DNA of 64,000 nucleotides from Citreicoccus inhibens (GTDB lineage Bacteria; Myxococcota; Myxococcia; Myxococcales; Myxococcaceae): contig NZ_JAHNZT010000005.1 of NCBI RefSeq assembly GCF_019039035.1, positions 310,001-374,000 on the forward strand, read 5' to 3'. The notes under the pieces were generated by a model. That model saw only the letters and a program-made list of their open reading frames with translations, had not been told where the DNA came from and searched no databases. Numbering within the stretch: the stretch's first letter is position 1; every line of letters starts with the position of its first letter. Positions 1-64,000 of the stretch are shown here, piece after piece. Both the position numbers and the translations under genes were made by a program.

Positions 1-573
1 CAGGTAGATGCGCGTCCATTGACGGCTGTGCTGCGTCCACTGGTCGAACAGGCGGTTGCCGCTCCACATCACGGTGGGGGACAGCGCGCCGATGCGGCCG
101 AAGACCTCGGGCGAGCGCAGGCCCAGGTACAGCGAGAACAGTCCTCCGAGGGATGAGCCCATGGTGGCGGTCCACTCGGCGGAGGGCCGCGTGCGGTAGG
201 TGCGGTCGATGTATGGCTTCAGCTCTTCCACGAGGAAGCGCGCATAGGCCTCGCCGCGCGCCTTCACGCCGCTGCGAGGCTCGTCCCAGGGCGAGTACTC
301 CTGGAGCCGGCCGGTGCCCGAGTCCACCGCGACGATGATCCACGGCTCCGAGCGCCCCTCGTTCACCATCGATTCGAGCACGAGGTTGGCGCACCACGTG
401 TCGAAGAGGGCGGACTCGGGATGGGCGAAGACGTTCTGCCCGTCGTGCATGTAGAGCACCGGGAAGCGGTGCTCGGCCGCGGCGTCGTACCCGTCCGGGG
501 TGTAGATGCGCACGGTGCGGCGGAAGCCCTCCGGGGTCGAGGGGAAGTCTCGGACGATGTGGACGTATCCCAT
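1..573 (-). CDS. Putative alpha/beta-hydrolase esterase (C-terminus cut by window edge)
   Basis: The visible 191 residues read as a serine esterase of the enterochelin-esterase/esterase-D-like group (alpha/beta hydrolase fold). The segment YMHDGQN, the later nucleophile elbow GSSLGG and the following SLYLGLRSPEVFG are typical of that family, so the GSSLGG serine should be the nucleophile. The acid and histidine of the triad would lie beyond the window edge. The start is uncertain: ATG at 573 gives MGYVHIVRDF, and an in-frame ATG at 633 would add 20 weakly conserved-looking residues; neither has a strong ribosome-binding site. No signal peptide is seen in either version. The substrate cannot be told from sequence. 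It is divergent from the barrel gene at 754. Confidence 0.8.
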   Translation of the reverse strand, partial: MGYVHIVRDFPSTPEGFRRTVRIYTPDGYDAAAEHRFPVLYMHDGQNVFAHPESALFDTWCANLVLESMVNEGRSEPWIIVAVDSGTGRLQEYSPWDEPRSGVKARGEAYARFLVEELKPYIDRTYRTRPSAEWTATMGSSLGGLFSLYLGLRSPEVFGRIGALSPTVMWSGNRLFDQWTQHSRQWTRIYL

Positions 574-753
574 GGCGAGCCACGGGCCGGGGGCACCCCG
601 GTCGCTGCGTGTGGCGTGCCCGCCAGCATACATGGATGGCGCGGTCGGCCCGGTCCGCGTCTCGCGCATGGACGCTCGCTTCGCGGGCGGGATGCCCGCA
701 CGGCGGTCCTTCTTGTAGGGAAGGGTGGTCTCGGTCCTGCAGAGGGCCGGAGC

Positions 754-2784
754 GTGCGTTGGGTCCTCTGCCTGGGATTGTTGCTGCTGTTCACCGCGTC
801 CCGAGGGCACGCGGCGCCGCACGTGCTCACGCCCGAGTCGGACGACGCGCGAGCGCTGGAGTCCCAAGACGAGGACGGCGCCATCTCGGAGGACGCATGG
901 GACGGGCTGCGCCTGCTGCGGCGCACGGGGGTGGATCCGCGGTCCGCGACGCGAGGCTGGCTGTATGCGTTGCCAGGGCTGACGTACGCGCGCGTGGACG
1001 CGCTCCTGCGCGCGGAGTCGTCCGCGCCGGGAGGACTCATCGCCGCGCTCTCCGACGACGAGCGGCGAACCTTGCGGCCATATTGGACAAGAGAGCGCCC
1101 CGCGCATTTCTCCGGAGACGTGCGGCTCCTGACGGCCTTCGCGATGGCGGATCGGCTGATGCCGCCCCTCGCGCTCCAGGCACGCGCGCGAAGCCCGGAT
1201 GGATGGAGCGTGGGGCTGTTGGCCGCGCTCGCGCGCCGTCGGTTCGAGCCGCCCACGTGGGAGCCTCGTCGAGAGGTGCTCGTCGTGAGCCCTCCGCATC
1301 GGGCCGTGGTGCTCCCCAAGCTCTATGTGCAGGGGACGTTCGCGCGTGCGCGGGTGTTGGTGGGCGCGTTTCGACTGGGCTTCGGTCAGCGGCTCACGCT
1401 GGACACGACGGGGCTGCCCACGCCCGAGGGCTTCGTGCCGGATGACGAGGTCCGTGGCGCGGGGGCTCCCGAACGTTGGTGCTTCCTGGGCGCGGGCGCG
1501 TGCGACGCGGAGTCCCAAGCGGAGGAAGTCACGCCGGACTTTCGTTGGAGCGAAGGCTTCCGGGGCGCGGCGGCCACCGTGCGAGGTGTCGTGGGGGAGC
1601 GCGCGGAGGGGGTGTTGACCGCGTTCGGCTCCTATCAGTCCCGCTCGCTGTCCTCCTCCATGCTGCGTGAGGCAGGGCCGTGCAGGGGGAGGTCCTGTCC
1701 CGCGGTGCCTGTCTGGGTGGAGAAGGAGCGGACGCCGCAAGGCACGCTGAGCGCGCGCCTGTTGCCGGGCGTATTCCGAGAGTGGGCAGGAGGAGGCAAC
1801 GCGACGCTGCGATGGTCCTCGCGCGTGCGGGTGGGCGCGACCGCGTGGGGCGCGCGTCCCGTGTGGAGCGTCGAAGGTGCCTCGCTCGACTTCCGCCCCA
1901 GCGCGGGCTACCCGATGGGCGGCGGCTTCGGCGCGGCGGGAGTGGATGCGGCCGTGGGGGCGGGGCCCGTGGACCTCTTCCTGGAGGTGGCGCGCAGCTT
2001 CGACTCCGCTCCCGAGGGTGGGGGTGGCGTGGGCGTGGTGCAGCGCACCGTGCTCTCCGCGGAGGAGCAAGAGCTGGAGTTGCTGCTGCGTTACTACGCC
2101 CGGGGCTTCGCCAATCCCTACACCGGCGCGCCCGCGGGGGCGGATTCGCTGGAGGGCTCGCGCGCGCGCAATGAGCTGGGCGCGCGAGCGCGCTATGTGC
2201 AGCGACTCGGGAGGAGTTGGCGCGCGCGAGGTCAGGTGGATGCGTGGGCGCTCCCTGAAGATGGCGCGGCGCCGGGGACCGCGGGAACGGTGCGACTGCG
2301 CGCATCGGCACGGGTGGACTGGACCGAGGTCTCGTGGCTCCAGCCGTCACTCTGGGGGGAGTACCAGGACTCGGGGGTCGGTGAATCGGGCGACTGTGTC
2401 GAGCGCGCGGGCGGAGCGCCCTGTGCGGACGCGGGGCTGCGTGTCACGGGGCGTGTGGAGTCGAGGCTCGGTGACGCGGTGTCGCTGGCCGCGCAGCTCG
2501 GTGTGGCTCGCACGCGTGACTCCGCGACGAGCGAGGCCCGTGATGAGACGCGCGCCGTGCTCGACCTGCGGCTGCGGCCTCATGCGTCCCTGCGTCTGCG
2601 CGGGCGCCTGAGTTGGACTCGGCCTCAACGCGCGACCCGGGCCAGCACGGAGGTGGCATGGGACGCGCATCGCGCGGTCTCCGTGCGAGCGCGCTACGCG
2701 TGGGAGCTCGAGGCAGGGACAGAGCGAGTGCCGACGGCGGTGTCTCGGCATGTGTTCCAACTGGAGTGGGAGAGCCGTTTCTGA
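754..2784 (+). CDS. Secreted putative outer-membrane beta-barrel protein with helix-hairpin-helix-like N-terminus
   Basis: The open frame runs further upstream, but GTG at 754 is preceded by AGAGGG and begins a clean signal peptide (VRWVLCLGLLLLFTASRGHA), so it is taken as the start (676 residues). Residues about 35-95 contain two short helix-hairpin-helix-like segments (SEDAWDGLRLL and LPGLTYARVDALL). The rest alternates short polar and hydrophobic stretches with many Arg/Glu/Gly residues, as in a transmembrane beta-barrel, and the chain ends in ESRF, a C-terminal Phe typical of outer-membrane barrels. I do not recognise a specific family beyond this myxobacterial pattern. It lies 21 bases before the lamin-tail lipoprotein gene, so the two are probably co-transcribed. 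A substrate or secretion role is unknown. Confidence 0.75.
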   Translation: MRWVLCLGLLLLFTASRGHAAPHVLTPESDDARALESQDEDGAISEDAWDGLRLLRRTGVDPRSATRGWLYALPGLTYARVDALLRAESSAPGGLIAALSDDERRTLRPYWTRERPAHFSGDVRLLTAFAMADRLMPPLALQARARSPDGWSVGLLAALARRRFEPPTWEPRREVLVVSPPHRAVVLPKLYVQGTFARARVLVGAFRLGFGQRLTLDTTGLPTPEGFVPDDEVRGAGAPERWCFLGAGACDAESQAEEVTPDFRWSEGFRGAAATVRGVVGERAEGVLTAFGSYQSRSLSSSMLREAGPCRGRSCPAVPVWVEKERTPQGTLSARLLPGVFREWAGGGNATLRWSSRVRVGATAWGARPVWSVEGASLDFRPSAGYPMGGGFGAAGVDAAVGAGPVDLFLEVARSFDSAPEGGGGVGVVQRTVLSAEEQELELLLRYYARGFANPYTGAPAGADSLEGSRARNELGARARYVQRLGRSWRARGQVDAWALPEDGAAPGTAGTVRLRASARVDWTEVSWLQPSLWGEYQDSGVGESGDCVERAGGAPCADAGLRVTGRVESRLGDAVSLAAQLGVARTRDSATSEARDETRAVLDLRLRPHASLRLRGRLSWTRPQRATRASTEVAWDAHRAVSVRARYAWELEAGTERVPTAVSRHVFQLEWESRF

Positions 2785-2805
2785 CGCGGCTGGTGGGAGA
2801 GGTGC

Positions 2806-4635
2806 GTGAGCGTGAAGCGTCTGATGGGGAGCGTGGGTGGGGCCTGGGTGCTGGCGTGGGGGATGGGATGTGGAGGCGCGAAGGAGGGAGCGGTGAGTGA
2901 GGTCTGTGCGGGCTTGCTCCCTGGAGACGTGGTCATCACCGAGTTCCTCAATGACCCCGAGGGACCGGACACCGGCCACGAGTACGTGGAGGTTCATGCG
3001 ACGCCGCGAGCCGCCGTGGACCTGCGAGGGGTGACGCTCTATGCGGCGAGGGCGGATGGCTCGCAGGCGCGCGACCATGCCTTCATGGAGTCCGTGGTGA
3101 TTCCGGCCAATGGCTACCTCGTGCTCGGTGACGTGCGCGAAGGACCGCTGCCGGAGCATGTGGATCATGCGTACGGTGACGCCTTGGGGGGCTTGGGCAA
3201 TGCCAGTGGAGTGCTCGGGTTGCGGTGTGGTGAGCGCGTGCTGGACGAGGTGTCGCTCTCCGCGCCCGCGAAGGCCGGGGTGGCTCGGACGTACGACGGG
3301 CGGTGGGTGCCCGATGCCGAAGGGAATGACGACGCCTCGCGCTGGTGTGATGCGCCGGGCGCGGCCACGCGAGGGTTCCGTGGGAGCCCTGGCGAGCCGA
3401 ACCAGCCCTGTGCCTCGACGGCTCCGGATGGAGGCACCTCGGATGGAGGGTTGATCCGCGATGGGGGTGTGGATGCCGGGACGCGGGAGACCTGTGTGCC
3501 ACCGGGAGCGGTGGGGCCGCGCCCGCTGCTGCGTCCTCGCCCCGGTTCTCTGGTGCTGACCGAGGTGATGGCGAACCCTCGCGGGGACGACACCTTGGGG
3601 GAGTGGGTGGAGGTGCTCGCCACCGAGCCCGTGGACCTCAACGGCGTGAGCCTGGGAACGGACTCGGCGGCGGCGACGCTGGAGTCGTCGCGGTGTCTGT
3701 CGCTCGCGGCGGGGGAGTACGCGGTGCTGGCCCGACAACGGGAGGCCACGCTGAATGGCGGACTGCCCACGCCGGTGGCCACATTCGGAATGGACTTGCG
3801 CAACGCGGGCGGGAGCGTGTGGCTCCGCTCCGGTGACACGCTCATCGATGGCGTCGTATTGAGCGGCGCGGAGGAAGGCGTCGCGGTCCAGTTGTCTGCC
3901 TCGCGTGCGAATGCGCGAGACAACGACTCGCCAGACGCGTGGTGCCGGGCCACGGAGCCCTTCGGTGCGCGCGGTGACTTGGGGACTCCCGGACGTGCCA
4001 ACCGCGACTGCTCGGTGAAGGGCACCGGGGATGCGGGCGTGGATGCCGGTCTCTCGGATGCGGGGAGTGATGCGGGCATCACGGGCCCGACGTGCATCGA
4101 CCGGACGACTGGGAGGGCCCGCGCGCTTCGGAGTCCCGACCCGGGCATGCTCGTGGTGACGGAGTTCATGGCGGACCCCAGCGCGGTCGCGGACACCGTG
4201 GGGGAATGGGTGGAGGTCCTGGCCTTGCGCGACGTGGACCTCAACGGACTGGTGCTCTCCAGCGAGAGTGGGTCGAGCCTGCTGTCTTCCCCGCTGTGTC
4301 TGAACTTGAAGGCGGGAGGTCTGGGCGTCATCGCGCGCAGCGAGGAGGCCGCGCTCAACGGTGGGTTGCCCGCGGTGCTGGGGACCTTCGGGTTCAACCT
4401 CGTGAACGGCGCGGGGGCGCACTGGCTGCGGCTGTCGCTCGAGGGGCGAATGCTCGACATGGTGGCGTACTCCAGCGCGGCGACTCCGGGCGTGGCCTCA
4501 CAGCTCCGGCCCGGTGTGCGTGACGCGGTGGGGAACGATGTGCCGGGCAACTTCTGTCTCGCGCCGGTGAGCGCGCGATACGGCGCGGGAGACCGGGGCA
4601 CGCCGGGCCGGGAGAACGTCGCATGCGCGCCGTGA
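2806..4635 (+). CDS. Lipoprotein with three lamin-tail domains
   Basis: The GTG start at 2806 follows GGGAGAGG. The N-terminus has a lipobox-like GMGC, predicting an outer-membrane lipoprotein. Three homologous units follow, roughly residues 38-205, 250-405 and 445-607. Each opens with a VxTEFxxxP strand (VVITEFLNDP, LVLTEVMANP, LVVTEFMADP), contains a W/YVEV strand, and closes with GTPGRxNxxC or a variant. This is the lamin-tail domain (Ig-like) pattern found in secreted bacterial proteins. The units are joined by Asp-Gly-rich linkers (for example DGGTSDGG and DAGLSDAG). Lamin-tail domains in bacteria often accompany nucleases and surface proteins, and here the gene overlaps the secreted nuclease gene by 13 bases, so translation is probably coupled. 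Binding partner unknown. Confidence 0.85.
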   Translation: MSVKRLMGSVGGAWVLAWGMGCGGAKEGAVSEVCAGLLPGDVVITEFLNDPEGPDTGHEYVEVHATPRAAVDLRGVTLYAARADGSQARDHAFMESVVIPANGYLVLGDVREGPLPEHVDHAYGDALGGLGNASGVLGLRCGERVLDEVSLSAPAKAGVARTYDGRWVPDAEGNDDASRWCDAPGAATRGFRGSPGEPNQPCASTAPDGGTSDGGLIRDGGVDAGTRETCVPPGAVGPRPLLRPRPGSLVLTEVMANPRGDDTLGEWVEVLATEPVDLNGVSLGTDSAAATLESSRCLSLAAGEYAVLARQREATLNGGLPTPVATFGMDLRNAGGSVWLRSGDTLIDGVVLSGAEEGVAVQLSASRANARDNDSPDAWCRATEPFGARGDLGTPGRANRDCSVKGTGDAGVDAGLSDAGSDAGITGPTCIDRTTGRARALRSPDPGMLVVTEFMADPSAVADTVGEWVEVLALRDVDLNGLVLSSESGSSLLSSPLCLNLKAGGLGVIARSEEAALNGGLPAVLGTFGFNLVNGAGAHWLRLSLEGRMLDMVAYSSAATPGVASQLRPGVRDAVGNDVPGNFCLAPVSARYGAGDRGTPGRENVACAP

Positions 4636-5090
4636 TGCTCGTGCTGGGGTTGGGGCTCGCGGCCTGTGGCGGTTCGCCCTGCGGGCCTGGGTCGGGCGTG
4701 GTCGCCGAGGTCATCGACGGAGACACGCTCGTGCTCGAAGGTGGCGAGCGGGTTCGCTACTTGTTGGTCGATACGCCGGAGACGACCCGAGGCGCGCACG
4801 AGTGTTATGGCGCGGAGGCGAAGGCGTTCAATCGGAGCCTCGTGGCGGGGCGCGTGGTGCACCTGTCCGACGGCGAGGCCTGCGAGGACCGCTATGGGCG
4901 GCGGCTCGCGTATGTCTCCGTGGACGGCCGCGACGTCAACGCGCTGTTGGTGGAGCGCGGCTATGGATGTGTCCTCTTCGTGCCTCCCGCGGGGAAGGCC
5001 CGGCGCGCCGAGTTCAAGGCGCTGGAGGCCGAGGCCCGGCGCGCGGGCCTCGGCTTGTGGTCAGCGTGTCCCGAGGTGTGTCGGAAATGA
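4623..5090 (+). CDS. Secreted SNase-like nuclease (thermonuclease family), lipoprotein
   Basis: A 155-residue protein with a signal/lipobox (LGLAAC) and a complete staphylococcal-nuclease-like domain. The hallmark segments are present: VIDGDT with the metal-binding Asp, VRYLLVDTPE with the Arg and Asp of the active site, and EDRYGRRLAYV with the second catalytic Arg. Such enzymes cleave DNA and RNA phosphodiester bonds with calcium. The lipobox suggests it is held on the periplasmic or outer surface, where it could degrade nucleic acid from prey or matrix. The start codon lies inside the end of the lamin-tail gene, so the two proteins are likely made together. Six cysteines in the mature part, more than is usual, suggest disulfides. 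Confidence 0.9.
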   Translation: MRAVMLVLGLGLAACGGSPCGPGSGVVAEVIDGDTLVLEGGERVRYLLVDTPETTRGAHECYGAEAKAFNRSLVAGRVVHLSDGEACEDRYGRRLAYVSVDGRDVNALLVERGYGCVLFVPPAGKARRAEFKALEAEARRAGLGLWSACPEVCRK

Positions 5091-5101
5091 GGGCCGGGGC
5101 G

Positions 5102-5797
5102 CTACAGCAAGGCCGCCACGGCTCGGGACAGCTCGGCGCGGGTGAACCAGTCTCGCGGCCGATGGCCCGTGGTGAGCATCAGGGTCCCGTCGGTGAGCGC
5201 CACGGCGGAGTCCCGGGCGACGCGCAAGCGGACCTGGTGGACCTTCGCGCGCAGGGCATCGCGAGAGTCGGCGCTCATGGCGAGCGTGTCGAGCACTTCG
5301 GTGGAGCGCTCCGCGAGGTACGCGAGCGCATGTGCATCGCTGGGGTCCTCGGGCTCGGTGCTGGGTTCCCACTCCACTCGGAGGGGCGACCCGAGCACTC
5401 GGCCCAGTCGCTCCGACAGCGCGGCGAGGATTCGCTTCACCGCGAGCGGTGTGGGGGCCGGGGTCTCGGCGTCCACCATGTCGAGCACGGAGACCTCGTG
5501 CACGCTGAGGGACTCGACCGCCGCGGCCGGGATGAACGTCGCGTCCGCGCGGGGCAGGCGCGCGTCATGTCCTGGCACGTGCATCACGATGGTGTGGCCG
5601 TGCCGGGTCTCCACGAGGTCACGGACGAAGCCCTCGGCGTCCCTCCCGCTGCGCAGGTGCAGCGTCACATACGGCAGGCGCACGGGCAGGCCTGCCCGGC
5701 GCCGCTCGGCCAGCGCGGCCAGGGCTTCGAGGACCTCGCTCACGCTCCAGGTGCCCCATGTCTCCAGGGGCGCCAGCACGTCCGTGCCCGAGGCCAT
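5102..5797 (-). CDS. Conserved-looking protein of unknown function
   Basis: A 231-residue soluble protein without signal peptide, membrane segment or recognisable catalytic motif. It is rich in Leu, Ala and Arg, with likely alternating helices and an internal acidic stretch (STEPEDPSDAH). It starts two bases after the stop codon of the 140-residue gene upstream, so the two form a tight operon and probably act together. It converges on the nuclease gene with an 11-base gap. The pair could be an effector and immunity-type partner or a cytoplasmic accessory pair, but nothing in the sequence decides this. Confidence 0.7.
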   Translation of the reverse strand: MASGTDVLAPLETWGTWSVSEVLEALAALAERRRAGLPVRLPYVTLHLRSGRDAEGFVRDLVETRHGHTIVMHVPGHDARLPRADATFIPAAAVESLSVHEVSVLDMVDAETPAPTPLAVKRILAALSERLGRVLGSPLRVEWEPSTEPEDPSDAHALAYLAERSTEVLDTLAMSADSRDALRAKVHQVRLRVARDSAVALTDGTLMLTTGHRPRDWFTRAELSRAVAALL

Positions 5798-5799
5798 GG

Positions 5800-6222
5800 C
5801 TAGAGCGCCTTCTCCAGCGTCTTCTGGATGGCATCACGGCGATCGCGAATGTCATCCACGTTGGTGCACGGCTCGTGGTCGAGCGTCAGCACGCCGCCCT
5901 CGAAGGTCACGAAGCCTCCACTCGCTGAGTAGATGCCACCCGTGTTGCGGATGACGATGCGATGGAGTCCCGACTTGAGAGCGTCTCGCCCCATGTCGTC
6001 GGTGGTGATGCCCTCCAGTGCCTCGGTGAGTGGAGTGAAGAACACCTTGGGCCAGCACTCGTCGTACAGATGGGCCTGCTCGTCGGTCGCCAGGCTCTGC
6101 CAGTTCACGTCAATGGGAACGGCGAAGTGCGCCGCGGTCTCGACCTGCTGCTTGAGAGGGGGATAGAGCGTGTCCTCGAACTTCTTCGCGGCCCTGCGTT
6201 CAGCCAGTCCCATGGTGTGCAT
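5800..6222 (-). CDS. Small protein of unknown function, first gene of a two-gene operon
   Basis: A 140-residue soluble protein starting MHTMGLAERR. The N-terminal half is helical and amphipathic (AAKKFEDTLYPPLKQQVE). The C-terminal half looks like a small beta-sheet domain (IVIRNTGGIYSASGGFVTFEGGVLTLD) followed by a charged helix. No export signal and no known motif. It precedes the 231-residue gene by two bases. The upstream region contains two short perfect inverted repeats (6246-6260 and 6276-6287) that could be operators. An alternative start is the Met four codons in. Confidence 0.7.
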   Translation of the reverse strand: MHTMGLAERRAAKKFEDTLYPPLKQQVETAAHFAVPIDVNWQSLATDEQAHLYDECWPKVFFTPLTEALEGITTDDMGRDALKSGLHRIVIRNTGGIYSASGGFVTFEGGVLTLDHEPCTNVDDIRDRRDAIQKTLEKAL

Positions 6223-6563
6223 CTCCCGCCACTGTGTGGCCCCGCAGTCTGACCCAGACTCCGGGTAGGAGCCCAGTGTACCTACACGTCGCCTCTTTCA
6301 CGGCCTACCCGCACGGGTGGCGCTCGCTGGCAAGTGTCACGGTGGGGTGGCAGCCTTTCGTGTCCGAGCCTGTCAGGAGGATGGGGTGCGCACATGCCCC
6401 AGCGGCTGTATCCAAGCCCGCGCGGTCGTGACCATCTTCCATCCACTTCGGGCAGGCCATGGGGGAGACGAGGTCGCGTGACGAAGACTCCTGCGGCAAG
6501 AGGCGGCTGCGCGCGTCACCGGGCCCCGGTGACCGCGTCGTGCTCGTGGAGAAAGGGCGCGCC
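6223..6563. other. 341-base intergenic region with two small inverted repeats
   Basis: This stretch separates the divergent unknown operon (start 6222, minus) from the histidine kinase (start 6564, plus). It holds AGTCTG-ACC-CAGACT at 6246-6260 and GTGTA-CC-TACAC at 6276-6287, both close to the minus-strand gene. An open frame from ATG 6459 runs into the kinase, but its first 35 codons look non-conserved and lack a ribosome-binding site. No convincing promoter or RNA gene was seen. Confidence 0.5.
6246..6287. promoter_or_regulatory. Two adjacent inverted repeats, candidate operators
   Basis: AGTCTG-3-CAGACT (6246-6260) and GTGTA-2-TACAC (6276-6287) lie 24-65 bases upstream of the minus-strand start at 6222. 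Both are perfect but short, so chance is possible. Confidence 0.3.
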
Positions 6564-8558
6564 GTGAATCCGCGGGCGGTGACCTCCGACGGACTCGCCG
6601 ACCGGGTCGAGGCGCGACGCGCGGACATCCTCCGCCGCTGGGAGGCGCGCGTGCGCGTGCTGCTCGGCGCCAGTCCGCCGCCTCAGCACGTGGGCCTGCC
6701 GCGGTTGATGGACGCGCTGCTCGCGGCGCTGCGGGACCCAGATGCCTTCGAGGCCGTGGAGGCGTTCACTCGCGAGCAGGGCCGCGTCCGCTCGCGGGCG
6801 GGCGCGGACGCGGCGGTGCTGGTGCGCGAGTACGGCCTCCTGCGTGACGTGGTCCTGGATGTCCTGGAGGAGGAGCATCAGGTGGTGGACGTGGCCGCGT
6901 TCCGCGCGCTGTCGCGAGCCATCGACACGAGCCTCGCGCACGCCGTGGCGCGCACGCTGGACAACGAGCCGCCGGAGCCGGGCCTCGCGCGAGGCGGACT
7001 GCCGCGGCGGCTCGAGGAGGCGCAGGTCGCGGCGGATGAGCTGCTGGAGACGCGGCGCGCCCAGCGAGAGCGGGACGAGGTCCGCGAGCAGCTCACGCGC
7101 GTGCTCACCCACCTGCCCATCGTGCTGTGGGCCATGGACACCCGGGGCGTGATGACGCTGTTCGAGGGCGAGGGCGTCCGCTCGGTGGGGATGGATCCCC
7201 ACTCGCTGCTGGGGTGCTCCATCTTCGACATCTTCCAAGGGCGCGAGGACGTGCGCGAGGCCTCGCTGCGCGCGCTGGCGGGAGAGTCCTTCACCGCGGA
7301 GCTGAAGCTCTTCGATGTCTGGTTCGAGGTGCGCTTCTCCCCGGTGCGTGGCCTCCACGGGCAGGTGACGAGCGTGTCGGGCCTGTCCGTGGACATCACG
7401 GACCGGCGGCGCGCGGAGGAGGAGCTGCGGGCCTCGGAGACGCGCTACCGCCTGGCCACCCAGGCCACCCGCGATGTCATCTGGGATTGGGACCCCATGA
7501 GCGGCATCATGCGCTGGAGCGAGCTGGCCCCCCGGGTGTTCCGCATCGTGGACTGGGGCTCGGTGCCCGCGAGCCTGGAGTGGTGGACCGGCCGCATCCA
7601 TCCCGACGAGCGCGAGCGCATCATCCAGGGCTTCCGCGCCGTGCTCGACGGAGGCGGTGAGGACTGGAACGCCGAGTACCGCTTCCTGCGCGGGGACGGC
7701 ACGTGGGCCGTCATCGAGGACCGCGGCCGACTGGTGCGCGACGCCCTGGCCCGGCCGGTGCGCATGGTGGGCGCGCTCCAGGACATCACCGAGCGCCGCG
7801 CCGCCGAGGAGGAGGCGAAGCGCCGGGCCGGGTTCGAACAGCTGCTCATCGGCATCGTGGGGCATGACCTGCGCAACCCCATCTCCGCCATCACCATGGC
7901 CGCGGGAACGCTGGAGCGACAGGACACGCTGGACGAGCGCGGGCGCAAGGCCGTGGCGCGCATTCGCTCCAGCGCCGCGCGCGCCGCGCGGATGCTGCGC
8001 GATGTGCTCGACTTCACCCAGGCGCGGCTGGGCGGTGGCATCCGCATGGAGCCGCGCCCCGTGGACCTGCACGACCTGGTCCGCCAGGTGATGGAGGAGG
8101 TGCAGCTGGCGCACCCCACGCGGCGACTGCACGTGGAGTGCCTGGGGGATGGCCATGGGGTGTGGGACGCCGACCGACTGGCGCAGGTCATCACCAACCT
8201 GGTGAACAACGCGCTGTCGTACGGCTACCCGCAGTGCCCGGTGTTCGTGCGCACGCGAGGCGAGGCCCAGTCCGTGGTGCTGTCTGTGCACAACCAGGGC
8301 CCGTCCATCCCGCCCGAGCTGATGCCGCACCTGTTCGAGCCCCTCAAGCGCGCGGGAGGAGCCCAGGGGCCGAGCCAGGGGCATGGGCTGGGGCTCGGCC
8401 TGTTCATCGTGAAGCACGTGGTGGACGCGCATGGCGGCTCCGTGCGGGTCCGGTCCACCGAGCGAGAGGGCACATCCTTCCGGGTGGCGCTGCCGCGCCG
8501 CCTGGACTCCGGGCTCCCGGCCGGCCCGTGGCTTGCTCTGGACTCCGAGCCCGGGTAG
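6564..8558 (+). CDS. PAS-domain sensor histidine kinase with RsbR-type N-terminal domain
   Basis: GTG at 6564 follows GGAGAAAGG at good spacing and is preferred over the longer frame from 6459 (664 residues). Residues about 8-150 form an all-helical domain beginning RRADILRRWEARVRVLL, like the RsbR/RsbRD non-heme-globin-type sensor domain. Two PAS domains follow (about 185-300 and 305-415), each ending in the usual DITDRRRAEEE or DITERRAAEE. The phosphorylation site is His434 in GHDLRNP (HisKA), and the ATPase domain has the N box (LVNNALSYG) and G2 box (GHGLGLGLFI). No transmembrane segment is visible, so it senses a cytoplasmic signal. No response regulator is adjacent; as usual in myxobacteria it is an orphan kinase. 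Confidence 0.9.
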   Translation: MNPRAVTSDGLADRVEARRADILRRWEARVRVLLGASPPPQHVGLPRLMDALLAALRDPDAFEAVEAFTREQGRVRSRAGADAAVLVREYGLLRDVVLDVLEEEHQVVDVAAFRALSRAIDTSLAHAVARTLDNEPPEPGLARGGLPRRLEEAQVAADELLETRRAQRERDEVREQLTRVLTHLPIVLWAMDTRGVMTLFEGEGVRSVGMDPHSLLGCSIFDIFQGREDVREASLRALAGESFTAELKLFDVWFEVRFSPVRGLHGQVTSVSGLSVDITDRRRAEEELRASETRYRLATQATRDVIWDWDPMSGIMRWSELAPRVFRIVDWGSVPASLEWWTGRIHPDERERIIQGFRAVLDGGGEDWNAEYRFLRGDGTWAVIEDRGRLVRDALARPVRMVGALQDITERRAAEEEAKRRAGFEQLLIGIVGHDLRNPISAITMAAGTLERQDTLDERGRKAVARIRSSAARAARMLRDVLDFTQARLGGGIRMEPRPVDLHDLVRQVMEEVQLAHPTRRLHVECLGDGHGVWDADRLAQVITNLVNNALSYGYPQCPVFVRTRGEAQSVVLSVHNQGPSIPPELMPHLFEPLKRAGGAQGPSQGHGLGLGLFIVKHVVDAHGGSVRVRSTEREGTSFRVALPRRLDSGLPAGPWLALDSEPG

Positions 8559-8603
8559 CTACGGCCCCTCACGTCAGCGCTTCCCTACCGGGAGGGGGAA
8601 ATC

Positions 8604-9485
8604 ATGAAGAAGGTCCTGATTGGCGTCGGCATCGGCTGTGGAGCGCTCCTCATCTTGGGCCTCATGGCGGGGATTGGCCTGTTCCTGGTGGGCAAGAAGG
8701 CCGTGGAGTCGTCGAACCTGGGGACCGCGGCGGCGCGGTTCCAGAAGCAGGAGGAGGCGCTGACCCATCTCCAGACGACCTACGCGTTCACCGCGCCGCC
8801 GGACGGACAGGTCCTGAAGCTGGACGCCGCGCGGCTGGAGGCCTACCTCGCCGTGCGCGAGGGCGCGCTGCCGGCCTACGCGGCCTTCGCGGAGAAGAGC
8901 CACGAGCTGGAGGCGAAGCGCGACCAGGGACACCGGCCGGGCGTGACCGAGCTGCTCCAGGCGGCCAATGCCATGTCGGGGCTGGTGGCGGATTGCCGCG
9001 AGGCCTATGTGTCCGGCCTGACGAAGCAGAAGATGTCCCCCGCTGAGTTCACCACCATCACCCAGGCCCTCTACGTGTCCACCCTGGTGACCGCGATGGG
9101 CACGGCCCAGGAGGAGGCGGCTCGCCAGGGTCGCGCCGCCCTGGAGAAGCAGGTGGCCAAGCTGGACCAGGACCTCGCGGGTGACTCGCTCACCGGCGCG
9201 GCGCGCACCCAGGCGGAGCAGCTGCGCGCGGGCCTCCAGGAGCAGCTCGATGACTTGCACGAGGCGCAGGAGAACGGCGCGTCCCCTGAGCAGCGCGCGA
9301 CGATGGCCGCCAACCTCGCGCTCATGAAGCCGATGGAGGCGCGCATCGCCAAGGTGGCCAACCCGGCCTTTGACCTGTTCACCGCGAACGGCGCGGGCGC
9401 GATGCCGGGCTCGGGCTCCGAGGAGGCCACCGAGGCCGACTCGGACGACTCCGACGACGACTCGACCGCCGAGCACAAGGAGTAG
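8604..9485 (+). CDS. Membrane-anchored helical protein of unknown function
   Basis: ATG at 8604 follows GGGAGGGGG. Residues about 4-30 form one hydrophobic anchor (LIGVGIGCGALLILGLMAGIGLFLV) with a positively charged N-terminus. The rest (about 260 residues) is strongly helical with long Glu/Gln/Ala-rich stretches such as EEAARQGRAALEKQVAKL, consistent with coiled coil. The C-terminus is highly acidic (Asp/Ser/Glu repeats, then AEHKE). No enzymatic motif. It lies 45 bases after the histidine kinase on the same strand, so co-expression and a signalling or envelope role are possible, but not shown by sequence. Confidence 0.75.
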   Translation: MKKVLIGVGIGCGALLILGLMAGIGLFLVGKKAVESSNLGTAAARFQKQEEALTHLQTTYAFTAPPDGQVLKLDAARLEAYLAVREGALPAYAAFAEKSHELEAKRDQGHRPGVTELLQAANAMSGLVADCREAYVSGLTKQKMSPAEFTTITQALYVSTLVTAMGTAQEEAARQGRAALEKQVAKLDQDLAGDSLTGAARTQAEQLRAGLQEQLDDLHEAQENGASPEQRATMAANLALMKPMEARIAKVANPAFDLFTANGAGAMPGSGSEEATEADSDDSDDDSTAEHKE

Positions 9486-9491
9486 CTCGGC

Positions 9492-10427
9492 TCAGGCCTC
9501 CGCCTCGCGCCGCGTGGGGCGGTGGCGCCGTGCGTGGCGGAGGCTGGCTCCCACCGCGGCGCCCAGGAGCACGACGATGAGGGCCACGGAGAGCAGCGGC
9601 GAGATTTCCACCCAGCTGGCCAGCAGCATCTTCAGGCCCGCGAAGCCGAGCACCCCCGCGAGCCCGTAGTGCAGGTACTCGAGCGACCCCACCGCCTCGG
9701 CGATGACGAGGTAGAGCGCGCGCAGGCCGAGGATGGCGAAGGCGTTGGAGCTGTAGAGCAGGAACGTGTCGTGGGTGACGGAGAACGCGGCCGGCACGGA
9801 GTCCACCGCGAAGAGGATGTCCGTCACCTCCAGCCCCACCACCGCGAGGAAGAGCGGCGTGGCCAACCAGCGGCCCTCGCGCTTCACCACGAAGCGCGAG
9901 CCCTCCAGCTCCCGCGTCACCGGCAGGCGCCGTGACAGCCATTGCACCGCGCGGCTGTCGCCCTGCTTCGCGGGGTCCTCGCGGAGCACGCGCCACGCGG
10001 TGACGAGCAGGATGGCGCCGAAGACGTAGGACACCCAGGACCAGCGCTCCAGCGCCGCCGCGCCCGCGAAGATGAAGCCCGCGCGCAGCACCAGCGCGCC
10101 GAAGATGCCCAGGAAGAGCACCGGGTGCTGCAGGGCGGGGGGGACGCCGAGGCCTCGGAAGATGACGAGGAACACGAAGAGGTTGTCCAGACTCAGACTC
10201 TTCTCGATGAGCCAGGCCGCCAGGTACGTGCTGGCCGCCTCGCCGCCCCGCGTGGCCCACACGAAGCCACCGAAGGCCAGCCCCACGGCCACCCAGATTC
10301 CAGTCCACGCGAGGGCTGCCCCGCGGGATTGTCCCCGGCTCCCCCTGTGAGCGAGGAGATCCACGCCGAGCAGCGTGAGCAGCAGCGCCCAGAAGACCCA
10401 CCACATCCATGCCGGCGTGTGCTCCAT
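9492..10427 (-). CDS. TerC/Alx-family integral membrane protein
   Basis: About nine hydrophobic segments and the two signature motifs of the TerC family are present: EKSLSLDNLFVF near residue 80 and TDILFAVDSVPA near residue 210, with conserved acidic residues inside membrane helices. Family members (Alx, MeeF/MeeY-type) export manganese during metal loading of secreted proteins or protect from tellurite. Here manganese efflux is the more general expectation. ATG at 10427 (MEHTPAWMWW) is chosen; a GTG at 10448 would add seven residues. Neither has a clear ribosome-binding site. It is divergent from the phosphatase-like gene, and a near-perfect operator-like inverted repeat lies between them (10560-10574). 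Confidence 0.9.
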   Translation of the reverse strand: MEHTPAWMWWVFWALLLTLLGVDLLAHRGSRGQSRGAALAWTGIWVAVGLAFGGFVWATRGGEAASTYLAAWLIEKSLSLDNLFVFLVIFRGLGVPPALQHPVLFLGIFGALVLRAGFIFAGAAALERWSWVSYVFGAILLVTAWRVLREDPAKQGDSRAVQWLSRRLPVTRELEGSRFVVKREGRWLATPLFLAVVGLEVTDILFAVDSVPAAFSVTHDTFLLYSSNAFAILGLRALYLVIAEAVGSLEYLHYGLAGVLGFAGLKMLLASWVEISPLLSVALIVVLLGAAVGASLRHARRHRPTRREAEA

Positions 10428-10559
10428 GTCGGCGGCGAAGCTAGGCACAGCCAGGGTGCGACGGGTCCCATGCTGGTCGGATGTTCAGCGGGGCAGTGTC
10501 CACCTGGAACCATCACCCACCCCGTGGGGCATGACGCACTCATGGTTGGAGCGACGCTC

Positions 10560-10574
10560 TGAAACGTTGTTTCA
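10560..10574. promoter_or_regulatory. Inverted repeat TGAAAC-GTT-GTTTCA, candidate repressor operator
   Basis: A perfect 6-base inverted repeat with a 3-base centre lies in the divergent region between the TerC-like gene and the LMW-phosphatase-like gene. It is flanked by GGAGCG at 10548-10553 and CGCTCC at 10575-10580, which extends the symmetry. The form is typical of TetR-type operators. It lies 133 bases from the TerC start and 101 from the phosphatase start. Confidence 0.45.
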
Positions 10575-10674
10575 CGCTCCGTTGCCTTCGACGCCCGGAC
10601 TCGCGCTGGATGTGCTAGTTCGAACGGACGGGCGGGACGCAATGACTGCCAACGCTCCTCTGGAGGCGGTACGG

Positions 10675-11088
10675 ATGAAGACTGTCATCTTCGCGTGTGT
10701 GCACAACGAGGGTCGCTCCCAGATGGCGGCGGCCTTCTTCAATCTGCTGGCGGACCCCACGAAGGCGCGTGCGCTGTCGGCGGGCTCGGAGCCCGGCCAG
10801 AAGGTGCGCCCGGAAGTGCTGGCGGCCATGGCGGACATCGGCGTGGACCTGTCGAGCGTGAAGCCGCAGCTGCTCACGGAGGCGATGACGCGCGAGGCGC
10901 TGATGCTCGTCGCCCTGGGCACGTTCGGGCCTGTCCCGAACGCGCCGCCCGCGCTCCAGCGCGTGGACTGGCCGCTCGAGGACCCCGCCGGCAAGTCGCA
11001 GGATGAGGTGCAGAAGATTCGCGATCAGATCGCCGCGATGGTGGCGGGGCTGGTCCAGGGGCAGGACTGGGAGCGTCCGCCCGCGTAG
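10675..11088 (+). CDS. Low-molecular-weight phosphatase / arsenate-reductase-like protein lacking the resolving cysteines
   Basis: ATG at 10675 with TGGAGGCGG upstream is preferred; an in-frame ATG at 10642 would add 11 residues. The P-loop is intact: Cys8-V-H-N-E-G-Arg14-Ser. The general-acid Asp sits in WPLEDPAG. This is the fold shared by LMW tyrosine phosphatases and thioredoxin-linked ArsC. In ArsC the segment after the central strand carries two redox cysteines (usually MGCGDACP). Here the same place reads ALGTFGPVPNAP without cysteine, and C8 is the only cysteine in the chain. Arsenate reduction by the usual three-cysteine relay is therefore unlikely; a phosphatase or a different reductant is more plausible. 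Length (137) fits the family. Confidence 0.8.
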   Translation: MKTVIFACVHNEGRSQMAAAFFNLLADPTKARALSAGSEPGQKVRPEVLAAMADIGVDLSSVKPQLLTEAMTREALMLVALGTFGPVPNAPPALQRVDWPLEDPAGKSQDEVQKIRDQIAAMVAGLVQGQDWERPPA

Positions 11089-11294
11089 ACCCGCCGTGCG
11101 CCGCCACGGTCCGTGGGGCCTCAGCCACGCGCCTGGATGCGGGCGTGGCTGGGTGACCTCGGTCCGTGCGGTCCGGGACTCACCTGGCACGAGCGGCCCG
11201 CCGGGAGTCAGTTGGCAGACGGCTTGAAATGGGCGACGGTGCTGCCCCACGCTGTCCGTTCGACGACGCTCCTGTCGCCCTTTTGCCTACCTGG

Positions 11295-12206
11295 ATGAGC
11301 CCCGCGATGCTTCCTGTCCTCCTCGCCGTGCTCCTGTCGCAAGCCGCGCCCGAGGCCCCTTCTCGTCAGCACGGTGTGCCCATTGGCAAGGGCAAGACCT
11401 TGCCCACCGTCCGTCTGTCCGCTCCGTCTGGAGGCTGGACGGTGGACCGGATGATGTTGGTGGAGGGCACGCTCAGCGACACCACCATCGACCCCGTGGT
11501 CGTCTCCATCAACGGCGACCGCTACTTGATGCGCACGAACAACGGGCGCTTCAGCCGCAAGTTCCCCGCGGCCAGCGGCAAGAACGTCGTCACGGTGATG
11601 GCGACGAATCAGGCCGGCACGGCGCGCACGCAGGCCACCAGCTACGCGCAGGTCCCCTCGGTGCCGCTCAAGGCCATCCTCACGAGCGACACGGATGGCG
11701 TGTACACGGACCTGCACATCTACGAGCCCACGGACAAGAGCGAGTCGGGCAGCACGCTCGACGTGAAGACGATGGCCCACGTGTACTGGGCCAACACGGC
11801 GAGCCCGTCCGGCGGCACCTTCTTCCTCAACGAGCAGGGCGGTGACTTCGATCAGCCCGCCTACGGCCCGTACCTCTACGTCCACCGCGCGCCGCCCAAG
11901 GGCGTGTACCTCATCGCCACCAACTACTGGCCCAGCGGTGACAAGGCGCACACCGTGGCGACGCTGAACCTGGTCCTGTTCGAGGGCACGCCGCACGAGA
12001 TTCGCCGCATGGTGCGCATTCCGTTGGCCACGCCCGGCACCACCCGTGTGCTCGCGTGGGTGAACATCCTGGGCGACGGCCAGGCGGAGACCTACGTGCC
12101 CTCGCAGGACCCCAAGCCCCAGGGCTCCGGCTGGCCCACCAACCTGGATGCGGCGCTCAAGGCGATCCAGGCGAACGGCGACTCCGGTGGCGAGGGCGAC
12201 TACTGA
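11295..12206 (+). CDS. yfaP: YfaP-like secreted protein (DUF2135), first gene of alpha-2-macroglobulin operon
   Basis: A 303-residue exported protein; the start at 11295 gives signal peptide [21 protein letters not shown], and Met at 11307 is an alternative. Residues about 45-135 look like a bacterial Ig/glucodextranase-B-type domain ([32 protein letters not shown]). Residues about 135-265 match the DUF2135 pattern of E. coli Yfa[15 protein letters not shown], then [24 protein letters not shown]. In E. coli the yfaP gene sits with yfaS, encoding a bacterial alpha-2-macroglobulin. The same five-gene set follows here on one strand. Its biochemical role is unknown; it may be an envelope scaffold or partner of YfaS. 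The 206-base upstream region has two imperfect -24/-12-like sequences but no convincing promoter. Confidence 0.85.
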
Positions 12207-12236
12207 GCCTGGGCCACCGCCCCGGTCGCGCTTCCC

Positions 12237-12863
12237 ATGCTTGCCCTGTCCCTGATGCTGTCCCTGGTGGCCACCGGACCGGTGGCCGTGGCGCCGAAGC
12301 CGGTGCTGCCGGCTCCGGTGGCGCCGACTTCGGTCGAGGCGCGGGCCGTGCGGCTGCGCCAGGAAGTGGCGCGCATCGCGCTGGCGCAGGTGCAGCGCAT
12401 GGACGCGACGTGGCACCCGGAGCAGCGGGACTGCGCGGGGCTGATTCGCTTCGCCTATCGCGTCGCCTACAAGCGCGTGGACGCGGGGCGCCTCGCCTCG
12501 CCGCTGTGGCGGGACACGCGGGGGGCGCCCGTGGACTTCGCGGACGCGGAGACGCTGCTGACGCACAGCTTCGGCCCTTTGGGCCGTGATGCCGCCGCGC
12601 GCGAGTCGCTGCGCACGGGCGACATCCTCGCGTTCCGCCAGGAGCACGACGCGGGCCCTGTGTTCCACCTCATGCTGGTGGTGCGCCCGGAGGACCGGGC
12701 CCACGCGCCCGCGCGCGTTGTCTATCACCCGGGCGAGCCGGGCGCCGTGGTGCGCACGGGCGTGCTCGACACCCTTTCCGCCGAGGCGCCCCTGGAGTGG
12801 CGCCCGGTGCCCCAGAACGCAGCGTTCCTGGGCTTCTTCCGATTCAAGGAGTGGATGCCATGA
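12237..12863 (+). CDS. yfaT: YfaT-like protein (DUF1175)
   Basis: A 208-residue exported protein with an N-terminal hydrophobic signal (MLALSLMLSLVATGPVAVA). The region WHPEQRDCAGLIRFAYRVAYK and later GDILAFRQEHDAGPVFHLMLVV match the DUF1175/YfaT family and resemble the Cys and His segments of NlpC/P60-type cysteine peptidases: DCAGLIRFAY for the nucleophile Cys and a downstream His in FHLMLV. That would make it a candidate peptidoglycan or peptide amidase, but this is inference from motif shape. It overlaps the next gene by ATGA, so translation is coupled. The 30-base gap to yfaP supports one transcript. Confidence 0.85.
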   Translation: MLALSLMLSLVATGPVAVAPKPVLPAPVAPTSVEARAVRLRQEVARIALAQVQRMDATWHPEQRDCAGLIRFAYRVAYKRVDAGRLASPLWRDTRGAPVDFADAETLLTHSFGPLGRDAAARESLRTGDILAFRQEHDAGPVFHLMLVVRPEDRAHAPARVVYHPGEPGAVVRTGVLDTLSAEAPLEWRPVPQNAAFLGFFRFKEWMP

Positions 12864-14491
12864 CATCTCCCACGAGCCCCTCGGGCACGCCGCCTCCCGC
12901 GGCGCCGCCCTCGGGTCCCCGCAAGGCCGGCGGACCTCCCAAGGGCGTGCTCATCGCCGCGGGCGTGGTGCTCATCGGCGCCCTGGTCGCGGGCGCCTTC
13001 GTGCTGGGCCGTCGCAGCGGGACGGGGATCGGCTCGGGCGCGTCGTTCTCGACGGGCGAGCGCCAGGGGCCGCCCACCGCGGGTGCCTCCGTGGAGGGCT
13101 TGCCGGAGGTCCCCGCCGAGGCGGTGAAGATGGACGTTCCGGGGAGCGCCGCACCCGCCGCGGTCTGGGTGGATGTGTACGCGCCCGGCAAGGTGCGCGA
13201 CGCGATGGTGCGCAACGCGTGGCTGAAGCAGACGCTCGCGCAGCCCGTGGGCAAGGGCTTCATCGGCGGGTGGGCGGCCTTCTTCGGCACGACCGGCGAG
13301 GACTTGAAGGCGGACTTCAAGGGCGCCGTGCTGGATGTGGTGGCGGGCCGGCTGTTGGACGTGCCCTTCCGGGCGGTGTGGTTCAGCGGCGATGCGCGCG
13401 CGGGCACTCCGGCGTTCATCCTGCCGCGCCCGGACTCGGCCTCCACGTCGGCGTGGCAGGCGTTGGACAAGGTGGCGCGCCGCAGCGAGATGACCGCGGA
13501 GGGGTGCCCGGGGGGGGAGGGTCAGGCGCCCGCGGGGGGCTTCCACCTGTCGCGCTGGCTGGTGGCGGAGCAGACGCTGTGGGCGGCGCGGTCCGAGGAC
13601 CGGTTGGTGCTCGCGCGGCACCCGGTGGTGGTGCTCCAGGGCCTGTGCACGGGGCTTCCCAAGCTGGACGGGGACTCGGGCGTGGACGTGGAGCTGGGGT
13701 TCGACCCCAAGTCGTACGGCCGCGAGGCGCAGCTGCTCGGCCACGTGTTGGGCCTGGGCGAGCACACGCGCCTCCAGTTCGCGGTGGAGGGTGACCGGCT
13801 GGTGGGCAAGGGCATCGCGGGCGAGCTGATGGACGGGCCCGCGCGGCTGGACAGCGCGCCCCTGTCGGATGACCTGCTGCGCCTGATTCCCGAGGACGCG
13901 CCGGTGCTGCTGACGCTCCAGCTCAAGCTGCCCGCGTCCATGGAGCCCGACGCGCTCAAGGACTTCTGGAAGGTGGAGGGCGGCGGCAAGGGCCCCACCG
14001 TCACGCGGCAGGTCGCGGTGGTGTGGACGCCGCGCGGGGACGCGTCGCTGCCCATGGCGCTGTCGTTGCTCTGGGGGCGCAAGGAGGACGCGCCCGCGCT
14101 GGAGAAGCTCTTCACGGGGGGCTCGCACACGCTTCAGCGCGCCACGTTGTGCAACCACGTGGCGCTGGCCAGCACGGCGGAGGAGCTGGAGCGCCTGCGC
14201 CGCGCCTGCGAGGGCAAGAGCCCCAACCTGCTCAACGCCGCGGGCCCGGTGGTCGCGGGTCTGCGGACGCCCGCGTCCGTGTCCCTGGGCGTCAACCTGG
14301 GACGGCTGCTCAGCGGCCTGACGCGAGATGGCTATGCATCCGAGGTGCGCGCGGGCCGCGACGCGCCTCTTCCCAAGGCCGTGCCGCCCGAAATCGAGGC
14401 GGCCCGCCGTGACTTGGAGTCGCTCCCGTACCTGGGCCTTCACGGCACGGTGAAGGGCGACGCGCTGGTTCCTGGAGGTTTCGGGTCATGA
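12860..14491 (+). CDS. yfaA: YfaA-like membrane-anchored protein (DUF2138)
   Basis: ATG at 12860 overlaps the yfaT stop and has AAGGAG upstream; the longer frame from 12797 is a shadow of yfaT. The 543-residue protein has a Pro-rich cytoplasmic N-terminus, one transmembrane helix at about residues 28-50 (GVLIAAGVVLIGALVAGAFVLG) and a large periplasmic part. Blocks such as ALSLLWGRKEDAPALEKLF and SVSLGVNLGRLL fit DUF2138, which occurs next to yfaS-type genes in other proteobacteria. No catalytic motif is visible, so an adaptor or assembly role for the macroglobulin is the best guess. The stop overlaps the yfaS start (ATGA). Confidence 0.8.
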   Translation: MTSPTSPSGTPPPAAPPSGPRKAGGPPKGVLIAAGVVLIGALVAGAFVLGRRSGTGIGSGASFSTGERQGPPTAGASVEGLPEVPAEAVKMDVPGSAAPAAVWVDVYAPGKVRDAMVRNAWLKQTLAQPVGKGFIGGWAAFFGTTGEDLKADFKGAVLDVVAGRLLDVPFRAVWFSGDARAGTPAFILPRPDSASTSAWQALDKVARRSEMTAEGCPGGEGQAPAGGFHLSRWLVAEQTLWAARSEDRLVLARHPVVVLQGLCTGLPKLDGDSGVDVELGFDPKSYGREAQLLGHVLGLGEHTRLQFAVEGDRLVGKGIAGELMDGPARLDSAPLSDDLLRLIPEDAPVLLTLQLKLPASMEPDALKDFWKVEGGGKGPTVTRQVAVVWTPRGDASLPMALSLLWGRKEDAPALEKLFTGGSHTLQRATLCNHVALASTAEELERLRRACEGKSPNLLNAAGPVVAGLRTPASVSLGVNLGRLLSGLTRDGYASEVRAGRDAPLPKAVPPEIEAARRDLESLPYLGLHGTVKGDALVPGGFGS

Positions 14492-17400
14492 AGATTGCTC
14501 ATCGCATCGTGGCGCTCGTCGCGCTCGCGCTGTCCGGCGTGGCCGCGGCCAAGCCCCTCTACATCACCGTGCCGCGCTCCTATGGCAGCCAGGAGCCGGT
14601 GGGCGTGGACGTGGCCTTCGAGGACAAGGGTCCCGTGGAGCTGCGCGTCCTCAAGCCGGAGAACGTGGACGCGTTCATCCGCGCGCAGACGGACCTGCGG
14701 CGCGCGTATCAGGCGCCGCCCACCCTGGTGAACCCGGGCCGCGCGCTCAGCCGAGGCCTCAACGCGGTGCACTCGCCGGGGCGGTGGCTGCTCAACTCGA
14801 TGTCGCTGCCCATCCGCGAGGACCTCATCGGCGTGCTGCCGCCGGCGCCGGCGGCCTCGTCCTCGGGCGAGCAGCTCGCGAAGGTGTCCGAGGGGCCGGA
14901 GAAGCTGGTGGGCACGCCTCCGGGCTTCTCCGTGGTGCGCAGCCAGTGGCTGAACCTGGACCTGGGTGGGTCGGAGCGGGACTTCAACGTCCCCGGCTTC
15001 GACACGAGCGGCTACAGCGGCGGCTTCCAGGAGCGCCGCGTGGTGCTCGCGCCGCTGCCGCCCGGGACCTACGTCCTCCAACTCGTGCAGGGGCGGGTGG
15101 AGGGGCAGGTGGTGCTCGTGGTCAGCGACCTGTCCGTGCAGCTCAAGCAGACGGATGGACAGGTGCTGGTGCGCGTGGCGGGGCGGGACCAGAAGCCGCG
15201 CGAGGGCGCGCACGTGCAGGTGTACCTGTCGAAGGGCAAGGGGCCCGCGGGCACGACGGACGCGAAGGGTGAGGTGACGCTGGCGGTGGACGAGCCGCGC
15301 CTCATCGCCACCGCGACGGTGGACGCGGACACGGCCATCGTGGACACGGACTTCTACTCCGCGCTGGCGGTGGCGCCGGACGTGTTCATCTACAGCGACC
15401 GGCCCATCTACAAGCCGGGCAACGAGGTGAAGTTCCGCGGGCTCGTGCGGCAGCCGGACACCTTCCTGGCGCGCCTGTTCACGCCGAAGAAGCGCGACGT
15501 GCTGGTGAAGCTGGTGTCCCAGGAGGGACGCGCGCTCACCACGCGCGCGACGGTGGACGAGTTCGGCGCGTTCAACGGCACGCTGAAGGTGCCGGAGGAC
15601 CTGGGCACGGGGGTGCTGCGCGTGGAGGCGGAGCTCGACACGCATCCGTACCAGGGCGAGGCCCGGGTGCAGGACTACGTGAAGCCCACGTTCTATCTGG
15701 AGGTGGAGCCCGACTCGGAGACGGTGGTGCCCGGCAAGACGCTGCGCGCGAAGGTGCACGCGCGCCGCTACGCGGGCGGCATCCCGGCGGGCGCGAAGTA
15801 CGAGGTGTTCCTCTACCGCAGCCTGCTGGATGCGCCGGCGTGGGTGGATGACGCGGGCAAGGGCGGGCAGGGCAGCGCGGTGACGTACGGCACCGCCTCC
15901 ACCACGGAGGGCAAGCTGAGCGTCCCCGAGCGCCTGTACTCGTCGGTCGCGGAGCGCAGCGCCACGGAGGACCCGTGGTCCAGCGCGAGCGCGTTCGACG
16001 CGAGCGGTGACGCGTCCATCGAGATCGCCGTCCCCGAGCTGAAGCCGGGCGAGGAGCGCCTGCCGTACCGCTACACGCTGACCGTGCGCGCGCGGGATGA
16101 CCAGGAGACGTTCGCCAACGCCACTGCGGCCTTCTTCCTGTCCAAGGTGGAGGTGCTGGGCACGGCGCGCTACTCGGAGCCGGTGGTGTCCAAGGGGGGC
16201 GAGGCGATGCTGTCGATGCGCGCCACCACGCTGTCGGGCAAGGCCTATGGCACCACGCAGGGCGAGGTGGAGTTCGTGCTGCGGCGCGCGGACGGCAAGG
16301 AGAAGAGCCTGGGCAAGCGCTCGTTCACCACGGCGGCGGACGGGACGCATCGGGAGAAGGTGCCCACGGGAGACGTGGGCGCGGTGCTGGCGCGCGTGAC
16401 GTTGAAGGACAAGCGGGGCGAGGCGTGGACGGGCGAGGAGTCCTTGCTCGTCATCGGCGCCGAGGACGAGCCGGTGGCGCAGGTTCCCAACCTCACGCTG
16501 GCGTCGCTGTCGGGCGCGCTGGAGCCGGGGGACACGGCTCGGCTGGTGGCGCTGCTGCCAGATGGCTGGGGTCCGGCTGGACGGGACGCGGGCTCGGTGT
16601 GGGTGACGCTGACGGGCGCGGGGCTCTATGGCACGCAGCTCGTGTCGCTCAAGGGCCGCACGCTGGTGCACGCCTTCGACGTGGAGAAGCGCTTCGGCAG
16701 CGCGGTGTATGCGTCCGTGGCGTATCCCACGGCCTCGGGCCGCTGGGAGGAGCGCACCGTGGCGTTCCGCGTGGTGCCTCGCGAGCGCACGCTCACCGTG
16801 ACGGTGCAGCCGCAGCGCGCGGAGACGGCGCCGCTGAGTGACCAGGCGCTCGAGCTGCGCGTCACCGATAGCGAGGGCCGGGGCGTGGTGGCGCAGGTGT
16901 CCGTGGGCGTGGTGGACAAGGCGGTGTACGCCATCCAGAGCGAGTTCCGGCCCAAGGTGCTGGACTTCTTCTACCCGCCCGCGCGCAACAACGTCTCGAA
17001 CTTCTACTCGTCCGAGTTCCAGGGCTACGGCTACGGCGAGGCGCTGGCGCGCAAGCTGTCCGGGCTGCCGGACCACGCCTTCGCGTCCATCAAGCCGCCC
17101 AGCCGTCAGGCGCGCGACCTGGAGAAGGACACCGCGCACTGGGACCCCGCGGTGGTGACGGACCGGGATGGCCGCGCGACGGTGCGCTTCACGCTGCCGT
17201 CCAACCAGACGCTGTGGGTGATTACGGCGGTGGCCGCGGACACGTCCGGTCGCTTCGGCGAGGGCACGTCCGAGTTCGCCACGCGGGGCGGCATCAACCT
17301 GTACGCCGCGCTGCCGCAGTTCCTCCGTGAGGGCGATGAGGCGCTCGCGTCCGTGCGGCTGTCGGCAGGGGAGAAGGCCGAGGGCAGCCAGGTGCTCGAC

Positions 17401-19209
17401 GTGAAGCTGGCGTCGGCGGGGGCGCTCAAGGCGGACCAGTCGCAGGCCAAGGTGGAGCTGGCCAAGGGCGGCGAGAAGGTGGTGCCGGTGACGCTGAAGG
17501 CCTCGGCCACGGGCGCCGCGCAGCTCGCGGTGGCGGTGACGGGTGGCAGGGACCCGCTGCGGGACACGAAGGGCTTCGACGTGCGGCCGGCCGCGGTGGA
17601 GGACGCGGTGAAGGTGAGCGCGTGGGGCGGTGGCGCGCTGGCGCTCCCCGCGGCGGACTCGGCGACGCTGACGAGCGTGCAGCTCGTGCTCCAACCCTCG
17701 CTGGTGGACGCGGCGCTCACCAACGTGCGGGAGCTGCTCACATACCCATACGGATGCCTGGAGCAGCTTGTCTCCACCACGGTGCCCAACGTGGCGCTGT
17801 ACCAGGTGCTCCAGAAGGCGGGCACGCTGGACAAGCTGGATACCGACACGCAGGCGCTCCTGGCGGAGGCGCGCAGCCGCGCCGTGCAGGGCACCGCGCG
17901 CATCCTCGCGCTGGAGGTCCGAGGTGGCGGCTTCACGTGGTTTGGCGGCTACAGCGAGCCGAGCCTGCCGCTCACCCTCATCGCGATGGATGGTCTGGCG
18001 TATGCGGTGGACGCGGGGCTGGCGGATCGCGATGACCCGCGCATCACCGAGACCGCGACGTGGCTCGACGGACAGCAGAACCTGCCGCCGGAGTACGAGG
18101 CCACGCGCGCGTACGTGCTGGCGCGGTTGCAGGGGCCGCGGCAGGCGGCGCGGGTCCGTGCGCTCGTGCAGGGCGCACAGCCGGGCGACCTGTACTCGCT
18201 GGCCCTCGCGGTGCTCGCGGCGGAGAAGGCGGGCGTGATGAAGGAGGCGGCCCTCCAGGACCGCATCAACGCGCTGGTGGCTCGGAGCACGGAGGGCTTC
18301 GCCACCCTGGCCAGCTTGAAGCAGGGCCAGGAGCCGCAGCTGTCCGAGGCGTTCTTCCGCTATCCGCTGCGTCGCGTGGGCCTGACGGCCATCACCGCGC
18401 ACGCGGCCTCGTTCGGCACACTGGATGTCACCCGTGCTCGCAAGCGCGTCCTGGAATTGCTGAGCGAGCCGGACCTGTCGACGTTCGACCGGAGCACCGC
18501 GCTGCTGCACTCGCTGTGGCTCATCGAGCGCGACGCGAAGGCGTTCCGTGGGATGTCGCCGCCGGAGGTGAAGGGCACGAAGGGCGCGGTGAAGTTCGCG
18601 CCGCGCGGCATGGGGCTGGTGGCCACGCTGGCGCCGGGGACGCGCACGGTGGACGTGGGCGGCTTCGATGGCGTGGCCACGCTGCAGGCGTCCGCGCTGA
18701 CGCCGCTCTCCTCGGTTCAGGCGAAGTCCGAGGGCATGTCCATCCAGCGCGCGTACTACGTGCTTCGCGAGGGTGGGAAGGTGAAGCTGGAGTCCGGCAC
18801 CCCCGTGTCGCAGGGCGAGGAGGTCTACGTCGAGCTGACGCTGGATGCGCGCGGGGAGAACCGGGCGCGGTCGGCGTACTACGTGGTGGAGGACGCGGTG
18901 CCCGCGGGCTTCGTGCCGCTCCAGGAGGACAAGGCCTTCCGCGGTCCTCCGCACGCGCTGCCGCTGGCGGCCGAGGCGCTCAAGCGCCGGCAGCTCAGCC
19001 CGGAGCGGGCCACCTTCTTCTTCGAGGAGCCCGCGTGGTGGAGCAACACGCCGCGCGTCATCGGCTACGTGATGCGCGCGCAGTTCGCCGGCACCTTCTC
19101 GGCGCCGCCCGCCACCATCGAGGACATGTACGCGGCGCGCATCCACGGCCGCACGGCCGCGGACGTGCTGAAGGTTGCGCCCTCGCAGAAGCCCCAGGGC
19201 GACCTGTAG
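14488..19209 (+). CDS. yfaS: YfaS-type bacterial alpha-2-macroglobulin with thioester
   Basis: A 1573-residue periplasmic protein close in length to E. coli YfaS (about 1530). It has a signal peptide (cleavage near GVAAAKP) and no lipobox. The order of macroglobulin parts can be followed: MG2 domain around YSDRPIYKPGNEVKFRG (about 305-325), an MG7/A2M segment around THWDPAVVTDRDGRA-like sequence (written DTAHWDPAVVTDRDG, about 880), and the thioester motif GCLEQ with Cys1090. After cleavage of a bait region by a protease, the activated thioester would bond covalently to the attacker, trapping it. The bait region should lie between MG6 and MG7, near the Ser/Tyr-rich stretch at about residues 830-875. 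It is coupled to yfaA by ATGA, and yfaQ follows after three bases. Confidence 0.93.
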   Translation: MKIAHRIVALVALALSGVAAAKPLYITVPRSYGSQEPVGVDVAFEDKGPVELRVLKPENVDAFIRAQTDLRRAYQAPPTLVNPGRALSRGLNAVHSPGRWLLNSMSLPIREDLIGVLPPAPAASSSGEQLAKVSEGPEKLVGTPPGFSVVRSQWLNLDLGGSERDFNVPGFDTSGYSGGFQERRVVLAPLPPGTYVLQLVQGRVEGQVVLVVSDLSVQLKQTDGQVLVRVAGRDQKPREGAHVQVYLSKGKGPAGTTDAKGEVTLAVDEPRLIATATVDADTAIVDTDFYSALAVAPDVFIYSDRPIYKPGNEVKFRGLVRQPDTFLARLFTPKKRDVLVKLVSQEGRALTTRATVDEFGAFNGTLKVPEDLGTGVLRVEAELDTHPYQGEARVQDYVKPTFYLEVEPDSETVVPGKTLRAKVHARRYAGGIPAGAKYEVFLYRSLLDAPAWVDDAGKGGQGSAVTYGTASTTEGKLSVPERLYSSVAERSATEDPWSSASAFDASGDASIEIAVPELKPGEERLPYRYTLTVRARDDQETFANATAAFFLSKVEVLGTARYSEPVVSKGGEAMLSMRATTLSGKAYGTTQGEVEFVLRRADGKEKSLGKRSFTTAADGTHREKVPTGDVGAVLARVTLKDKRGEAWTGEESLLVIGAEDEPVAQVPNLTLASLSGALEPGDTARLVALLPDGWGPAGRDAGSVWVTLTGAGLYGTQLVSLKGRTLVHAFDVEKRFGSAVYASVAYPTASGRWEERTVAFRVVPRERTLTVTVQPQRAETAPLSDQALELRVTDSEGRGVVAQVSVGVVDKAVYAIQSEFRPKVLDFFYPPARNNVSNFYSSEFQGYGYGEALARKLSGLPDHAFASIKPPSRQARDLEKDTAHWDPAVVTDRDGRATVRFTLPSNQTLWVITAVAADTSGRFGEGTSEFATRGGINLYAALPQFLREGDEALASVRLSAGEKAEGSQVLDVKLASAGALKADQSQAKVELAKGGEKVVPVTLKASATGAAQLAVAVTGGRDPLRDTKGFDVRPAAVEDAVKVSAWGGGALALPAADSATLTSVQLVLQPSLVDAALTNVRELLTYPYGCLEQLVSTTVPNVALYQVLQKAGTLDKLDTDTQALLAEARSRAVQGTARILALEVRGGGFTWFGGYSEPSLPLTLIAMDGLAYAVDAGLADRDDPRITETATWLDGQQNLPPEYEATRAYVLARLQGPRQAARVRALVQGAQPGDLYSLALAVLAAEKAGVMKEAALQDRINALVARSTEGFATLASLKQGQEPQLSEAFFRYPLRRVGLTAITAHAASFGTLDVTRARKRVLELLSEPDLSTFDRSTALLHSLWLIERDAKAFRGMSPPEVKGTKGAVKFAPRGMGLVATLAPGTRTVDVGGFDGVATLQASALTPLSSVQAKSEGMSIQRAYYVLREGGKVKLESGTPVSQGEEVYVELTLDARGENRARSAYYVVEDAVPAGFVPLQEDKAFRGPPHALPLAAEALKRRQLSPERATFFFEEPAWWSNTPRVIGYVMRAQFAGTFSAPPATIEDMYAARIHGRTAADVLKVAPSQKPQGDL

Positions 19210-19212
19210 TTC

Positions 19213-21429
19213 ATGGGGTGGGCCGCCGTGGTCGCCACGCTGCTGGCGGCCTCTCCCACCTTCGTCACGCGGGGCGACGTGACGCCCGAGGCGGACCTTC
19301 GCCGCGAGGCGGAGGCCGCGTGGGCGTCCGTGGAGGCGGTGTACGTCGCCCAGGCCGGGAGCGCGCCCACGCGGGCTCCCGGCACGGTGGTGCTCCAGAA
19401 GGGCAGCGTGCTGTCCCCCGAGCGCAACGCGCAGGGGCGGCCGGGATGGGTGGAGCTGCGGCAGAACACGCCGGGCGTGTTGGACGAGCGGCTGCGGGTG
19501 GCGCTGCGCCACGAGCTGGCCCATCAGTTCCTGTGGTGGGCCTGTCCCGCGTCCAGTGAGGACCGGCTCTTCCACGAGGCGTTCGCGCTCATGACGAGCG
19601 GCGAGCTGGCCGCGTGGCGCGAGGCCCCGTACCAGTCGCTGTCGCGTGCGGCGACGGAGGTGGCGCTCGCGCCGTCGGTGGACACGCTCCGGGCTCGGCG
19701 CGGGCTGGCCCGAATCCTGGGAGAGAGCCCGGGCTTCCCCGCGTCGCTGACGCGACGGCTGCGCCAGTGTCAGGACGGCGCACGGTGGCTGGTGCCGCTG
19801 TCCTTGGATGAGCTGGCGGACGTGGCGGTGCGCGAGGCCGCGCCCGCGACGTTGGTGCTCAGTCGGCACTCGGGCGAGGTGTTGCTGGCGGAGGGCGACG
19901 TGCGGCGTGCGCTGCCGTATGGCTCGACATTGAAGCCCTTCGTGTACGCGGCGTCGCGTGAGCAGCCGGTGTTGCCGCGGCGAGAGGGCGTGCAGGAGTG
20001 GGCGTGTGGGCCGGGCCTGCCCGACAAGGTGGATGCGCGCACGGCGCTCCTTCGCTCGTGCAATGGGTACTTCCTGGATTGGGAGGCGGCGGGCTCGGCG
20101 CCTCGGTCATTCGGGGCCTGGGGGCCGGTGCTGTCCGCGGTGGGGCTCGCGGGTGACGCGGTGGACATGGCGGAGGCCATCGGGCTGCGCTCCACGCGGG
20201 CGGTGTCCCCATGGGGAATGGCGCAGGCCTACCGGCTGCTCGCGGAGGCGCGTCCGGACGTGATGGCGCTCCTGGCGGACAACGCTGCGCGAGGGACATT
20301 GAGCGACTTGCCCGCGTCCTCGGCGCTGGTGGGGGTGGCGACCAAGACGGGCACGGTGCGCGACGCGGCGAGCCGCCCGCAGTTCGGGTGGATTGTCGCG
20401 GTGGATGGGGACGTGGTGGCGGTGCTCCTGCGGCCTGGAAAGATGCCTCGGCAGTTCGCGGACGAGGTCCCGAAGGTGCTGGCGCGGGGGAAGGGGCGTG
20501 GAGGGGCGGAGGCGGCGCGCGTACAGGTGCTGGGGTTGGTGGCCCCGACTGTCGTCGAGGCGCGGTGCCCGGGACTTGGGTTCGCGCTGGAGGCCGGAGT
20601 TCCTCGCGCGGTGCCGGGAGCGTTCTCTGCGCTGGCGGGGTTGGTGGCGAAGGGACCCGCGGTGTGTCTGGGGATGCCGTGGCGCGTGCGTTTCCCCGAT
20701 GGAGCGGAGGAGGGGCGAGATTACGCGGGGGTGTTCACGTGGGACGTGCCGCCAGCGTATCGACCGCCGCCGGGAGTGCCGACGACGCCTCGGGCCTTGA
20801 AGGCGCGGCGGGGCTCGGACTTCGTCTTTCGCACCACGCGGCTCCAGTACGTGGCGGGCGTGGTGACGGCGGAGGACGCGCTCTTGACGGGCGAGGCGCG
20901 CGTGGCGCTGGCGCGCGTGGTGGCGCACAACGAGCGGCACAGTCGGCATCCGGACCGGGCCGTCTGTGACACGACGCACTGTCAGGCCTTTCGAGGCACG
21001 GTGCGGGCGAAGAGGGAAGAGACGCGCGCGCTGTCGCTGCCGGCGCTGCCCTGGGATGCGTGGTTGCCATTCTCCCAGGGAGGTGATGAGCCCTGGAAGG
21101 AGGAGCGCCCGCGCGAGCAGGTGGAGGCGGTGTTGGGGAAGGGGTTGGTGTCCCTGCGCTTCGATGCGGGGCGTGTGCTGTATCTGCGCGGCGTGGTGGA
21201 GGCGGGGACGCCGTACGAGGACGCACGCACGCTGCCCTGCGAGTTGTTGCGCTCGGCGCTCAAGTTGCTGGCGTGTCCACGGCAGGCCTCGTTCGACGGC
21301 GAGCGCGTGGTGTTCGAGGGGCAGGGCAAGGGCCACGGCGAGGGACTGGACGTGGAGGCAGCCAAATCCAGTGGCCTGTCCAGCGATGCGCTGCTCCAGC
21401 GCGCCTACGGGAAGCCCGTGCCCCGCTGA
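19213..21429 (+). CDS. yfaQ: YfaQ-like protein (DUF2300) with peptidase-like, transpeptidase-like and SpoIID-like parts
   Basis: A 738-residue exported protein ending the yfa operon. Three parts can be read. First, residues 100-104 form HELAH, a zinc-peptidase HExxH motif, followed by EAF at about 125. Second, Ser238-TLK241 in YGSTLKPFVYA, Ser282-C-N284 and Lys378-T-G380 match the SxxK, SxN and KTG motifs of penicillin-binding transpeptidases, and GSTLKPF is the form seen in PBP1C. Third, residues about 540-730 resemble SpoIID/LytB: Glu561 in the ALxxxAVxAR-like helix, CDTTHCQAFRG, and the terminal GKGHGEGLDVEAA, close to the GHGVGLSQ block. E. coli YfaQ is placed in DUF2300. The combination predicts action on peptidoglycan next to the macroglobulin. 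Domain assignment is my own reading. Confidence 0.8.
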   Translation: MGWAAVVATLLAASPTFVTRGDVTPEADLRREAEAAWASVEAVYVAQAGSAPTRAPGTVVLQKGSVLSPERNAQGRPGWVELRQNTPGVLDERLRVALRHELAHQFLWWACPASSEDRLFHEAFALMTSGELAAWREAPYQSLSRAATEVALAPSVDTLRARRGLARILGESPGFPASLTRRLRQCQDGARWLVPLSLDELADVAVREAAPATLVLSRHSGEVLLAEGDVRRALPYGSTLKPFVYAASREQPVLPRREGVQEWACGPGLPDKVDARTALLRSCNGYFLDWEAAGSAPRSFGAWGPVLSAVGLAGDAVDMAEAIGLRSTRAVSPWGMAQAYRLLAEARPDVMALLADNAARGTLSDLPASSALVGVATKTGTVRDAASRPQFGWIVAVDGDVVAVLLRPGKMPRQFADEVPKVLARGKGRGGAEAARVQVLGLVAPTVVEARCPGLGFALEAGVPRAVPGAFSALAGLVAKGPAVCLGMPWRVRFPDGAEEGRDYAGVFTWDVPPAYRPPPGVPTTPRALKARRGSDFVFRTTRLQYVAGVVTAEDALLTGEARVALARVVAHNERHSRHPDRAVCDTTHCQAFRGTVRAKREETRALSLPALPWDAWLPFSQGGDEPWKEERPREQVEAVLGKGLVSLRFDAGRVLYLRGVVEAGTPYEDARTLPCELLRSALKLLACPRQASFDGERVVFEGQGKGHGEGLDVEAAKSSGLSSDALLQRAYGKPVPR

Positions 21430-21436
21430 CGGGGCG

Positions 21437-22780
21437 TCAGGCGGTTCTGCCCACGGTGAGTCGGCGCATCATGGCTCGCACGGTGGCGCCTGGGTCCGCG
21501 CTGCGGCCTCGGCCCACTTCGCCCAGCAGGGCCGCGGCTCGCACGGCGTTTCCTCCCGCGCGCTCCAGGGCCACCGACAAGGCCATTCGCTCGAGTGACT
21601 CGACTTCCGCTCGCAGGTTGAAGGTGCCCGCGTCCATGGCCCGTGACAGGGCGCTCGCGTCCAGACAGCCGCGCGCCGTGTGCTCCAGTCCTCGCTTCAA
21701 CACGCGGCGCGGCAGGTCCGACGGGAGGACCTCCGTGCCCGCCCGCTTGTAGACGAGCACCTCGAACAGCACGTTGCGCAGCTCTCGGATGTTGCCGGGC
21801 CAGGGATACGCCTGGAGCGCGGCCAGTGCCTCGGGCGTGACGTGCAGCGGTCCCTGCGGCGCGGTGGGCTCCTCGCGCTGGAAGCGCGCGATGAAGTGCT
21901 CCGCCAACGCGGGCAGGTCCTCCGCGCGCTCGCGCAGCGGGGGCAGTTGAATGCTCACGATGGCCAGTCGCTCGTACAGGTCCGCCCCAAACGCCCCCTT
22001 CGCGATGAGCTCGCGCAAGTCTCGATTGGTCGCCGCGAGGATGCGGAAGTCCACCTTGCGCGGCTCGGACTCTCCCAGCCGCGTCACCACCCGGTCCTCC
22101 AACACGCGCAACAACTTCATCTGGAGCGACAGCGGCGTGTCATCGATTTCATCCAGGAACACCGTGCCGCGCTCGGCCGCCATGAGCTGCCCGTCGAAGC
22201 CGTGCGTCGCACCCGAGAACGCGCCCTTCGCGTAGCCGAACAGCTCTCCCTCCATCAGCTCATTGGGAATGGCGGCGCAGTTGATGGGGACGAAGCGGCC
22301 CTCGCGACGCGCGCTCCAAACGTGCAGCAAGCGCGCGGTCACCTCCTTGCCCGTCCCCGTCTCCCCGGTAATCAACACGGGCATCGACGTGCGTGCCGCG
22401 CGCGCCATCTGTTCCAGCACGGCACGCGCCGCCGCGCTCCGTGCCACGAAGGTGCTCGCCTCGGTGGGCGCGGTCTCTGGCGCCGCCAGCTCCGCGAGCC
22501 GCGCCATCAAGCGCTCAGTCCCCGCGGGCCCACCCAGCCACACGGCGTCGTATGCGCCCGCCAGCGCGGCCTCGGTGGAGGCCTGCGGTGAGAGCTTCGC
22601 TCGCGACACCCAGACCCACGGCCGTCCACCTGGGGGCGCGGAGGGAACGCGTGCCCCGCCCGCCGTGTGCAGCACGACCATGTCGGCCGTGCCCCTCGTG
22701 ACGAGCCGATGTCCCGCCGACGTCAGCCGCGCGGACAGCGACGACGGAGGGGGCGGGCCCTCCCACCGGATGTTGGCCAT
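21437..22780 (-). CDS. Sigma-54-dependent activator with degenerate N-terminal domain
   Basis: A 447-residue enhancer-binding protein. Residues about 1-110 form an alpha/beta domain of receiver length without the expected phospho-acceptor context, so it is probably not phosphorylated in the standard way. The AAA+ domain (about 115-345) has Walker A GETGTGKE, a GAFSGA loop (the GAFTGA sigma-54 contact with Thr to Ser) and Walker B GTVFLDEID. A Fis-type helix-turn-helix is at the end (LERAGGNAVRAAALLGEVGRG). It is divergent from the SPFH gene, whose upstream region holds a -24/-12 promoter and tandem repeats that overlap the start of this gene; it is the obvious candidate activator, possibly autoregulated. 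It converges on yfaQ with a 7-base gap. Confidence 0.9.
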   Translation of the reverse strand: MANIRWEGPPPPSSLSARLTSAGHRLVTRGTADMVVLHTAGGARVPSAPPGGRPWVWVSRAKLSPQASTEAALAGAYDAVWLGGPAGTERLMARLAELAAPETAPTEASTFVARSAAARAVLEQMARAARTSMPVLITGETGTGKEVTARLLHVWSARREGRFVPINCAAIPNELMEGELFGYAKGAFSGATHGFDGQLMAAERGTVFLDEIDDTPLSLQMKLLRVLEDRVVTRLGESEPRKVDFRILAATNRDLRELIAKGAFGADLYERLAIVSIQLPPLRERAEDLPALAEHFIARFQREEPTAPQGPLHVTPEALAALQAYPWPGNIRELRNVLFEVLVYKRAGTEVLPSDLPRRVLKRGLEHTARGCLDASALSRAMDAGTFNLRAEVESLERMALSVALERAGGNAVRAAALLGEVGRGRSADPGATVRAMMRRLTVGRTA

Positions 22781-22817
22781 GCGCCGAAATCAATCACCGG
22801 CCATGCGGAAATCCAAT
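22775..22817. promoter_or_regulatory. Tandem direct repeat, candidate enhancer (UAS) sites
   Basis: Two copies of GGCCATGCG followed by an AAATC/CAAT block begin at 22775 and 22799, a 24-base period. They lie about 85-125 bases upstream of the start expected from the promoter at 22875, the usual place for sigma-54 activator sites. The first copy overlaps the start codon of the divergent activator gene. Confidence 0.45.
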
Positions 22818-22874
22818 TCGGTTTCGTCGCGACGCCCCGCCACCCGCTCCAAGTGATTCCAGCGGGTTGGCGTG

Positions 22875-22890
22875 TGGCCTGGTGGATGCA
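22875..22890 (+). promoter_or_regulatory. Candidate sigma-54 (-24/-12) promoter of the SPFH gene
   Basis: TGGCCTGGTGGATGCA has GG at 22876-22877 and GC at 22888-22889, exactly ten bases apart, with TGGC and TGCA matching the consensus arms. Transcription would begin near 22900 and give a 28-base leader carrying AAAGGAAGG before ATG 22929. Confidence 0.55.
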
Positions 22891-22928
22891 GTGCCGAGCA
22901 GGCGACTTCGAAAGGAAGGTCACATCGG

Positions 22929-24881
22929 ATGTTGGACTTCATGGCGTCCCACGAGGTGCTGCTCGGCGTGGGCGTGGGCGTGCCCGTCGTGCTGCTCTGG
23001 CTCGTGTTCAAGGTGGGCTGCGTCGTCATTGGAGAGGGGGAGTCCGGACTGGTCATCAAGCGCTTCGGCGCGGCGCTGCCGCCTGGGCGCCTCATCGCGC
23101 GCGGGGGCGAGGCGGGGTATCAGGCGCGACTCTTGTCCCCGGGTTGGCACCTTGGGCTGTGGCGCTGGCGCTACAAGGTGAAGCGCGTGCCGCTCATCGT
23201 GGTGCCACCCGGCGAGGTCGCGCTGGTGGTGGCCAATGACGGTCAGCCCCTGCCCGGCGAGCGGCTCCTGGGGTGCGCGGTGGAGTGCGACGGCTTCCAG
23301 GACGCCGAGGCGTTCCTCGACCATGGCGGTGAGCGCGGCCGTCAGCTCTCCATCCTCACGGCGGGCACGTACCGCATCAACCCCGCGCTGTTCGACGTGG
23401 TGACCGTGGCCAATGCCAAGCGGCACGGCGTGGACCCCACCGAGCTGCGCGTGTTCCACGTGCCCCCGGACCGCGTGGGCATCGTGACGGCGAACGACGG
23501 TCGGCCGGTGCCGGCGGGCGACATGGCCGGCCCCATCATCCCGGACCACGACAGCTTCCAGCGTCCGCAGGCGTTCATCGACGCGGGCGGCTGCCGAGGC
23601 TTGCAGGAGGAGGTGCTGCTCGCGGGCGCGTGGAACCTCAACCCGTGGTTCGTGAAGGTGGAGCTGATTCCGCTCACCGAGATTCCCATCGGCTACGTGG
23701 GCGTCGTGGTGTCCTATGTGGGGCGCGAGCACCTGGACGTGTCCGGTGACGCGTTCACGCACGGGGACCTGGTGGAGCGCGGGCGCAAGGGTGTCTGGGT
23801 GGAGCCGCTCTTGCCGGGCAAGCACCCGCTCAACACGCGCGTGATGAAGGTGGAGCTGGTGCCCACGACGAACATCGTCCTCAACTGGGCCAACCGCACG
23901 GAGGCGCACCACTACGACTCGCAGCTGTCCAGCATCCTGGTGCGCAGCAAGGACGGCTTCGGGTTCAGCCTGGACGTGTCGCAAATCATCCACATTGGCG
24001 CCAAGAACGCGCCGCGCGTGATTTCGCGCGTGGGCAGCATGCAGAACCTGGTGGACCACGTGCTCCAGCCGGTGGTGGGCAACTACTTCCGCAACTCGGC
24101 GCAGGAGGTGACGGTGCTGGACTTCCTGTCGGCGCGGAGCGCTCGGCAGCAGCAGGCCTATGACGCCATCCAGGTGGCGTTGCAGGAGTACGACGTCGAG
24201 TGCATCGACACGCTCATTGGCGACATCGTGCCGCCCGCGGAGCTGATGAAGACGCAGACGGACCGGAAGATCGCCGAGGAGCTTCAGCGCACGTACGAGG
24301 TGCAGCGCGAGGCGGAGGTGAAGCGGCAGGACCTCCAGCGCGAGCTGGCCATCGCCAACATCCAGTCGGAGGTGGTGCGCAGCGAGCAGCAGGTGCGCAT
24401 CTGCGAGCAGAACGCGCGGGCGCAGGTGGAGACGGCCAAGGGCGAGGCCGCCTCCGTGCGCGCCCGCTCGGAAGCCGAGGCCGAGTCGCTCAAGCGCGTG
24501 GGGCTGGCGAAAGCGGAGGCCGAGGCCGAGCAGGTGGGCCGCGTGGGCGCCGCGCGGGCGCAGGCCGAGGCCGAGGCCGTGCGTCAGGTGGGCCTGGCGA
24601 AGGCGGAGGCGTATCGCATGGGACAGGAGGCGCTGGGCGCGGCGGCGTACACCGCGATGCAGATCGCCACGGTGCTGGCCGAGCACGGCGTGAAGCTCGT
24701 GCCGGACATCGCGGTGGGCGGTGGCCAGGGCGGGCAGTCCGGGTTGGCCGAGGCGATGCTCGCGCGCATGTTCGCGGCGACCCAGGGCCTGCCGATGTCC
24801 GCGAAGGAGTCGGCGCGGAGTGGCGCGCCGGCTGCTCGTCCCCCGGCCGGGTCGGCGGGTGAGCCTCGCAAGGCGCTGTAA
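22929..24881 (+). CDS. SPFH/flotillin-like membrane protein with four N-terminal beta-repeats
   Basis: ATG at 22929 has GGAAGG upstream (650 residues). A membrane segment spans about residues 11-36. Four related units follow at about 33-87, 91-158, 178-246 and 252-308; each contains a GxVxxV(V/T) strand and ends with L-x-(P/A)-G-x(3-4)-(L/N)-x(4-6)-K/D-V-x(3)-P (for example SPGWHLGLWRWRYKVKRVP and LAGAWNLNPWFVKVELIP). An SPFH domain covers about 310-480, then a long Glu/Ala/Arg coiled coil (QREAEVKRQDLQRELAIAN onward, about 480-590). The plan of beta-repeats, SPFH shoulder and cap helix resembles the major vault protein and large flotillins. It likely forms an oligomeric membrane microdomain or cage. 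Expression is probably sigma-54 dependent. Confidence 0.85.
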   Translation: MLDFMASHEVLLGVGVGVPVVLLWLVFKVGCVVIGEGESGLVIKRFGAALPPGRLIARGGEAGYQARLLSPGWHLGLWRWRYKVKRVPLIVVPPGEVALVVANDGQPLPGERLLGCAVECDGFQDAEAFLDHGGERGRQLSILTAGTYRINPALFDVVTVANAKRHGVDPTELRVFHVPPDRVGIVTANDGRPVPAGDMAGPIIPDHDSFQRPQAFIDAGGCRGLQEEVLLAGAWNLNPWFVKVELIPLTEIPIGYVGVVVSYVGREHLDVSGDAFTHGDLVERGRKGVWVEPLLPGKHPLNTRVMKVELVPTTNIVLNWANRTEAHHYDSQLSSILVRSKDGFGFSLDVSQIIHIGAKNAPRVISRVGSMQNLVDHVLQPVVGNYFRNSAQEVTVLDFLSARSARQQQAYDAIQVALQEYDVECIDTLIGDIVPPAELMKTQTDRKIAEELQRTYEVQREAEVKRQDLQRELAIANIQSEVVRSEQQVRICEQNARAQVETAKGEAASVRARSEAEAESLKRVGLAKAEAEAEQVGRVGAARAQAEAEAVRQVGLAKAEAYRMGQEALGAAAYTAMQIATVLAEHGVKLVPDIAVGGGQGGQSGLAEAMLARMFAATQGLPMSAKESARSGAPAARPPAGSAGEPRKAL

Positions 24882-24907
24882 CGACGCGGTGCGGGGTTCG
24901 GGCGTGT

Positions 24908-24940
24908 CTCCCCACGGGCGCTCCGTCGCCCCGTGGGGAG
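24908..24940 (+). terminator. GC-rich stem-loop after the SPFH gene
   Basis: CTCCCCACGGG and CCCGTGGGGAG form a perfect 11-base stem around an 11-base loop, 27 bases after the SPFH stop. There is no T-run, so it may be a processing or factor-dependent end. Confidence 0.55.
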
Positions 24941-25020
24941 GGGCGGGCAGGCGGGCTCGGATTGCCGGTGCTCGTCAGGCGTTCGCAGCTTCCCTCGGCG
25001 TCACTCGATGGGAGGCAGAC

Positions 25021-25689
25021 ATGCGCAAGAACACGTGGGGCAAGCGAGCCGTCCTGGCCACGATGATGACGGGGGCGTTCGGCTTCGGCGTCGTCGCGCA
25101 CGCGGACGACAAGATGGCGAAGCAGGACAAGCAAGTGGGCGAAGCCGCCGCCAAGCGGACGAAGTACGTGGGGCGGCTGGCCCTCTTCAACTCCAAGCAG
25201 ATCGCCCTGGCGCAATTGGCCGAGCAACAGGCGACGGATCCGCAAGTGAAGGCCTTCGCCAGCCAGCTGCTCCAGGACCACCAGAGCAATCAAGCGGACC
25301 TGAAGGCCTGGGCCCAGAGCAAGCAGATCGAAGTCGACACCGTGGACCTCTCCGGCAATCAGGAGGGCGTCGGTGGCTCCGGCATGCAGCAGGGCTACAA
25401 CGACAAGATGAAGAATGTCGGCGAGAAGCTGGGCAAGCAGATCGATGAGGACCGCAAGGAAATCAACGAGCTGAAGGCCAAGCAGGGCAAGGAGTTCGAC
25501 AAGGCCTTCTTGTCGCGCATCGCGGACGACCAGAAGGACGGGCGCGAGCTCTTGAACGACGGTCGTCGTGAGTACAAGAACGACGCCACGTTCCTCGCGC
25601 TGCTCAACAAGACCGAGACCGTGGTGGACAGCCACGAGAGCACGGCGAAGCAGCTCGAGAAGCAGATGAAGTCGTCGAAGATGCCGTAG
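25021..25689 (+). CDS. DUF4142 periplasmic protein
   Basis: ATG at 25021 follows GGGAGGC; the longer frame from 24721 is a shadow of the SPFH gene. The 222-residue product has a signal peptide (cleavage after GVVAHA). The mature part is a four-helix, ferritin-like bundle pattern with the DUF4142 hallmarks: FNSKQIALAQLAEQQATDPQVKAFASQLLQDHQ and, near the end, DDQKDGRELLNDGRREYKNDATFLALLNKT. DUF4142 proteins are often found among stress and envelope genes; no metal-binding EXXH pair is evident here. It is Lys/Gln-rich and less GC-extreme than its neighbours. It likely has its own promoter after the stem-loop at 24908. Confidence 0.9.
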   Translation: MRKNTWGKRAVLATMMTGAFGFGVVAHADDKMAKQDKQVGEAAAKRTKYVGRLALFNSKQIALAQLAEQQATDPQVKAFASQLLQDHQSNQADLKAWAQSKQIEVDTVDLSGNQEGVGGSGMQQGYNDKMKNVGEKLGKQIDEDRKEINELKAKQGKEFDKAFLSRIADDQKDGRELLNDGRREYKNDATFLALLNKTETVVDSHESTAKQLEKQMKSSKMP

Positions 25690-25767
25690 CCCTCGCGATG
25701 TAGTCCGGTGGTCGTCCGGGGCTCGGGCCGGTTGACGCGGCCCGGGCCCGGCGCCTATCCCGGCCCC

Positions 25768-26733
25768 ATGAGGACCGGGGCCTGGATGACGGGGGCAGTG
25801 CTGGCGACGGCGCTGTTCTTCTCCTGCGCCACCCCGGCGCCGCCGCCCCCCGCGGTGCCGCTCGTTGGCGCCACGTCCGAGGGGCCCTTCGTCCCCGAGG
25901 CGCGTGACCTGTTCGCGGGCTGCACGCCGCTGCCGGACAGTCCCACGGCTCGCACGTGGCGCTGCGCGGGGATGTCGCTGTGGTTGGAGGAGCGTCAGGA
26001 CCTGGAGCCCGCGCGGGCGCTCGCGGAGGCCCGGGCTCGCGTCATCGCGCGATTGGGCGCTGCGGGGCTGACGGAGTCGCGTGAGTCGCTGCCGCTCGTG
26101 GGGGCGTCGTGGCCCGCGCTGCGCTTCGCCGCCCGCGCTCCGGAGGGCGCGTGTCGCGCGTCGGGCTACGTCACGGTGGTGGCGCCCCTGGCGGGGCGGC
26201 GGCGTCAGCTCGGCTGCATCGTTCCGGGAGAGGACCGCGCGGAGCTGGCGCGGTGCCTGGAGCGCTTCGAGTTCCTCGCCGCGCATGGCAACCCCGAGGG
26301 CGACGTGTTGGACCCCGCCGCGCTGCTGCTGCCGCCGCGCCTGCCGTGGCGCGTGCTGACGGTGCCTCCGGGCTGTCGTCTGGCCAGCTCCACGAGTCGG
26401 TCCGGGCGCATCCGCTGCGAGGACGCGACGTTCTCATGGAGCGTCTTCGCTCCGACGGAGAACACCACGGGGCTCGCGCGCTGGCGCGACCAGAGCGTGG
26501 CGGAGTTGCACGACGCGCTGCCCGGCTCGGGGCCCGTGGAGGAGGTGGACTGTCGGCTGGAGGTGCGGCCCACGCGCTGCTTCCGGTTCACCACGCCCGG
26601 GCCCGAGGGCGCGCGCGTGCTGTGGGCCGCCGCCGTGACGTGGCAAGGCGGTGCGCTGTTCGCGGCCTGTGATTTCCCGTCGGGCGCGCTGGGGTTCCCC
26701 GCTGCGTGCAATGGTGTGTTCACCCCTCGCTGA
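25768..26733 (+). CDS. Lipoprotein of unknown function
   Basis: ATG at 25768 starts a signal peptide ending in the lipobox LFFSC; the frame upstream of it has no ribosome-binding site. The 321-residue mature protein contains many cysteines in pairs (GCTPLPDS, RTWRCAG, LGCIVPG, CRLASSTS, IRCED, DCRLEV, RCFRF, AACDFPSG, AACNG), suggesting disulfides in a periplasmic or outer-membrane setting. I do not recognise a family. It lies 6 bases before the osmolyte transporter ATPase, so it may be in the same transcript, but a functional link is not shown. Confidence 0.7.
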   Translation: MRTGAWMTGAVLATALFFSCATPAPPPPAVPLVGATSEGPFVPEARDLFAGCTPLPDSPTARTWRCAGMSLWLEERQDLEPARALAEARARVIARLGAAGLTESRESLPLVGASWPALRFAARAPEGACRASGYVTVVAPLAGRRRQLGCIVPGEDRAELARCLERFEFLAAHGNPEGDVLDPAALLLPPRLPWRVLTVPPGCRLASSTSRSGRIRCEDATFSWSVFAPTENTTGLARWRDQSVAELHDALPGSGPVEEVDCRLEVRPTRCFRFTTPGPEGARVLWAAAVTWQGGALFAACDFPSGALGFPAACNGVFTPR

Positions 26734-26739
26734 AGGACG

Positions 26740-27504
26740 GTGCCCGTGTACGAGCTGGAGGACGTGTCCAAGCGCTTCGGCTCCACCTGGGCACTGCATC
26801 CGCTGTCACTGACGTTGCCGTCCGGCCGCACCACGGTGCTCCTCGGTCCGAGCGGCTGTGGCAAGTCCACCTTGCTGCGCTTGCTCAACGGCCTGTCGCG
26901 CCCGGACACCGGCCGCGTCCTCTTCGAGGGACAGCCTCTGCCAGCAGAAGGCGACCCGCTCCTCGCCCTGCGGCGCCGCGTGGGCTACGCGCTTCAGGGC
27001 GGCGGGTTGTTTCCGCACCTCACGGGCACGCACAACGTCACGCTCATGGCCCAGCACCTGCGCTGGCCCGCGGCGCGCACGCGTGAGCGCTTGGACGTGC
27101 TCCTGGAGCTGACGCGCTTCCCCGCCGAGGCGCTGGAGCGCTATCCGGCGCAGCTCTCGGGAGGCCAGCGGCAGCGCGTGGCGCTGATGCGCGCGCTGAT
27201 GTTGGACCCGGACGTGCTGCTGTTGGATGAGCCGCTGGGCGCGTTGGACCCGCTGGTGCGCCACGAGCTGCAAGCGGACCTGCGCGGCATCTTCGCGCGC
27301 CTGCGCAAGACGGTGGTGCTGGTGACGCACGACCTCGCGGAGGCGGCGTTCCTGGGGGATGACCTCGTGCTGATGCGCGAGGGGCGGGTGGTGCAGCAGG
27401 GCGCGTTGCGAGAGCTGGAGGCGCGGCCCGCGGATCCCTTCGTCACCCGCTTCATCCAGGCGCAGCGTCCCTTGCCGCTCTCCGGTGACGAGGTGGCGTC
27501 GTGA
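26740..27504 (+). CDS. ABC transporter ATPase, OpuB/OpuC (quaternary amine) type
   Basis: A 254-residue nucleotide-binding subunit with Walker A GPSGCGKST, signature LSGGQRQR, Walker B LLLDEP and the switch His in LVTHD. GTG at 26740 follows AAGGA. No C-terminal CBS pair is present, unlike ProV/OpuAA/OpuCA, so the osmotic sensor found in many relatives is lacking. It overlaps the fused binding protein/permease gene by GTGA, which fixes the transporter type as quaternary amine or choline/glycine betaine uptake. It drives import of compatible solutes through the partner encoded next to it. Confidence 0.92.
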   Translation: MPVYELEDVSKRFGSTWALHPLSLTLPSGRTTVLLGPSGCGKSTLLRLLNGLSRPDTGRVLFEGQPLPAEGDPLLALRRRVGYALQGGGLFPHLTGTHNVTLMAQHLRWPAARTRERLDVLLELTRFPAEALERYPAQLSGGQRQRVALMRALMLDPDVLLLDEPLGALDPLVRHELQADLRGIFARLRKTVVLVTHDLAEAAFLGDDLVLMREGRVVQQGALRELEARPADPFVTRFIQAQRPLPLSGDEVAS

Positions 27505-29012
27505 GGGCGGCGCTGTGCGGAGTGCTGGGGCTGCTGTTGTTGGGGGCGTGCACGGAGGCGTCGGTGACGGAAGGGGGCGGGCCTCCCGTGCGAGTGGGCT
27601 CGAAGAAGTTCACCGAGTCCGTGCTCCTGGGCGAGATGGTGACGCAGCTCGCGCGCGGCGCGGGCGCCAACGCCGTTCACCGCCGTGAGCTGGGCGGCAC
27701 CACGGTGCTCTGGGAGGCGCTGCGCCGAGGCGAGCTGGACATCTATCCGGAGTACACCGGCACGCTCCGGCAGGAGCTCTTCTCGCGCCGCCACCTCGCG
27801 GACGATGCGGCGTTGGCGAAGGCGCTCGCGGAGGAGGGCCTGCGCATGAGTCGCCCGCTGGGCTTCAACAACACCTACGCCCTGGGCATGAAGGAGGCGG
27901 AGGCCGAGAAGTCGGGCATCCGCCGCATCTCGGATTTGCGTCAGCACCCCGAGCTGAAGCTGGGCTTCAGCAATGAGTTCATGGACCGCGCGGATGGTTG
28001 GCCCGCGCTGCGCGCGCGCTATCAGCTCCCCCAGCGTGACGTGCGCGGGCTCGACCACGACCTCGCGTACCGGGGCATGGACTCGGGCGCCATCGACGTG
28101 ACGGACCTGTACTCGACGGACGCGGAGATCGCCGCGTACACGCTGCGCGTGCTGGAGGATGACCTCCACCACTTTCCCGCCTACGACGCCGTGCTCGTGT
28201 ACCGCGCGGATTGGGCGGAGCGGGAGCCGCGGGTGGCAGACGCGGTGCTGCGGCTCGAAGGGCACCTGTCCGAGCAGGACATGGTGGCGCTCAACGCCCG
28301 CGCGCGACTGGAGCGCGTGCCCGAGTCGCGCGTGTCCGCCGACTTCCTCGCCAGTCGGCTGGGCGTGGCGGCGAAGGTCCGGGATGAGGGCGCTGTGTCG
28401 CGCGTGTGGCGGCGCACGCGTGAGCACCTGTCGCTGGTGGGCGTGTCGCTCGCGGCGGCCATCGCGCTCGCGGTGCCGCTGGGGGTGCTCGCGTCGCGGC
28501 GGCCTCGGTTGGGGCAGGGCGTGCTGGGCTTCACCAGCATCGTGCAGACGGTGCCCTCGCTGGCGCTGCTGGTGTTCATGATTCCGCTGCTGGGCATCGG
28601 CTCGCGGCCGGCCATCGCGGCGCTGTTCCTCTACAGCCTCTTGCCCATCGTGCGGAACACCACCGCGGGGCTCTCGGGCATCCCAGGGGAGCTGCGCGAG
28701 TCCGCCGAGGCGCTGGGGCTTCCACCGCGCGCGCGGCTGTGGCGCATCGAGCTGCCGTTGGCCGCGCCCTCCATCCTCGCGGGCATCCAGACGGCGGCGG
28801 TCATCAACGTGGGCACCGCGACGCTCGGCGCGTTGGTGGGCGCGGGGGGCTACGGCCAGCCCATCCTCACGGGCATTCGCTTGGATGACGTGGGGTTGAT
28901 TCTGGAGGGCGCGGTGCCCGCGGCCGTGCTGGCCCTGCTCGTCAGTGGTCTGTTCGAGCTGGTGGAGCGCGGGGTGGTGCCCCGAGGGCTACGCCTGCGA
29001 GGCGACCCCTGA
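27501..29012 (+). CDS. Fused substrate-binding protein and permease of an OpuB/OpuC-type osmolyte transporter
   Basis: One 503-residue chain carries both extracytoplasmic binding protein and membrane domain. The N-terminus is a lipobox (LLLLGAC, Cys17). Residues about 30-295 are an OpuAC/OpuBC-type binding domain: VGSKKFTES, GELDIYPEYTGT and DLYSTDAEI. Residues about 310-500 are a BPD-type permease with five or six helices and an EAA loop (ESAEALGLPPRARLWRIELPLA). In the well-known fusions (OpuABC, BusAB) the permease comes first; here the binding domain is first. Lipid anchoring of a chain that continues into the membrane would place the binding domain between two anchors. Likely substrates are glycine betaine, choline or related quaternary amines. 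Its last 24 bases overlap the end of ctaA. Confidence 0.9.
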   Translation: MRAALCGVLGLLLLGACTEASVTEGGGPPVRVGSKKFTESVLLGEMVTQLARGAGANAVHRRELGGTTVLWEALRRGELDIYPEYTGTLRQELFSRRHLADDAALAKALAEEGLRMSRPLGFNNTYALGMKEAEAEKSGIRRISDLRQHPELKLGFSNEFMDRADGWPALRARYQLPQRDVRGLDHDLAYRGMDSGAIDVTDLYSTDAEIAAYTLRVLEDDLHHFPAYDAVLVYRADWAEREPRVADAVLRLEGHLSEQDMVALNARARLERVPESRVSADFLASRLGVAAKVRDEGAVSRVWRRTREHLSLVGVSLAAAIALAVPLGVLASRRPRLGQGVLGFTSIVQTVPSLALLVFMIPLLGIGSRPAIAALFLYSLLPIVRNTTAGLSGIPGELRESAEALGLPPRARLWRIELPLAAPSILAGIQTAAVINVGTATLGALVGAGGYGQPILTGIRLDDVGLILEGAVPAAVLALLVSGLFELVERGVVPRGLRLRGDP

Positions 29013-29966
29013 TAGCACCGGCGCTTGCTTCGCGTCGTAACCCGGCGCGTCCACCGCGAGCCCGGAGGCGCACAGCCGCACCACGCCCATCCACACCAGG
29101 TCCGCGAGCAGCAGGTGCACGAGCTGCATCCACACGGGCGCCAGCAGCACCAGATTGACCATGCCCGCGCAGAGCTGCGCCGCGTAGACGATGACGAGCA
29201 GCATCGACGCCCGTCGCACCTCCGCCGAAGGTCGCATCCGCGCGACGACGCGACTGGCCAGCACGAGCAGCGCGCCCATTCCCACCGCGAGCAGCGGGTG
29301 CAGCACGCGCCGGCGCACCAGCACGTGCGCCGTGTCGGACATGTCCTGGCGAATGCCCTCGGCCAGGCTGGACGCGGGGAAGAGGGTGTCGCCCAGCGCG
29401 GCCACGGCGCCGCTGACCCCGAGCACCAGCAGTCCCACCACGCTCGCGGCCAGGAGCACGCCCGTCCACCCCTGTCCGCGCCACGTCGCGCGCGCGCGCC
29501 CGGCCGACCACCACACCACCAGCGTCTGCGCGCCCACCAGGAGGAACGTGTTGATGAGGTGGATGCCCATCCACACCGCGCGCCCCATGGACTTGTTGTC
29601 CGCCACGTACTCGAGCAGCACGAGGCCCGCGCCCACCAACCCTTCCGTGAGCATGAACACCAGCGACATCACCGCCGCGCGGCGCACCGGGTGCCCCTTG
29701 GCGTGGGCGCGCAGGCCCCAGACGCACAGGGCCACGGCCAGCACCGTGGCCAGTCCGCTCGTCAGCCGGTGGGTGTACTCGATGACGGTGGCCAGGGTGG
29801 GCGCGCGAGGAACCACCTCGCCGTTGCACACCGGCCAGTGAGCGCCACAGCCCGCCCCCGAGCCTGTCGCACGGACGAAGGCGCCCCAGAGGATGACGCC
29901 CAGGGTGTAGGCGAGCACCAGGGAGCTGAAGATCCGGAACCGACGCGACGAGGCGGGAAACGTCAT
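28989..29966 (-). CDS. ctaA: Heme A synthase (CtaA/Cox15 family)
   Basis: ATG at 29966 begins MTFPASSRRF; the longer frame upstream lacks hydrophobic structure. The 325-residue protein has about eight membrane helices and the four heme-ligand histidine regions of the family: YTHRLTS, GIHLINTF, RRRVLHP and VHLLLAD. Early GAFVRATGSGAGCGAHWPVCNG carries the paired cysteines found in type-C CtaA proteins. It oxidises the C8 methyl of heme O to give heme A for aa3-type cytochrome oxidase, in the cytoplasmic membrane. No cytochrome oxidase genes lie in this window, so it is separate from its cluster. It converges on the transporter fusion with a 24-base overlap. Confidence 0.92.
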   Translation of the reverse strand: MTFPASSRRFRIFSSLVLAYTLGVILWGAFVRATGSGAGCGAHWPVCNGEVVPRAPTLATVIEYTHRLTSGLATVLAVALCVWGLRAHAKGHPVRRAAVMSLVFMLTEGLVGAGLVLLEYVADNKSMGRAVWMGIHLINTFLLVGAQTLVVWWSAGRARATWRGQGWTGVLLAASVVGLLVLGVSGAVAALGDTLFPASSLAEGIRQDMSDTAHVLVRRRVLHPLLAVGMGALLVLASRVVARMRPSAEVRRASMLLVIVYAAQLCAGMVNLVLLAPVWMQLVHLLLADLVWMGVVRLCASGLAVDAPGYDAKQAPVLSGVASQA

Positions 29967-30056
29967 GGCGCCCGCACTAACGCACGCCCACGCCGCGCGC
30001 CGCCACGTTCGCGATGCGCCGTCCATCAGCCCGCCTGCTCTCCGCGAACGGTCCAC

Positions 30057-30070
30057 CGTATCCGGATACG
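30057..30070. promoter_or_regulatory. Perfect 14-base palindrome, candidate activator site
   Basis: CGTATCCGGATACG is a perfect palindrome about 103-116 bases upstream of the start predicted for the RNA gene at 30172, and 91 bases upstream of the ctaA start on the other strand. The distance suits a sigma-54 activator site. Confidence 0.45.
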
Positions 30071-30095
30071 CCCGGTCGGATGCTCCCGAGCCCGG

Positions 30096-30123
30096 GTTTG
30101 GATGCACGGGATGATTTCCAAAC
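30096..30123. promoter_or_regulatory. Inverted repeat GTTTGGA-14-TCCAAAC, candidate activator site
   Basis: A perfect 7-base inverted repeat with a 14-base spacer, 24 bases upstream of the -24 element at 30147. Together with the palindrome at 30057 it could form a pair of regulator sites. Confidence 0.4.
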
Positions 30124-30146
30124 GCGGGGAACCGGCCCGTGCGCGC

Positions 30147-30162
30147 TGGCACGCGAGATGCT
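30147..30162 (+). promoter_or_regulatory. Sigma-54 (-24/-12) promoter of the pxr-like RNA
   Basis: TGGCACGCGAGATGCT matches the consensus TGGCACG-4-TTGCT at every arm position except one (A for T at the first -12 base). GG at 30148-30149 and GC at 30160-30161 are ten bases apart. The start would be near 30172-30173, just before the first hairpin. Confidence 0.75.
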
Positions 30163-30171
30163 CTGTGTCTG

Positions 30172-30327
30172 CCACGTGACGGATTTCGGAGGCGTCATGT
30201 TGGACGCCTCCTTGCCCCGGGTCGGTGCCCCCCCCTCGCCGACCCGCGGGCGTCTTTTCGAGGCCGTGAACGCAGCAGCAGTCGCACCCCGGGTCGGAGG
30301 TTCCCCCCCTGCCCGACCTGGGGTGTT
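30172..30327 (+). ncRNA. pxr: Putative Pxr-family small RNA (3' end uncertain)
   Basis: Downstream of the -24/-12 promoter come three stem-loops: a perfect 9-base stem with a 6-base loop (30188-30211), then two sister hairpins with stems built on CCCCGGGTCGG/CCGACC and C-rich loops, one with eight C (30215-30250) and one with seven C (30287-30323). The second hairpin is followed by TCTTTT (30253-30258), so a short form could end near 30258 and a long one near 30327. No reading frame with a ribosome-binding site is present. From memory, the Myxococcus xanthus sRNA Pxr, a repressor of starvation-induced development, has three stem-loops, two length forms, a sigma-54-type promoter and a run of seven cytosines that was hit by a mutation restoring development, and lies beside a sigma-54 activator gene. 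All of these match; identity is inferred. Confidence 0.6.
30215..30258 (+). terminator. Stem-loop with TCTTTT tail inside the pxr-like RNA
   Basis: The GGTCGG/CCGACC hairpin, extended by CCC/GGG with one bulge, is followed by CGTCTTTTCG. This is the best intrinsic-terminator form in the region and could set the 3' end of a short RNA. Confidence 0.5.
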
Positions 30328-30396
30328 CCTCGGCCCGAGGCTTCCCACAGGGGTGTGGGGAAAAGGGTGGAGCGCATCGCGGGCCGGGCTCCGGGC

Positions 30397-33306
<2,910 letters not shown>

Positions 33307-33453
33307 GGCAGTCCCCTTGCGCGTCCCCCGGCCGCGCGCCCTTCAATGTGTTCTCCCCCGCGGGATTGCAAACGAATGGACATGCATGCCGGGCGGGCGG
33401 GGCTCCGAGCGAATCACTCCCTCAACACCTCGGAGAGTTGTTAGCGTCACCGC

Positions 33454-34566
33454 GTGCCTCCGTCTTCGCCTTCCGAGCCATCTTCCAACTCTCCCTCGAC
33501 GACACAGGATGAGCGGCTGGCCCGCCTGGAAACGGCGCTGCGGGAAGGGCAGGCCCGGCAGGACGCGGCCCTGGAGGCGTGGGTGCGCCAGATGGGCCGG
33601 TTGCCCACCACCAAGGAGCGCCGTCGCTGGGACAAGAAGTGGCGCGTTCAGGCCAAGCGCGACGCGCGCCGGGCCGAGCGCAGCGCGCTGTCCAAGCCCG
33701 TGAAGCGGGAGCCGCTGGTCGCTGGGGCGCTGACGGTCGTCGCGGTGGTGTGCGTGCTGATGGCGGTGCGCAACCGGGACATGTTCTGGCTCATCTTCGT
33801 GGCGCTCGGCCTGTTCCTCCGCGCCGCGAAGCACCTGCCGGACCCCGTGCCCGAGCCCACGGGAGAGGCCACGCCCGAGTCGAAGCAGGACGCGCTGCCC
33901 ACGCCAACGCAGGAGCCGGTCGATGCGAAGGCGGCACCGGTCGTCGCGCCGCCCGCGCCTGTCGTCGTGAAGTCCCCGCCGGTCGCCCCTCCCGTCACGA
34001 CGTCCGGCCCGAAGGCCGCGGACCCGCGTCTGGCGCGCGTGGATGCCACCTGCGACAAACTGCTCGCTGAGCTGCGCGCGGCGCCCGACGTGCTGCGCGA
34101 GGTGGTGCACGCGCCCGAGCGCACGGTGCAGGCGCTGCGCGAGGGTTGCCACGCGCTGGTGCGCCGCGAGCACGAGCTGCGCGCCCTCCTCACGCCCGAG
34201 GACGCCGAGCGGCTGGCGGCGGACCGCGAGCGGCTGACGGCGCGACTCGCCGCCGAGATGGACGAGGTGGTGCGGGCGCGGCTCCAAGGCGCGCTGAACG
34301 CGCTGGACGCGCAGCGCCGCCAGCGGGAGGACCTGCGCATCGACGCGGACCGGCTGGAGGCCGAGTACACGCGGCTGGCGTACACGCTGGAGAACCTCTA
34401 CGCGCAGGTGCTGCGCGTGCGCTCGGCGGATGCGTCGGGCGCGGACGTGGCGGGCGCGGGGCTGCGCCAGAGCGTGGATCAGCTCGGCGCGGAAGTGCAG
34501 GCCGTCACCGAGGCCCTGGAGGATGTCCACGGCGGACCCTCGGGCGGCCGGGTCCGCACGCGCTGA
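33454..34566 (+). CDS. Membrane protein with coiled-coil C-terminus, function unknown
   Basis: GTG at 33454 starts a 370-residue protein. Residues 1-80 are soluble and charged (LARLETALREGQARQDAALEAWVRQMGRLPTTKERRRWDKKW). Two hydrophobic helices at about 88-104 and 109-124 form a hairpin, then a Pro/Val-rich linker (PVVAPPAPVVVKSPPVAPPV) leads to a 180-residue helical domain rich in Arg, Glu and Leu, predicted coiled coil. No enzyme motif is present. It is divergent from the XRE-sigma-54 regulator and convergent with the dehydrogenase gene (9-base gap). The ribosome-binding site is weak. Confidence 0.75.
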   Translation: MPPSSPSEPSSNSPSTTQDERLARLETALREGQARQDAALEAWVRQMGRLPTTKERRRWDKKWRVQAKRDARRAERSALSKPVKREPLVAGALTVVAVVCVLMAVRNRDMFWLIFVALGLFLRAAKHLPDPVPEPTGEATPESKQDALPTPTQEPVDAKAAPVVAPPAPVVVKSPPVAPPVTTSGPKAADPRLARVDATCDKLLAELRAAPDVLREVVHAPERTVQALREGCHALVRREHELRALLTPEDAERLAADRERLTARLAAEMDEVVRARLQGALNALDAQRRQREDLRIDADRLEAEYTRLAYTLENLYAQVLRVRSADASGADVAGAGLRQSVDQLGAEVQAVTEALEDVHGGPSGGRVRTR

Positions 34567-34575
34567 CGTGGCGGG

Positions 34576-35985
34576 CTACTCGGTGGCGGCGCCCGCGGAG
34601 GGCCCGCGCGCCGAGCCGCCGCCTCCCAGGCGCACCGACTTGGCGTTCATGAACTCGCGCAGCCCCAGCGTGGCCAGCTCGCGCCCGTGGCCCGAGTGCT
34701 TGACGCCGCCGAAGGGCAGGCGGGGATCCGAGGCCACCATCTCGTTGACGAACACCTGGCCCGCTTCAATGCCGTCGATGAACTGCTGCTGCTCCTGCGC
34801 GTTGCGCGTCCACACGCTGGCGCCCAGGCCGAAGGGGGTCGCGTTGGCGAGCTGGAGGGCGTGGTCGATGTCTCTTGCGCGCAGCAGCGTGGCCACCGGG
34901 CCGAACAGCTCCTCGCGGAACGCGGGCGACGTCGGCGGGGGATCCGCCAGGACCGTGGGCGGGTAGAAGTATCCGGGGCGCTCCAGCGGCGCGCCGCCGA
35001 GCAGCAGCCGCGCGCCGGCCTTCACGCTCGCGTCCACCTGCGCGCGCAGCCCTTCGAGGATGGAGAGCGTGGCCAGCGGCCCCACCTCCACCTTTGGATC
35101 CGTCGGGTCACCCACCACCACGCGGGCCATGCGCTCCAGGAAGCGGCGCTCGAACTCGGGGGCGATCGACTCGGCGATGATGAAGCGCTTGGCCGCGATG
35201 CAGGACTGGCCGTTGTTGATGAGGCGCGCGGTGACGGCGGTCTCCACGGCGCGGTCCAGGTCCGCGCTCGGCATGACGATGAACGGGTCGCTTCCGCCCA
35301 GCTCCAGCACGACCTTCTTGAGGGCTCGGCCCGCGGTGCCGCCCACGGAGCGGCCCGCGCGCTCGCTGCCGGTGAGCGTGACGGCCGCCACGCGTGGGTC
35401 CTCGATGATGCCGGCGACCTGGGGCACCTCCACGCGCAGCACCTGGAACGCGCCGCGCGGGAAGCCCGCCTCGTGGAACAGCTCCTCCAGCGCCTGCGCG
35501 CACTGGGGCACGCTGTCCGCGTGCTTGAGCAGCGCCACGTTGCCCACCATGAGCGCGGGCGCGGCGAAGCGCACCACCTGCCAGAAGGGGAAGTTCCACG
35601 GCATCACGGCCAGCACGGCGCCCAGCGGCTGGTAGTGGATGAAGGCCTGTCCGCTCCCCATGTCGATGGGCTCGTCGCGCAGCAGGGCCTCGCCGCGCGC
35701 CACGTAGTAGCGACAGGCGGTGGCGCACTTGCGAGCCTCCGCGCGGGCGGACTCCAGCGGCTTGCCCATCTCCAGCGTCATGATGCGGCCGTAGCGGTCC
35801 GCGTTCTCTTCCAGCAGCTCCGCGGCGCGCTGGAGCCAGCTCGCGCGCTCGACCACGGAGGTGCGCCGGTAGGAGGGGAACGTCTCCGCCGCGAGCCGCA
35901 GGCGCTGCTCGACCTCGGCGTCCGTGTGGGGGGCGAAGGTGCGCAACGTCTGGCCCGTCGTCGGGTCGATGGTGGCGATGGCCAT
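34576..35985 (-). CDS. Aldehyde dehydrogenase, succinate-semialdehyde type (Sad/YneI-like)
   Basis: ATG at 35985 gives 469 residues, close to E. coli Sad (462). The NAD(P) and catalytic elements are intact: PWNFPFWQ, LTGSERAG, general base Glu228 in VLELGG, nucleophile Cys262 in NNGQSCIAAKR, and EELFGPVA near 375. The N-terminus MAIATIDPTTGQTLRTF and GSDPFIV are typical of the YneI subgroup, which oxidises succinate semialdehyde to succinate in GABA or putrescine breakdown. The reading frame continues far upstream of 35985 without coding character. It is divergent from the FHA-sigma-54 regulator; an inverted repeat (36031-36047) lies between. Confidence 0.9.
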   Translation of the reverse strand: MAIATIDPTTGQTLRTFAPHTDAEVEQRLRLAAETFPSYRRTSVVERASWLQRAAELLEENADRYGRIMTLEMGKPLESARAEARKCATACRYYVARGEALLRDEPIDMGSGQAFIHYQPLGAVLAVMPWNFPFWQVVRFAAPALMVGNVALLKHADSVPQCAQALEELFHEAGFPRGAFQVLRVEVPQVAGIIEDPRVAAVTLTGSERAGRSVGGTAGRALKKVVLELGGSDPFIVMPSADLDRAVETAVTARLINNGQSCIAAKRFIIAESIAPEFERRFLERMARVVVGDPTDPKVEVGPLATLSILEGLRAQVDASVKAGARLLLGGAPLERPGYFYPPTVLADPPPTSPAFREELFGPVATLLRARDIDHALQLANATPFGLGASVWTRNAQEQQQFIDGIEAGQVFVNEMVASDPRLPFGGVKHSGHGRELATLGLREFMNAKSVRLGGGGSARGPSAGAATE

Positions 35986-36030
35986 GGGGGCGTCCTCGGG
36001 CTCGGGAAAGGGGGGAGCCGGGTGATAGCA

Positions 36031-36047
36031 GTCTCGCGGGGCGAGAC
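36031..36047. promoter_or_regulatory. Inverted repeat GTCTCG-5-CGAGAC in a divergent promoter region
   Basis: A perfect 6-base inverted repeat 46 bases from the dehydrogenase start and 77 bases from the FHA regulator start. Candidate operator; short enough to arise by chance. Confidence 0.3.
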
Positions 36048-36123
36048 AACGCCGCGCGAGGCCGGAAGTCCAGGCGCGCACGCCTCGCCCCAGAGGTGTC
36101 ACATCTTCTATACGTGGGGCGGC

Positions 36124-37848
36124 ATGTCCCTGGTCCTCATCCTGCCTGACGGCCGCCGTCGCCCTCTGGACAAGTCGGTGCTCTCGGTGGGCTCCGATGC
36201 CGCGTGCGACGTGGTGCTCGACGCGGCGGGGGTGAAGCCCAGTCACGCGCTGCTGTTCCGCGAGGCGCGCGGCTGGAGCGTGTCGCCCGCGGGCAAGGGC
36301 TGCGAGGTGAAGGTGCGAGGCCGCCGCGTGGACGTGGCGCAACTCGCGGCCGGAGACAGCTTCACGGTGGGCCCGGTGACCGTGGCGCTGGCCGAGGCCG
36401 CGCCCGTCACGCAGGGCACGCCGGTCCGCTCGCGCGCTCGGCCCGTGGAGGTGATGGCGGGGTTCGCGTCGCTGCTGCTGGCTCGCCGTCCGGCGGGGGA
36501 GTTGCTCGACGCGGTGATGCGCGGGCTGGTGGAGGCGGTGGGCGCGGACGTCGCGTTCCTGGTGGTCCCCGAGGGGCGCGAGCGCCGCGTGCTGTGCGCC
36601 ACGGGGCCCGTGCCGGAGGCCGCCGTGGCGGACAGCCTGGTGGACCGGGTGCTGGCGTCCGGGGCGCCCGTGCGGGTGGCGGACATCGCGGCGGACGCGG
36701 CGTTGGCCGGAGCCCCGAGCGTGGTGGCGCTGCGGTTGGTGTCCGCGCTGGTGCTGCCCTTGCGCGCCGAGTCCGCGCCTCAGGCCGTGGTGTACCTGGG
36801 GCGGTGCGTGGGCGCCCCCGCGTTCACGGCCGAGGAGCTGGAGGAGGCGCTCGCGGTGTCCTCGCTGGCGGCGCTGCTCCTGGCCACCTCGCGCGAGCTG
36901 ACCGAGCTGCGGGCGCAGGTGGAGGGCCTCACCCGGCGCATCGCGGCGGCCACCTTCGAGGGCCTCATCGGCGAGTCCCCCGCCATGCGCGCGCTGTACC
37001 GGCAGGTGGAGCGGCTGGGGCCCACGTCGCTGCACGTGCTCATCCAGGGCGAGACGGGCACGGGCAAGGAGTTGGTCGCGCGGGCGCTGCATCGGCACAG
37101 CGGGCGGCGCGGGCGGCTGGTGGCGGTCAACTGCGCGGCGCTCCCGGAGACGCTCATCGAGCGCGAGCTGTTCGGCCACGCGCGCGGCGCCTTCTCGGGG
37201 GCGGGCGCGGACCGCGCGGGGCTGGTGGAGGCGGCGGATGGCGGCACGCTCTTCCTGGATGAAATCGGGGACATGCCATGGGCGCTCCAGTCGCGGCTCT
37301 TGCGCGTGGTGCAGGAGCGCGAGGTGACGCGGCTGGGGGAGCACAAGCCGAGGCCCGTGGACATGCGCGTGGTGTCCGCCACGCACGCGCCCCTGAAGGC
37401 CGCGGTGGAGCGAGGCACCTTCCGCGCGGACCTCCTCTTCCGCCTGGAGGAAGTCCGCGTGGACGTGCCGCCCCTGCGCGAGCGCGGCGAGGACGTGTTG
37501 CTGCTCGCGCACCACGTGCTGAGCCAGGAGGGGCGCAAGGCGCGGGGCTTCACGCAGAAGGCCACCGAGGCGCTGCGGGGCCACCCCTTCCCGGGCAACG
37601 TGCGCGAGCTCATCTCGCGGGTGCGGCGCGCCGCGGTGCTCGCCTCGGGGGAGCTGTTGGGGCCCGAGGACCTGGAGCTGGGCGCGGATGGCTCGCCCAT
37701 GGTTCCGCTGGAGGACGCGCGCGACGCCTTCGTGCAGCGCTACGTGCGCGAGGCCATCGCGCGCAGCGGGGGCAGCAAGAAGGACGCGGCGGCGGCGCTG
37801 GGCATCGGCCTGCGCTCGCTGTTCCGCTACCTGGGTGAGGGGGACTGA
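36124..37848 (+). CDS. FHA-GAF sigma-54-dependent activator
   Basis: ATG at 36124 follows GTGGGGCGG (574 residues). Residues about 3-100 are an FHA domain (LSVGSDAACDVVLDAAGVKPSHALLF), which binds phosphothreonine. Residues about 115-265 are GAF-like. The AAA+ part has GETGTGKE, GAFSGA, and [11 protein letters not shown]. The C-terminus has a Fis helix-turn-helix (SGGSKKDAAAALGIGLRSLFRYL). FHA-type enhancer-binding proteins are typical of myxobacteria and are thought to receive signals from Ser/Thr kinases; a Hanks kinase lies about 2 kb downstream. The longer upstream frame is not coding. A terminator-like hairpin follows at 37877. Confidence 0.92.
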   Translation: MSLVLILPDGRRRPLDKSVLSVGSDAACDVVLDAAGVKPSHALLFREARGWSVSPAGKGCEVKVRGRRVDVAQLAAGDSFTVGPVTVALAEAAPVTQGTPVRSRARPVEVMAGFASLLLARRPAGELLDAVMRGLVEAVGADVAFLVVPEGRERRVLCATGPVPEAAVADSLVDRVLASGAPVRVADIAADAALAGAPSVVALRLVSALVLPLRAESAPQAVVYLGRCVGAPAFTAEELEEALAVSSLAALLLATSRELTELRAQVEGLTRRIAAATFEGLIGESPAMRALYRQVERLGPTSLHVLIQGETGTGKELVARALHRHSGRRGRLVAVNCAALPETLIERELFGHARGAFSGAGADRAGLVEAADGGTLFLDEIGDMPWALQSRLLRVVQEREVTRLGEHKPRPVDMRVVSATHAPLKAAVERGTFRADLLFRLEEVRVDVPPLRERGEDVLLLAHHVLSQEGRKARGFTQKATEALRGHPFPGNVRELISRVRRAAVLASGELLGPEDLELGADGSPMVPLEDARDAFVQRYVREAIARSGGSKKDAAAALGIGLRSLFRYLGEGD

Positions 37849-37876
37849 CACGCCGCCCACAGGGAGCGCGCTCGCG

Positions 37877-37897
37877 CGTGCCAACCCTGGCACGTTT
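37877..37897 (+). terminator. Hairpin with T-tract after the FHA-sigma-54 gene
   Basis: CGTGCCA-ACCC-TGGCACG followed by TTT, 28 bases after the stop codon. A 7-base perfect stem and short T-run fit an intrinsic terminator. Confidence 0.6.
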
Positions 37898-38066
37898 CCT
37901 CCGAGCCCCAGCGCCCGAAGCGCGCGTCCGCCCGCGTAACTCCGCGATATCGCACGCGGCCCAGCCGTGAGCGGCGGTGGGCACGCGGGTTGCGAAGGGG
38001 GTGCCCCGGTATGCGACGGCATCGCGCCGGACGCATCACGAACGATTCCTCAAGGAGAGTCCGGTC

Positions 38067-38813
38067 ATGAAGCACATGGTGGTGAGCCTGTTCCTGGCGT
38101 TGGCGGTCGTGGGTTGCGGGGACAGCTCCGAAGGTGGAGGCAAGGGCGGTGGTGGGGGAGAAAAGGACAACCCCTCGCAGCAGGGCGGCGGGCTGTGCAG
38201 CGCGACCAACGCGTGCCCCGCCGGCCAGTTCTGTTTCAACGGCATTTGCGCCATTGGCTGTCAGTCCAACGCCAACTGCGCGGCGGACCAGTACTGCGAC
38301 ACGTCGGATGGGGGCGGCGTGTCCTACTGCAAGAACAAGGTGGTGCCGACGTGCACCTCTGACAGCCAGTGCCAGTCCAACCAGTTCTGCTTTGAGGGCC
38401 TGTGCAGCCTGAAGCCGCCCGAGGCCCCCGCCGCGTGCACCGTGGACACGAACACGTTCAACGACGGGTGTGACAAGTACTCCGTCTGCACGGACCCGGA
38501 CGACGAGGGCTCCAAGAAGCCCTACTGCGCCACCTTCCCGGCGTGCCCCGCGGACGGCGTGTGCCCCACGGGCCTGTCCGGCTCGGTGTGCAACGATGGC
38601 TTCATCCCCGCGAAGGGCCGCTTCTGCATGCCGGGCGTCTGCAAGACGGACTCGAACTGCCCCGCCAAGTGGAGCTGCGTGAAGTTCGCGGCGAATCAGG
38701 TGCTGGGCATGTGCAGCATGGGCTCGACGGGCTTCCCGTGCATGAACAACGACCAGTGCCTCAGCAAGCAGTGCATGCAGGGCATGCCGAACATGCCCGG
38801 CGTGTGCATGTAA
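38067..38813 (+). CDS. Cys-rich lipoprotein
   Basis: ATG at 38067 follows AAGGAGAG. The signal peptide ends in a VVGC lipobox, then a Gly/Ser-rich spacer. The mature 230 residues hold repeated units of the form C-x(3)-NxC-x(4)-FCFxGxC (CPAGQFCFNGIC, CQSNQFCFEGLC, CPAKWSC), about 28 cysteines in total, so a disulfide-rich extracellular knot like EGF or Dickkopf-type modules is likely. Myxobacterial genomes carry many such proteins; the ligand is unknown. It is followed by a related Cys-rich lipoprotein gene and a Ser/Thr kinase operon on the same strand. Confidence 0.8.
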   Translation: MKHMVVSLFLALAVVGCGDSSEGGGKGGGGGEKDNPSQQGGGLCSATNACPAGQFCFNGICAIGCQSNANCAADQYCDTSDGGGVSYCKNKVVPTCTSDSQCQSNQFCFEGLCSLKPPEAPAACTVDTNTFNDGCDKYSVCTDPDDEGSKKPYCATFPACPADGVCPTGLSGSVCNDGFIPAKGRFCMPGVCKTDSNCPAKWSCVKFAANQVLGMCSMGSTGFPCMNNDQCLSKQCMQGMPNMPGVCM

Positions 38814-38906
38814 CGCGCGCTCACCGCGACGCGTGAGGGGGAGGGCGGTCTCGTGTCACGAGGCTGCCCTTCCTCGTCTGCCCGCGTAGAGTCGGTCCCT
38901 GCTCCA

Positions 38907-39824
38907 ATGCCTCGTCTCGCTCTGCTCCTCGTCCTGGCCCCCGCGCTGCTCCTGGCGGTGGGCTGTCCGCTCGACATCCGCGTCCGCTGCGACGATGACG
39001 CTCCCTGCTCGGAAGGGGAGGCGTGCGTGGCGGGGGGCTGCGTGGCGGTGCGCGACGCGCGCGTGGGCGCCGCGTGCGGCGTGGATGCGGACTGTGGCGC
39101 GGGCATGGACTGTGGCGGGGGATTCCCGGGTGGCTATTGCCTGATGCGCTGCTCGGCGGCGCAGGGGTGCCCGGAGGGGAGCGTGTGCGCGCTGGATCTG
39201 GGGCAGTGCTTGCGCGCATGTGGCTCGGATTGCACGCGCGCGGGCTATGCGTGCGGGCAGGTGCCCAATCGCACCGGTCCGCTGTTCGCGTGTCTGCCTT
39301 CGGTCCGGACGGATGGCGGGACTGGGAGCGACGGGGGCACGAAGCCGGACGGGGGACCGGCGACCGATGGCGGCACGGAGGTCGATGGAGGCCAGGGGGA
39401 CAGCTGCACCACGGACTTCACGTGCCCGCTGGATGAGCGCTGCGGCCTGCACGGCTTCTGCGAGCCCGGGAAGCGCATTGGCGGACACTGCACGGACACG
39501 TTCACGTGCCCGGTCAACGTGTTCTGCAACTCCGAGCGGGAGCGGTGCGAGCAGACCTGCAATCCGAATGCGTCCACGTGCGCGGCGGGGTACCGGTGCG
39601 CGGCGGACGGGGTCTGCGTGGAGAGCTGCATGGAGGCCCCGGAGACGCTGGGGCTGACATGCGAAAGCTCGCTGGACTGCGCGCGGTGTGGGGCGTGCTT
39701 GCCGTCTGGGGAGGCGGGGGGCGTCTTGCGGTGCCGGCAGCGGTGCGCGCTGGACCGGGACTGTCCGGGAGGGGCGCTGGGGGCCTGTGAGGTGGTGGGG
39801 ACCACCAAGGCCTGCAAGCCGTAG
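38907..39824 (+). CDS. Cys-rich lipoprotein with Asp-Gly linker
   Basis: ATG at 38907 starts MPRLALLL and ends the signal at LAVGC. Two Cys-rich regions (about 35-135 and 185-305) are joined by a linker of TDGGTGSDGG-type repeats (about 150-185). Motifs include CSEGEACVAGGCV, CGVDADCGAGMDCGGG, CPLDERCGLHGFC and CPVNVFCNSERERC, like the preceding protein. It is probably an outer-membrane or extracellular disulfide-rich protein. The frame runs upstream to 38853, but that part has no signal. It lies 48 bases before the kinase gene. Confidence 0.8.
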   Translation: MPRLALLLVLAPALLLAVGCPLDIRVRCDDDAPCSEGEACVAGGCVAVRDARVGAACGVDADCGAGMDCGGGFPGGYCLMRCSAAQGCPEGSVCALDLGQCLRACGSDCTRAGYACGQVPNRTGPLFACLPSVRTDGGTGSDGGTKPDGGPATDGGTEVDGGQGDSCTTDFTCPLDERCGLHGFCEPGKRIGGHCTDTFTCPVNVFCNSERERCEQTCNPNASTCAAGYRCAADGVCVESCMEAPETLGLTCESSLDCARCGACLPSGEAGGVLRCRQRCALDRDCPGGALGACEVVGTTKACKP

Positions 39825-39872
39825 CCGTCCCGGGTTGCCTGACGGGGGGCGCTCCCGGAGAATGGCGCCGCG

Positions 39873-41945
39873 ATGACGGGTGAAGTGCTGGCGGGCCGCT
39901 ACCGCCTGGAGCGTGAGCTGGGCCGGGGCGGCATGGCGACGGTGTATCTGGCCACCGACCTGCGCCTGTCGCGACCGGTGGCCGTCAAGCGGATGCATTC
40001 TGGCGGGGACGGGCGGCGAGCGGAGCGCTTCCGTCGCGAGGCGGAGCTGGTGGCCTCGCTCAAGCACCCCAACGTCCTGGAGGTCCACGACTACGGCGAG
40101 GACGCGGCGCAAGGCCCGTACCTCGTCTGTGAGTGGGTGCAGGGTCAGCACCTGCGAGCCCTGGCCGAGTCCCTGGCGCCGGTCCCGGTGGAGGCCGCGC
40201 TGGTGTTGGCCTGGGAGCTGGCACGGGCGCTGGGGGCAGCGCACGCGCGGGACATCGTCCACCGGGATGTGAAGCCGGAGAACGTGCTGGTGGCGGACGG
40301 TGGGCCGCTGAAGCTGGCGGACTTCGGCATCGCCGCGCTGGCGGACCAGGAGCGGCTGACCAGCACGGGAGGGATTACCGGCTCGCTGCCGTACATGGCG
40401 CCGGAGCGCATCGACACGGGCGCGTTCTCGCCGGCCTCGGATGTGTATGCGGTGGGCGTCATCCTGTTCGAGCTGTGCGCGGGGACGCTTCCGCACGCGG
40501 GGCAGGGCACGGCCCAGCTCGTGGCGGCGGTGATGACGAAGGACGCGCCGTCGCTCGCGGACGTCGCGCCGGGGACGCCCGCGCCCGTGGTGGAGCTGGT
40601 GGCGAGGTGTCTGGCGCGCGATGCGCGCGAGCGCCCGGTGGGTGGAGACGCGTTGGCGGAGGCGCTGGCGGAGCTCCTCGCCCGTCAGGTGGGCCCGCCG
40701 GCGGAGATGTCCCGGTCGTTCTTCCTGGCGCCGGCCCAGCGCTCCGAGGCGTGGCGGTCCGCGCGCTTCGCGTCCCTGTTGGTGGAGGGCCGCGCGCTCC
40801 TGGACCGAGGAGAAGGCGCGAAGGCCGCCAGGGTGCTCAACGCGGCGATGGCCCTGCGCCCTGGTTCGCCGGAGGTGGTGTCCCTGCTGCGAGGACGGCG
40901 AGGGCCGAGCCGCGCGTGGGGGCCGTGGAAGGGCGTGGCGCTGGGCGCGGGCGTGTGCGTGGCGGGAGTGGGCGGGTGGCTGGTCGCGTCGTCGGCTCAT
41001 GACGCGGCACTGAATGTCTCGGCCCCCGCGTCGTCCGGACGCGACATGGCATCCACCGAGGCAGCCCGTCACCCCACGTCGAAGCGTGGTTCGCTCGCTC
41101 CGCCAGTCCCAGGGGGCGATGGGGCGGCAGGGACCACGGCTCCGAGTGGCGGCGTGAATGGGACCGGGCCGCTCGCCGCGGCGGGCTCCTCTCCCGTGAC
41201 ACCCGCGAACTCCGTGCAGACGGGTGCGCGCGATGTTCGAGGTCCGCCTCCGACCGAACGTGTTCCGAGTGGGCGGGGCGCTGTCCCTGAGTCCAAGTCA
41301 TCCGTGGGGACAGTGGCTGTCGGCGGCGTGCCCGCTGCTGGGAGCGTGGTGGGCTCGCGAGCGCAGACTGAAACAGCCGCGCCTGTCCAACTGGCTTCAG
41401 GCCCCGCGGGAGTTCAGCCCGCGAGCGGCAGCGTCGCGGTTCACGCGACCGCCCACGATGCGGCGCCTGCGAACCCCGCCCCGGAGCGCTCGTCACCCTC
41501 CGAAGCGCCGACCTCCGAGGCCGCCCGAGCCACCTTGCGAGTGACGACGCGCCCCTGGGCCGAAGTCTTCGTGGAAGGTCAAAGCCGAGGCTACACGCCC
41601 CGCGTTCGAGAGCTGTCGTTGCCTCCAGGCACGCATCATCTCCGGTTCGTGAATCCGCTCTGTGACGCGGTGGAGGTCTCGGTCACGCTCGGCGCGGGCG
41701 AGACGGTCGCGCGAGAAGTGGTGCTGCCGGTGCGCAAGGCGGAAGTGCTCGTGAAGGCTCGCCCGGGCGCGCGCGTGTTCGTGGACGGCGAGGAGGTGGG
41801 GACCGCGCCCCTGCCCGCGCCGCTCCGAGTCGAACACGGCCGTCACCTCATCACGGCTCGCAGTGCGGGAGAGGCCCCGGTGCAGCGCGAGGTGGAGGGC
41901 GTGGCGGGGCAGCGCACCGAGGTGGTGTTGGAGGGGGCGCCATGA
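39873..41945 (+). CDS. Hanks-type Ser/Thr protein kinase with C-terminal PEGA repeats
   Basis: A 690-residue transmembrane kinase. The kinase domain (about 8-270) has GRGGMATVYLA, the ATP-binding Lys in VAVKRM, catalytic HRDVKPEN and DFG, so it should be active. After a linker a membrane helix (about 350-375, GVALGAGVCVAGVGGWLVA) leads to a Pro/Ser/Gly-rich periplasmic region and two PEGA-type repeats at the end (RPWAEVFVEGQSRGYTPRV and RPGARVFVDGEEVGTAPLP). PEGA repeats are beta-strand units thought to bind surface structures. It shares an ATGA overlap with the next gene, which is probably its partner. The Cys-rich lipoprotein upstream might be a ligand, but this is only inference. Confidence 0.92.
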   Translation: MTGEVLAGRYRLERELGRGGMATVYLATDLRLSRPVAVKRMHSGGDGRRAERFRREAELVASLKHPNVLEVHDYGEDAAQGPYLVCEWVQGQHLRALAESLAPVPVEAALVLAWELARALGAAHARDIVHRDVKPENVLVADGGPLKLADFGIAALADQERLTSTGGITGSLPYMAPERIDTGAFSPASDVYAVGVILFELCAGTLPHAGQGTAQLVAAVMTKDAPSLADVAPGTPAPVVELVARCLARDARERPVGGDALAEALAELLARQVGPPAEMSRSFFLAPAQRSEAWRSARFASLLVEGRALLDRGEGAKAARVLNAAMALRPGSPEVVSLLRGRRGPSRAWGPWKGVALGAGVCVAGVGGWLVASSAHDAALNVSAPASSGRDMASTEAARHPTSKRGSLAPPVPGGDGAAGTTAPSGGVNGTGPLAAAGSSPVTPANSVQTGARDVRGPPPTERVPSGRGAVPESKSSVGTVAVGGVPAAGSVVGSRAQTETAAPVQLASGPAGVQPASGSVAVHATAHDAAPANPAPERSSPSEAPTSEAARATLRVTTRPWAEVFVEGQSRGYTPRVRELSLPPGTHHLRFVNPLCDAVEVSVTLGAGETVAREVVLPVRKAEVLVKARPGARVFVDGEEVGTAPLPAPLRVEHGRHLITARSAGEAPVQREVEGVAGQRTEVVLEGAP

Positions 41946-42682
41946 TGGGGCTGCCCGTGGTGGCGGTGCTCCTGGCCGCGTCGGTGCTCGACCTGGCGCG
42001 AGCCGCCTACGAGTCCGGAGACCTCGCGCAGGCGCGCACGCAATTGGAGGCCCTGCTCTATCCCCTGAGCCTGGAGGGCGACGCGCTGGAGGCCGAGGCC
42101 CATCTGCTCCTGGCCGCCACCTATCACGCGCAAGAGGACCCGAGGCGCGCGGAGAACGAGGTGGTGCGCGGACTGGCGGCCGTGGAGGGGCCCGTGCGCT
42201 TGGATCCACTCCAGTACCCGCCCGACTTCATCGCCTTCGTCGAGCGTGTGCGGACCGCGCAGGCCGAGCGCATCGCGGCCCTCGCGGTGGAGCGCCGTCC
42301 TCGCCTCATCCCCGAGTCGCGCCCTGTCGCGAGCGCCGCGAATGGCGCCACGAGCCCGAAGGGCGTCACGCCCGCCGCGATGCCAGCCCCGTCGCGCGCG
42401 TGGTATCTGGCGCCGTTGGGCGTGGGGCACTTCCGACACGGGCGGCCCGCGGCGGGCACGGCCCTGGCGGTGACGCAGGGCGTGTGCCTGGCGGTGTCGG
42501 GAGCGTCATTGGGCACGGCGCTGGCGATGCGCGGGCCAGATGGTCGCTACAGCGCGGCGGAGGCATCCACGGCCCGCGCGCTCAACGTGGCCTGGGTCGC
42601 GGGGGCATACGCCTTCCTGGCCGCCTATGCCTACGGTGTCGTGGACGGGATGTTGCTGGAACCGTCGCCGCCCACGCCCTGA
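41942..42682 (+). CDS. Membrane protein with TPR-like N-terminus, kinase-coupled
   Basis: Starts at 41942 inside the kinase stop (ATGATG). The 246-residue product has a short signal-like start, a TPR-like helical region (about 15-105: AAYESGDLAQARTQLEALLY, AHLLLAATYHAQEDPRRAENEV) and, after a Pro/Ala linker, two hydrophobic helices (about 155-185 and 215-235). The phrase LAPLGVGHFRHGRPAAG followed by two helices occurs in small periplasmic/inner-membrane proteins that accompany PEGA kinases in myxobacteria. It likely transmits or receives the kinase signal. Function otherwise unknown. Confidence 0.75.
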   Translation: MMGLPVVAVLLAASVLDLARAAYESGDLAQARTQLEALLYPLSLEGDALEAEAHLLLAATYHAQEDPRRAENEVVRGLAAVEGPVRLDPLQYPPDFIAFVERVRTAQAERIAALAVERRPRLIPESRPVASAANGATSPKGVTPAAMPAPSRAWYLAPLGVGHFRHGRPAAGTALAVTQGVCLAVSGASLGTALAMRGPDGRYSAAEASTARALNVAWVAGAYAFLAAYAYGVVDGMLLEPSPPTP

Positions 42683-42685
42683 GCC

Positions 42686-42740
42686 TCACAGCTCGAATCG
42701 AATCAGGCGGGGCAGGGCGCCGAGCGCGTGCTCCGTGTCC
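42686..42740 (-). pseudogene. Possible remnant of a minus-strand gene end
   Basis: On the minus strand 42686-42740 reads RSDTEHALGALPRLIRFEL and a stop, with another TGA just upstream. The composition looks like the end of a real protein, but it is too short to identify and could be chance in GC-rich DNA. Confidence 0.2.
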
Positions 42741-42856
42741 GAGCGTCATGCGTGCGCCACGCCGCGCGGGCGTCAGGTGTCGGGCGCCGTGCGCCGCACA
42801 CCTCGCGCGCCGTTCCGATGGACAGACGGACCTCATGGGCGCCAGTGTCCGCGCGC

Positions 42857-43582
42857 ATGGAGCGGCGGCAGGGTGTGTCCGGTGGCAGCGAGGAGCGAGC
42901 GCGGCGCGGCGCGGGATGGGCGGGCGTCGTCGTCTGCGCGCTGGGCTTCCTGGCCATTGCGTCCGCGGTGTCACTGGGGGCGACGCAAGCGCTCGACGAG
43001 CGCGCGGTCCTGGCCTTGCGTCGCCCGGAGGATGTGGCGGTCCCTCGGGGGCCGCGAGGGCTGGCGGATGCCGCTCGCGATGTGACGTCCCTGGGCGGAG
43101 CGCCGGTCCTGATGCTCGTCACGGTGGGCGCGTGCGGCTTCCTGTGGAGCTCGCGGCGACGGCGCGATGCGGTGTGGCTGGGGGGCGGGGTGTTGTTGGG
43201 CTGGGGCCTCAACACCGTGTTCAAGTTCGCGGTGGGGCGAGCCCGTCCCTCCGTGGTGCCGCACCTCGCGGAGGTGAGGTCGTTCAGCTTCCCGAGCGGC
43301 CACGCGATGATGTCCGTCATCGTGTACCTGACGTTGGCCTGGGTCCTGCTGCCTCGCGCCGAGGACTCGCGTCCGCGCGCCTACCTCCACGGGGTGGCGC
43401 TCGGGCTGTGCCTGCTCATCGGCGTCACGCGCGTGTTCCTGGGCGTGCACTACCCATCGGACGTGTTGGGCGGGTGGCTGGCTGGATTCGCGTGGATGCT
43501 GGCGCTCAGGGCGTGGGCTGCTGGGCCTGCGCGGCGTCCATCGCATCCAGGGCCTGAACCCGCACGCGCTCCTCGGGGCTGA
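42857..43582 (+). CDS. PAP2-family membrane phosphatase
   Basis: The 241-residue version from ATG 42857 (MERRQGVSG) has five or six helices and the three family signatures in order: KFAVGRARP, PSGHAM, and TRVFLGVHYPSDVLGG with the nucleophile His. Such enzymes remove phosphate from phosphatidic acid, lipid pyrophosphates or undecaprenyl pyrophosphate in the membrane. The start is unsure (candidates at 42818, 42857 and 42875); the longer upstream part is basic and not conserved-looking. The last 77 bases overlap the 3' end of the lipase foldase gene on the other strand, and the final 25 residues are Pro/Arg/Ala-rich, so the true stop may be an extended frame. Confidence 0.85.
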   Translation: MERRQGVSGGSEERARRGAGWAGVVVCALGFLAIASAVSLGATQALDERAVLALRRPEDVAVPRGPRGLADAARDVTSLGGAPVLMLVTVGACGFLWSSRRRRDAVWLGGGVLLGWGLNTVFKFAVGRARPSVVPHLAEVRSFSFPSGHAMMSVIVYLTLAWVLLPRAEDSRPRAYLHGVALGLCLLIGVTRVFLGVHYPSDVLGGWLAGFAWMLALRAWAAGPARRPSHPGPEPARAPRG

Positions 43583-44561
43583 ACGAGTCCACCAGGAGCC
43601 GCTGCGCCGCGGCGGCCCGCTCGGTGGGGTCCGCGATGCTCGCCGTCAGCGCCTGTCGCTTCGCGCGAAACGCCGTGAGCTTGCGCTGCCACTCCGCGCG
43701 CTCCTGGTCGAGCGCCTCCAGTCGCGCGGTGGCCTCCGGTCCCTCGGTGGAGAGCCGGTACTGATGCAGGTCCTCGGCGCTGGCGCCCGCGGCGACCAAC
43801 TCCCGCTCCGCGGCCTGTTGCTTCAAGGGATGCAGGGCCTCCTGGCGGAGCGCGCGAAGGTCGGCGGGGAGCGTCTCCTCCAGGGCCTCGATGCGTCGCG
43901 CGCGCTCCTCCGAAGACAGCGTCGTGTCCTTCTCCAGTCGCATGCGCTGGAGCGCCACGGCGTCGTGCTGCTCGTCCTCGGCGAAGAACGCGTCCGCGAC
44001 CTCGGTGCCCAGGTGTTCGCGGCGCAAGCGGCGCACGGCATCCAGGCGTCCGGCGACGTCCTCCGGCCCGCTGCCCGCGGGGACCTCCAGCGTGCGCGCG
44101 GCCTGCCGATACGCCAGATAGTCGTCCAGCACCCGCAGGGCTTCATCCAGGGCGCTGGCCGGCAGCTTCGCCCGCATCGACGCGATGATGCGCGCGCGCA
44201 GCGACTCGGGGGACTCCTCCCCGGTGGCGGAGAGGTAGTAGTCGAACAGCCGCCGCACGTCCGCGGACAGCACCAGGTGGCCCGAGGCATCCACGCGCAG
44301 CGCCCCGTCCTCCGTGGTGTCCTGGAGCGAGCCGGGAACCGGCGGCGCCAAGGGCTCACCCGCTCCAGTCACCGCACCCATCGGAGCGGCAGCCCCCGGA
44401 CGCGCGGGGCGCCCCACGGTCGAGGAGGGAAGCCCGCTCGGGCCCGGCGCGGACTCGACCGGCTCTCGCACCTGCGCGGGCGGCGCGGTGCGCAGCAGCA
44501 GCGTGGCGGCGCCCGCGAGGACGATGAGCGCACCTCCCACGAGCATGGCGCGAGGCTTCAC
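43506..44561 (-). CDS. lifO: Lipase-specific foldase (Lif), membrane-anchored
   Basis: A 351-residue protein with an N-terminal membrane anchor (about 5-23), a Pro/Ala/Gly linker, then a helical foldase domain. The Lif family motif RxxFDYxLSA is present at residues 103-112 (RRLFDYYLSA), followed by TGEESPESLRARI. Lif proteins are steric chaperones that hold and fold the secreted lipase in the periplasm before type II secretion. It lies 82 bases after the lipase gene on the same strand, so the two form a lipA-lif operon as in Pseudomonas and Burkholderia. The C-terminus (DAAQAQQPTP) overlaps the PAP2 gene end by 77 bases. Confidence 0.92.
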   Translation of the reverse strand: MKPRAMLVGGALIVLAGAATLLLRTAPPAQVREPVESAPGPSGLPSSTVGRPARPGAAAPMGAVTGAGEPLAPPVPGSLQDTTEDGALRVDASGHLVLSADVRRLFDYYLSATGEESPESLRARIIASMRAKLPASALDEALRVLDDYLAYRQAARTLEVPAGSGPEDVAGRLDAVRRLRREHLGTEVADAFFAEDEQHDAVALQRMRLEKDTTLSSEERARRIEALEETLPADLRALRQEALHPLKQQAAERELVAAGASAEDLHQYRLSTEGPEATARLEALDQERAEWQRKLTAFRAKRQALTASIADPTERAAAAQRLLVDSFSPEERVRVQALDAMDAAQAQQPTP

Positions 44562-44643
44562 GGTGGTCGCTCCCCGGGCTGCGCGGAAGAGAAGGCGGGC
44601 GCGGCGGGCATGCTCCCGCGCCGCGCCCCACGGCGGAAGCGGA

Positions 44644-45651
<1,008 letters not shown>

Positions 45652-45801
45652 TCAACGGAACAGCCAGAAAATCTGTAAAGAACCCTCCATTCCGCTTTCT
45701 CCGGACAGGACCTCCATCCGCGTGCCCCTCCCCTCCGTTTGCGGTGTTTCTCCTGGTTCGTCTCGTCCGGGTCCGGCAGCCTCGCCGGGGACGAGGCCTG
45801 A

Positions 45802-47541
45802 ATGATTCGGGATTGGCTGGCGCGGCTGGGCGTGGGACGCGAGCGGGTGCCTGTCTTCTACGACGAGGCCTACCGGCTGCCGTTGTCCGCGGTGGAGTCC
45901 ACCGTGGGCATCGAGCCGCGCGGCGTGGACTTCACCACGTGGTACCTCCTGGAGTCGGGCGTGGTGCGCGCCGCGGACGTGCACCATCCGGAGCCGGTGT
46001 CCTACGGGCAACTCGCGCGGGTGCACGAGGCGCGCTACCTGGAGTCGCTTGGGCAGGCGGAGACGCTGGCGCGCATCTACGCGGCGGACCCGTCCGAGGT
46101 GCCGGTGGACACGCTGCTCGACAACGTGCGCCGGGTGTGTGGCGGCACGCTGGGCGCCGCGCGGCTGGCGCTGCTGCGCCGAGGTCCCGCGGTGAACATG
46201 GCGGGCGGCTTCCACCACGCGGGCCCGGACCGGGGTGGGGGCTTCTGCGCCGTCAATGACATCGCGGTGGCGCTCGCGGAGCTGCGCGCGGAGGGCTTCG
46301 ACGGGCGCGTGGCGGTGCTGGACCTGGACGCGCACCCACCGGATGGAACGGCCGCGTGTCTGGCGGGACACGAGCGCGTGTGGCTGGGCTCGGTGTCGGG
46401 CAGTGATTGGGGCGCGCTGCCCGTGGGCGTGGACGAGACCCGGGTGCCGGAGCCGTGTGACGACGCGACCTATGTCTCGCTGGTGGAGCGGCTGCTGTCG
46501 CGCATGCCGCGCTCGGACCTGACCTTCGTCATCGCGGGCGGGGACGTGCTCGCGGGAGATCGCTTCGGCCGGGTGGGGCTGACCCTCGAGGGCGCGCGCA
46601 AGCGAGACGTGGCGCTGGCGACCGCGCTGCGAGGGCGCCCCAGCGTGTGGCTGCCCGGAGGCGGTTACCACGCCGAGTCGTGGAAGGTGTTCGCCGGGAC
46701 GGTGCTGGTGTTGTCGGGGCTGGCGAGCCGGCGCATCACCGCGCGCTATGACCCGCTGAGCGCGCGCTTCCAGCGCATCGCCCACCTGCTGACGCAGGAA
46801 GGCAGCACGCCGATGGAGGAGCCGCTGACGCTGGAGGATTTGGAGGGCTCGCTCGGCGTCGCGACGGACACGCGGCCCCGCGTGCTCGGCTACTACACGG
46901 CGCAGGCGGTGGAGTACGCGCTGTTCCGCTATGGCCTCTTGTCGCACGTGGAGCGCTTGGGCTACCGCCGGCTGCGCGTTGACGTGAGCGCGACGGGCGC
47001 GGGTGACCGCATCAAGGTGCTGGGGTACGCGGCGGGCCAGGAGCACCTGCTGACGGACTGCGTGCTGGAGCGCCGGCGCTTGGGCGGCGAGGACTTCCTC
47101 TTCGTCAACTGGCTGAGCCTGCGCCACCCGCGCGCCCGCTTCAGCGATCTGCGTCCCCAGCTCCCCGGCCAGGAGGTGCCGGGCCTGGGGCTGGGCCGCG
47201 AGGCGACGGAGATGCTGCTCACCATGGCGACGCGGCTGGGGTTGGCGGGCGTGGCGTTCCGCCCCATGTGGTTCCACCTGGCCGTGGTGGCGCGCGCCCG
47301 CTTCCGCTTCCTGGACTCCGCGCGCCAGGGGCGCTTCGAGGCGCTCCAGCGCGACCTGAGAACCCTGCCGCTGGTGGAGGCCACGCGGGCGCTGGCGGAG
47401 GGGCGGGTGCGCCTGTTGGGCGAGCCGTACCTCTGGGAGCCGGACGACATGGTGTCCCGGCTCATGCCCGGGCAGGACGACAGCGCCACCATCGCCGCCG
47501 AGCGCGAGCGCTGCCACTTCACAGTGGAGGCCGGGGACTGA
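45802..47541 (+). CDS. Histone-deacetylase-family hydrolase with extra C-terminal domain
   Basis: Residues 1-310 form an HDAC-like domain: tandem His138/His139 in GGFHHAGP, zinc ligands Asp176 and His178 in DLDAHPPDGT, Asp248 in AGGDVLAGDRFG, and Tyr289 in PGGGYHAESW. The second-shell HH of most bacterial HDACs (DVDVHHGDG) is changed to HPP. A C-terminal part of about 270 residues (310-579) with GLLSHVERLGYRRLRVDVSATGAGD, then VEATRALAEGRVRLLGEPYLWEPDDM, has no function I can name. HDAC-like enzymes in bacteria deacetylate polyamines or other acetylated small molecules. ATG at 45802 follows GACGAGG. The acyltransferase gene follows 44 bases later, so acetyl transfer and removal may be linked here. 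Confidence 0.9.
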   Translation: MIRDWLARLGVGRERVPVFYDEAYRLPLSAVESTVGIEPRGVDFTTWYLLESGVVRAADVHHPEPVSYGQLARVHEARYLESLGQAETLARIYAADPSEVPVDTLLDNVRRVCGGTLGAARLALLRRGPAVNMAGGFHHAGPDRGGGFCAVNDIAVALAELRAEGFDGRVAVLDLDAHPPDGTAACLAGHERVWLGSVSGSDWGALPVGVDETRVPEPCDDATYVSLVERLLSRMPRSDLTFVIAGGDVLAGDRFGRVGLTLEGARKRDVALATALRGRPSVWLPGGGYHAESWKVFAGTVLVLSGLASRRITARYDPLSARFQRIAHLLTQEGSTPMEEPLTLEDLEGSLGVATDTRPRVLGYYTAQAVEYALFRYGLLSHVERLGYRRLRVDVSATGAGDRIKVLGYAAGQEHLLTDCVLERRRLGGEDFLFVNWLSLRHPRARFSDLRPQLPGQEVPGLGLGREATEMLLTMATRLGLAGVAFRPMWFHLAVVARARFRFLDSARQGRFEALQRDLRTLPLVEATRALAEGRVRLLGEPYLWEPDDMVSRLMPGQDDSATIAAERERCHFTVEAGD

Positions 47542-47585
47542 CGGCGGCGTGTCCCGCGCCGCGAGCGCCATGGTAGGCAGGCCGC

Positions 47586-48245
47586 GTGGACCTCGATGCG
47601 CGCCGACGTGAGCAGCACAAGCAGCGGCTGTCCTGGATGCCCTGGCTGTACTTCGTCCTCAAGCCGCGCCACCGCGGGTGGGCCGAGGCGTGGCAGCGCG
47701 AGGTGCAGGACCACCTGCGCGAGATGGAGACGGTGGAGATCGCCGAGGGGTGTTTCATCGCGCCCCAGGCGCGCATCTTCGCCGAGCTGGGGCGCACGGT
47801 GCGCCTGGCACCCGGGTGCAGTATCGCGGCGGAGGCGTTCGTGCATGGGCCGGTGGAGCTGGGCCCCGGCGTGAGCATCAACGCGCGGGCGAGCCTGGAT
47901 GGCGGCGCGGCGGGCATCCGCATCGGCGCGGGCTCGCGCATCGCCACCGGGGCGACGCTCTACGCCTTCGACCACGGCATGGCGCCGGACCGGCCCGTGC
48001 GCGAGCAGCCCGTCACCTCGCGCGGCATCGTGATCGGCTCGGACGTCTGGGTGGGCGCGAACGCGGGAATCACGGATGGCGTCACCGTGGGAGACCACGC
48101 GGTGGTGGGCATGGGCGCCATCGTCACGCGGGATGTGCCGGAGTGGGCCATCGTGGGGGGCGTGCCGGCGCGGGTGCTGGGAGACCGGCGCGACCTGCCC
48201 CGTTCCGGGGCCCCTGGAGGGTGGGAACCGCCCGACGGCAAGTGA
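47586..48245 (+). CDS. Left-handed beta-helix acyltransferase
   Basis: GTG at 47586 gives 219 residues. After a helical N-terminus of about 50 residues the chain is built of hexapeptide repeats ([LIV]-G-x4) forming a left-handed beta-helix, for example IGAGSRIATGATL and IGSDVWVGANAGITDGVTVGDHAVVGMGAIVTRDV. The catalytic His of this family would be in YAFDHGM. Such enzymes transfer acetyl or other acyl groups to sugars or antibiotics. It follows the HDAC-like gene by 44 bases on the same strand. The acceptor is not evident. Confidence 0.88.
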   Translation: MDLDARRREQHKQRLSWMPWLYFVLKPRHRGWAEAWQREVQDHLREMETVEIAEGCFIAPQARIFAELGRTVRLAPGCSIAAEAFVHGPVELGPGVSINARASLDGGAAGIRIGAGSRIATGATLYAFDHGMAPDRPVREQPVTSRGIVIGSDVWVGANAGITDGVTVGDHAVVGMGAIVTRDVPEWAIVGGVPARVLGDRRDLPRSGAPGGWEPPDGK

Positions 48246-48261
48246 ACCACCCCCCCATCCA

Positions 48262-48291
48262 TTGACTTGGCAACATTCGCGGGACTTATGC
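48262..48291 (+). promoter_or_regulatory. Candidate sigma-70 promoter before the PAS-GAF kinase
   Basis: TTGACT (48262-48267) and TTATGC (48286-48291) with an 18-base spacer lie in a relatively AT-rich spot about 100 bases upstream of the kinase start. Weak -10 match. Confidence 0.4.
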
Positions 48292-48321
48292 TTCGGGCGA
48301 GGTTTCTCGGGACGGGGAACA

Positions 48322-48337
48322 CGGCCTGTGTAGGCCG
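48322..48337 (+). other. Hairpin in the leader of the PAS-GAF kinase
   Basis: CGGCCT-GTGT-AGGCCG, a perfect 6-base stem with a 4-base loop, lies between the candidate promoter and the start codon at 48393. It may stabilise the leader; no known riboswitch. Confidence 0.35.
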
Positions 48338-48392
48338 ACGGTGACGGGCGGAAGTGGGATTTCGCATCCCAGGCCCAGGGGAGGAGACCGCG

Positions 48393-50534
48393 GTGTCGCA
48401 GGAGCAGCGCGAGACAGGGCGCTTCGAGTCGTCCGGCGATAGGCCGGAGCCTTTTTGCACGGGCTGTGCGCGCGCTGTCGCGCCTGATGCCTTGAATGAG
48501 CCCGCGGCGCGAGTTCGCGCCCACTTATCCTCGGCGCTGCTGCGCGAGGTCATCTTCGAACTGGATGGCGACGGGCGGCTGGGCTTCGTCGGCATTCCCT
48601 GGGAGCACCTGGTGGGCTCGCCCGCGGCGCTCTGGCAGGGCCGGCCGCTGGTGGAGATTTTCGACCCGGAGGACCGCGACACGGCGCGCGCGTTGCTGGA
48701 GGCGGCGCGCACGCGCGCCCCGCTGCCGGTGCGCCGCGAGCTGCGCCTGGACGGCGGCGTGGGCGTGCGCTGGGTGGAGCTGTCCGCCACGGGCGTGCCC
48801 GGGGGCGCGGGCGACGTGGTGGGCACCCTGGTGGATGTCACCGCGCGCCGCCGCGCCGAGGACGCCGCCACCACCCGAGAGCGCTACCTGGAGGCCGTGG
48901 TGGAGGTGCAGCGGCGCCTGCTCGCGCCCGAGCCCTCCGGCGCGCTGTATGACGCCATCCTGGAGCCGCTGGGCCAGGTCTCCGGGGCCAGCCGGGCCTA
49001 TGTCTTCGAGTTCCACCGCGACAACCAGGGCCGCCTGCTCCAGTCCCAGCGCGCCGAGTGGTGCGCCCCGGGCATCTCGCGCGAGCTGGACAATCCGGAC
49101 ACGCAGAACTTCCCCGTGGACGAGTCCTTCCGCGCCGAGCAGTCCGTGCGGCTGTGGCGCGGCGAGGCGGTGCAGGGCGTGCCCTGGGACTTCGCGCCCG
49201 GCATCGCGCCGGTGTTGGCGGAGCAGGGCATTCAATCGCTGCTGATTCTACCCCTGTGGGTGCACGGCGAGCTGTTTGGCTTCATCGGCTTTGACAACTG
49301 CGACGGCGGGCGCGCGTGGTCGCCCATGGAGGTCAACCTCCTGTCCGGCGCGGCCGGCGCGCTGTCGCTGGCCCTGGAGCAGCGTACCGCGGACGCGTTG
49401 CGCGTGCGCACCGAGGCCACCCTGCGCCGGACCGAAGCGGGCTTCCACCTGCTCATCGAGGGCTTCCCGGATCCGGTGGTCGTGCACGCGGCGGGCGGTA
49501 CGCTCTTGTCCGCCAATCCGGCCATGGTGCTCTACCTGGGCTATCAGGATCCGGCGGAGCTACTCGGCCGCAACCTGCTGGAGCTGGTGCGCCCCGAGGA
49601 CCGCGAGGCGGCGCGGCGCCACTTGAGCGAGGCGCAGGACGGCTCGCTGGCGGCCCGCGCGCAGGAAGTGCCGCTGCAGTGCCGGGATGGCTCGGTGGTG
49701 GTGGCGGACCTGGTGACGCTGGGCGTGCTCTTCGACGGCGCGCCCGCTCGCGTCACCGTCGCGCGCGACTTCACCGAGCGCAAGCGCGTGCAGGCCCAGC
49801 TCATGCTGGGGGACCGCATGGCCTCCATGGGCATGCTCGCGGCGGGCATCGCGCACGAGCTGAACAACCCGCTGGCCTACGTGCTGTCCAACCTGGAGTT
49901 CCTCAACCGGGCCCTCGGGGGACTTCCCCGCGCGCTGGCGGTGGAGGACCTGGTGGAGTGCCGCCAGGTGCTGGACGACGCGCGCGACGGCGCCGAGCGC
50001 ATGCGGCAGATTGTCCGCCAGCTCAAGGTCTTCTCGCGCGTGGACGACGCGCACGAGGAGCCGGTGGACGTGCACCGCGTGCTGGACTCGGTGACGCAGA
50101 TGGCGGCCAGCGAGATTCGCCCGCGCGCGCGGCTGGTGAAGGAGTACGGCGCGGTGCCGCCCGTGCGGGGCAACGAGGGCAAGCTGTTCCAGGTGTTCCT
50201 CAACCTCGTCATCAACGCGGCGCACTCCATCGACGAGGGGCGGATGGAGGCGAACGAGATTCGCCTCGTCACCCGCGAGGACGCGCAGGGCCGGGTGCTG
50301 GTGGACGTGCGCGACACGGGCCGGGGCATCGCGCCCGAGCACCTGCGCCGCATCTTCGACCCCTTCTTCACCACCAAGGCCCCGGGGTTGGGCACGGGCC
50401 TGGGCCTGTCCATCTGCGACACCATCGTCCGCGCGTTGGGCGGCCTCATCACGGTGGAGTCCGCGCTCGGAGTGGGCACGACTTTCCGCGTGGTGCTGGA
50501 GTCCGCCGCGTCTCACGCCGTGCGCGTGGCGTAG
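48393..50534 (+). CDS. PAS-GAF-PAS sensor histidine kinase
   Basis: GTG at 48393 follows GGGGAGGAG; the longer frame from 48354 is not used. The 713-residue cytoplasmic protein has a PAS domain (about 45-165, ending DVTARRRAED), a GAF domain (about 175-345, with LLILPLWVHGELFGFIGFDN), a second PAS (about 365-475, ending DFTERKRVQAQL), HisKA with phosphorylated His in IAHELNNPLAYVLSN, and an ATPase domain (INAAHSIDEGR, DTGRGI, GTGLGLSICDTIV). This is the NtrB-like HELNNP subclass, typical of kinases that feed sigma-54 activators. No cognate regulator is adjacent. A short N-terminal Cys pair (FCTGCAR, about 22-26) could bind metal. Confidence 0.92.
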   Translation: MSQEQRETGRFESSGDRPEPFCTGCARAVAPDALNEPAARVRAHLSSALLREVIFELDGDGRLGFVGIPWEHLVGSPAALWQGRPLVEIFDPEDRDTARALLEAARTRAPLPVRRELRLDGGVGVRWVELSATGVPGGAGDVVGTLVDVTARRRAEDAATTRERYLEAVVEVQRRLLAPEPSGALYDAILEPLGQVSGASRAYVFEFHRDNQGRLLQSQRAEWCAPGISRELDNPDTQNFPVDESFRAEQSVRLWRGEAVQGVPWDFAPGIAPVLAEQGIQSLLILPLWVHGELFGFIGFDNCDGGRAWSPMEVNLLSGAAGALSLALEQRTADALRVRTEATLRRTEAGFHLLIEGFPDPVVVHAAGGTLLSANPAMVLYLGYQDPAELLGRNLLELVRPEDREAARRHLSEAQDGSLAARAQEVPLQCRDGSVVVADLVTLGVLFDGAPARVTVARDFTERKRVQAQLMLGDRMASMGMLAAGIAHELNNPLAYVLSNLEFLNRALGGLPRALAVEDLVECRQVLDDARDGAERMRQIVRQLKVFSRVDDAHEEPVDVHRVLDSVTQMAASEIRPRARLVKEYGAVPPVRGNEGKLFQVFLNLVINAAHSIDEGRMEANEIRLVTREDAQGRVLVDVRDTGRGIAPEHLRRIFDPFFTTKAPGLGTGLGLSICDTIVRALGGLITVESALGVGTTFRVVLESAASHAVRVA

Positions 50535-50687
50535 CCGTCACCCGCGGTCGCACCGGGGCCGCGCCCTCGGGGGCCGGGTCATTGTGACGCTCACGACGCG
50601 TGGCGCGCGCGCCCCTGTCCGAGCAGATCCTCCGTGGCCACCTTCGCGTGCGACGAAGGGGCCGTCCCCCTGGCCCCGGAGGATGCC

Positions 50688-52745
50688 ATGCGCACACACT
50701 TCGTCGGACTCTGCCCGGCGCTCAGTCTCCTGCTCTGCGGGCTGGCGGCCGTGAGCCATGCCGCGCCGCTCACGTCGTCGGGCCCCGCGGAGTCGCCGTG
50801 CGCGGGCTCGACGCAGTTCCTCGTGGGCGCCGCCCTCTCCGACATCACCGGCCCGGCCGCGGAGGTGGGGATGATGGGCTACGCGCAGGTGGCCCAGAAG
50901 ACGGCGGGCATCCACATCCGCCTGCGCTCTCGCGCGTTCGTCATCGCGTCGCCGTGCAATGGCAAGCGCGTGGTGTTCGTCAGCGCGGACCTGGGGATGG
51001 TGTTCCAGGCGGTGAAGCAGCAAGTGGTGGAGCGGCTGCGCGCGCGCTTCGGGGACCTGTACACGGAGGACAACGTCCTCTTGAGCGCCACGCACACGCA
51101 TTCGGGGCCGGGTGGCTACTCGCACTACACGCTCTACAACCTCACCACGTTCGGCTTCGTGCCGCAGAACTTCGAGGCCATCGTCTCGGGCATCGTGGAC
51201 TCCATCTCCCGCGCGCACGCGCGGCTGGCCCCCGGCACGCTGCGGCTGGCGGCGGGGGAGTTGCTCGGGGCCAGTCGCAACCGCTCCCCGCTGGCCTACC
51301 AGCTCAACCCGCCCGAGGAGCGCGAGCGCTACACCACGGATGTGGACACGCGCATGACGCTGCTGCGCCTGACGCGGACGGACGGCAAGGAGGTGGGGCT
51401 CATCGACTGGTTCGCCGTGCACGCCACGTCCATGGGCAACGAGAACCACTTCATCAGCGGGGACAACAAGGGGCTGGCCTCGTACCTCTTCGAGTTGGAG
51501 CGAGGCACGCGCTACACGCCGGACTCGGACTCGTTCGTCGCCGCGTTCGCCAACGCCAACGAAGGAGACTCCTCGCCCAACGTGCTGGGCGGCACCCACG
51601 GTGGTGGCGCGGACGACTTCGAGGACACGGAGCTGTCCGCGCGCAAGCAGCACGACTTCGCCTTGCGGCTGTGGCTGGAGGCGCGCACGCCCGTCACCGG
51701 AGGCGTGGACTACCGGCACGTGCACGTGAAGATGGATGCGGTGGACGTGGCGCCAGCGTTCGCGGATGGCACGCCGCATCGCACGTGTCCGGCCGCCATC
51801 GGGCTGTCCATGCTCGCGGGCGCCGAGGACGGCCCGGGCTTCGGCAGCGAGGGCGCGTCCTGCGCCACCGTGCACGCGCTGTGGAGTCAGTTCACCTGCG
51901 CGGCCGTGACCACGCCCTGTCAGGCGGAGAAGCCCATCGTGTTGGAGATGGGCAGCATGCGGCCCTACCCCTGGACGCCCGAGGTGTTGCCCTTGCAGTT
52001 GGTCACCTTGGGCAACGTGGCGCTGGTGGCGGTGCCTTTCGAGCTGACGACCATGTCGGGACGCCGGCTGCGACAGACGGTGGCGGCGCGGCTGGCTCCG
52101 ATGGGAGTGACCGAGGTCGTCATCGCGGGGTTGTCGAACGCGTACTCGGGCTACGTCGCCACGCGGGAGGAGTACGCGCGGCAGGACTACGAGGGCGCCT
52201 CCACGCACTTTGGCCCGTGGACGCTGGCGGCCTTGCAGCAGGGCTTTGACGGGCTGGCCTCCGCGCTGCGCGACAGCCGGACGCTGGCGCCCGGGCCCAC
52301 GCCGCGCGACCTGCGCGCCGCGGTGGTGGGGCTCCAGCCCGGGGTGATGTTCGACGACAAGCTCCTGTGGGTGGACTTCGGTCAGGTCATCACGGATGCG
52401 AAGCCCGCCGCGACGCGGGGAGACACGGTGACCGTCACGTTCTGGGGCGGCCACCCGCGCAACGACCTGAAGCTCGGTGGCACGTACATGCGGGTGCAGC
52501 GCCGCATGTATGACGGCACCTGGGTGGACGTGGCCTATGACTGGGATTGGGAGACGAAGTACCACTGGGAACGCGAGAACTGCGTGCCCACGCTGGGCTG
52601 CTCCCGCGTCACCGTGAGTTGGCGCATCCCCCTCGACACGGCGCCGGGCATCTACCGGCTCATGCACGAGGGGGATTGGAAGTCGGGATGGGACGGGCGC
52701 GTGCGGCCCTACACCGGCACGTCCCGCTCGTTCACCGTGCGCTGA
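50688..52745 (+). CDS. Neutral/alkaline ceramidase
   Basis: ATG at 50688 with GGAGG upstream starts a 685-residue secreted enzyme (signal cleavage near SHAA). It shows the neutral ceramidase pattern through its length: GAALSDITGPAAEVGMMGYA, the zinc-binding ATHTHSGPGG, the catalytic Ser257 in FISGDNKGLASY, and NAYSGYVATREEYARQDYEGAST further on, then a C-terminal Ig-like domain. It cleaves the amide bond of ceramide to sphingosine and fatty acid with zinc. Myxobacteria make and contain ceramides and sphingolipids, and the enzyme may also act on host or prey lipids. A stem-loop is not visible at its end; the collagen-like gene ends 3 bases away on the opposite strand. Confidence 0.93.
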   Translation: MRTHFVGLCPALSLLLCGLAAVSHAAPLTSSGPAESPCAGSTQFLVGAALSDITGPAAEVGMMGYAQVAQKTAGIHIRLRSRAFVIASPCNGKRVVFVSADLGMVFQAVKQQVVERLRARFGDLYTEDNVLLSATHTHSGPGGYSHYTLYNLTTFGFVPQNFEAIVSGIVDSISRAHARLAPGTLRLAAGELLGASRNRSPLAYQLNPPEERERYTTDVDTRMTLLRLTRTDGKEVGLIDWFAVHATSMGNENHFISGDNKGLASYLFELERGTRYTPDSDSFVAAFANANEGDSSPNVLGGTHGGGADDFEDTELSARKQHDFALRLWLEARTPVTGGVDYRHVHVKMDAVDVAPAFADGTPHRTCPAAIGLSMLAGAEDGPGFGSEGASCATVHALWSQFTCAAVTTPCQAEKPIVLEMGSMRPYPWTPEVLPLQLVTLGNVALVAVPFELTTMSGRRLRQTVAARLAPMGVTEVVIAGLSNAYSGYVATREEYARQDYEGASTHFGPWTLAALQQGFDGLASALRDSRTLAPGPTPRDLRAAVVGLQPGVMFDDKLLWVDFGQVITDAKPAATRGDTVTVTFWGGHPRNDLKLGGTYMRVQRRMYDGTWVDVAYDWDWETKYHWERENCVPTLGCSRVTVSWRIPLDTAPGIYRLMHEGDWKSGWDGRVRPYTGTSRSFTVR

Positions 52746-52748
52746 GCC

Positions 52749-53909
52749 TCAGGGCTCGCACAGACAGCAGATGCCGTCGGTGCCCAGGTACTCGCAATAC
52801 ATGACGGTCCCTTGGTTGGATGTGATTTGACAGCCATCGGGATTGGAGAGGGTCTGGGCCTTCACGCCGGCCTTTCCGCAGTAGGTGGCGCAGCTTGCGC
52901 CAGCCGGGGCGGCGGGGAGCTGCTTGCAGACCGCGAAGCGGCCGAACGCGTCGGGGGAGTCCGAACCCCGCTGGCCCGGAGGGCCCTGGTTGCCGATAGG
53001 CCCCTCGGCACCATTGTGGCCATCCGCGCCGCGGGGCCCATCCGGTCCTTGGGGGCCCTCGGGTCCCTGGAGGGGGACCTGCGCGCCGTTGACGAAGACG
53101 TCGCCGGTGTTGGCCACGCGGAACCGGGCCGAGCCCCCTACGACGCTGGAGGCGCGCAGCAGGTCACCTCCGCCCGTGTTGATGAACAGTCCTCCCGTGC
53201 CCGCGGCGGAGGCGGCGCGGCCCTCGATGCCCGCGGCGGCGCCGGAGGTCGCGCTGGCGCTGGCGAGGACGGCCTTGCCCGCGGTGCTGGGCGTGGTGAC
53301 GCTGACGATGGGCCGGGTCGTCGTCGTGGACGCGCTGGAGAAGGTGGCCGCGGACGCCAACCCGTTGCCAATCACGTTGAGCGCCGGCTGGTCTCCGATG
53401 GGAAGGCCCAGGTCGCTGTGGGCCTGGTCTCCCACGAGGGTGAGGCTGGGCGCGTCGCTGGTACCCACGACGCTGGCGAGCGGTGCCAGCGTCAGCGCGA
53501 AGGCGGAGGCATGCAGGGGCGTGCGAGTGCCCACCTCCGCGGTGCCCCCGTTGGGCAGGAACGCGACATAGACATTGGCGCGCCCCGCGAGGACGTTGGG
53601 AGCGATGCCTCCGCTGGTGTTGGCCCCCAACTTGACGGCGAAGGTCTGTGACGTGACCACGACGGACTGCGTCTCCTGGAAGAGGACGCTGCCCGCGCCC
53701 ACCGTGGGCGAGTCATACAGGCGAAAGACGAGCGAGACGGTGCCATTGGCCTGTCCGGGGTAGCTCCCGGAGAAGGGCACCATGTTGGCGTTGGACAGGG
53801 TGAAGGGGGGCGGCGTGGTCGTTCCGCCTCCCGGGTCGCCGGAGGCGGCGAGCGCAGGGGGGGCGAGGACCAGTCCGAGTCCGAGGATGAAGGCGCGAGA
53901 GAGTCTCAT
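52749..53909 (-). CDS. Secreted protein with collagen-like Gly-X-Y tract (paralog 1)
   Basis: A 386-residue exported protein (signal cleavage after PPALAA) with GGAGG before its ATG. Parts: N-terminal Gly/Thr/Pro segment; a beta-strand domain (about 45-150: NGTVSLVFRLYDSPTVGAGSVLFQETQSVVV); a Ser/Thr/Ala-rich repetitive stretch (about 150-260); TGDVFVNG (about 275); a collagen-like run of about twelve Gly-X-Y triplets (GPEGPQGPDGPRGADGHNG onward, about 285-325); and a Cys-rich tail ending YLGTDGICCLCEP. It is the sister of the following gene (about half identical by eye) 24 bases away, so the pair arose by tandem duplication. The fold suggests a trimeric fibrous surface protein. Confidence 0.85.
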   Translation of the reverse strand: MRLSRAFILGLGLVLAPPALAASGDPGGGTTTPPPFTLSNANMVPFSGSYPGQANGTVSLVFRLYDSPTVGAGSVLFQETQSVVVTSQTFAVKLGANTSGGIAPNVLAGRANVYVAFLPNGGTAEVGTRTPLHASAFALTLAPLASVVGTSDAPSLTLVGDQAHSDLGLPIGDQPALNVIGNGLASAATFSSASTTTTRPIVSVTTPSTAGKAVLASASATSGAAAGIEGRAASAAGTGGLFINTGGGDLLRASSVVGGSARFRVANTGDVFVNGAQVPLQGPEGPQGPDGPRGADGHNGAEGPIGNQGPPGQRGSDSPDAFGRFAVCKQLPAAPAGASCATYCGKAGVKAQTLSNPDGCQITSNQGTVMYCEYLGTDGICCLCEP

Positions 53910-53933
53910 GACATTCCTCCGTGGGACGCGGAC

Positions 53934-55076
53934 TCACTGCCGGCAGATGCAGCAGCCGCCGTTGGTGCCGGCGTATTCGCAGCCCGTGGTGTTGGGGAGG
54001 GCGACGTGGCAGTAGCCCTGCATGGCCGCCATCACGGCGCCCAGGTTTCCGCAGGCCACGCCACAGGCCGACGGCGCGTTGTCGACGCATGCGGCGAAGA
54101 TGCTGCTGAAGCCTGAGGGGCCCGGTCCGCCCGGCGGGCCATCCTTGCCCTTCGCGCCGTCGGCGCCATCGGCGCCGTTGCCGCCCGGCTTGCCCTCGTG
54201 GCCCGGGGGACCGGGCAGTCCAATCTGGGTCCCGTTGACGAAGACATCGCCGCTGTTGGTGACGCGGAAGGCGGGCGTGCCGCCCACGGTGGTTCCTGCC
54301 TGGAGCAGGTCGCCACCGCCCGTGTTGACGAAGAGGCCGCCCGTGCCGCTGGCGGAGGCGGAGCGCCCCTCGACACCCGCGGTGGCGCCGGAGGTGGCCG
54401 TGGCGTGGGCGAGCAGCGCGCGTCCCTGGGTGCTGGCCGTGGTGGCGCTCACCGTGGGCTTGGTCGCGGTCGTGGATGTGCTGGCGAAGGTGGCGGCGGA
54501 GGCGCCCGCGGCGTTCTCCGTGACCGAGAGGGCCGGGCTGAGGCCGGTGGGGATGCCCGTGGCGCCATAGGCCTGGTCTCCCACCAGCTCCAGGGTGGGC
54601 GCGCTGCTCTGTCCCGCGACGGTCGCGCCCGGCGCCAGCGTGAGGGCGAAGGCCGCGGCGTTGAGCGGTGTGCGAGTGCCAATCTCCGTGGTGCTGCCGT
54701 TGAGGGTGAACGCGACGTAGACGTTGGAGAACCCCGCCAGGGCCGCCGGCTCGATGCCGCCGCTGGTGTTGGCGCCCAGCTTCACGGTGAACGCCTGAGA
54801 GGCCACCGTGACGGATTGCGTCTCCTGGAAGAGGACGCTGCCTGAGCCCACCGTGGGGCTGTCATACAGCCGGAACGTCAGGCTGACGCTGCCATTGGCC
54901 TGTCCGGCGATGGTGCCGGAGAAGGGAAGCTGGTTGGCGTGGGAGATGGTGATGGGGGGCTGGGTGGTGCCGCCTCCCGTACCGCCTCCCGAGGCCGCGA
55001 ACACCGGCGCGGCGAAGGTGAGACCGAGTCCGAGAAAAGGCACGACGAGGTACCGCGGTAGCATCCGCGACGTCAT
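53934..55076 (-). CDS. Secreted protein with collagen-like Gly-X-Y tract (paralog 2)
   Basis: ATG at 55076 follows GGAG; Met at 55064 is an alternative. The 380-residue exported protein (signal cleavage after PVFAA) has the same plan as paralog 1: beta domain with NGSVSLTFRLYDSPTVGSGSVLFQETQSVTV, Ala/Thr/Ser-rich middle with TGGLFVNTGGGDLLQ, TNSGDVFVNGTQIG, then a Gly-X-Y tract of about twelve triplets (GPPGHEGKPGGNGADGADG onward) and a Cys-rich end (GCEYAGTNGGCCICRQ). The shared DSPTVGxGSVLFQETQSV and GTRTPL.A.AFALTLAP blocks make the duplication clear. It is probably transcribed first, with paralog 1 after it. A role in the surface matrix or adhesion is plausible. Confidence 0.85.
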   Translation of the reverse strand: MTSRMLPRYLVVPFLGLGLTFAAPVFAASGGGTGGGTTQPPITISHANQLPFSGTIAGQANGSVSLTFRLYDSPTVGSGSVLFQETQSVTVASQAFTVKLGANTSGGIEPAALAGFSNVYVAFTLNGSTTEIGTRTPLNAAAFALTLAPGATVAGQSSAPTLELVGDQAYGATGIPTGLSPALSVTENAAGASAATFASTSTTATKPTVSATTASTQGRALLAHATATSGATAGVEGRSASASGTGGLFVNTGGGDLLQAGTTVGGTPAFRVTNSGDVFVNGTQIGLPGPPGHEGKPGGNGADGADGAKGKDGPPGGPGPSGFSSIFAACVDNAPSACGVACGNLGAVMAAMQGYCHVALPNTTGCEYAGTNGGCCICRQ

Positions 55077-55202
55077 TGATGTGGCTCCAGGGATGGACTG
55101 CGGTGGGGGTACGGAATCCCTCCGAAATCTTCCCGGAACCCAATCCATTGCTTGCACGGTGGAGGGTTTCGGCGCGCGAGTCCCTCCCATCCGGAATGGC
55201 TG

Positions 55203-56594
55203 TCAGGGCCTCGCCTCGCGCGCCCGGCCTCGCATGAGGGAGCCGGGGCGGGGTGTGCGCGCGCGGTGGATGAGCGTGCGCAGGTGCTCGGAGGGATTGA
55301 TGAATTGCACGCCCACGCCCGAGGACATGCCCCACGCTCGCGCCTGGCGCGCGTCCACGTGGCGCACCACCTCTCCGGCGCAGGGCACCTCCTCGCCCTC
55401 CAGCAGGAGCGTGAACTCCAGGCGGGTGAACAGCAGCGGGAAGGGCTCGGCGCAGCACATGAAGAGGCCGCCCTTGCTGAGCGCCGTGCAGGCCACGTCC
55501 ACCGCGCCGGGGCCGGTGGGGCGGCTCACCCGGGCGCTCCACGTGAGCGGAGGCGTCAGCAGTGACGGGGTGTCCATGAGCATGTCGGCCTCGGGGAGGT
55601 GGGTGGAGGAAGCAGGGTCCTGGGCCGCGGCGAGCAGTGCGTGCTTGAAGTCGAGCGCCGAGTCGAACCGGTCCTCGGGCCGGCGCGCCAACGCGCGCAG
55701 CAGGGCATGGGACAGCGCCTCGGAGACCTGGGGCGCCAGCTCGTGCGGGGCCAGCGGCGCCACCGGACCGGTGGCCAGCATCAGCTCCGCCATCTGCCCA
55801 CGCTCGAAGGGAAGCTGGCCCGTGGCCATGTAGTAGGCGGTGACGGCGAGCGCGTAGATGTCCGCGCGCCCATCCACGGGTTGGCCCGCCCACTGCTCCG
55901 GCGCCATGTACGCGGGCGTTCCCAGCACCATGCCCGCGGCCGTCTCGTCTCCGGCCGACGCGCGCCGCGCCTTGGCCACGCCGAAGTCGAGCACCTTCAG
56001 CGCGGGAGGCGCCTGGGCCTGCGTCACGACGAAGAGGTTGTCGGGCTTGAGGTCGCGGTGCACCACGCCCTGCCGGTGGGCCGCATCCAGCGCGTCACAC
56101 GCCTGCGCGAGCAACGGCACCAGCGCCGCGGCCGGCATGGGCCGCGCGCACTGAGACAGCGGCACACCCTCCAGGTACTCCATGACGAAGTAGTGGATGC
56201 CGCCCGGCTCCTCGCTGATGTCGAAGATGCGGACGATGTTGGGGTGCCCCACCACGTTGACCGTGCGGGCCTCCGCGTAGAAGCGCGCGCACAGCCATTC
56301 GTCCGAGCTCAGGTGCGGGTGCATCACCTTCACCGCCACCCGCGCGCCGATGAGCGTCTGCTCGCCCAGATAGACCGCGCCCATCCCGCCCACGCCCAGT
56401 CGCCGCACCAGCCGGTAGTGCCCGAGCGTGCGGCCGGTCAGGTCCACCGGCTCCGGTGTCGGCTCGGTCGCGGGCGAGGCGGATGCAGGCGGCGCCTCGG
56501 CGGACACGGGTGCGCTCGCGCCGACCTGAGGCCACGCCACGTGGCTGCACACCACGTCCTCGGCATGCTCGGACAGACACAGTTCGCAGTGCAT
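55203..56594 (-). CDS. Ser/Thr protein kinase with Cys-containing N-terminus and PilZ-like C-terminal domain
   Basis: ATG at 56594 follows GGGGGG; the longer frame upstream is basic and not coding. In this 463-residue protein, CELCLSEHAEDVVCSH at the start resembles a small zinc ribbon. After a Pro/Ala linker the kinase domain (about 57-330) has GVGGMGAVYLG, the Lys in VAVKVM, HRDLKPDN and DFG, so it should be active. The C-terminal part (about 355-455), with TALSKGGLFMCCAEPFP and GVGVQFINPSE, looks like the PilZ/TIGR02266-type domain found after myxobacterial kinases; PilZ domains can bind cyclic-di-GMP, but the RxxxR arm is not clear. It has no membrane segment. Confidence 0.88.
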   Translation of the reverse strand: MHCELCLSEHAEDVVCSHVAWPQVGASAPVSAEAPPASASPATEPTPEPVDLTGRTLGHYRLVRRLGVGGMGAVYLGEQTLIGARVAVKVMHPHLSSDEWLCARFYAEARTVNVVGHPNIVRIFDISEEPGGIHYFVMEYLEGVPLSQCARPMPAAALVPLLAQACDALDAAHRQGVVHRDLKPDNLFVVTQAQAPPALKVLDFGVAKARRASAGDETAAGMVLGTPAYMAPEQWAGQPVDGRADIYALAVTAYYMATGQLPFERGQMAELMLATGPVAPLAPHELAPQVSEALSHALLRALARRPEDRFDSALDFKHALLAAAQDPASSTHLPEADMLMDTPSLLTPPLTWSARVSRPTGPGAVDVACTALSKGGLFMCCAEPFPLLFTRLEFTLLLEGEEVPCAGEVVRHVDARQARAWGMSSGVGVQFINPSEHLRTLIHRARTPRPGSLMRGRAREARP

Positions 56595-56741
56595 GGTCCC
56601 CCCGAGCAGACACCAGGACACGCGAACCCAGGTGCATCCACGGGTTGCGTACCGTCGTTCTCTAGACCGCGCGCGGGGCGGAGCGCGGCCGGCCCGCGGT
56701 CGCAGTCGAGAGTTCGCGGGATTGCGATGACGAATACCGCA

Positions 56742-56759
56742 CACCCCTCCGGGGGGTGC
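56742..56759 (-). terminator. Small stem-loop after the DNA ligase gene
   Basis: On the minus strand CACCCC-CCGGA-GGGGTG begins 3 bases after the ligase stop. A 6-base GC-rich stem without T-run; weak terminator candidate. Confidence 0.35.
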
Positions 56760-57839
56760 TCAGGCTCGCGAGGCTTTGCGGTCCGTCGCCGTGCTGGCGG
56801 GGAAGGGCGCCGCGTCGATGCGCACGCCCACGTAGGAAGGGAAGCGGGGCACGCCGTCGTTGGACAGCTCCTGGTAGCGGAACGTGATGACGGTGCCCAC
56901 GGGCGGCGGGTCGCGTCGCTCGGCGTCCGACAAGCCGGTGCCCACGGAGAAGCGCTTGCCATTGCGCAGCTCCACGTCCAGCGCGCCCAGGCGGCCCTTG
57001 TGTCGGCCGGCTCCGGGCAGGTGCGCCACCACGCGCGCCTCGTCGTCGTGGAAGCTCTTCACCTTGAGCAGCGTGTGCGAGCGACCCGCCTCGTAGCGCG
57101 AGCCGGGCTGACGCAGCATGAGCCCTTCTCCGCCCAGCGCCTCCACGCGCGCCAGCTCCTGACGAAGCTGCTCCGTGCCGCGGCAAGGCTCGTGCTTGTG
57201 CCACGAGGCGTAGGGCGGTGCGTGCTTCTCCATCCACTGGCGGCAGCGCTCCAGGCGGGCCTCGAAGACGCCCTCCTCCGAGGGCGCATCGAAGACCACG
57301 AAGGTCAATTCCTTCCAGTCGTCGCTCTTGTCCTGCCGCCGCGCGATGCTCACCGTGCGCTGGAAGCGCTTGCGCCCGCCGAACAGCTCCCCATCGAGTG
57401 GGAAGTCCGGCAGCTTCGCGGTGAACCACTCAGGCGCGTGGAACTCGTTGCCCAGGCGCGACCAGAGCTTCTTGCCGTCCCAGTACGCCCGCACGCCGTC
57501 GAGCTTCTCGCTCATCCACCAGCCGGTGAGGTCCACATCGTTCTGCCAGGCGTGCGCCAGCAGGAGGGGTGGGGCCTTGTCCGAGGACTCCTCCGCGTCC
57601 CCCGAAGCGGAGGCGCTCGGGCGGGGCGCGGGCGACGCGGGCGCGCCCACCCGAGCGTCCTCTTCAGCGTTGCCGCGCAGCTTCCGCAAATGCTTGCAGG
57701 TGCGCCGCTCGATGGCGATGGACTGGTTGCGCCACGCGGGGCACGAGCAGGAGTACACCCCTCCGGTGTTCTTCAGGACATACGGCTTCGACCCCGAGCC
57801 CTGCATCAAGTGCTGCTCACCGTCCGTGATGTCCGCCAT
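56760..57839 (-). CDS. ATP-dependent DNA ligase with N-terminal SWIM zinc finger
   Basis: ATG at 57839 has GGAGGGGAG upstream. The 359-residue chain begins with a SWIM domain (CSCPAWRNQ... then TCKH; Cys31, Cys33, Cys48, His50), then a Pro/Ser linker (about 65-90). The ligase nucleotidyltransferase domain has adenylated Lys112 in SEKLDGVR, LDGELFGGRKRFQ, and EGLMLRQP; an OB-fold follows (LGALDVELRNGKRFSVGTGLSD, then TVITFRYQELSNDGVPRFP), where FRYQELS matches the small bacterial ligases of the LigB/LigE class. SWIM domains bind nucleic acid or protein and are not usual in these ligases. It joins nicks in DNA with ATP, probably in repair. No signal peptide. Confidence 0.9.
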   Translation of the reverse strand: MADITDGEQHLMQGSGSKPYVLKNTGGVYSCSCPAWRNQSIAIERRTCKHLRKLRGNAEEDARVGAPASPAPRPSASASGDAEESSDKAPPLLLAHAWQNDVDLTGWWMSEKLDGVRAYWDGKKLWSRLGNEFHAPEWFTAKLPDFPLDGELFGGRKRFQRTVSIARRQDKSDDWKELTFVVFDAPSEEGVFEARLERCRQWMEKHAPPYASWHKHEPCRGTEQLRQELARVEALGGEGLMLRQPGSRYEAGRSHTLLKVKSFHDDEARVVAHLPGAGRHKGRLGALDVELRNGKRFSVGTGLSDAERRDPPPVGTVITFRYQELSNDGVPRFPSYVGVRIDAAPFPASTATDRKASRA

Positions 57840-57910
57840 GGCGTCTCCCCTCCGTGCCGCGTCCCTCGCGGCGATGGAAGAAAGATTACCAAGCACGTCT
57901 GACCTTCCCC

Positions 57911-57926
57911 TGGCACTCCGAGTGCG
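57911..57926 (+). promoter_or_regulatory. Palindrome GCACTC-C-GAGTGC with -24/-12-like spacing
   Basis: GCACTC-C-GAGTGC (57913-57925) is a perfect 13-base palindrome in the divergent region between the ligase and gluconokinase genes. The same bases read as TGGCACTCCGAGTGCG, with GG and GC ten bases apart, a sigma-54-like form. It is either an operator or a promoter. Confidence 0.4.
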
Positions 57927-58002
57927 CGGGGGGTGGCGGTCGCGGGCGAGGCGCGCCACCCTACGGCGGGCCGCGGACGCGGCTTTCGGGAGGCAGGCCG
58001 GC

Positions 58003-58500
58003 ATGGTGGTCACCCTCATGGGCGTCTCGGGCTCGGGGAAGACGACGGTGGGGCGCGTGCTCGCGCAGCGCCTGGGGTGGCGCTTCGTGGACGCGGATGA
58101 CCTGCACCCACCCGAGAATGTGCGGAAGATGGCCTCGGGTCAGCCGCTGACGGATGAGGACCGGGGGCCCTGGCTGGCCCGGGTGACGGCCCGGGTGACG
58201 GACGCGCTGAGCAGTGGGGAGGACCTGGTGCTGGCGTGCTCGGCGCTGCGAGCGTCCTACCGCTCGCGTCTCACGGTGGACTCCGCGCGGCAACGTTGGG
58301 TGTCGCTGTATGCGCCGCGCGAGGTCATCGTGAAGCGGTTGTTCGAGCGCACGGGCCACTTCATGCCGCCCGCGCTCCTGGACAGTCAGCTCGCGCTGCT
58401 GGAGGCACCGGCGGACGCGCTGGTCATCGATGTCACGCCGCCGCCCGACGACGTCGCGAAGGCCATCATCGATGGCCTGAAGCTCGTGCCCCATCCATGA
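58003..58500 (+). CDS. gntK: Gluconokinase
   Basis: ATG at 58003 follows GGGAGG (165 residues); the longer frame is a shadow of the ligase. The sequence is a typical GntK: P-loop GVSGSGKTTVG, then GWRFVDADDLHPPENVRKMASGQPLTDEDRGPWL and CSALRASYRSRL, and FERTGHFMPPALLDSQLALLE. It phosphorylates D-gluconate to 6-phosphogluconate for the pentose phosphate or Entner-Doudoroff pathway. It stands alone: no gluconate permease or GntR repressor gene is nearby. It ends 55 bases before the convergent permease gene. Confidence 0.95.
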   Translation: MVVTLMGVSGSGKTTVGRVLAQRLGWRFVDADDLHPPENVRKMASGQPLTDEDRGPWLARVTARVTDALSSGEDLVLACSALRASYRSRLTVDSARQRWVSLYAPREVIVKRLFERTGHFMPPALLDSQLALLEAPADALVIDVTPPPDDVAKAIIDGLKLVPHP

Positions 58501-58516
58501 GTCAATCCACCGTGAC

Positions 58517-58557
58517 GCCTCGGAGGCCTCAACCGTTCGTGCTGCCTCGGGGCCTCA
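58517..58557. repeat. Short direct repeat between convergent genes
   Basis: GCCTCGGAGGCCTCAA (58517-58532) and GCCTCGGGGCCTCAA (58543-58557) lie between gntK and the ADOP gene; the second copy covers the ADOP stop codon. The first contains GCCTC-G-GAGGC, a small palindrome that may act as a two-way terminator. Confidence 0.35.
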
Positions 58558-61203
58558 ATCTCCCTTGATGGCGAGGAGCGGATCCACCTGGGTGGCGCGC
58601 CGCGATGGAATCCAGCTCGCCGCCAGCGCGACGGCGGTCAGCGCGAGCGCCACGCCGACGAACGTGGTTGGATCCGTCTCGCTCACGCCGTAGAGCAGTC
58701 CGCGCAGAAGGCGCGTCAGCACCAAGGCGCCCACGAGTCCCACGCCCACGCCCGGCAGCACCGCCCGCATCGCGTCGCGCAGCACCATGGCGCGCACCGC
58801 CCCGGGCCTCGCGCCCAACGCCATGCGGATGCCCAGTTCACGCTGACGCTGCGCCACCGAGTACGCCAGCACGCCGTAGATGCCCACGGCCGCGAGGAAC
58901 AGCGCCAGCGACGCGAAGCCTGCAATCAGCACCGCGAGCAACCGGCGCGAAGCCACCGAGCCCGTCACCAGGTCGGCCATGAACGACACCTCCACGGGCG
59001 CGTCCGGGTCGGTCGCGCGCACCACGGCGCGCACGCGAGGCCCCAGCTCGGACAGCGGACCCGAGGCGCGCACGAGCACGGTGGCGCCGGCCATCAGTCG
59101 CTCGGGGCGCTGTGACTGCGGGACGAAGAGCTGCGGCTTGGGCGCGGCATCGAGCCCGTCCTGGCGCACGTCACCCACGACGCCCACCACGGTCATCCAC
59201 TCGCTCTTGTGCGCGTCCATGCCGGGCAATCGGATGCGATGCCCGAGCGGGTCGGAGCCCGGCCAGTAGCGCTCCGCCATGGCGCGATTGATGAGCGTGA
59301 CATGGGGTGAGCCCGCGCGGTCCTCCTCCTCGCTCAGGGCCCGGCCGCGCAAGAGCGGCACGCCCAGCGTGGCGAACGCGTTCGTGTCCACGATGTGGTA
59401 GCCCGCCGAACCCACGGTGACCGTCCCGTCATCCACCATGAAGCCCGACGTCATGGACATCCCGCTGAGCGGGACCTGGTTGATGACGCCCACGGACTCC
59501 ACGCCGGGCAGCTCGCGCAGCTCCCGCGTCAGCCGCTCGTAGAAGCCACGCACGCGGTCGCCGTCACCGTAGTGGCTGCCCTCCTTGCCATAGCGGGACT
59601 CGGGCAAGGAGATCTCCGCCATGAGCACGCGCTCGGGATGGAAGCCCGGGTCCTCGCCGAGCAGCGCATGCAAGCTCTTGAGCAGGAGCCCCGCGCCCAC
59701 GAGCAGCATCAACGCCAGCGCCACCTCCGCGCTGATGAGCAACGCGCGCCCTCGCAGCCGGCCGCCCCCTGTCCCCGTCGCTCCCTGCGCCATGGCGCCG
59801 CGCAGGTCACGCGTGACGTGCAGCGCGGGCGCGCTCCCTACCGCGAGCCCCGTCAGCAGCGACACCGCCAGCGCGAAGCCGAGCACGCGCGCATCCAGCG
59901 TCGGCGCGGCCAGGGTGGACAGCGGAGAGGCCCCCGTGCCGAGCAGGTGCAACAGCCCCACCGCGATCCCCACGCCCAGCGCTCCGCCCGCGAAGGACAA
60001 CACCAGACTCTCCACCAACAGCTGGCGCAGCAGCCGCCCGCGTCCTGCGCCCAGCGCCGAGCGGATGGCCAGCTCGCGTTGCCGCGCCTGCGCCCGCGCC
60101 AGCCCCGCGCTCGTCAGGTTGACGCACGCCACGAGCAGCACCAGCCCCACCGAGCCCAGGAGCACGAGCAGCGGCGTGCGGCTGTCGCGGGACAGGAACG
60201 TCTGGAGCGGCGTGACGATGACGCCCTCCGCGTCCATCGCTGTTCCCAGCTCGGCCTTCAGGCTCGCGAAGCGCGCCGCCAGCTCTACCCCCAGCCGCTC
60301 CGGGGTGACGCCATGACGCAGGCGGCCCACCACGCTCCAGTTGTGCGCGGTGCGATGCGGATTGGTGTCCACGTAGGCCAGCCACACGTCCACCCCCGCG
60401 GGGAACTGGAAGCCCTGCGGCATCACGCCCACGACGCGCGTGTCGCCCGAGCCGAGCCGCAGCGTGCGCCCCACCCAGCTCGGATCTCCCCCGAGAACCT
60501 GCTGCCAGAAGCGGTGGCTCACCACGGCGGCGGGAGGCTGGCCCTTGGCGCCCTCGTCGGAGGTGAAGCCGCGCCCCAGCAGCGGGCGGACGCCCATCAC
60601 GTCGAAGAAGCGCGGGCTCACCAGCGCGGAGGGCGAGCGCCGTGGCTCCAGGCCGCCCAGCACCGTGACGGTGTCTTCCCCGTAGTACGCCACGGAGGAG
60701 AGCCCCGTGCCGTGCTCCTCCACCTCGCGGAAGTTGGCGCCCGCGAAGTGCATCTCGGGGTACTTCCGGTTGGTCTCGTGGAGCATCACCAGCTGCCCCG
60801 CATCCGGGAAGGGCAGGGAGCGCAGCAGCGCGGCGTCCACGCCCGAGAACACGGCCACGGTCGCCCCGATGCCCAGCGCGAGCGTGAGGAGCGCCACGGC
60901 CGTATACGCAGGGCTGCGCCGCAGCGACCGGAGCGCCAGCCGCACATCCCGGGCCGCGTCCTCCAGCACCCGCAGGCCGCGAGCGTCGCGCGCCGCCTCC
61001 TTGGCGCGGGCCTCGCCGCCGAACTCGCGCTGGGCCTTGGCGCGGGCCGCCTCGGGCGACAGCCCCTGGCGCATCAGGTGCTCCACCTCCATCTCGAGGT
61101 GGAAGCGCAGCTCGTCATCCAGTTCGCGCTCCAGCGCCCCCCGGTCGAAGAGGGCACGCAGGCGGCGCGTCAATCGGTGTCTCAGATTGGACAGGTCGGA
61201 CAT
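58555..61203 (-). CDS. ADOP-type ABC permease (MacB/FtsX fold)
   Basis: An 882-residue protein of the acidobacterial-type duplicated orphan permease family. The N-terminal cytoplasmic part (about 1-85; LRRxLRAL, ELDDELRFHLEMEVEHLMRQG) is the ADOP signature. The FtsX-like unit occurs twice: TM near 105-125 (VALLTLALGIGATVAVF), periplasmic MacB_PCD (about 130-340), three helices (about 345-490) with ARQRELAIRSALGAGRGRLLRQLL, then a second set ending at about 875 with AQRQRELGIRMALGARPGAVR. No ATPase gene lies nearby, as is usual for ADOPs. The neighbouring PadR gene, 24 bases upstream, is the classic regulator partner. Probable role: efflux or stress response at the envelope. Confidence 0.92.
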   Translation of the reverse strand: MSDLSNLRHRLTRRLRALFDRGALERELDDELRFHLEMEVEHLMRQGLSPEAARAKAQREFGGEARAKEAARDARGLRVLEDAARDVRLALRSLRRSPAYTAVALLTLALGIGATVAVFSGVDAALLRSLPFPDAGQLVMLHETNRKYPEMHFAGANFREVEEHGTGLSSVAYYGEDTVTVLGGLEPRRSPSALVSPRFFDVMGVRPLLGRGFTSDEGAKGQPPAAVVSHRFWQQVLGGDPSWVGRTLRLGSGDTRVVGVMPQGFQFPAGVDVWLAYVDTNPHRTAHNWSVVGRLRHGVTPERLGVELAARFASLKAELGTAMDAEGVIVTPLQTFLSRDSRTPLLVLLGSVGLVLLVACVNLTSAGLARAQARQRELAIRSALGAGRGRLLRQLLVESLVLSFAGGALGVGIAVGLLHLLGTGASPLSTLAAPTLDARVLGFALAVSLLTGLAVGSAPALHVTRDLRGAMAQGATGTGGGRLRGRALLISAEVALALMLLVGAGLLLKSLHALLGEDPGFHPERVLMAEISLPESRYGKEGSHYGDGDRVRGFYERLTRELRELPGVESVGVINQVPLSGMSMTSGFMVDDGTVTVGSAGYHIVDTNAFATLGVPLLRGRALSEEEDRAGSPHVTLINRAMAERYWPGSDPLGHRIRLPGMDAHKSEWMTVVGVVGDVRQDGLDAAPKPQLFVPQSQRPERLMAGATVLVRASGPLSELGPRVRAVVRATDPDAPVEVSFMADLVTGSVASRRLLAVLIAGFASLALFLAAVGIYGVLAYSVAQRQRELGIRMALGARPGAVRAMVLRDAMRAVLPGVGVGLVGALVLTRLLRGLLYGVSETDPTTFVGVALALTAVALAASWIPSRRATQVDPLLAIKGD

Positions 61204-61227
61204 GGACAGGCTCGCGAGCGGGGTGAG

Positions 61228-61584
61228 TCAGGTGGGAGAGAGCTGCATCACGCGCTGTACGGCCTTCACGAACTCCAGCCAGCCCGCGGTCTCTCGCTCC
61301 AACTGCCGGCGCCCCTCGGCGCTCAGCGTGTAGAAGCGCGCGCGGCGGTTGTTCTCGGACACGCCCCACTTCGCGTGGATCCACCCCCGGTCCTCCAGCC
61401 GGTGCAGCGCCGGGTAGAGCGCCCCCTGGTTGAGCTGGAGGATGTCCCGCGACGTCTCGCGGATGTGGTGCGAGATGCCCCAGCCATGCTTCGCCCCCAC
61501 CGTCAACGTCTGGAGGATGAGCATGTCGACCGTGCCTGGGATGCGGTCGATGGGGATGTCGGGCCGGCTCTTGGTGTCAGTCAC
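61228..61584 (-). CDS. PadR-family transcriptional regulator
   Basis: GTG at 61584 gives 118 residues. A winged helix-turn-helix of the PadR type is clear: GTVDMLILQTLTVGAKHGWGISHHI, then LNQGALYPALHRLEDRGWIHAKWG and the wing NNRRARFYTLSAEGRRQLE, ending with a short dimerisation helix. The ADOP permease gene follows at 24 bases, as in many acidobacterial and myxobacterial genomes. The start codon lies inside an inverted-repeat array (61575-61613), so it is probably autoregulated. GTG is the only start that keeps the first conserved residues; no strong ribosome-binding site is visible. Confidence 0.9.
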   Translation of the reverse strand: MTDTKSRPDIPIDRIPGTVDMLILQTLTVGAKHGWGISHHIRETSRDILQLNQGALYPALHRLEDRGWIHAKWGVSENNRRARFYTLSAEGRRQLERETAGWLEFVKAVQRVMQLSPT

Positions 61585-61613
61585 TGACAGGAGTCTGGCG
61601 GCTCTCCTGTCAG
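61575..61613. promoter_or_regulatory. Triple TGTCAG/CTGACA array, candidate PadR operator
   Basis: TGTCAGT-C-ACTGACA (61575-61589) is a perfect 15-base palindrome covering the PadR start codon. Overlapping it, CTGACAGGAG-10-CTCCTGTCAG (61584-61593 and 61604-61613) is a perfect 10-base inverted repeat, centres 20 bases apart. Three copies of the TGTCAG half-site in 39 bases fit an autorepressor operator. It also lies 77 bases upstream of ileS. Confidence 0.65.
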
Positions 61614-61689
61614 CGGTCAACAGGAGCACTGGTGGACGTGGGGGCTCGGAGAGGGTGGAAACGGGTGCTCCGGGTGGTATCAACACCCC

Positions 61690-64000
61690 ATGCCTGACTC
61701 GTCCCCGCCCCTGTTCAACACGGTGCCCGTGGAGATGGACTTCCCCGCCGAGGAGCGCCGAATCCTCGCGTTCTGGAAGGACCGCCGCATCTTCGAGCGC
61801 TCGCTCGAGGCCCGTCAGGGAGCCCCCTCCTTCGTGTTCTACGAGGGCCCGCCTACCGCGAACGGCCTGCCCCACAACGGCCACGTCCTCACCCGCGTCA
61901 TCAAGGACCTGTTCCCCCGGTTCCAGACCATGCGGGGCTTCCAGGTGCCCCGGAAGGCCGGCTGGGACACCCACGGCCTGCCCGTGGAGGTGGAGGTCGA
62001 GAAGGAGCTGCGCATCCACGGCAAGGCGGAGATCGAGCGCTACGGCGTGGAGCCGTTCACCGAGCGCTGCATCGAGTCCGTCTTCCGTTACACGACCGAG
62101 TGGGAGCGGCTGACGGAGCGCATCGGCTTCTGGGTGGACCTGAAGACGGCCTACGTCACCTATCACCGCAGCTTCGTGGAGAGCGTGTGGTGGGCGCTGG
62201 CGGAGCTGTTCCGCAAGGGCTTGCTGTATCAGGGCCACAAGGTGGTGTGGTGGTGGCCGCGCGGCGGCACCGCGCTCAGCGCCGCCGAGGTGGGCCTGGG
62301 CTACAAGACGGTGGACGACCCGAGCGTCTACGTGGCCTTCCCGCTGCGCGACACGCCGGACACCGCGCTGCTCATCTGGACGACCACGCCCTGGACGCTG
62401 CCGTCCAACATGTACGCGGCCGTCAACCCGTCGCTCGACTACGTCACGGTGGACGCGGGAGACCGCAAGCTCATCGTCGCGGCCGGTCAGCGTGACGAAC
62501 TGGCCAAGAAGCTGAAGAAGGACCTGCCCATCCTGGCCACGCAGAAGGGCAGCGCGCTGGTGGGTGTGCGCTACGTGCCGCCGTTCCCGGACGTGTACTT
62601 CCAGCGCTTCGGCGACGTGATGTTGCCGCTGAAGGATGGGGGCTCGGACGCGCGGGCGTGGCGCGTGGTGGGCGCGGACTTCGTCACGCTGGGCAGCGGC
62701 ACGGGCATCGTGCACACGGCGCCCGCGTTCGGCGAGGACGACTACGACGCCTTCCGCAAGGACCGCGCGCGCTTCGTCCAGCCGGATGACGCGGAGCTGT
62801 TCTGCGCGGTGAAGCCGGACGGCACCTTCTCCGAGGAGGTGCCGCTCGTCACGGGCCGCTTCGTGAAGGACGCGGACAAGGACCTGCAGCGCAACCTGAA
62901 GGAGCGCGGCCTGCTGGTGCTCGCCGAGCAGTACCGGCACGAGTATCCGTTCTGCTGGCGCGCGGACGAGGATCCGCTCATCCAGTACGCGCGGCCCGCC
63001 TGGTACATCCGGACCACGTCTGTGATTGAGGAGGCCAAGGCCAACAACCGCCAGGTCAACTGGGTCCCGGAGCACATCAAGGAGGGCCGCTTCGGCGACT
63101 TCCTGGCGCACAACGTGGACTGGGCCCTGTCGCGCGAGCGCTACTGGGGCACCACGCTGCCGCTGTGGATCCACTCGGAGACGGGCGAGGTGGAGTCCAT
63201 TCCCTCGCTCCAGGAGCTGCGCTCGAAGCCGGGCAACAACCTGGCGGCGGTCGAGGCCGAGCTGCACGCGTTCCTGAAGGACAAGCCGCACGAGTCCAAC
63301 GCCGAGCACCTCATCGTCCACAAGCCGTGGATCGACAAGGTGACGTACGAGAAGCCGGGCACGCCGGGGCGCTTCCAGCGCGTGCCCGAGGTGGTGGACG
63401 TCTGGTTTGACTCGGGCTGTATGCCTTTCGCGCAGTGGGGCTTCCCGCACGCGCCGGGCTCGCGCGAGGCGTTCAACCGCGCGTTCCCCGCGGACTTCAT
63501 CTCCGAGGCCATCGACCAGACGCGCGGCTGGTTCTATTCGCTGCTCATGGTCAGCACGCTGCTCTTCGACAAGGAGACGCAGGAGCGCATCGGCGTGACG
63601 CCGCCGCGCGACCTGCCGATTCCTTACAAGAGCTGCATCGTGCTCGGCCACGTCTCGGACAAGGAGGGCAAGAAGGAGTCCAAGTCCAAGGGCAACTACA
63701 CGCCGCCGGAAATCATCCTGGATGACGTGCGGATGGACTTCGCGGTGCTGTCCGCCGCCGAGGTTGGCGCGCAGGGCGAGGCCGGCGTGGCGCTCATCGC
63801 GCGCGAGGACCTGGAGGGCCTGGACCTCCAGGAGGGCGCGCGGGTGAAGTTGTTCCGCCCGGACCGGCCGGACGTCGCCGTCTCCGTGACGGTGAAGGTG
63901 CACAAGAAGCTCAAGCGCCGCGTGGCGTTGCTGGCCCCGGCCGAGCTGACGGCGCTGAGCGTGGCGCCGTCGAAGCGCGGGGCGGACGTCATGCCGGTGG
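61690..64000 (+). CDS. ileS: Isoleucyl-tRNA synthetase, N-terminal 770 residues (cut by window edge)
   Basis: ATG at 61690 starts MPDSSPPLFN. The visible part contains the class I signature as PHNGH (residues 61-65) within YEGPPTANGLPHNGHVLTR, editing-domain elements WTTTPWTLPSN and GTGIVHTAPAFGEDDY, SRERYWGTTLPLW, DVWFDSGCMPFAQWGFPH, and the KMSKS loop as KESKS (662-666). The NYTPP after it and overall length suggest the eukaryotic-like IleRS group. It charges tRNA-Ile and edits valine. After KESKSKGN the sequence does not continue into the expected GADALRW block but runs through at least 90 residues of beta-rich insert (679-770) before the window ends. The frame is open throughout. Confidence 0.93.
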   Translation, partial: MPDSSPPLFNTVPVEMDFPAEERRILAFWKDRRIFERSLEARQGAPSFVFYEGPPTANGLPHNGHVLTRVIKDLFPRFQTMRGFQVPRKAGWDTHGLPVEVEVEKELRIHGKAEIERYGVEPFTERCIESVFRYTTEWERLTERIGFWVDLKTAYVTYHRSFVESVWWALAELFRKGLLYQGHKVVWWWPRGGTALSAAEVGLGYKTVDDPSVYVAFPLRDTPDTALLIWTTTPWTLPSNMYAAVNPSLDYVTVDAGDRKLIVAAGQRDELAKKLKKDLPILATQKGSALVGVRYVPPFPDVYFQRFGDVMLPLKDGGSDARAWRVVGADFVTLGSGTGIVHTAPAFGEDDYDAFRKDRARFVQPDDAELFCAVKPDGTFSEEVPLVTGRFVKDADKDLQRNLKERGLLVLAEQYRHEYPFCWRADEDPLIQYARPAWYIRTTSVIEEAKANNRQVNWVPEHIKEGRFGDFLAHNVDWALSRERYWGTTLPLWIHSETGEVESIPSLQELRSKPGNNLAAVEAELHAFLKDKPHESNAEHLIVHKPWIDKVTYEKPGTPGRFQRVPEVVDVWFDSGCMPFAQWGFPHAPGSREAFNRAFPADFISEAIDQTRGWFYSLLMVSTLLFDKETQERIGVTPPRDLPIPYKSCIVLGHVSDKEGKKESKSKGNYTPPEIILDDVRMDFAVLSAAEVGAQGEAGVALIAREDLEGLDLQEGARVKLFRPDRPDVAVSVTVKVHKKLKRRVALLAPAELTALSVAPSKRGADVMPV

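Follow-up and report, generated by a model that had tools for sequence, protein, structure and literature searches.

We identified, in the 64 kb stretch of DNA analysed here (the window), a small RNA gene that is genuine, conserved, structured and distinct from Pxr, whose real gene is located on another contig. The elements found at 30147-30330 on the + strand (Table 1) very probably form a small regulatory RNA gene. The product is probably an activator-driven, Hfq-independent C-loop sRNA that would act by pairing with G-tracts in mRNA.

Table 1. Features of the sRNA locus (window positions; a dot marks elements given without strand).
Feature	Positions	Strand	Remarks
ctaA/COX15 gene	28989..29966	-	syntenic neighbour; upstream region holds the sRNA promoter
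Palindrome GTATCCGGATAC	30058..30069	.	candidate distal activator site
TTTGGA-N14-TCCAAA dyad	30097..30122	.	candidate upstream activator (enhancer) site
Sigma-54 promoter, TGGCACG-CGAG-ATGCT (-24 GG, -12 GC)	30147..30162	+	expected start about 30173
sRNA, short form, about 86 nt, to TCTTTT	30173..30258	+	predicted from promoter spacing and terminator
SL1, perfect 9-bp hairpin, GGAGGCGTC/GACGCCTCC	30188..30211	+	both-side change in 6/8 pairs
SL2, C8-loop hairpin (loop 30228-30235)	30214..30251	+	both-side change in 8/16 pairs
TCTTTT, terminator U-run of SL2	30253..30258	+	terminator scan
SL3, sister of SL2, C7 loop (30303-30309)	30285..30325	+	
Sigma-54 activator gene	30397..33306	-	putative driver of the sRNA
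AAGGGG ribosome-binding site of the activator	33313..33318	-	adjoins the G5 tract
G5 tract, activator mRNA leader	33325..33329	-	candidate C-loop pairing site

Genomic context and structure of the RNA

As had been proposed, a gene for a sigma-54 activator adjoins the RNA gene. The two are convergent, on opposite strands with their 3' ends facing. The activator is an AAA+ protein with ESGSGKE (Walker A) and GAYTGA motifs, a long middle region and an HTH-like N-terminus that is weakly recognised, under the Pfam cut-offs. Neither a C-terminal Fis helix-turn-helix nor a receiver domain was found in this protein. From relative map position alone, we would guess that the M. xanthus ortholog is MXAN_0603, which is listed as an NtrC-like activator (PMC8570273). 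A strong GC hairpin (30374-30415) lies over the activator stop codon and is possibly its transcription terminator. Between the sRNA and this stop codon is TTCCCACAGGGGTGTGGGGAA (30342-30363), which is kept in most Myxococcus-type loci and contains GGGGAA that could pair with UUCCCC loops.

The preliminary description of this DNA reported a 9-base hairpin, sister hairpins with C8 and C7 loops, and TCTTTT after the second hairpin, all of which we confirmed. The 169-nt stretch folds with an energy of -93.2 kcal/mol (z = -4.5); all 200 dinucleotide shuffles were less stable. The loop of SL2 carries a run of C6 or longer in every aligned relative, so that the conserved C-run apical loops of the C-rich-loop sRNA class are found in all of them. 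The U-run that follows SL2 in relatives is TTCTT, TCTTTT or CTTTT. In 10 loci, SL3 is picked up as a second copy by a covariance model of the sRNA (R1). Most relatives have SL3, which is lost in the M. xanthus clade, and in Archangium it also has a U-run after its hairpin; thus, two length forms may exist in Archangium. A long form of about 155 nt, through SL3, is possible for the window sRNA.

Conservation as a structured RNA

BLAST of the sRNA over relatives gave a convincing match in a congener only, because the stems change too fast for this method, and loci were recovered instead by synteny and covariance model. The block occurs at the matching place in more than 30 genomes, and Myxococcus (including M. 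xanthus), Pyxidicoccus and Archangium share the gene order ctaA / sRNA / sigma-54 activator. Among activator orthologs in named genomes, 13 of 14 have the block downstream on the opposite strand; the remaining locus (L037) ends with its contig. The elements of the block are, in order, GGATGATTTCC (exact or nearly so), TGGCAYG-N5-TGCT, a short hairpin, the C-loop hairpin and the U-run. One locus titled Comamonas sp. KCTC 72670 (BNCN01000008.1) is a typical Myxococcus locus, and is probably mislabelled.

Paired cells make up 93.3% of a MAFFT alignment (A3) and 97.2% of a model-aligned set (A5) covering Myxococcus, Archangium and genus g12. In A5, 14 of the 24 pairs (53 cells) show compensatory change on both sides, with covariation of 0.558 versus 0.267 +/- 0.021 after shuffling and at most 0.161 in slid controls; the model used to align A5 has the tested structure built in and so favours it, and A3 and the slid controls agree with the result. 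Helices that covary across relatives are not what is expected of random sequence, which the preliminary description had named among the observations that would count against its reading. That description also saw no protein frame that fits, and this held in the relatives, whose frames differ and carry stops. We identified no conserved reading frame in the sRNA region, and a protein-coding function was rejected on this basis.

Standard pairs number 348 of 358 when the alignment is read on the + strand, compared to 298 on the - strand, and G-U pairs exceed A-C pairs by 52 to 2. This asymmetry indicates that the + strand is functional. The activator gene ends on one side of the region and ctaA begins on the other, both genes are on the - strand, and the separate strong hairpin at 30374-30415 overlaps the activator stop. 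These features would suit hairpins working on the - strand, where they would form an attenuator-like 5' leader for ctaA or terminate transcription of the activator gene. We consider such a function very improbable given the direction of the G-U/A-C bias, the placement of the sigma-54 motif and U-runs on the + strand, and the retention of the RNA in one genome (G008) despite a gene between activator and RNA.

Promoter and link to the activator

The near-consensus sigma-54 promoter noted in the preliminary description is borne out as the sole such sequence in the window: TGGCAYRN5TGCW has a single match on both strands of the 64 kb (0.15 expected). TGGCAYG-N5-TGCT is retained in all related loci read that have both activator and RNA. 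The dyad, which includes GGATGATTTCC (30109-30119), lies some 27 nt upstream of the -24 element and is almost invariant from Myxococcus to Archangium. An alignment of upstream regions shows the palindrome core, TATCCGGA, in most Myxococcus relatives.

A sigma-54 promoter with C6 within about 20-80 nt was found at three loci in the genome that contains the window (pxr, the window sRNA and the leader of another gene), compared to zero in a control with the pattern reversed. The third locus (L135, G000:C79:137558) is sigma-54-like and just upstream of a lipoprotein-like gene. It was rejected as a further RNA of this kind, as it adjoins the start of another gene and no matching twin hairpin was seen there.

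The activator is present in 36 of 96 Myxococcaceae genomes, and in 35 of these the RNA is beside it (in G028 and G063 it was detected at relaxed thresholds only). The exception, G098, probably reflects a contig end. A weak match elsewhere in G098 was rejected as a copy of the sRNA, being another locus with a C-loop terminator (L083:4378-4448, - strand, on G098:C148). It has a GAGGTTCCCCCCCTCC loop, then TTTCTTTTT; the loop string is that of pxr and SL3, and the region may be mobile.

The four genomes of genus g12 have the RNA and lack the activator. Three g12 loci were read; in each, ctaA is on one side of the RNA and the usual flanking gene of the activator on the other. The hairpins SL1 and SL2 are retained in these three loci together with the C-loop and the U-run, while neither the sigma-54 motif nor GGATGATTTCC is present. 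A -24/-12 element that is conserved where the activator occurs, and gone from the g12 loci read where it is gone, is the pattern of a sigma-54-dependent sRNA. This joint loss is the strongest support for a promoter that would serve the neighbouring activator, and we regard it as likely that this activator drives the sRNA. Genus g12, which lost the activator, would then represent a natural promoter change on a retained sRNA. The DNA upstream of the RNA in these loci (L078, L079, L080) is AT-richer and includes TATGTT or TATAGG, which may belong to a promoter of sigma-70 type.

Relationship to Pxr

Pxr blocks fruiting-body development during growth. The preliminary description identified the RNA as Pxr and the locus as the developmental switch; neither identification survives, as the Pxr switch gene is on another contig with its own regulator. 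Letters of pxr were taken from primer sequences (PMC5684412, PMC5568312) and used for a pattern search of the genome that contains the window. The true ortholog, on contig G000:C101 (L002:1420-1538, -), is preceded by a TGGCATGGCACCTGCT promoter of its own, carries a C7 loop and ends in CTTCTTTT. Upstream of it, in the same direction, is a gene for an NtrC-type two-component regulator (pxrR), and a nuoN-like gene follows. A covariance model of pxr (R2, built from 16 pxr loci) gives the ortholog 143 bits and the window locus 7.6 bits (E 4.2). Thus, the covariance comparison that had been suggested as a check gave no significant match for the window sRNA. Models of the window sRNA miss most pxr loci; their best E values there are 0.001 (R1, at one g12 copy of pxr) and 0.4 (R3, not significant).

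The likeness to Pxr stands in part. Both RNAs occur in Myxococcaceae and have a sigma-54 promoter and an adjacent sigma-54 activator (PMC5684412, PMC5568312), and the window sRNA shares with Pxr a C7 apical loop, within an 11-nt string GGTTCCCCCCC (in SL3 here and in SL1 of pxr), and hairpins with TTCTTT-type ends. Unlike Pxr, the window sRNA has twin C-loop hairpins, and the order and stems of its hairpins differ; its activator is without a two-component receiver domain. The proposed resemblance of the gene neighbourhoods is likewise correct for adjacency and fails for arrangement: the downstream, co-directional placement relative to pxrR is seen at L002, whereas the window sRNA is convergent with its activator.

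The window sRNA could be a diverged paralog of pxr, a relocated copy that keeps Pxr-type control of development. The common promoter type, adjacent activator, GGTTCCCCCCC string and TTCTTT-type ends would fit this origin, as would the score of one relative of the sRNA (L042) with the pxr model (26.5 bits, E 5e-6). However, a reversed pxr terminator gave 26.3 bits in the pxr-model search, so such scores can arise from GC-rich hairpins alone. The non-significant score of the window locus, the weak scores of the reciprocal models, the differences in activator architecture, gene order and orientation, and the presence of pxr elsewhere in the same genomes make such a paralog improbable, although the two RNAs may have a distant common ancestor.

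We searched 58 Myxococcaceae genomes for pxr and found it in 47 (examples are G060, G061, G063, G008, G012, G029, G083 and G004, e.g., loci L124, L126, L128 and L129). Several tandem copies (up to five matches) occur in genera g8 and g12.

Predicted targets and comparison with other C-loop RNAs

The probable mode of action of an activator-driven C-loop sRNA would begin with the activator, which, on its signal, would bind the GGATGATTTCC region and switch the sRNA on. Without Hfq, the C-loops would then block translation by pairing with G-tracts located in or close to ribosome-binding sites. Myxobacteria are reported to be without hfq (PMC5684412, PMC5568312). The mRNA leader of the activator itself would be one likely target, which would establish negative feedback, as in LuxO/Qrr.

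A tract of G5-G7 occurs at one fixed place in all 19 aligned activator leaders, and nearly every one of these has an AAGGGG-type ribosome-binding site a few bases downstream of the tract. A G6 run is present in 16 of the 19 leaders, compared to 1.9% of random 60-nt stretches. The ctaA leaders carry G4-G6 runs too in most relatives, and thus the tract of the activator is not specific proof of feedback. In GC-rich genomes, G-tracts commonly act in ribosome binding, and that of the activator may serve translation only. By analogy with the systems below, we give feedback of the sRNA on the activator mRNA an even chance. The persistence of the RNA in g12, where the activator is missing, requires that there be further targets. 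A somewhat less probable reading is that the sRNA is transcribed by sigma-54 and acts on other trans targets, the activator G-tract being a translation signal without feedback. Retention of the RNA in g12 and the G-tracts of ctaA leaders are consistent with this, whereas the fixed position of the activator G5-G7 tract, while its flanks diverge, speaks for feedback.

By analogy, the window sRNA may work like the C-loop sRNAs 6C, sX13, RepG and possibly Pxr. The 6C/B11 RNAs of Actinobacteria (RF01066; PMC10470900) have, like the window sRNA, two hairpins with C-run loops. Their C-loops mediate repression of a leader with a G6 tract, that of eccB4, comparable to the G5 of the activator leader (PMC10470900). 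The window sRNA differs from 6C/B11 in its sigma-54 control and its phylum, and no match to RF01066 (gathering threshold 47 bits) was identified at the window locus by cmscan against Rfam or by a whole-genome search. In sX13 of Xanthomonas and HPnc5490/RepG of Helicobacter, C-rich apical loops act on G-rich leader motifs, and sX13 pairs with G-tracts independently of Hfq (PMC3771888). These RNAs have other promoters and hosts, and the likeness drawn here is one of loop features. In Vibrio, the sigma-54 activator LuxO induces the Qrr sRNAs that control its own mRNA (PMC5394107), the circuit proposed here. Unlike the window sRNA as proposed, the Qrr sRNAs act together with Hfq and are not C-loop RNAs, and LuxO is a response regulator.

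Candidates returned by cmscan at gathering and relaxed thresholds (Scr5676, with 19 bits, and animal microRNAs) were rejected as noise. Elsewhere in the same genome, a hairpin with a C6 loop (L131, G000:C107:2836-2907) scores 36 bits with the 6C family, under the cut-off of 47.

Implications for Myxococcaceae

In the literature searched, we found no myxobacterial trans-acting sRNA with a known role other than Pxr, and the direct targets of Pxr are unconfirmed (PMC11928866). The locus adds a defined candidate regulator and a candidate target site, and, for M. xanthus, a second RNA of the promoter class of Pxr with a nearly identical loop. It is conceivable, although we think it rather unlikely, that Myxococcaceae have a second sigma-54 C-loop sRNA system parallel to Pxr, in which an orphan activator and a twin-C-loop sRNA that feeds back on it are paired, and both sRNAs compete for mRNAs with G-tracts. 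If so, two sigma-54 signals would converge on one Hfq-free post-transcriptional code, for growth versus development. Hfq-free C-loop regulation is directly testable in the genetic model M. xanthus. An RNA-seq survey of non-coding RNAs of M. xanthus was reportedly carried out by Whitworth and Swain in 2020, and the M. xanthus transcript of this sRNA may already be catalogued there.
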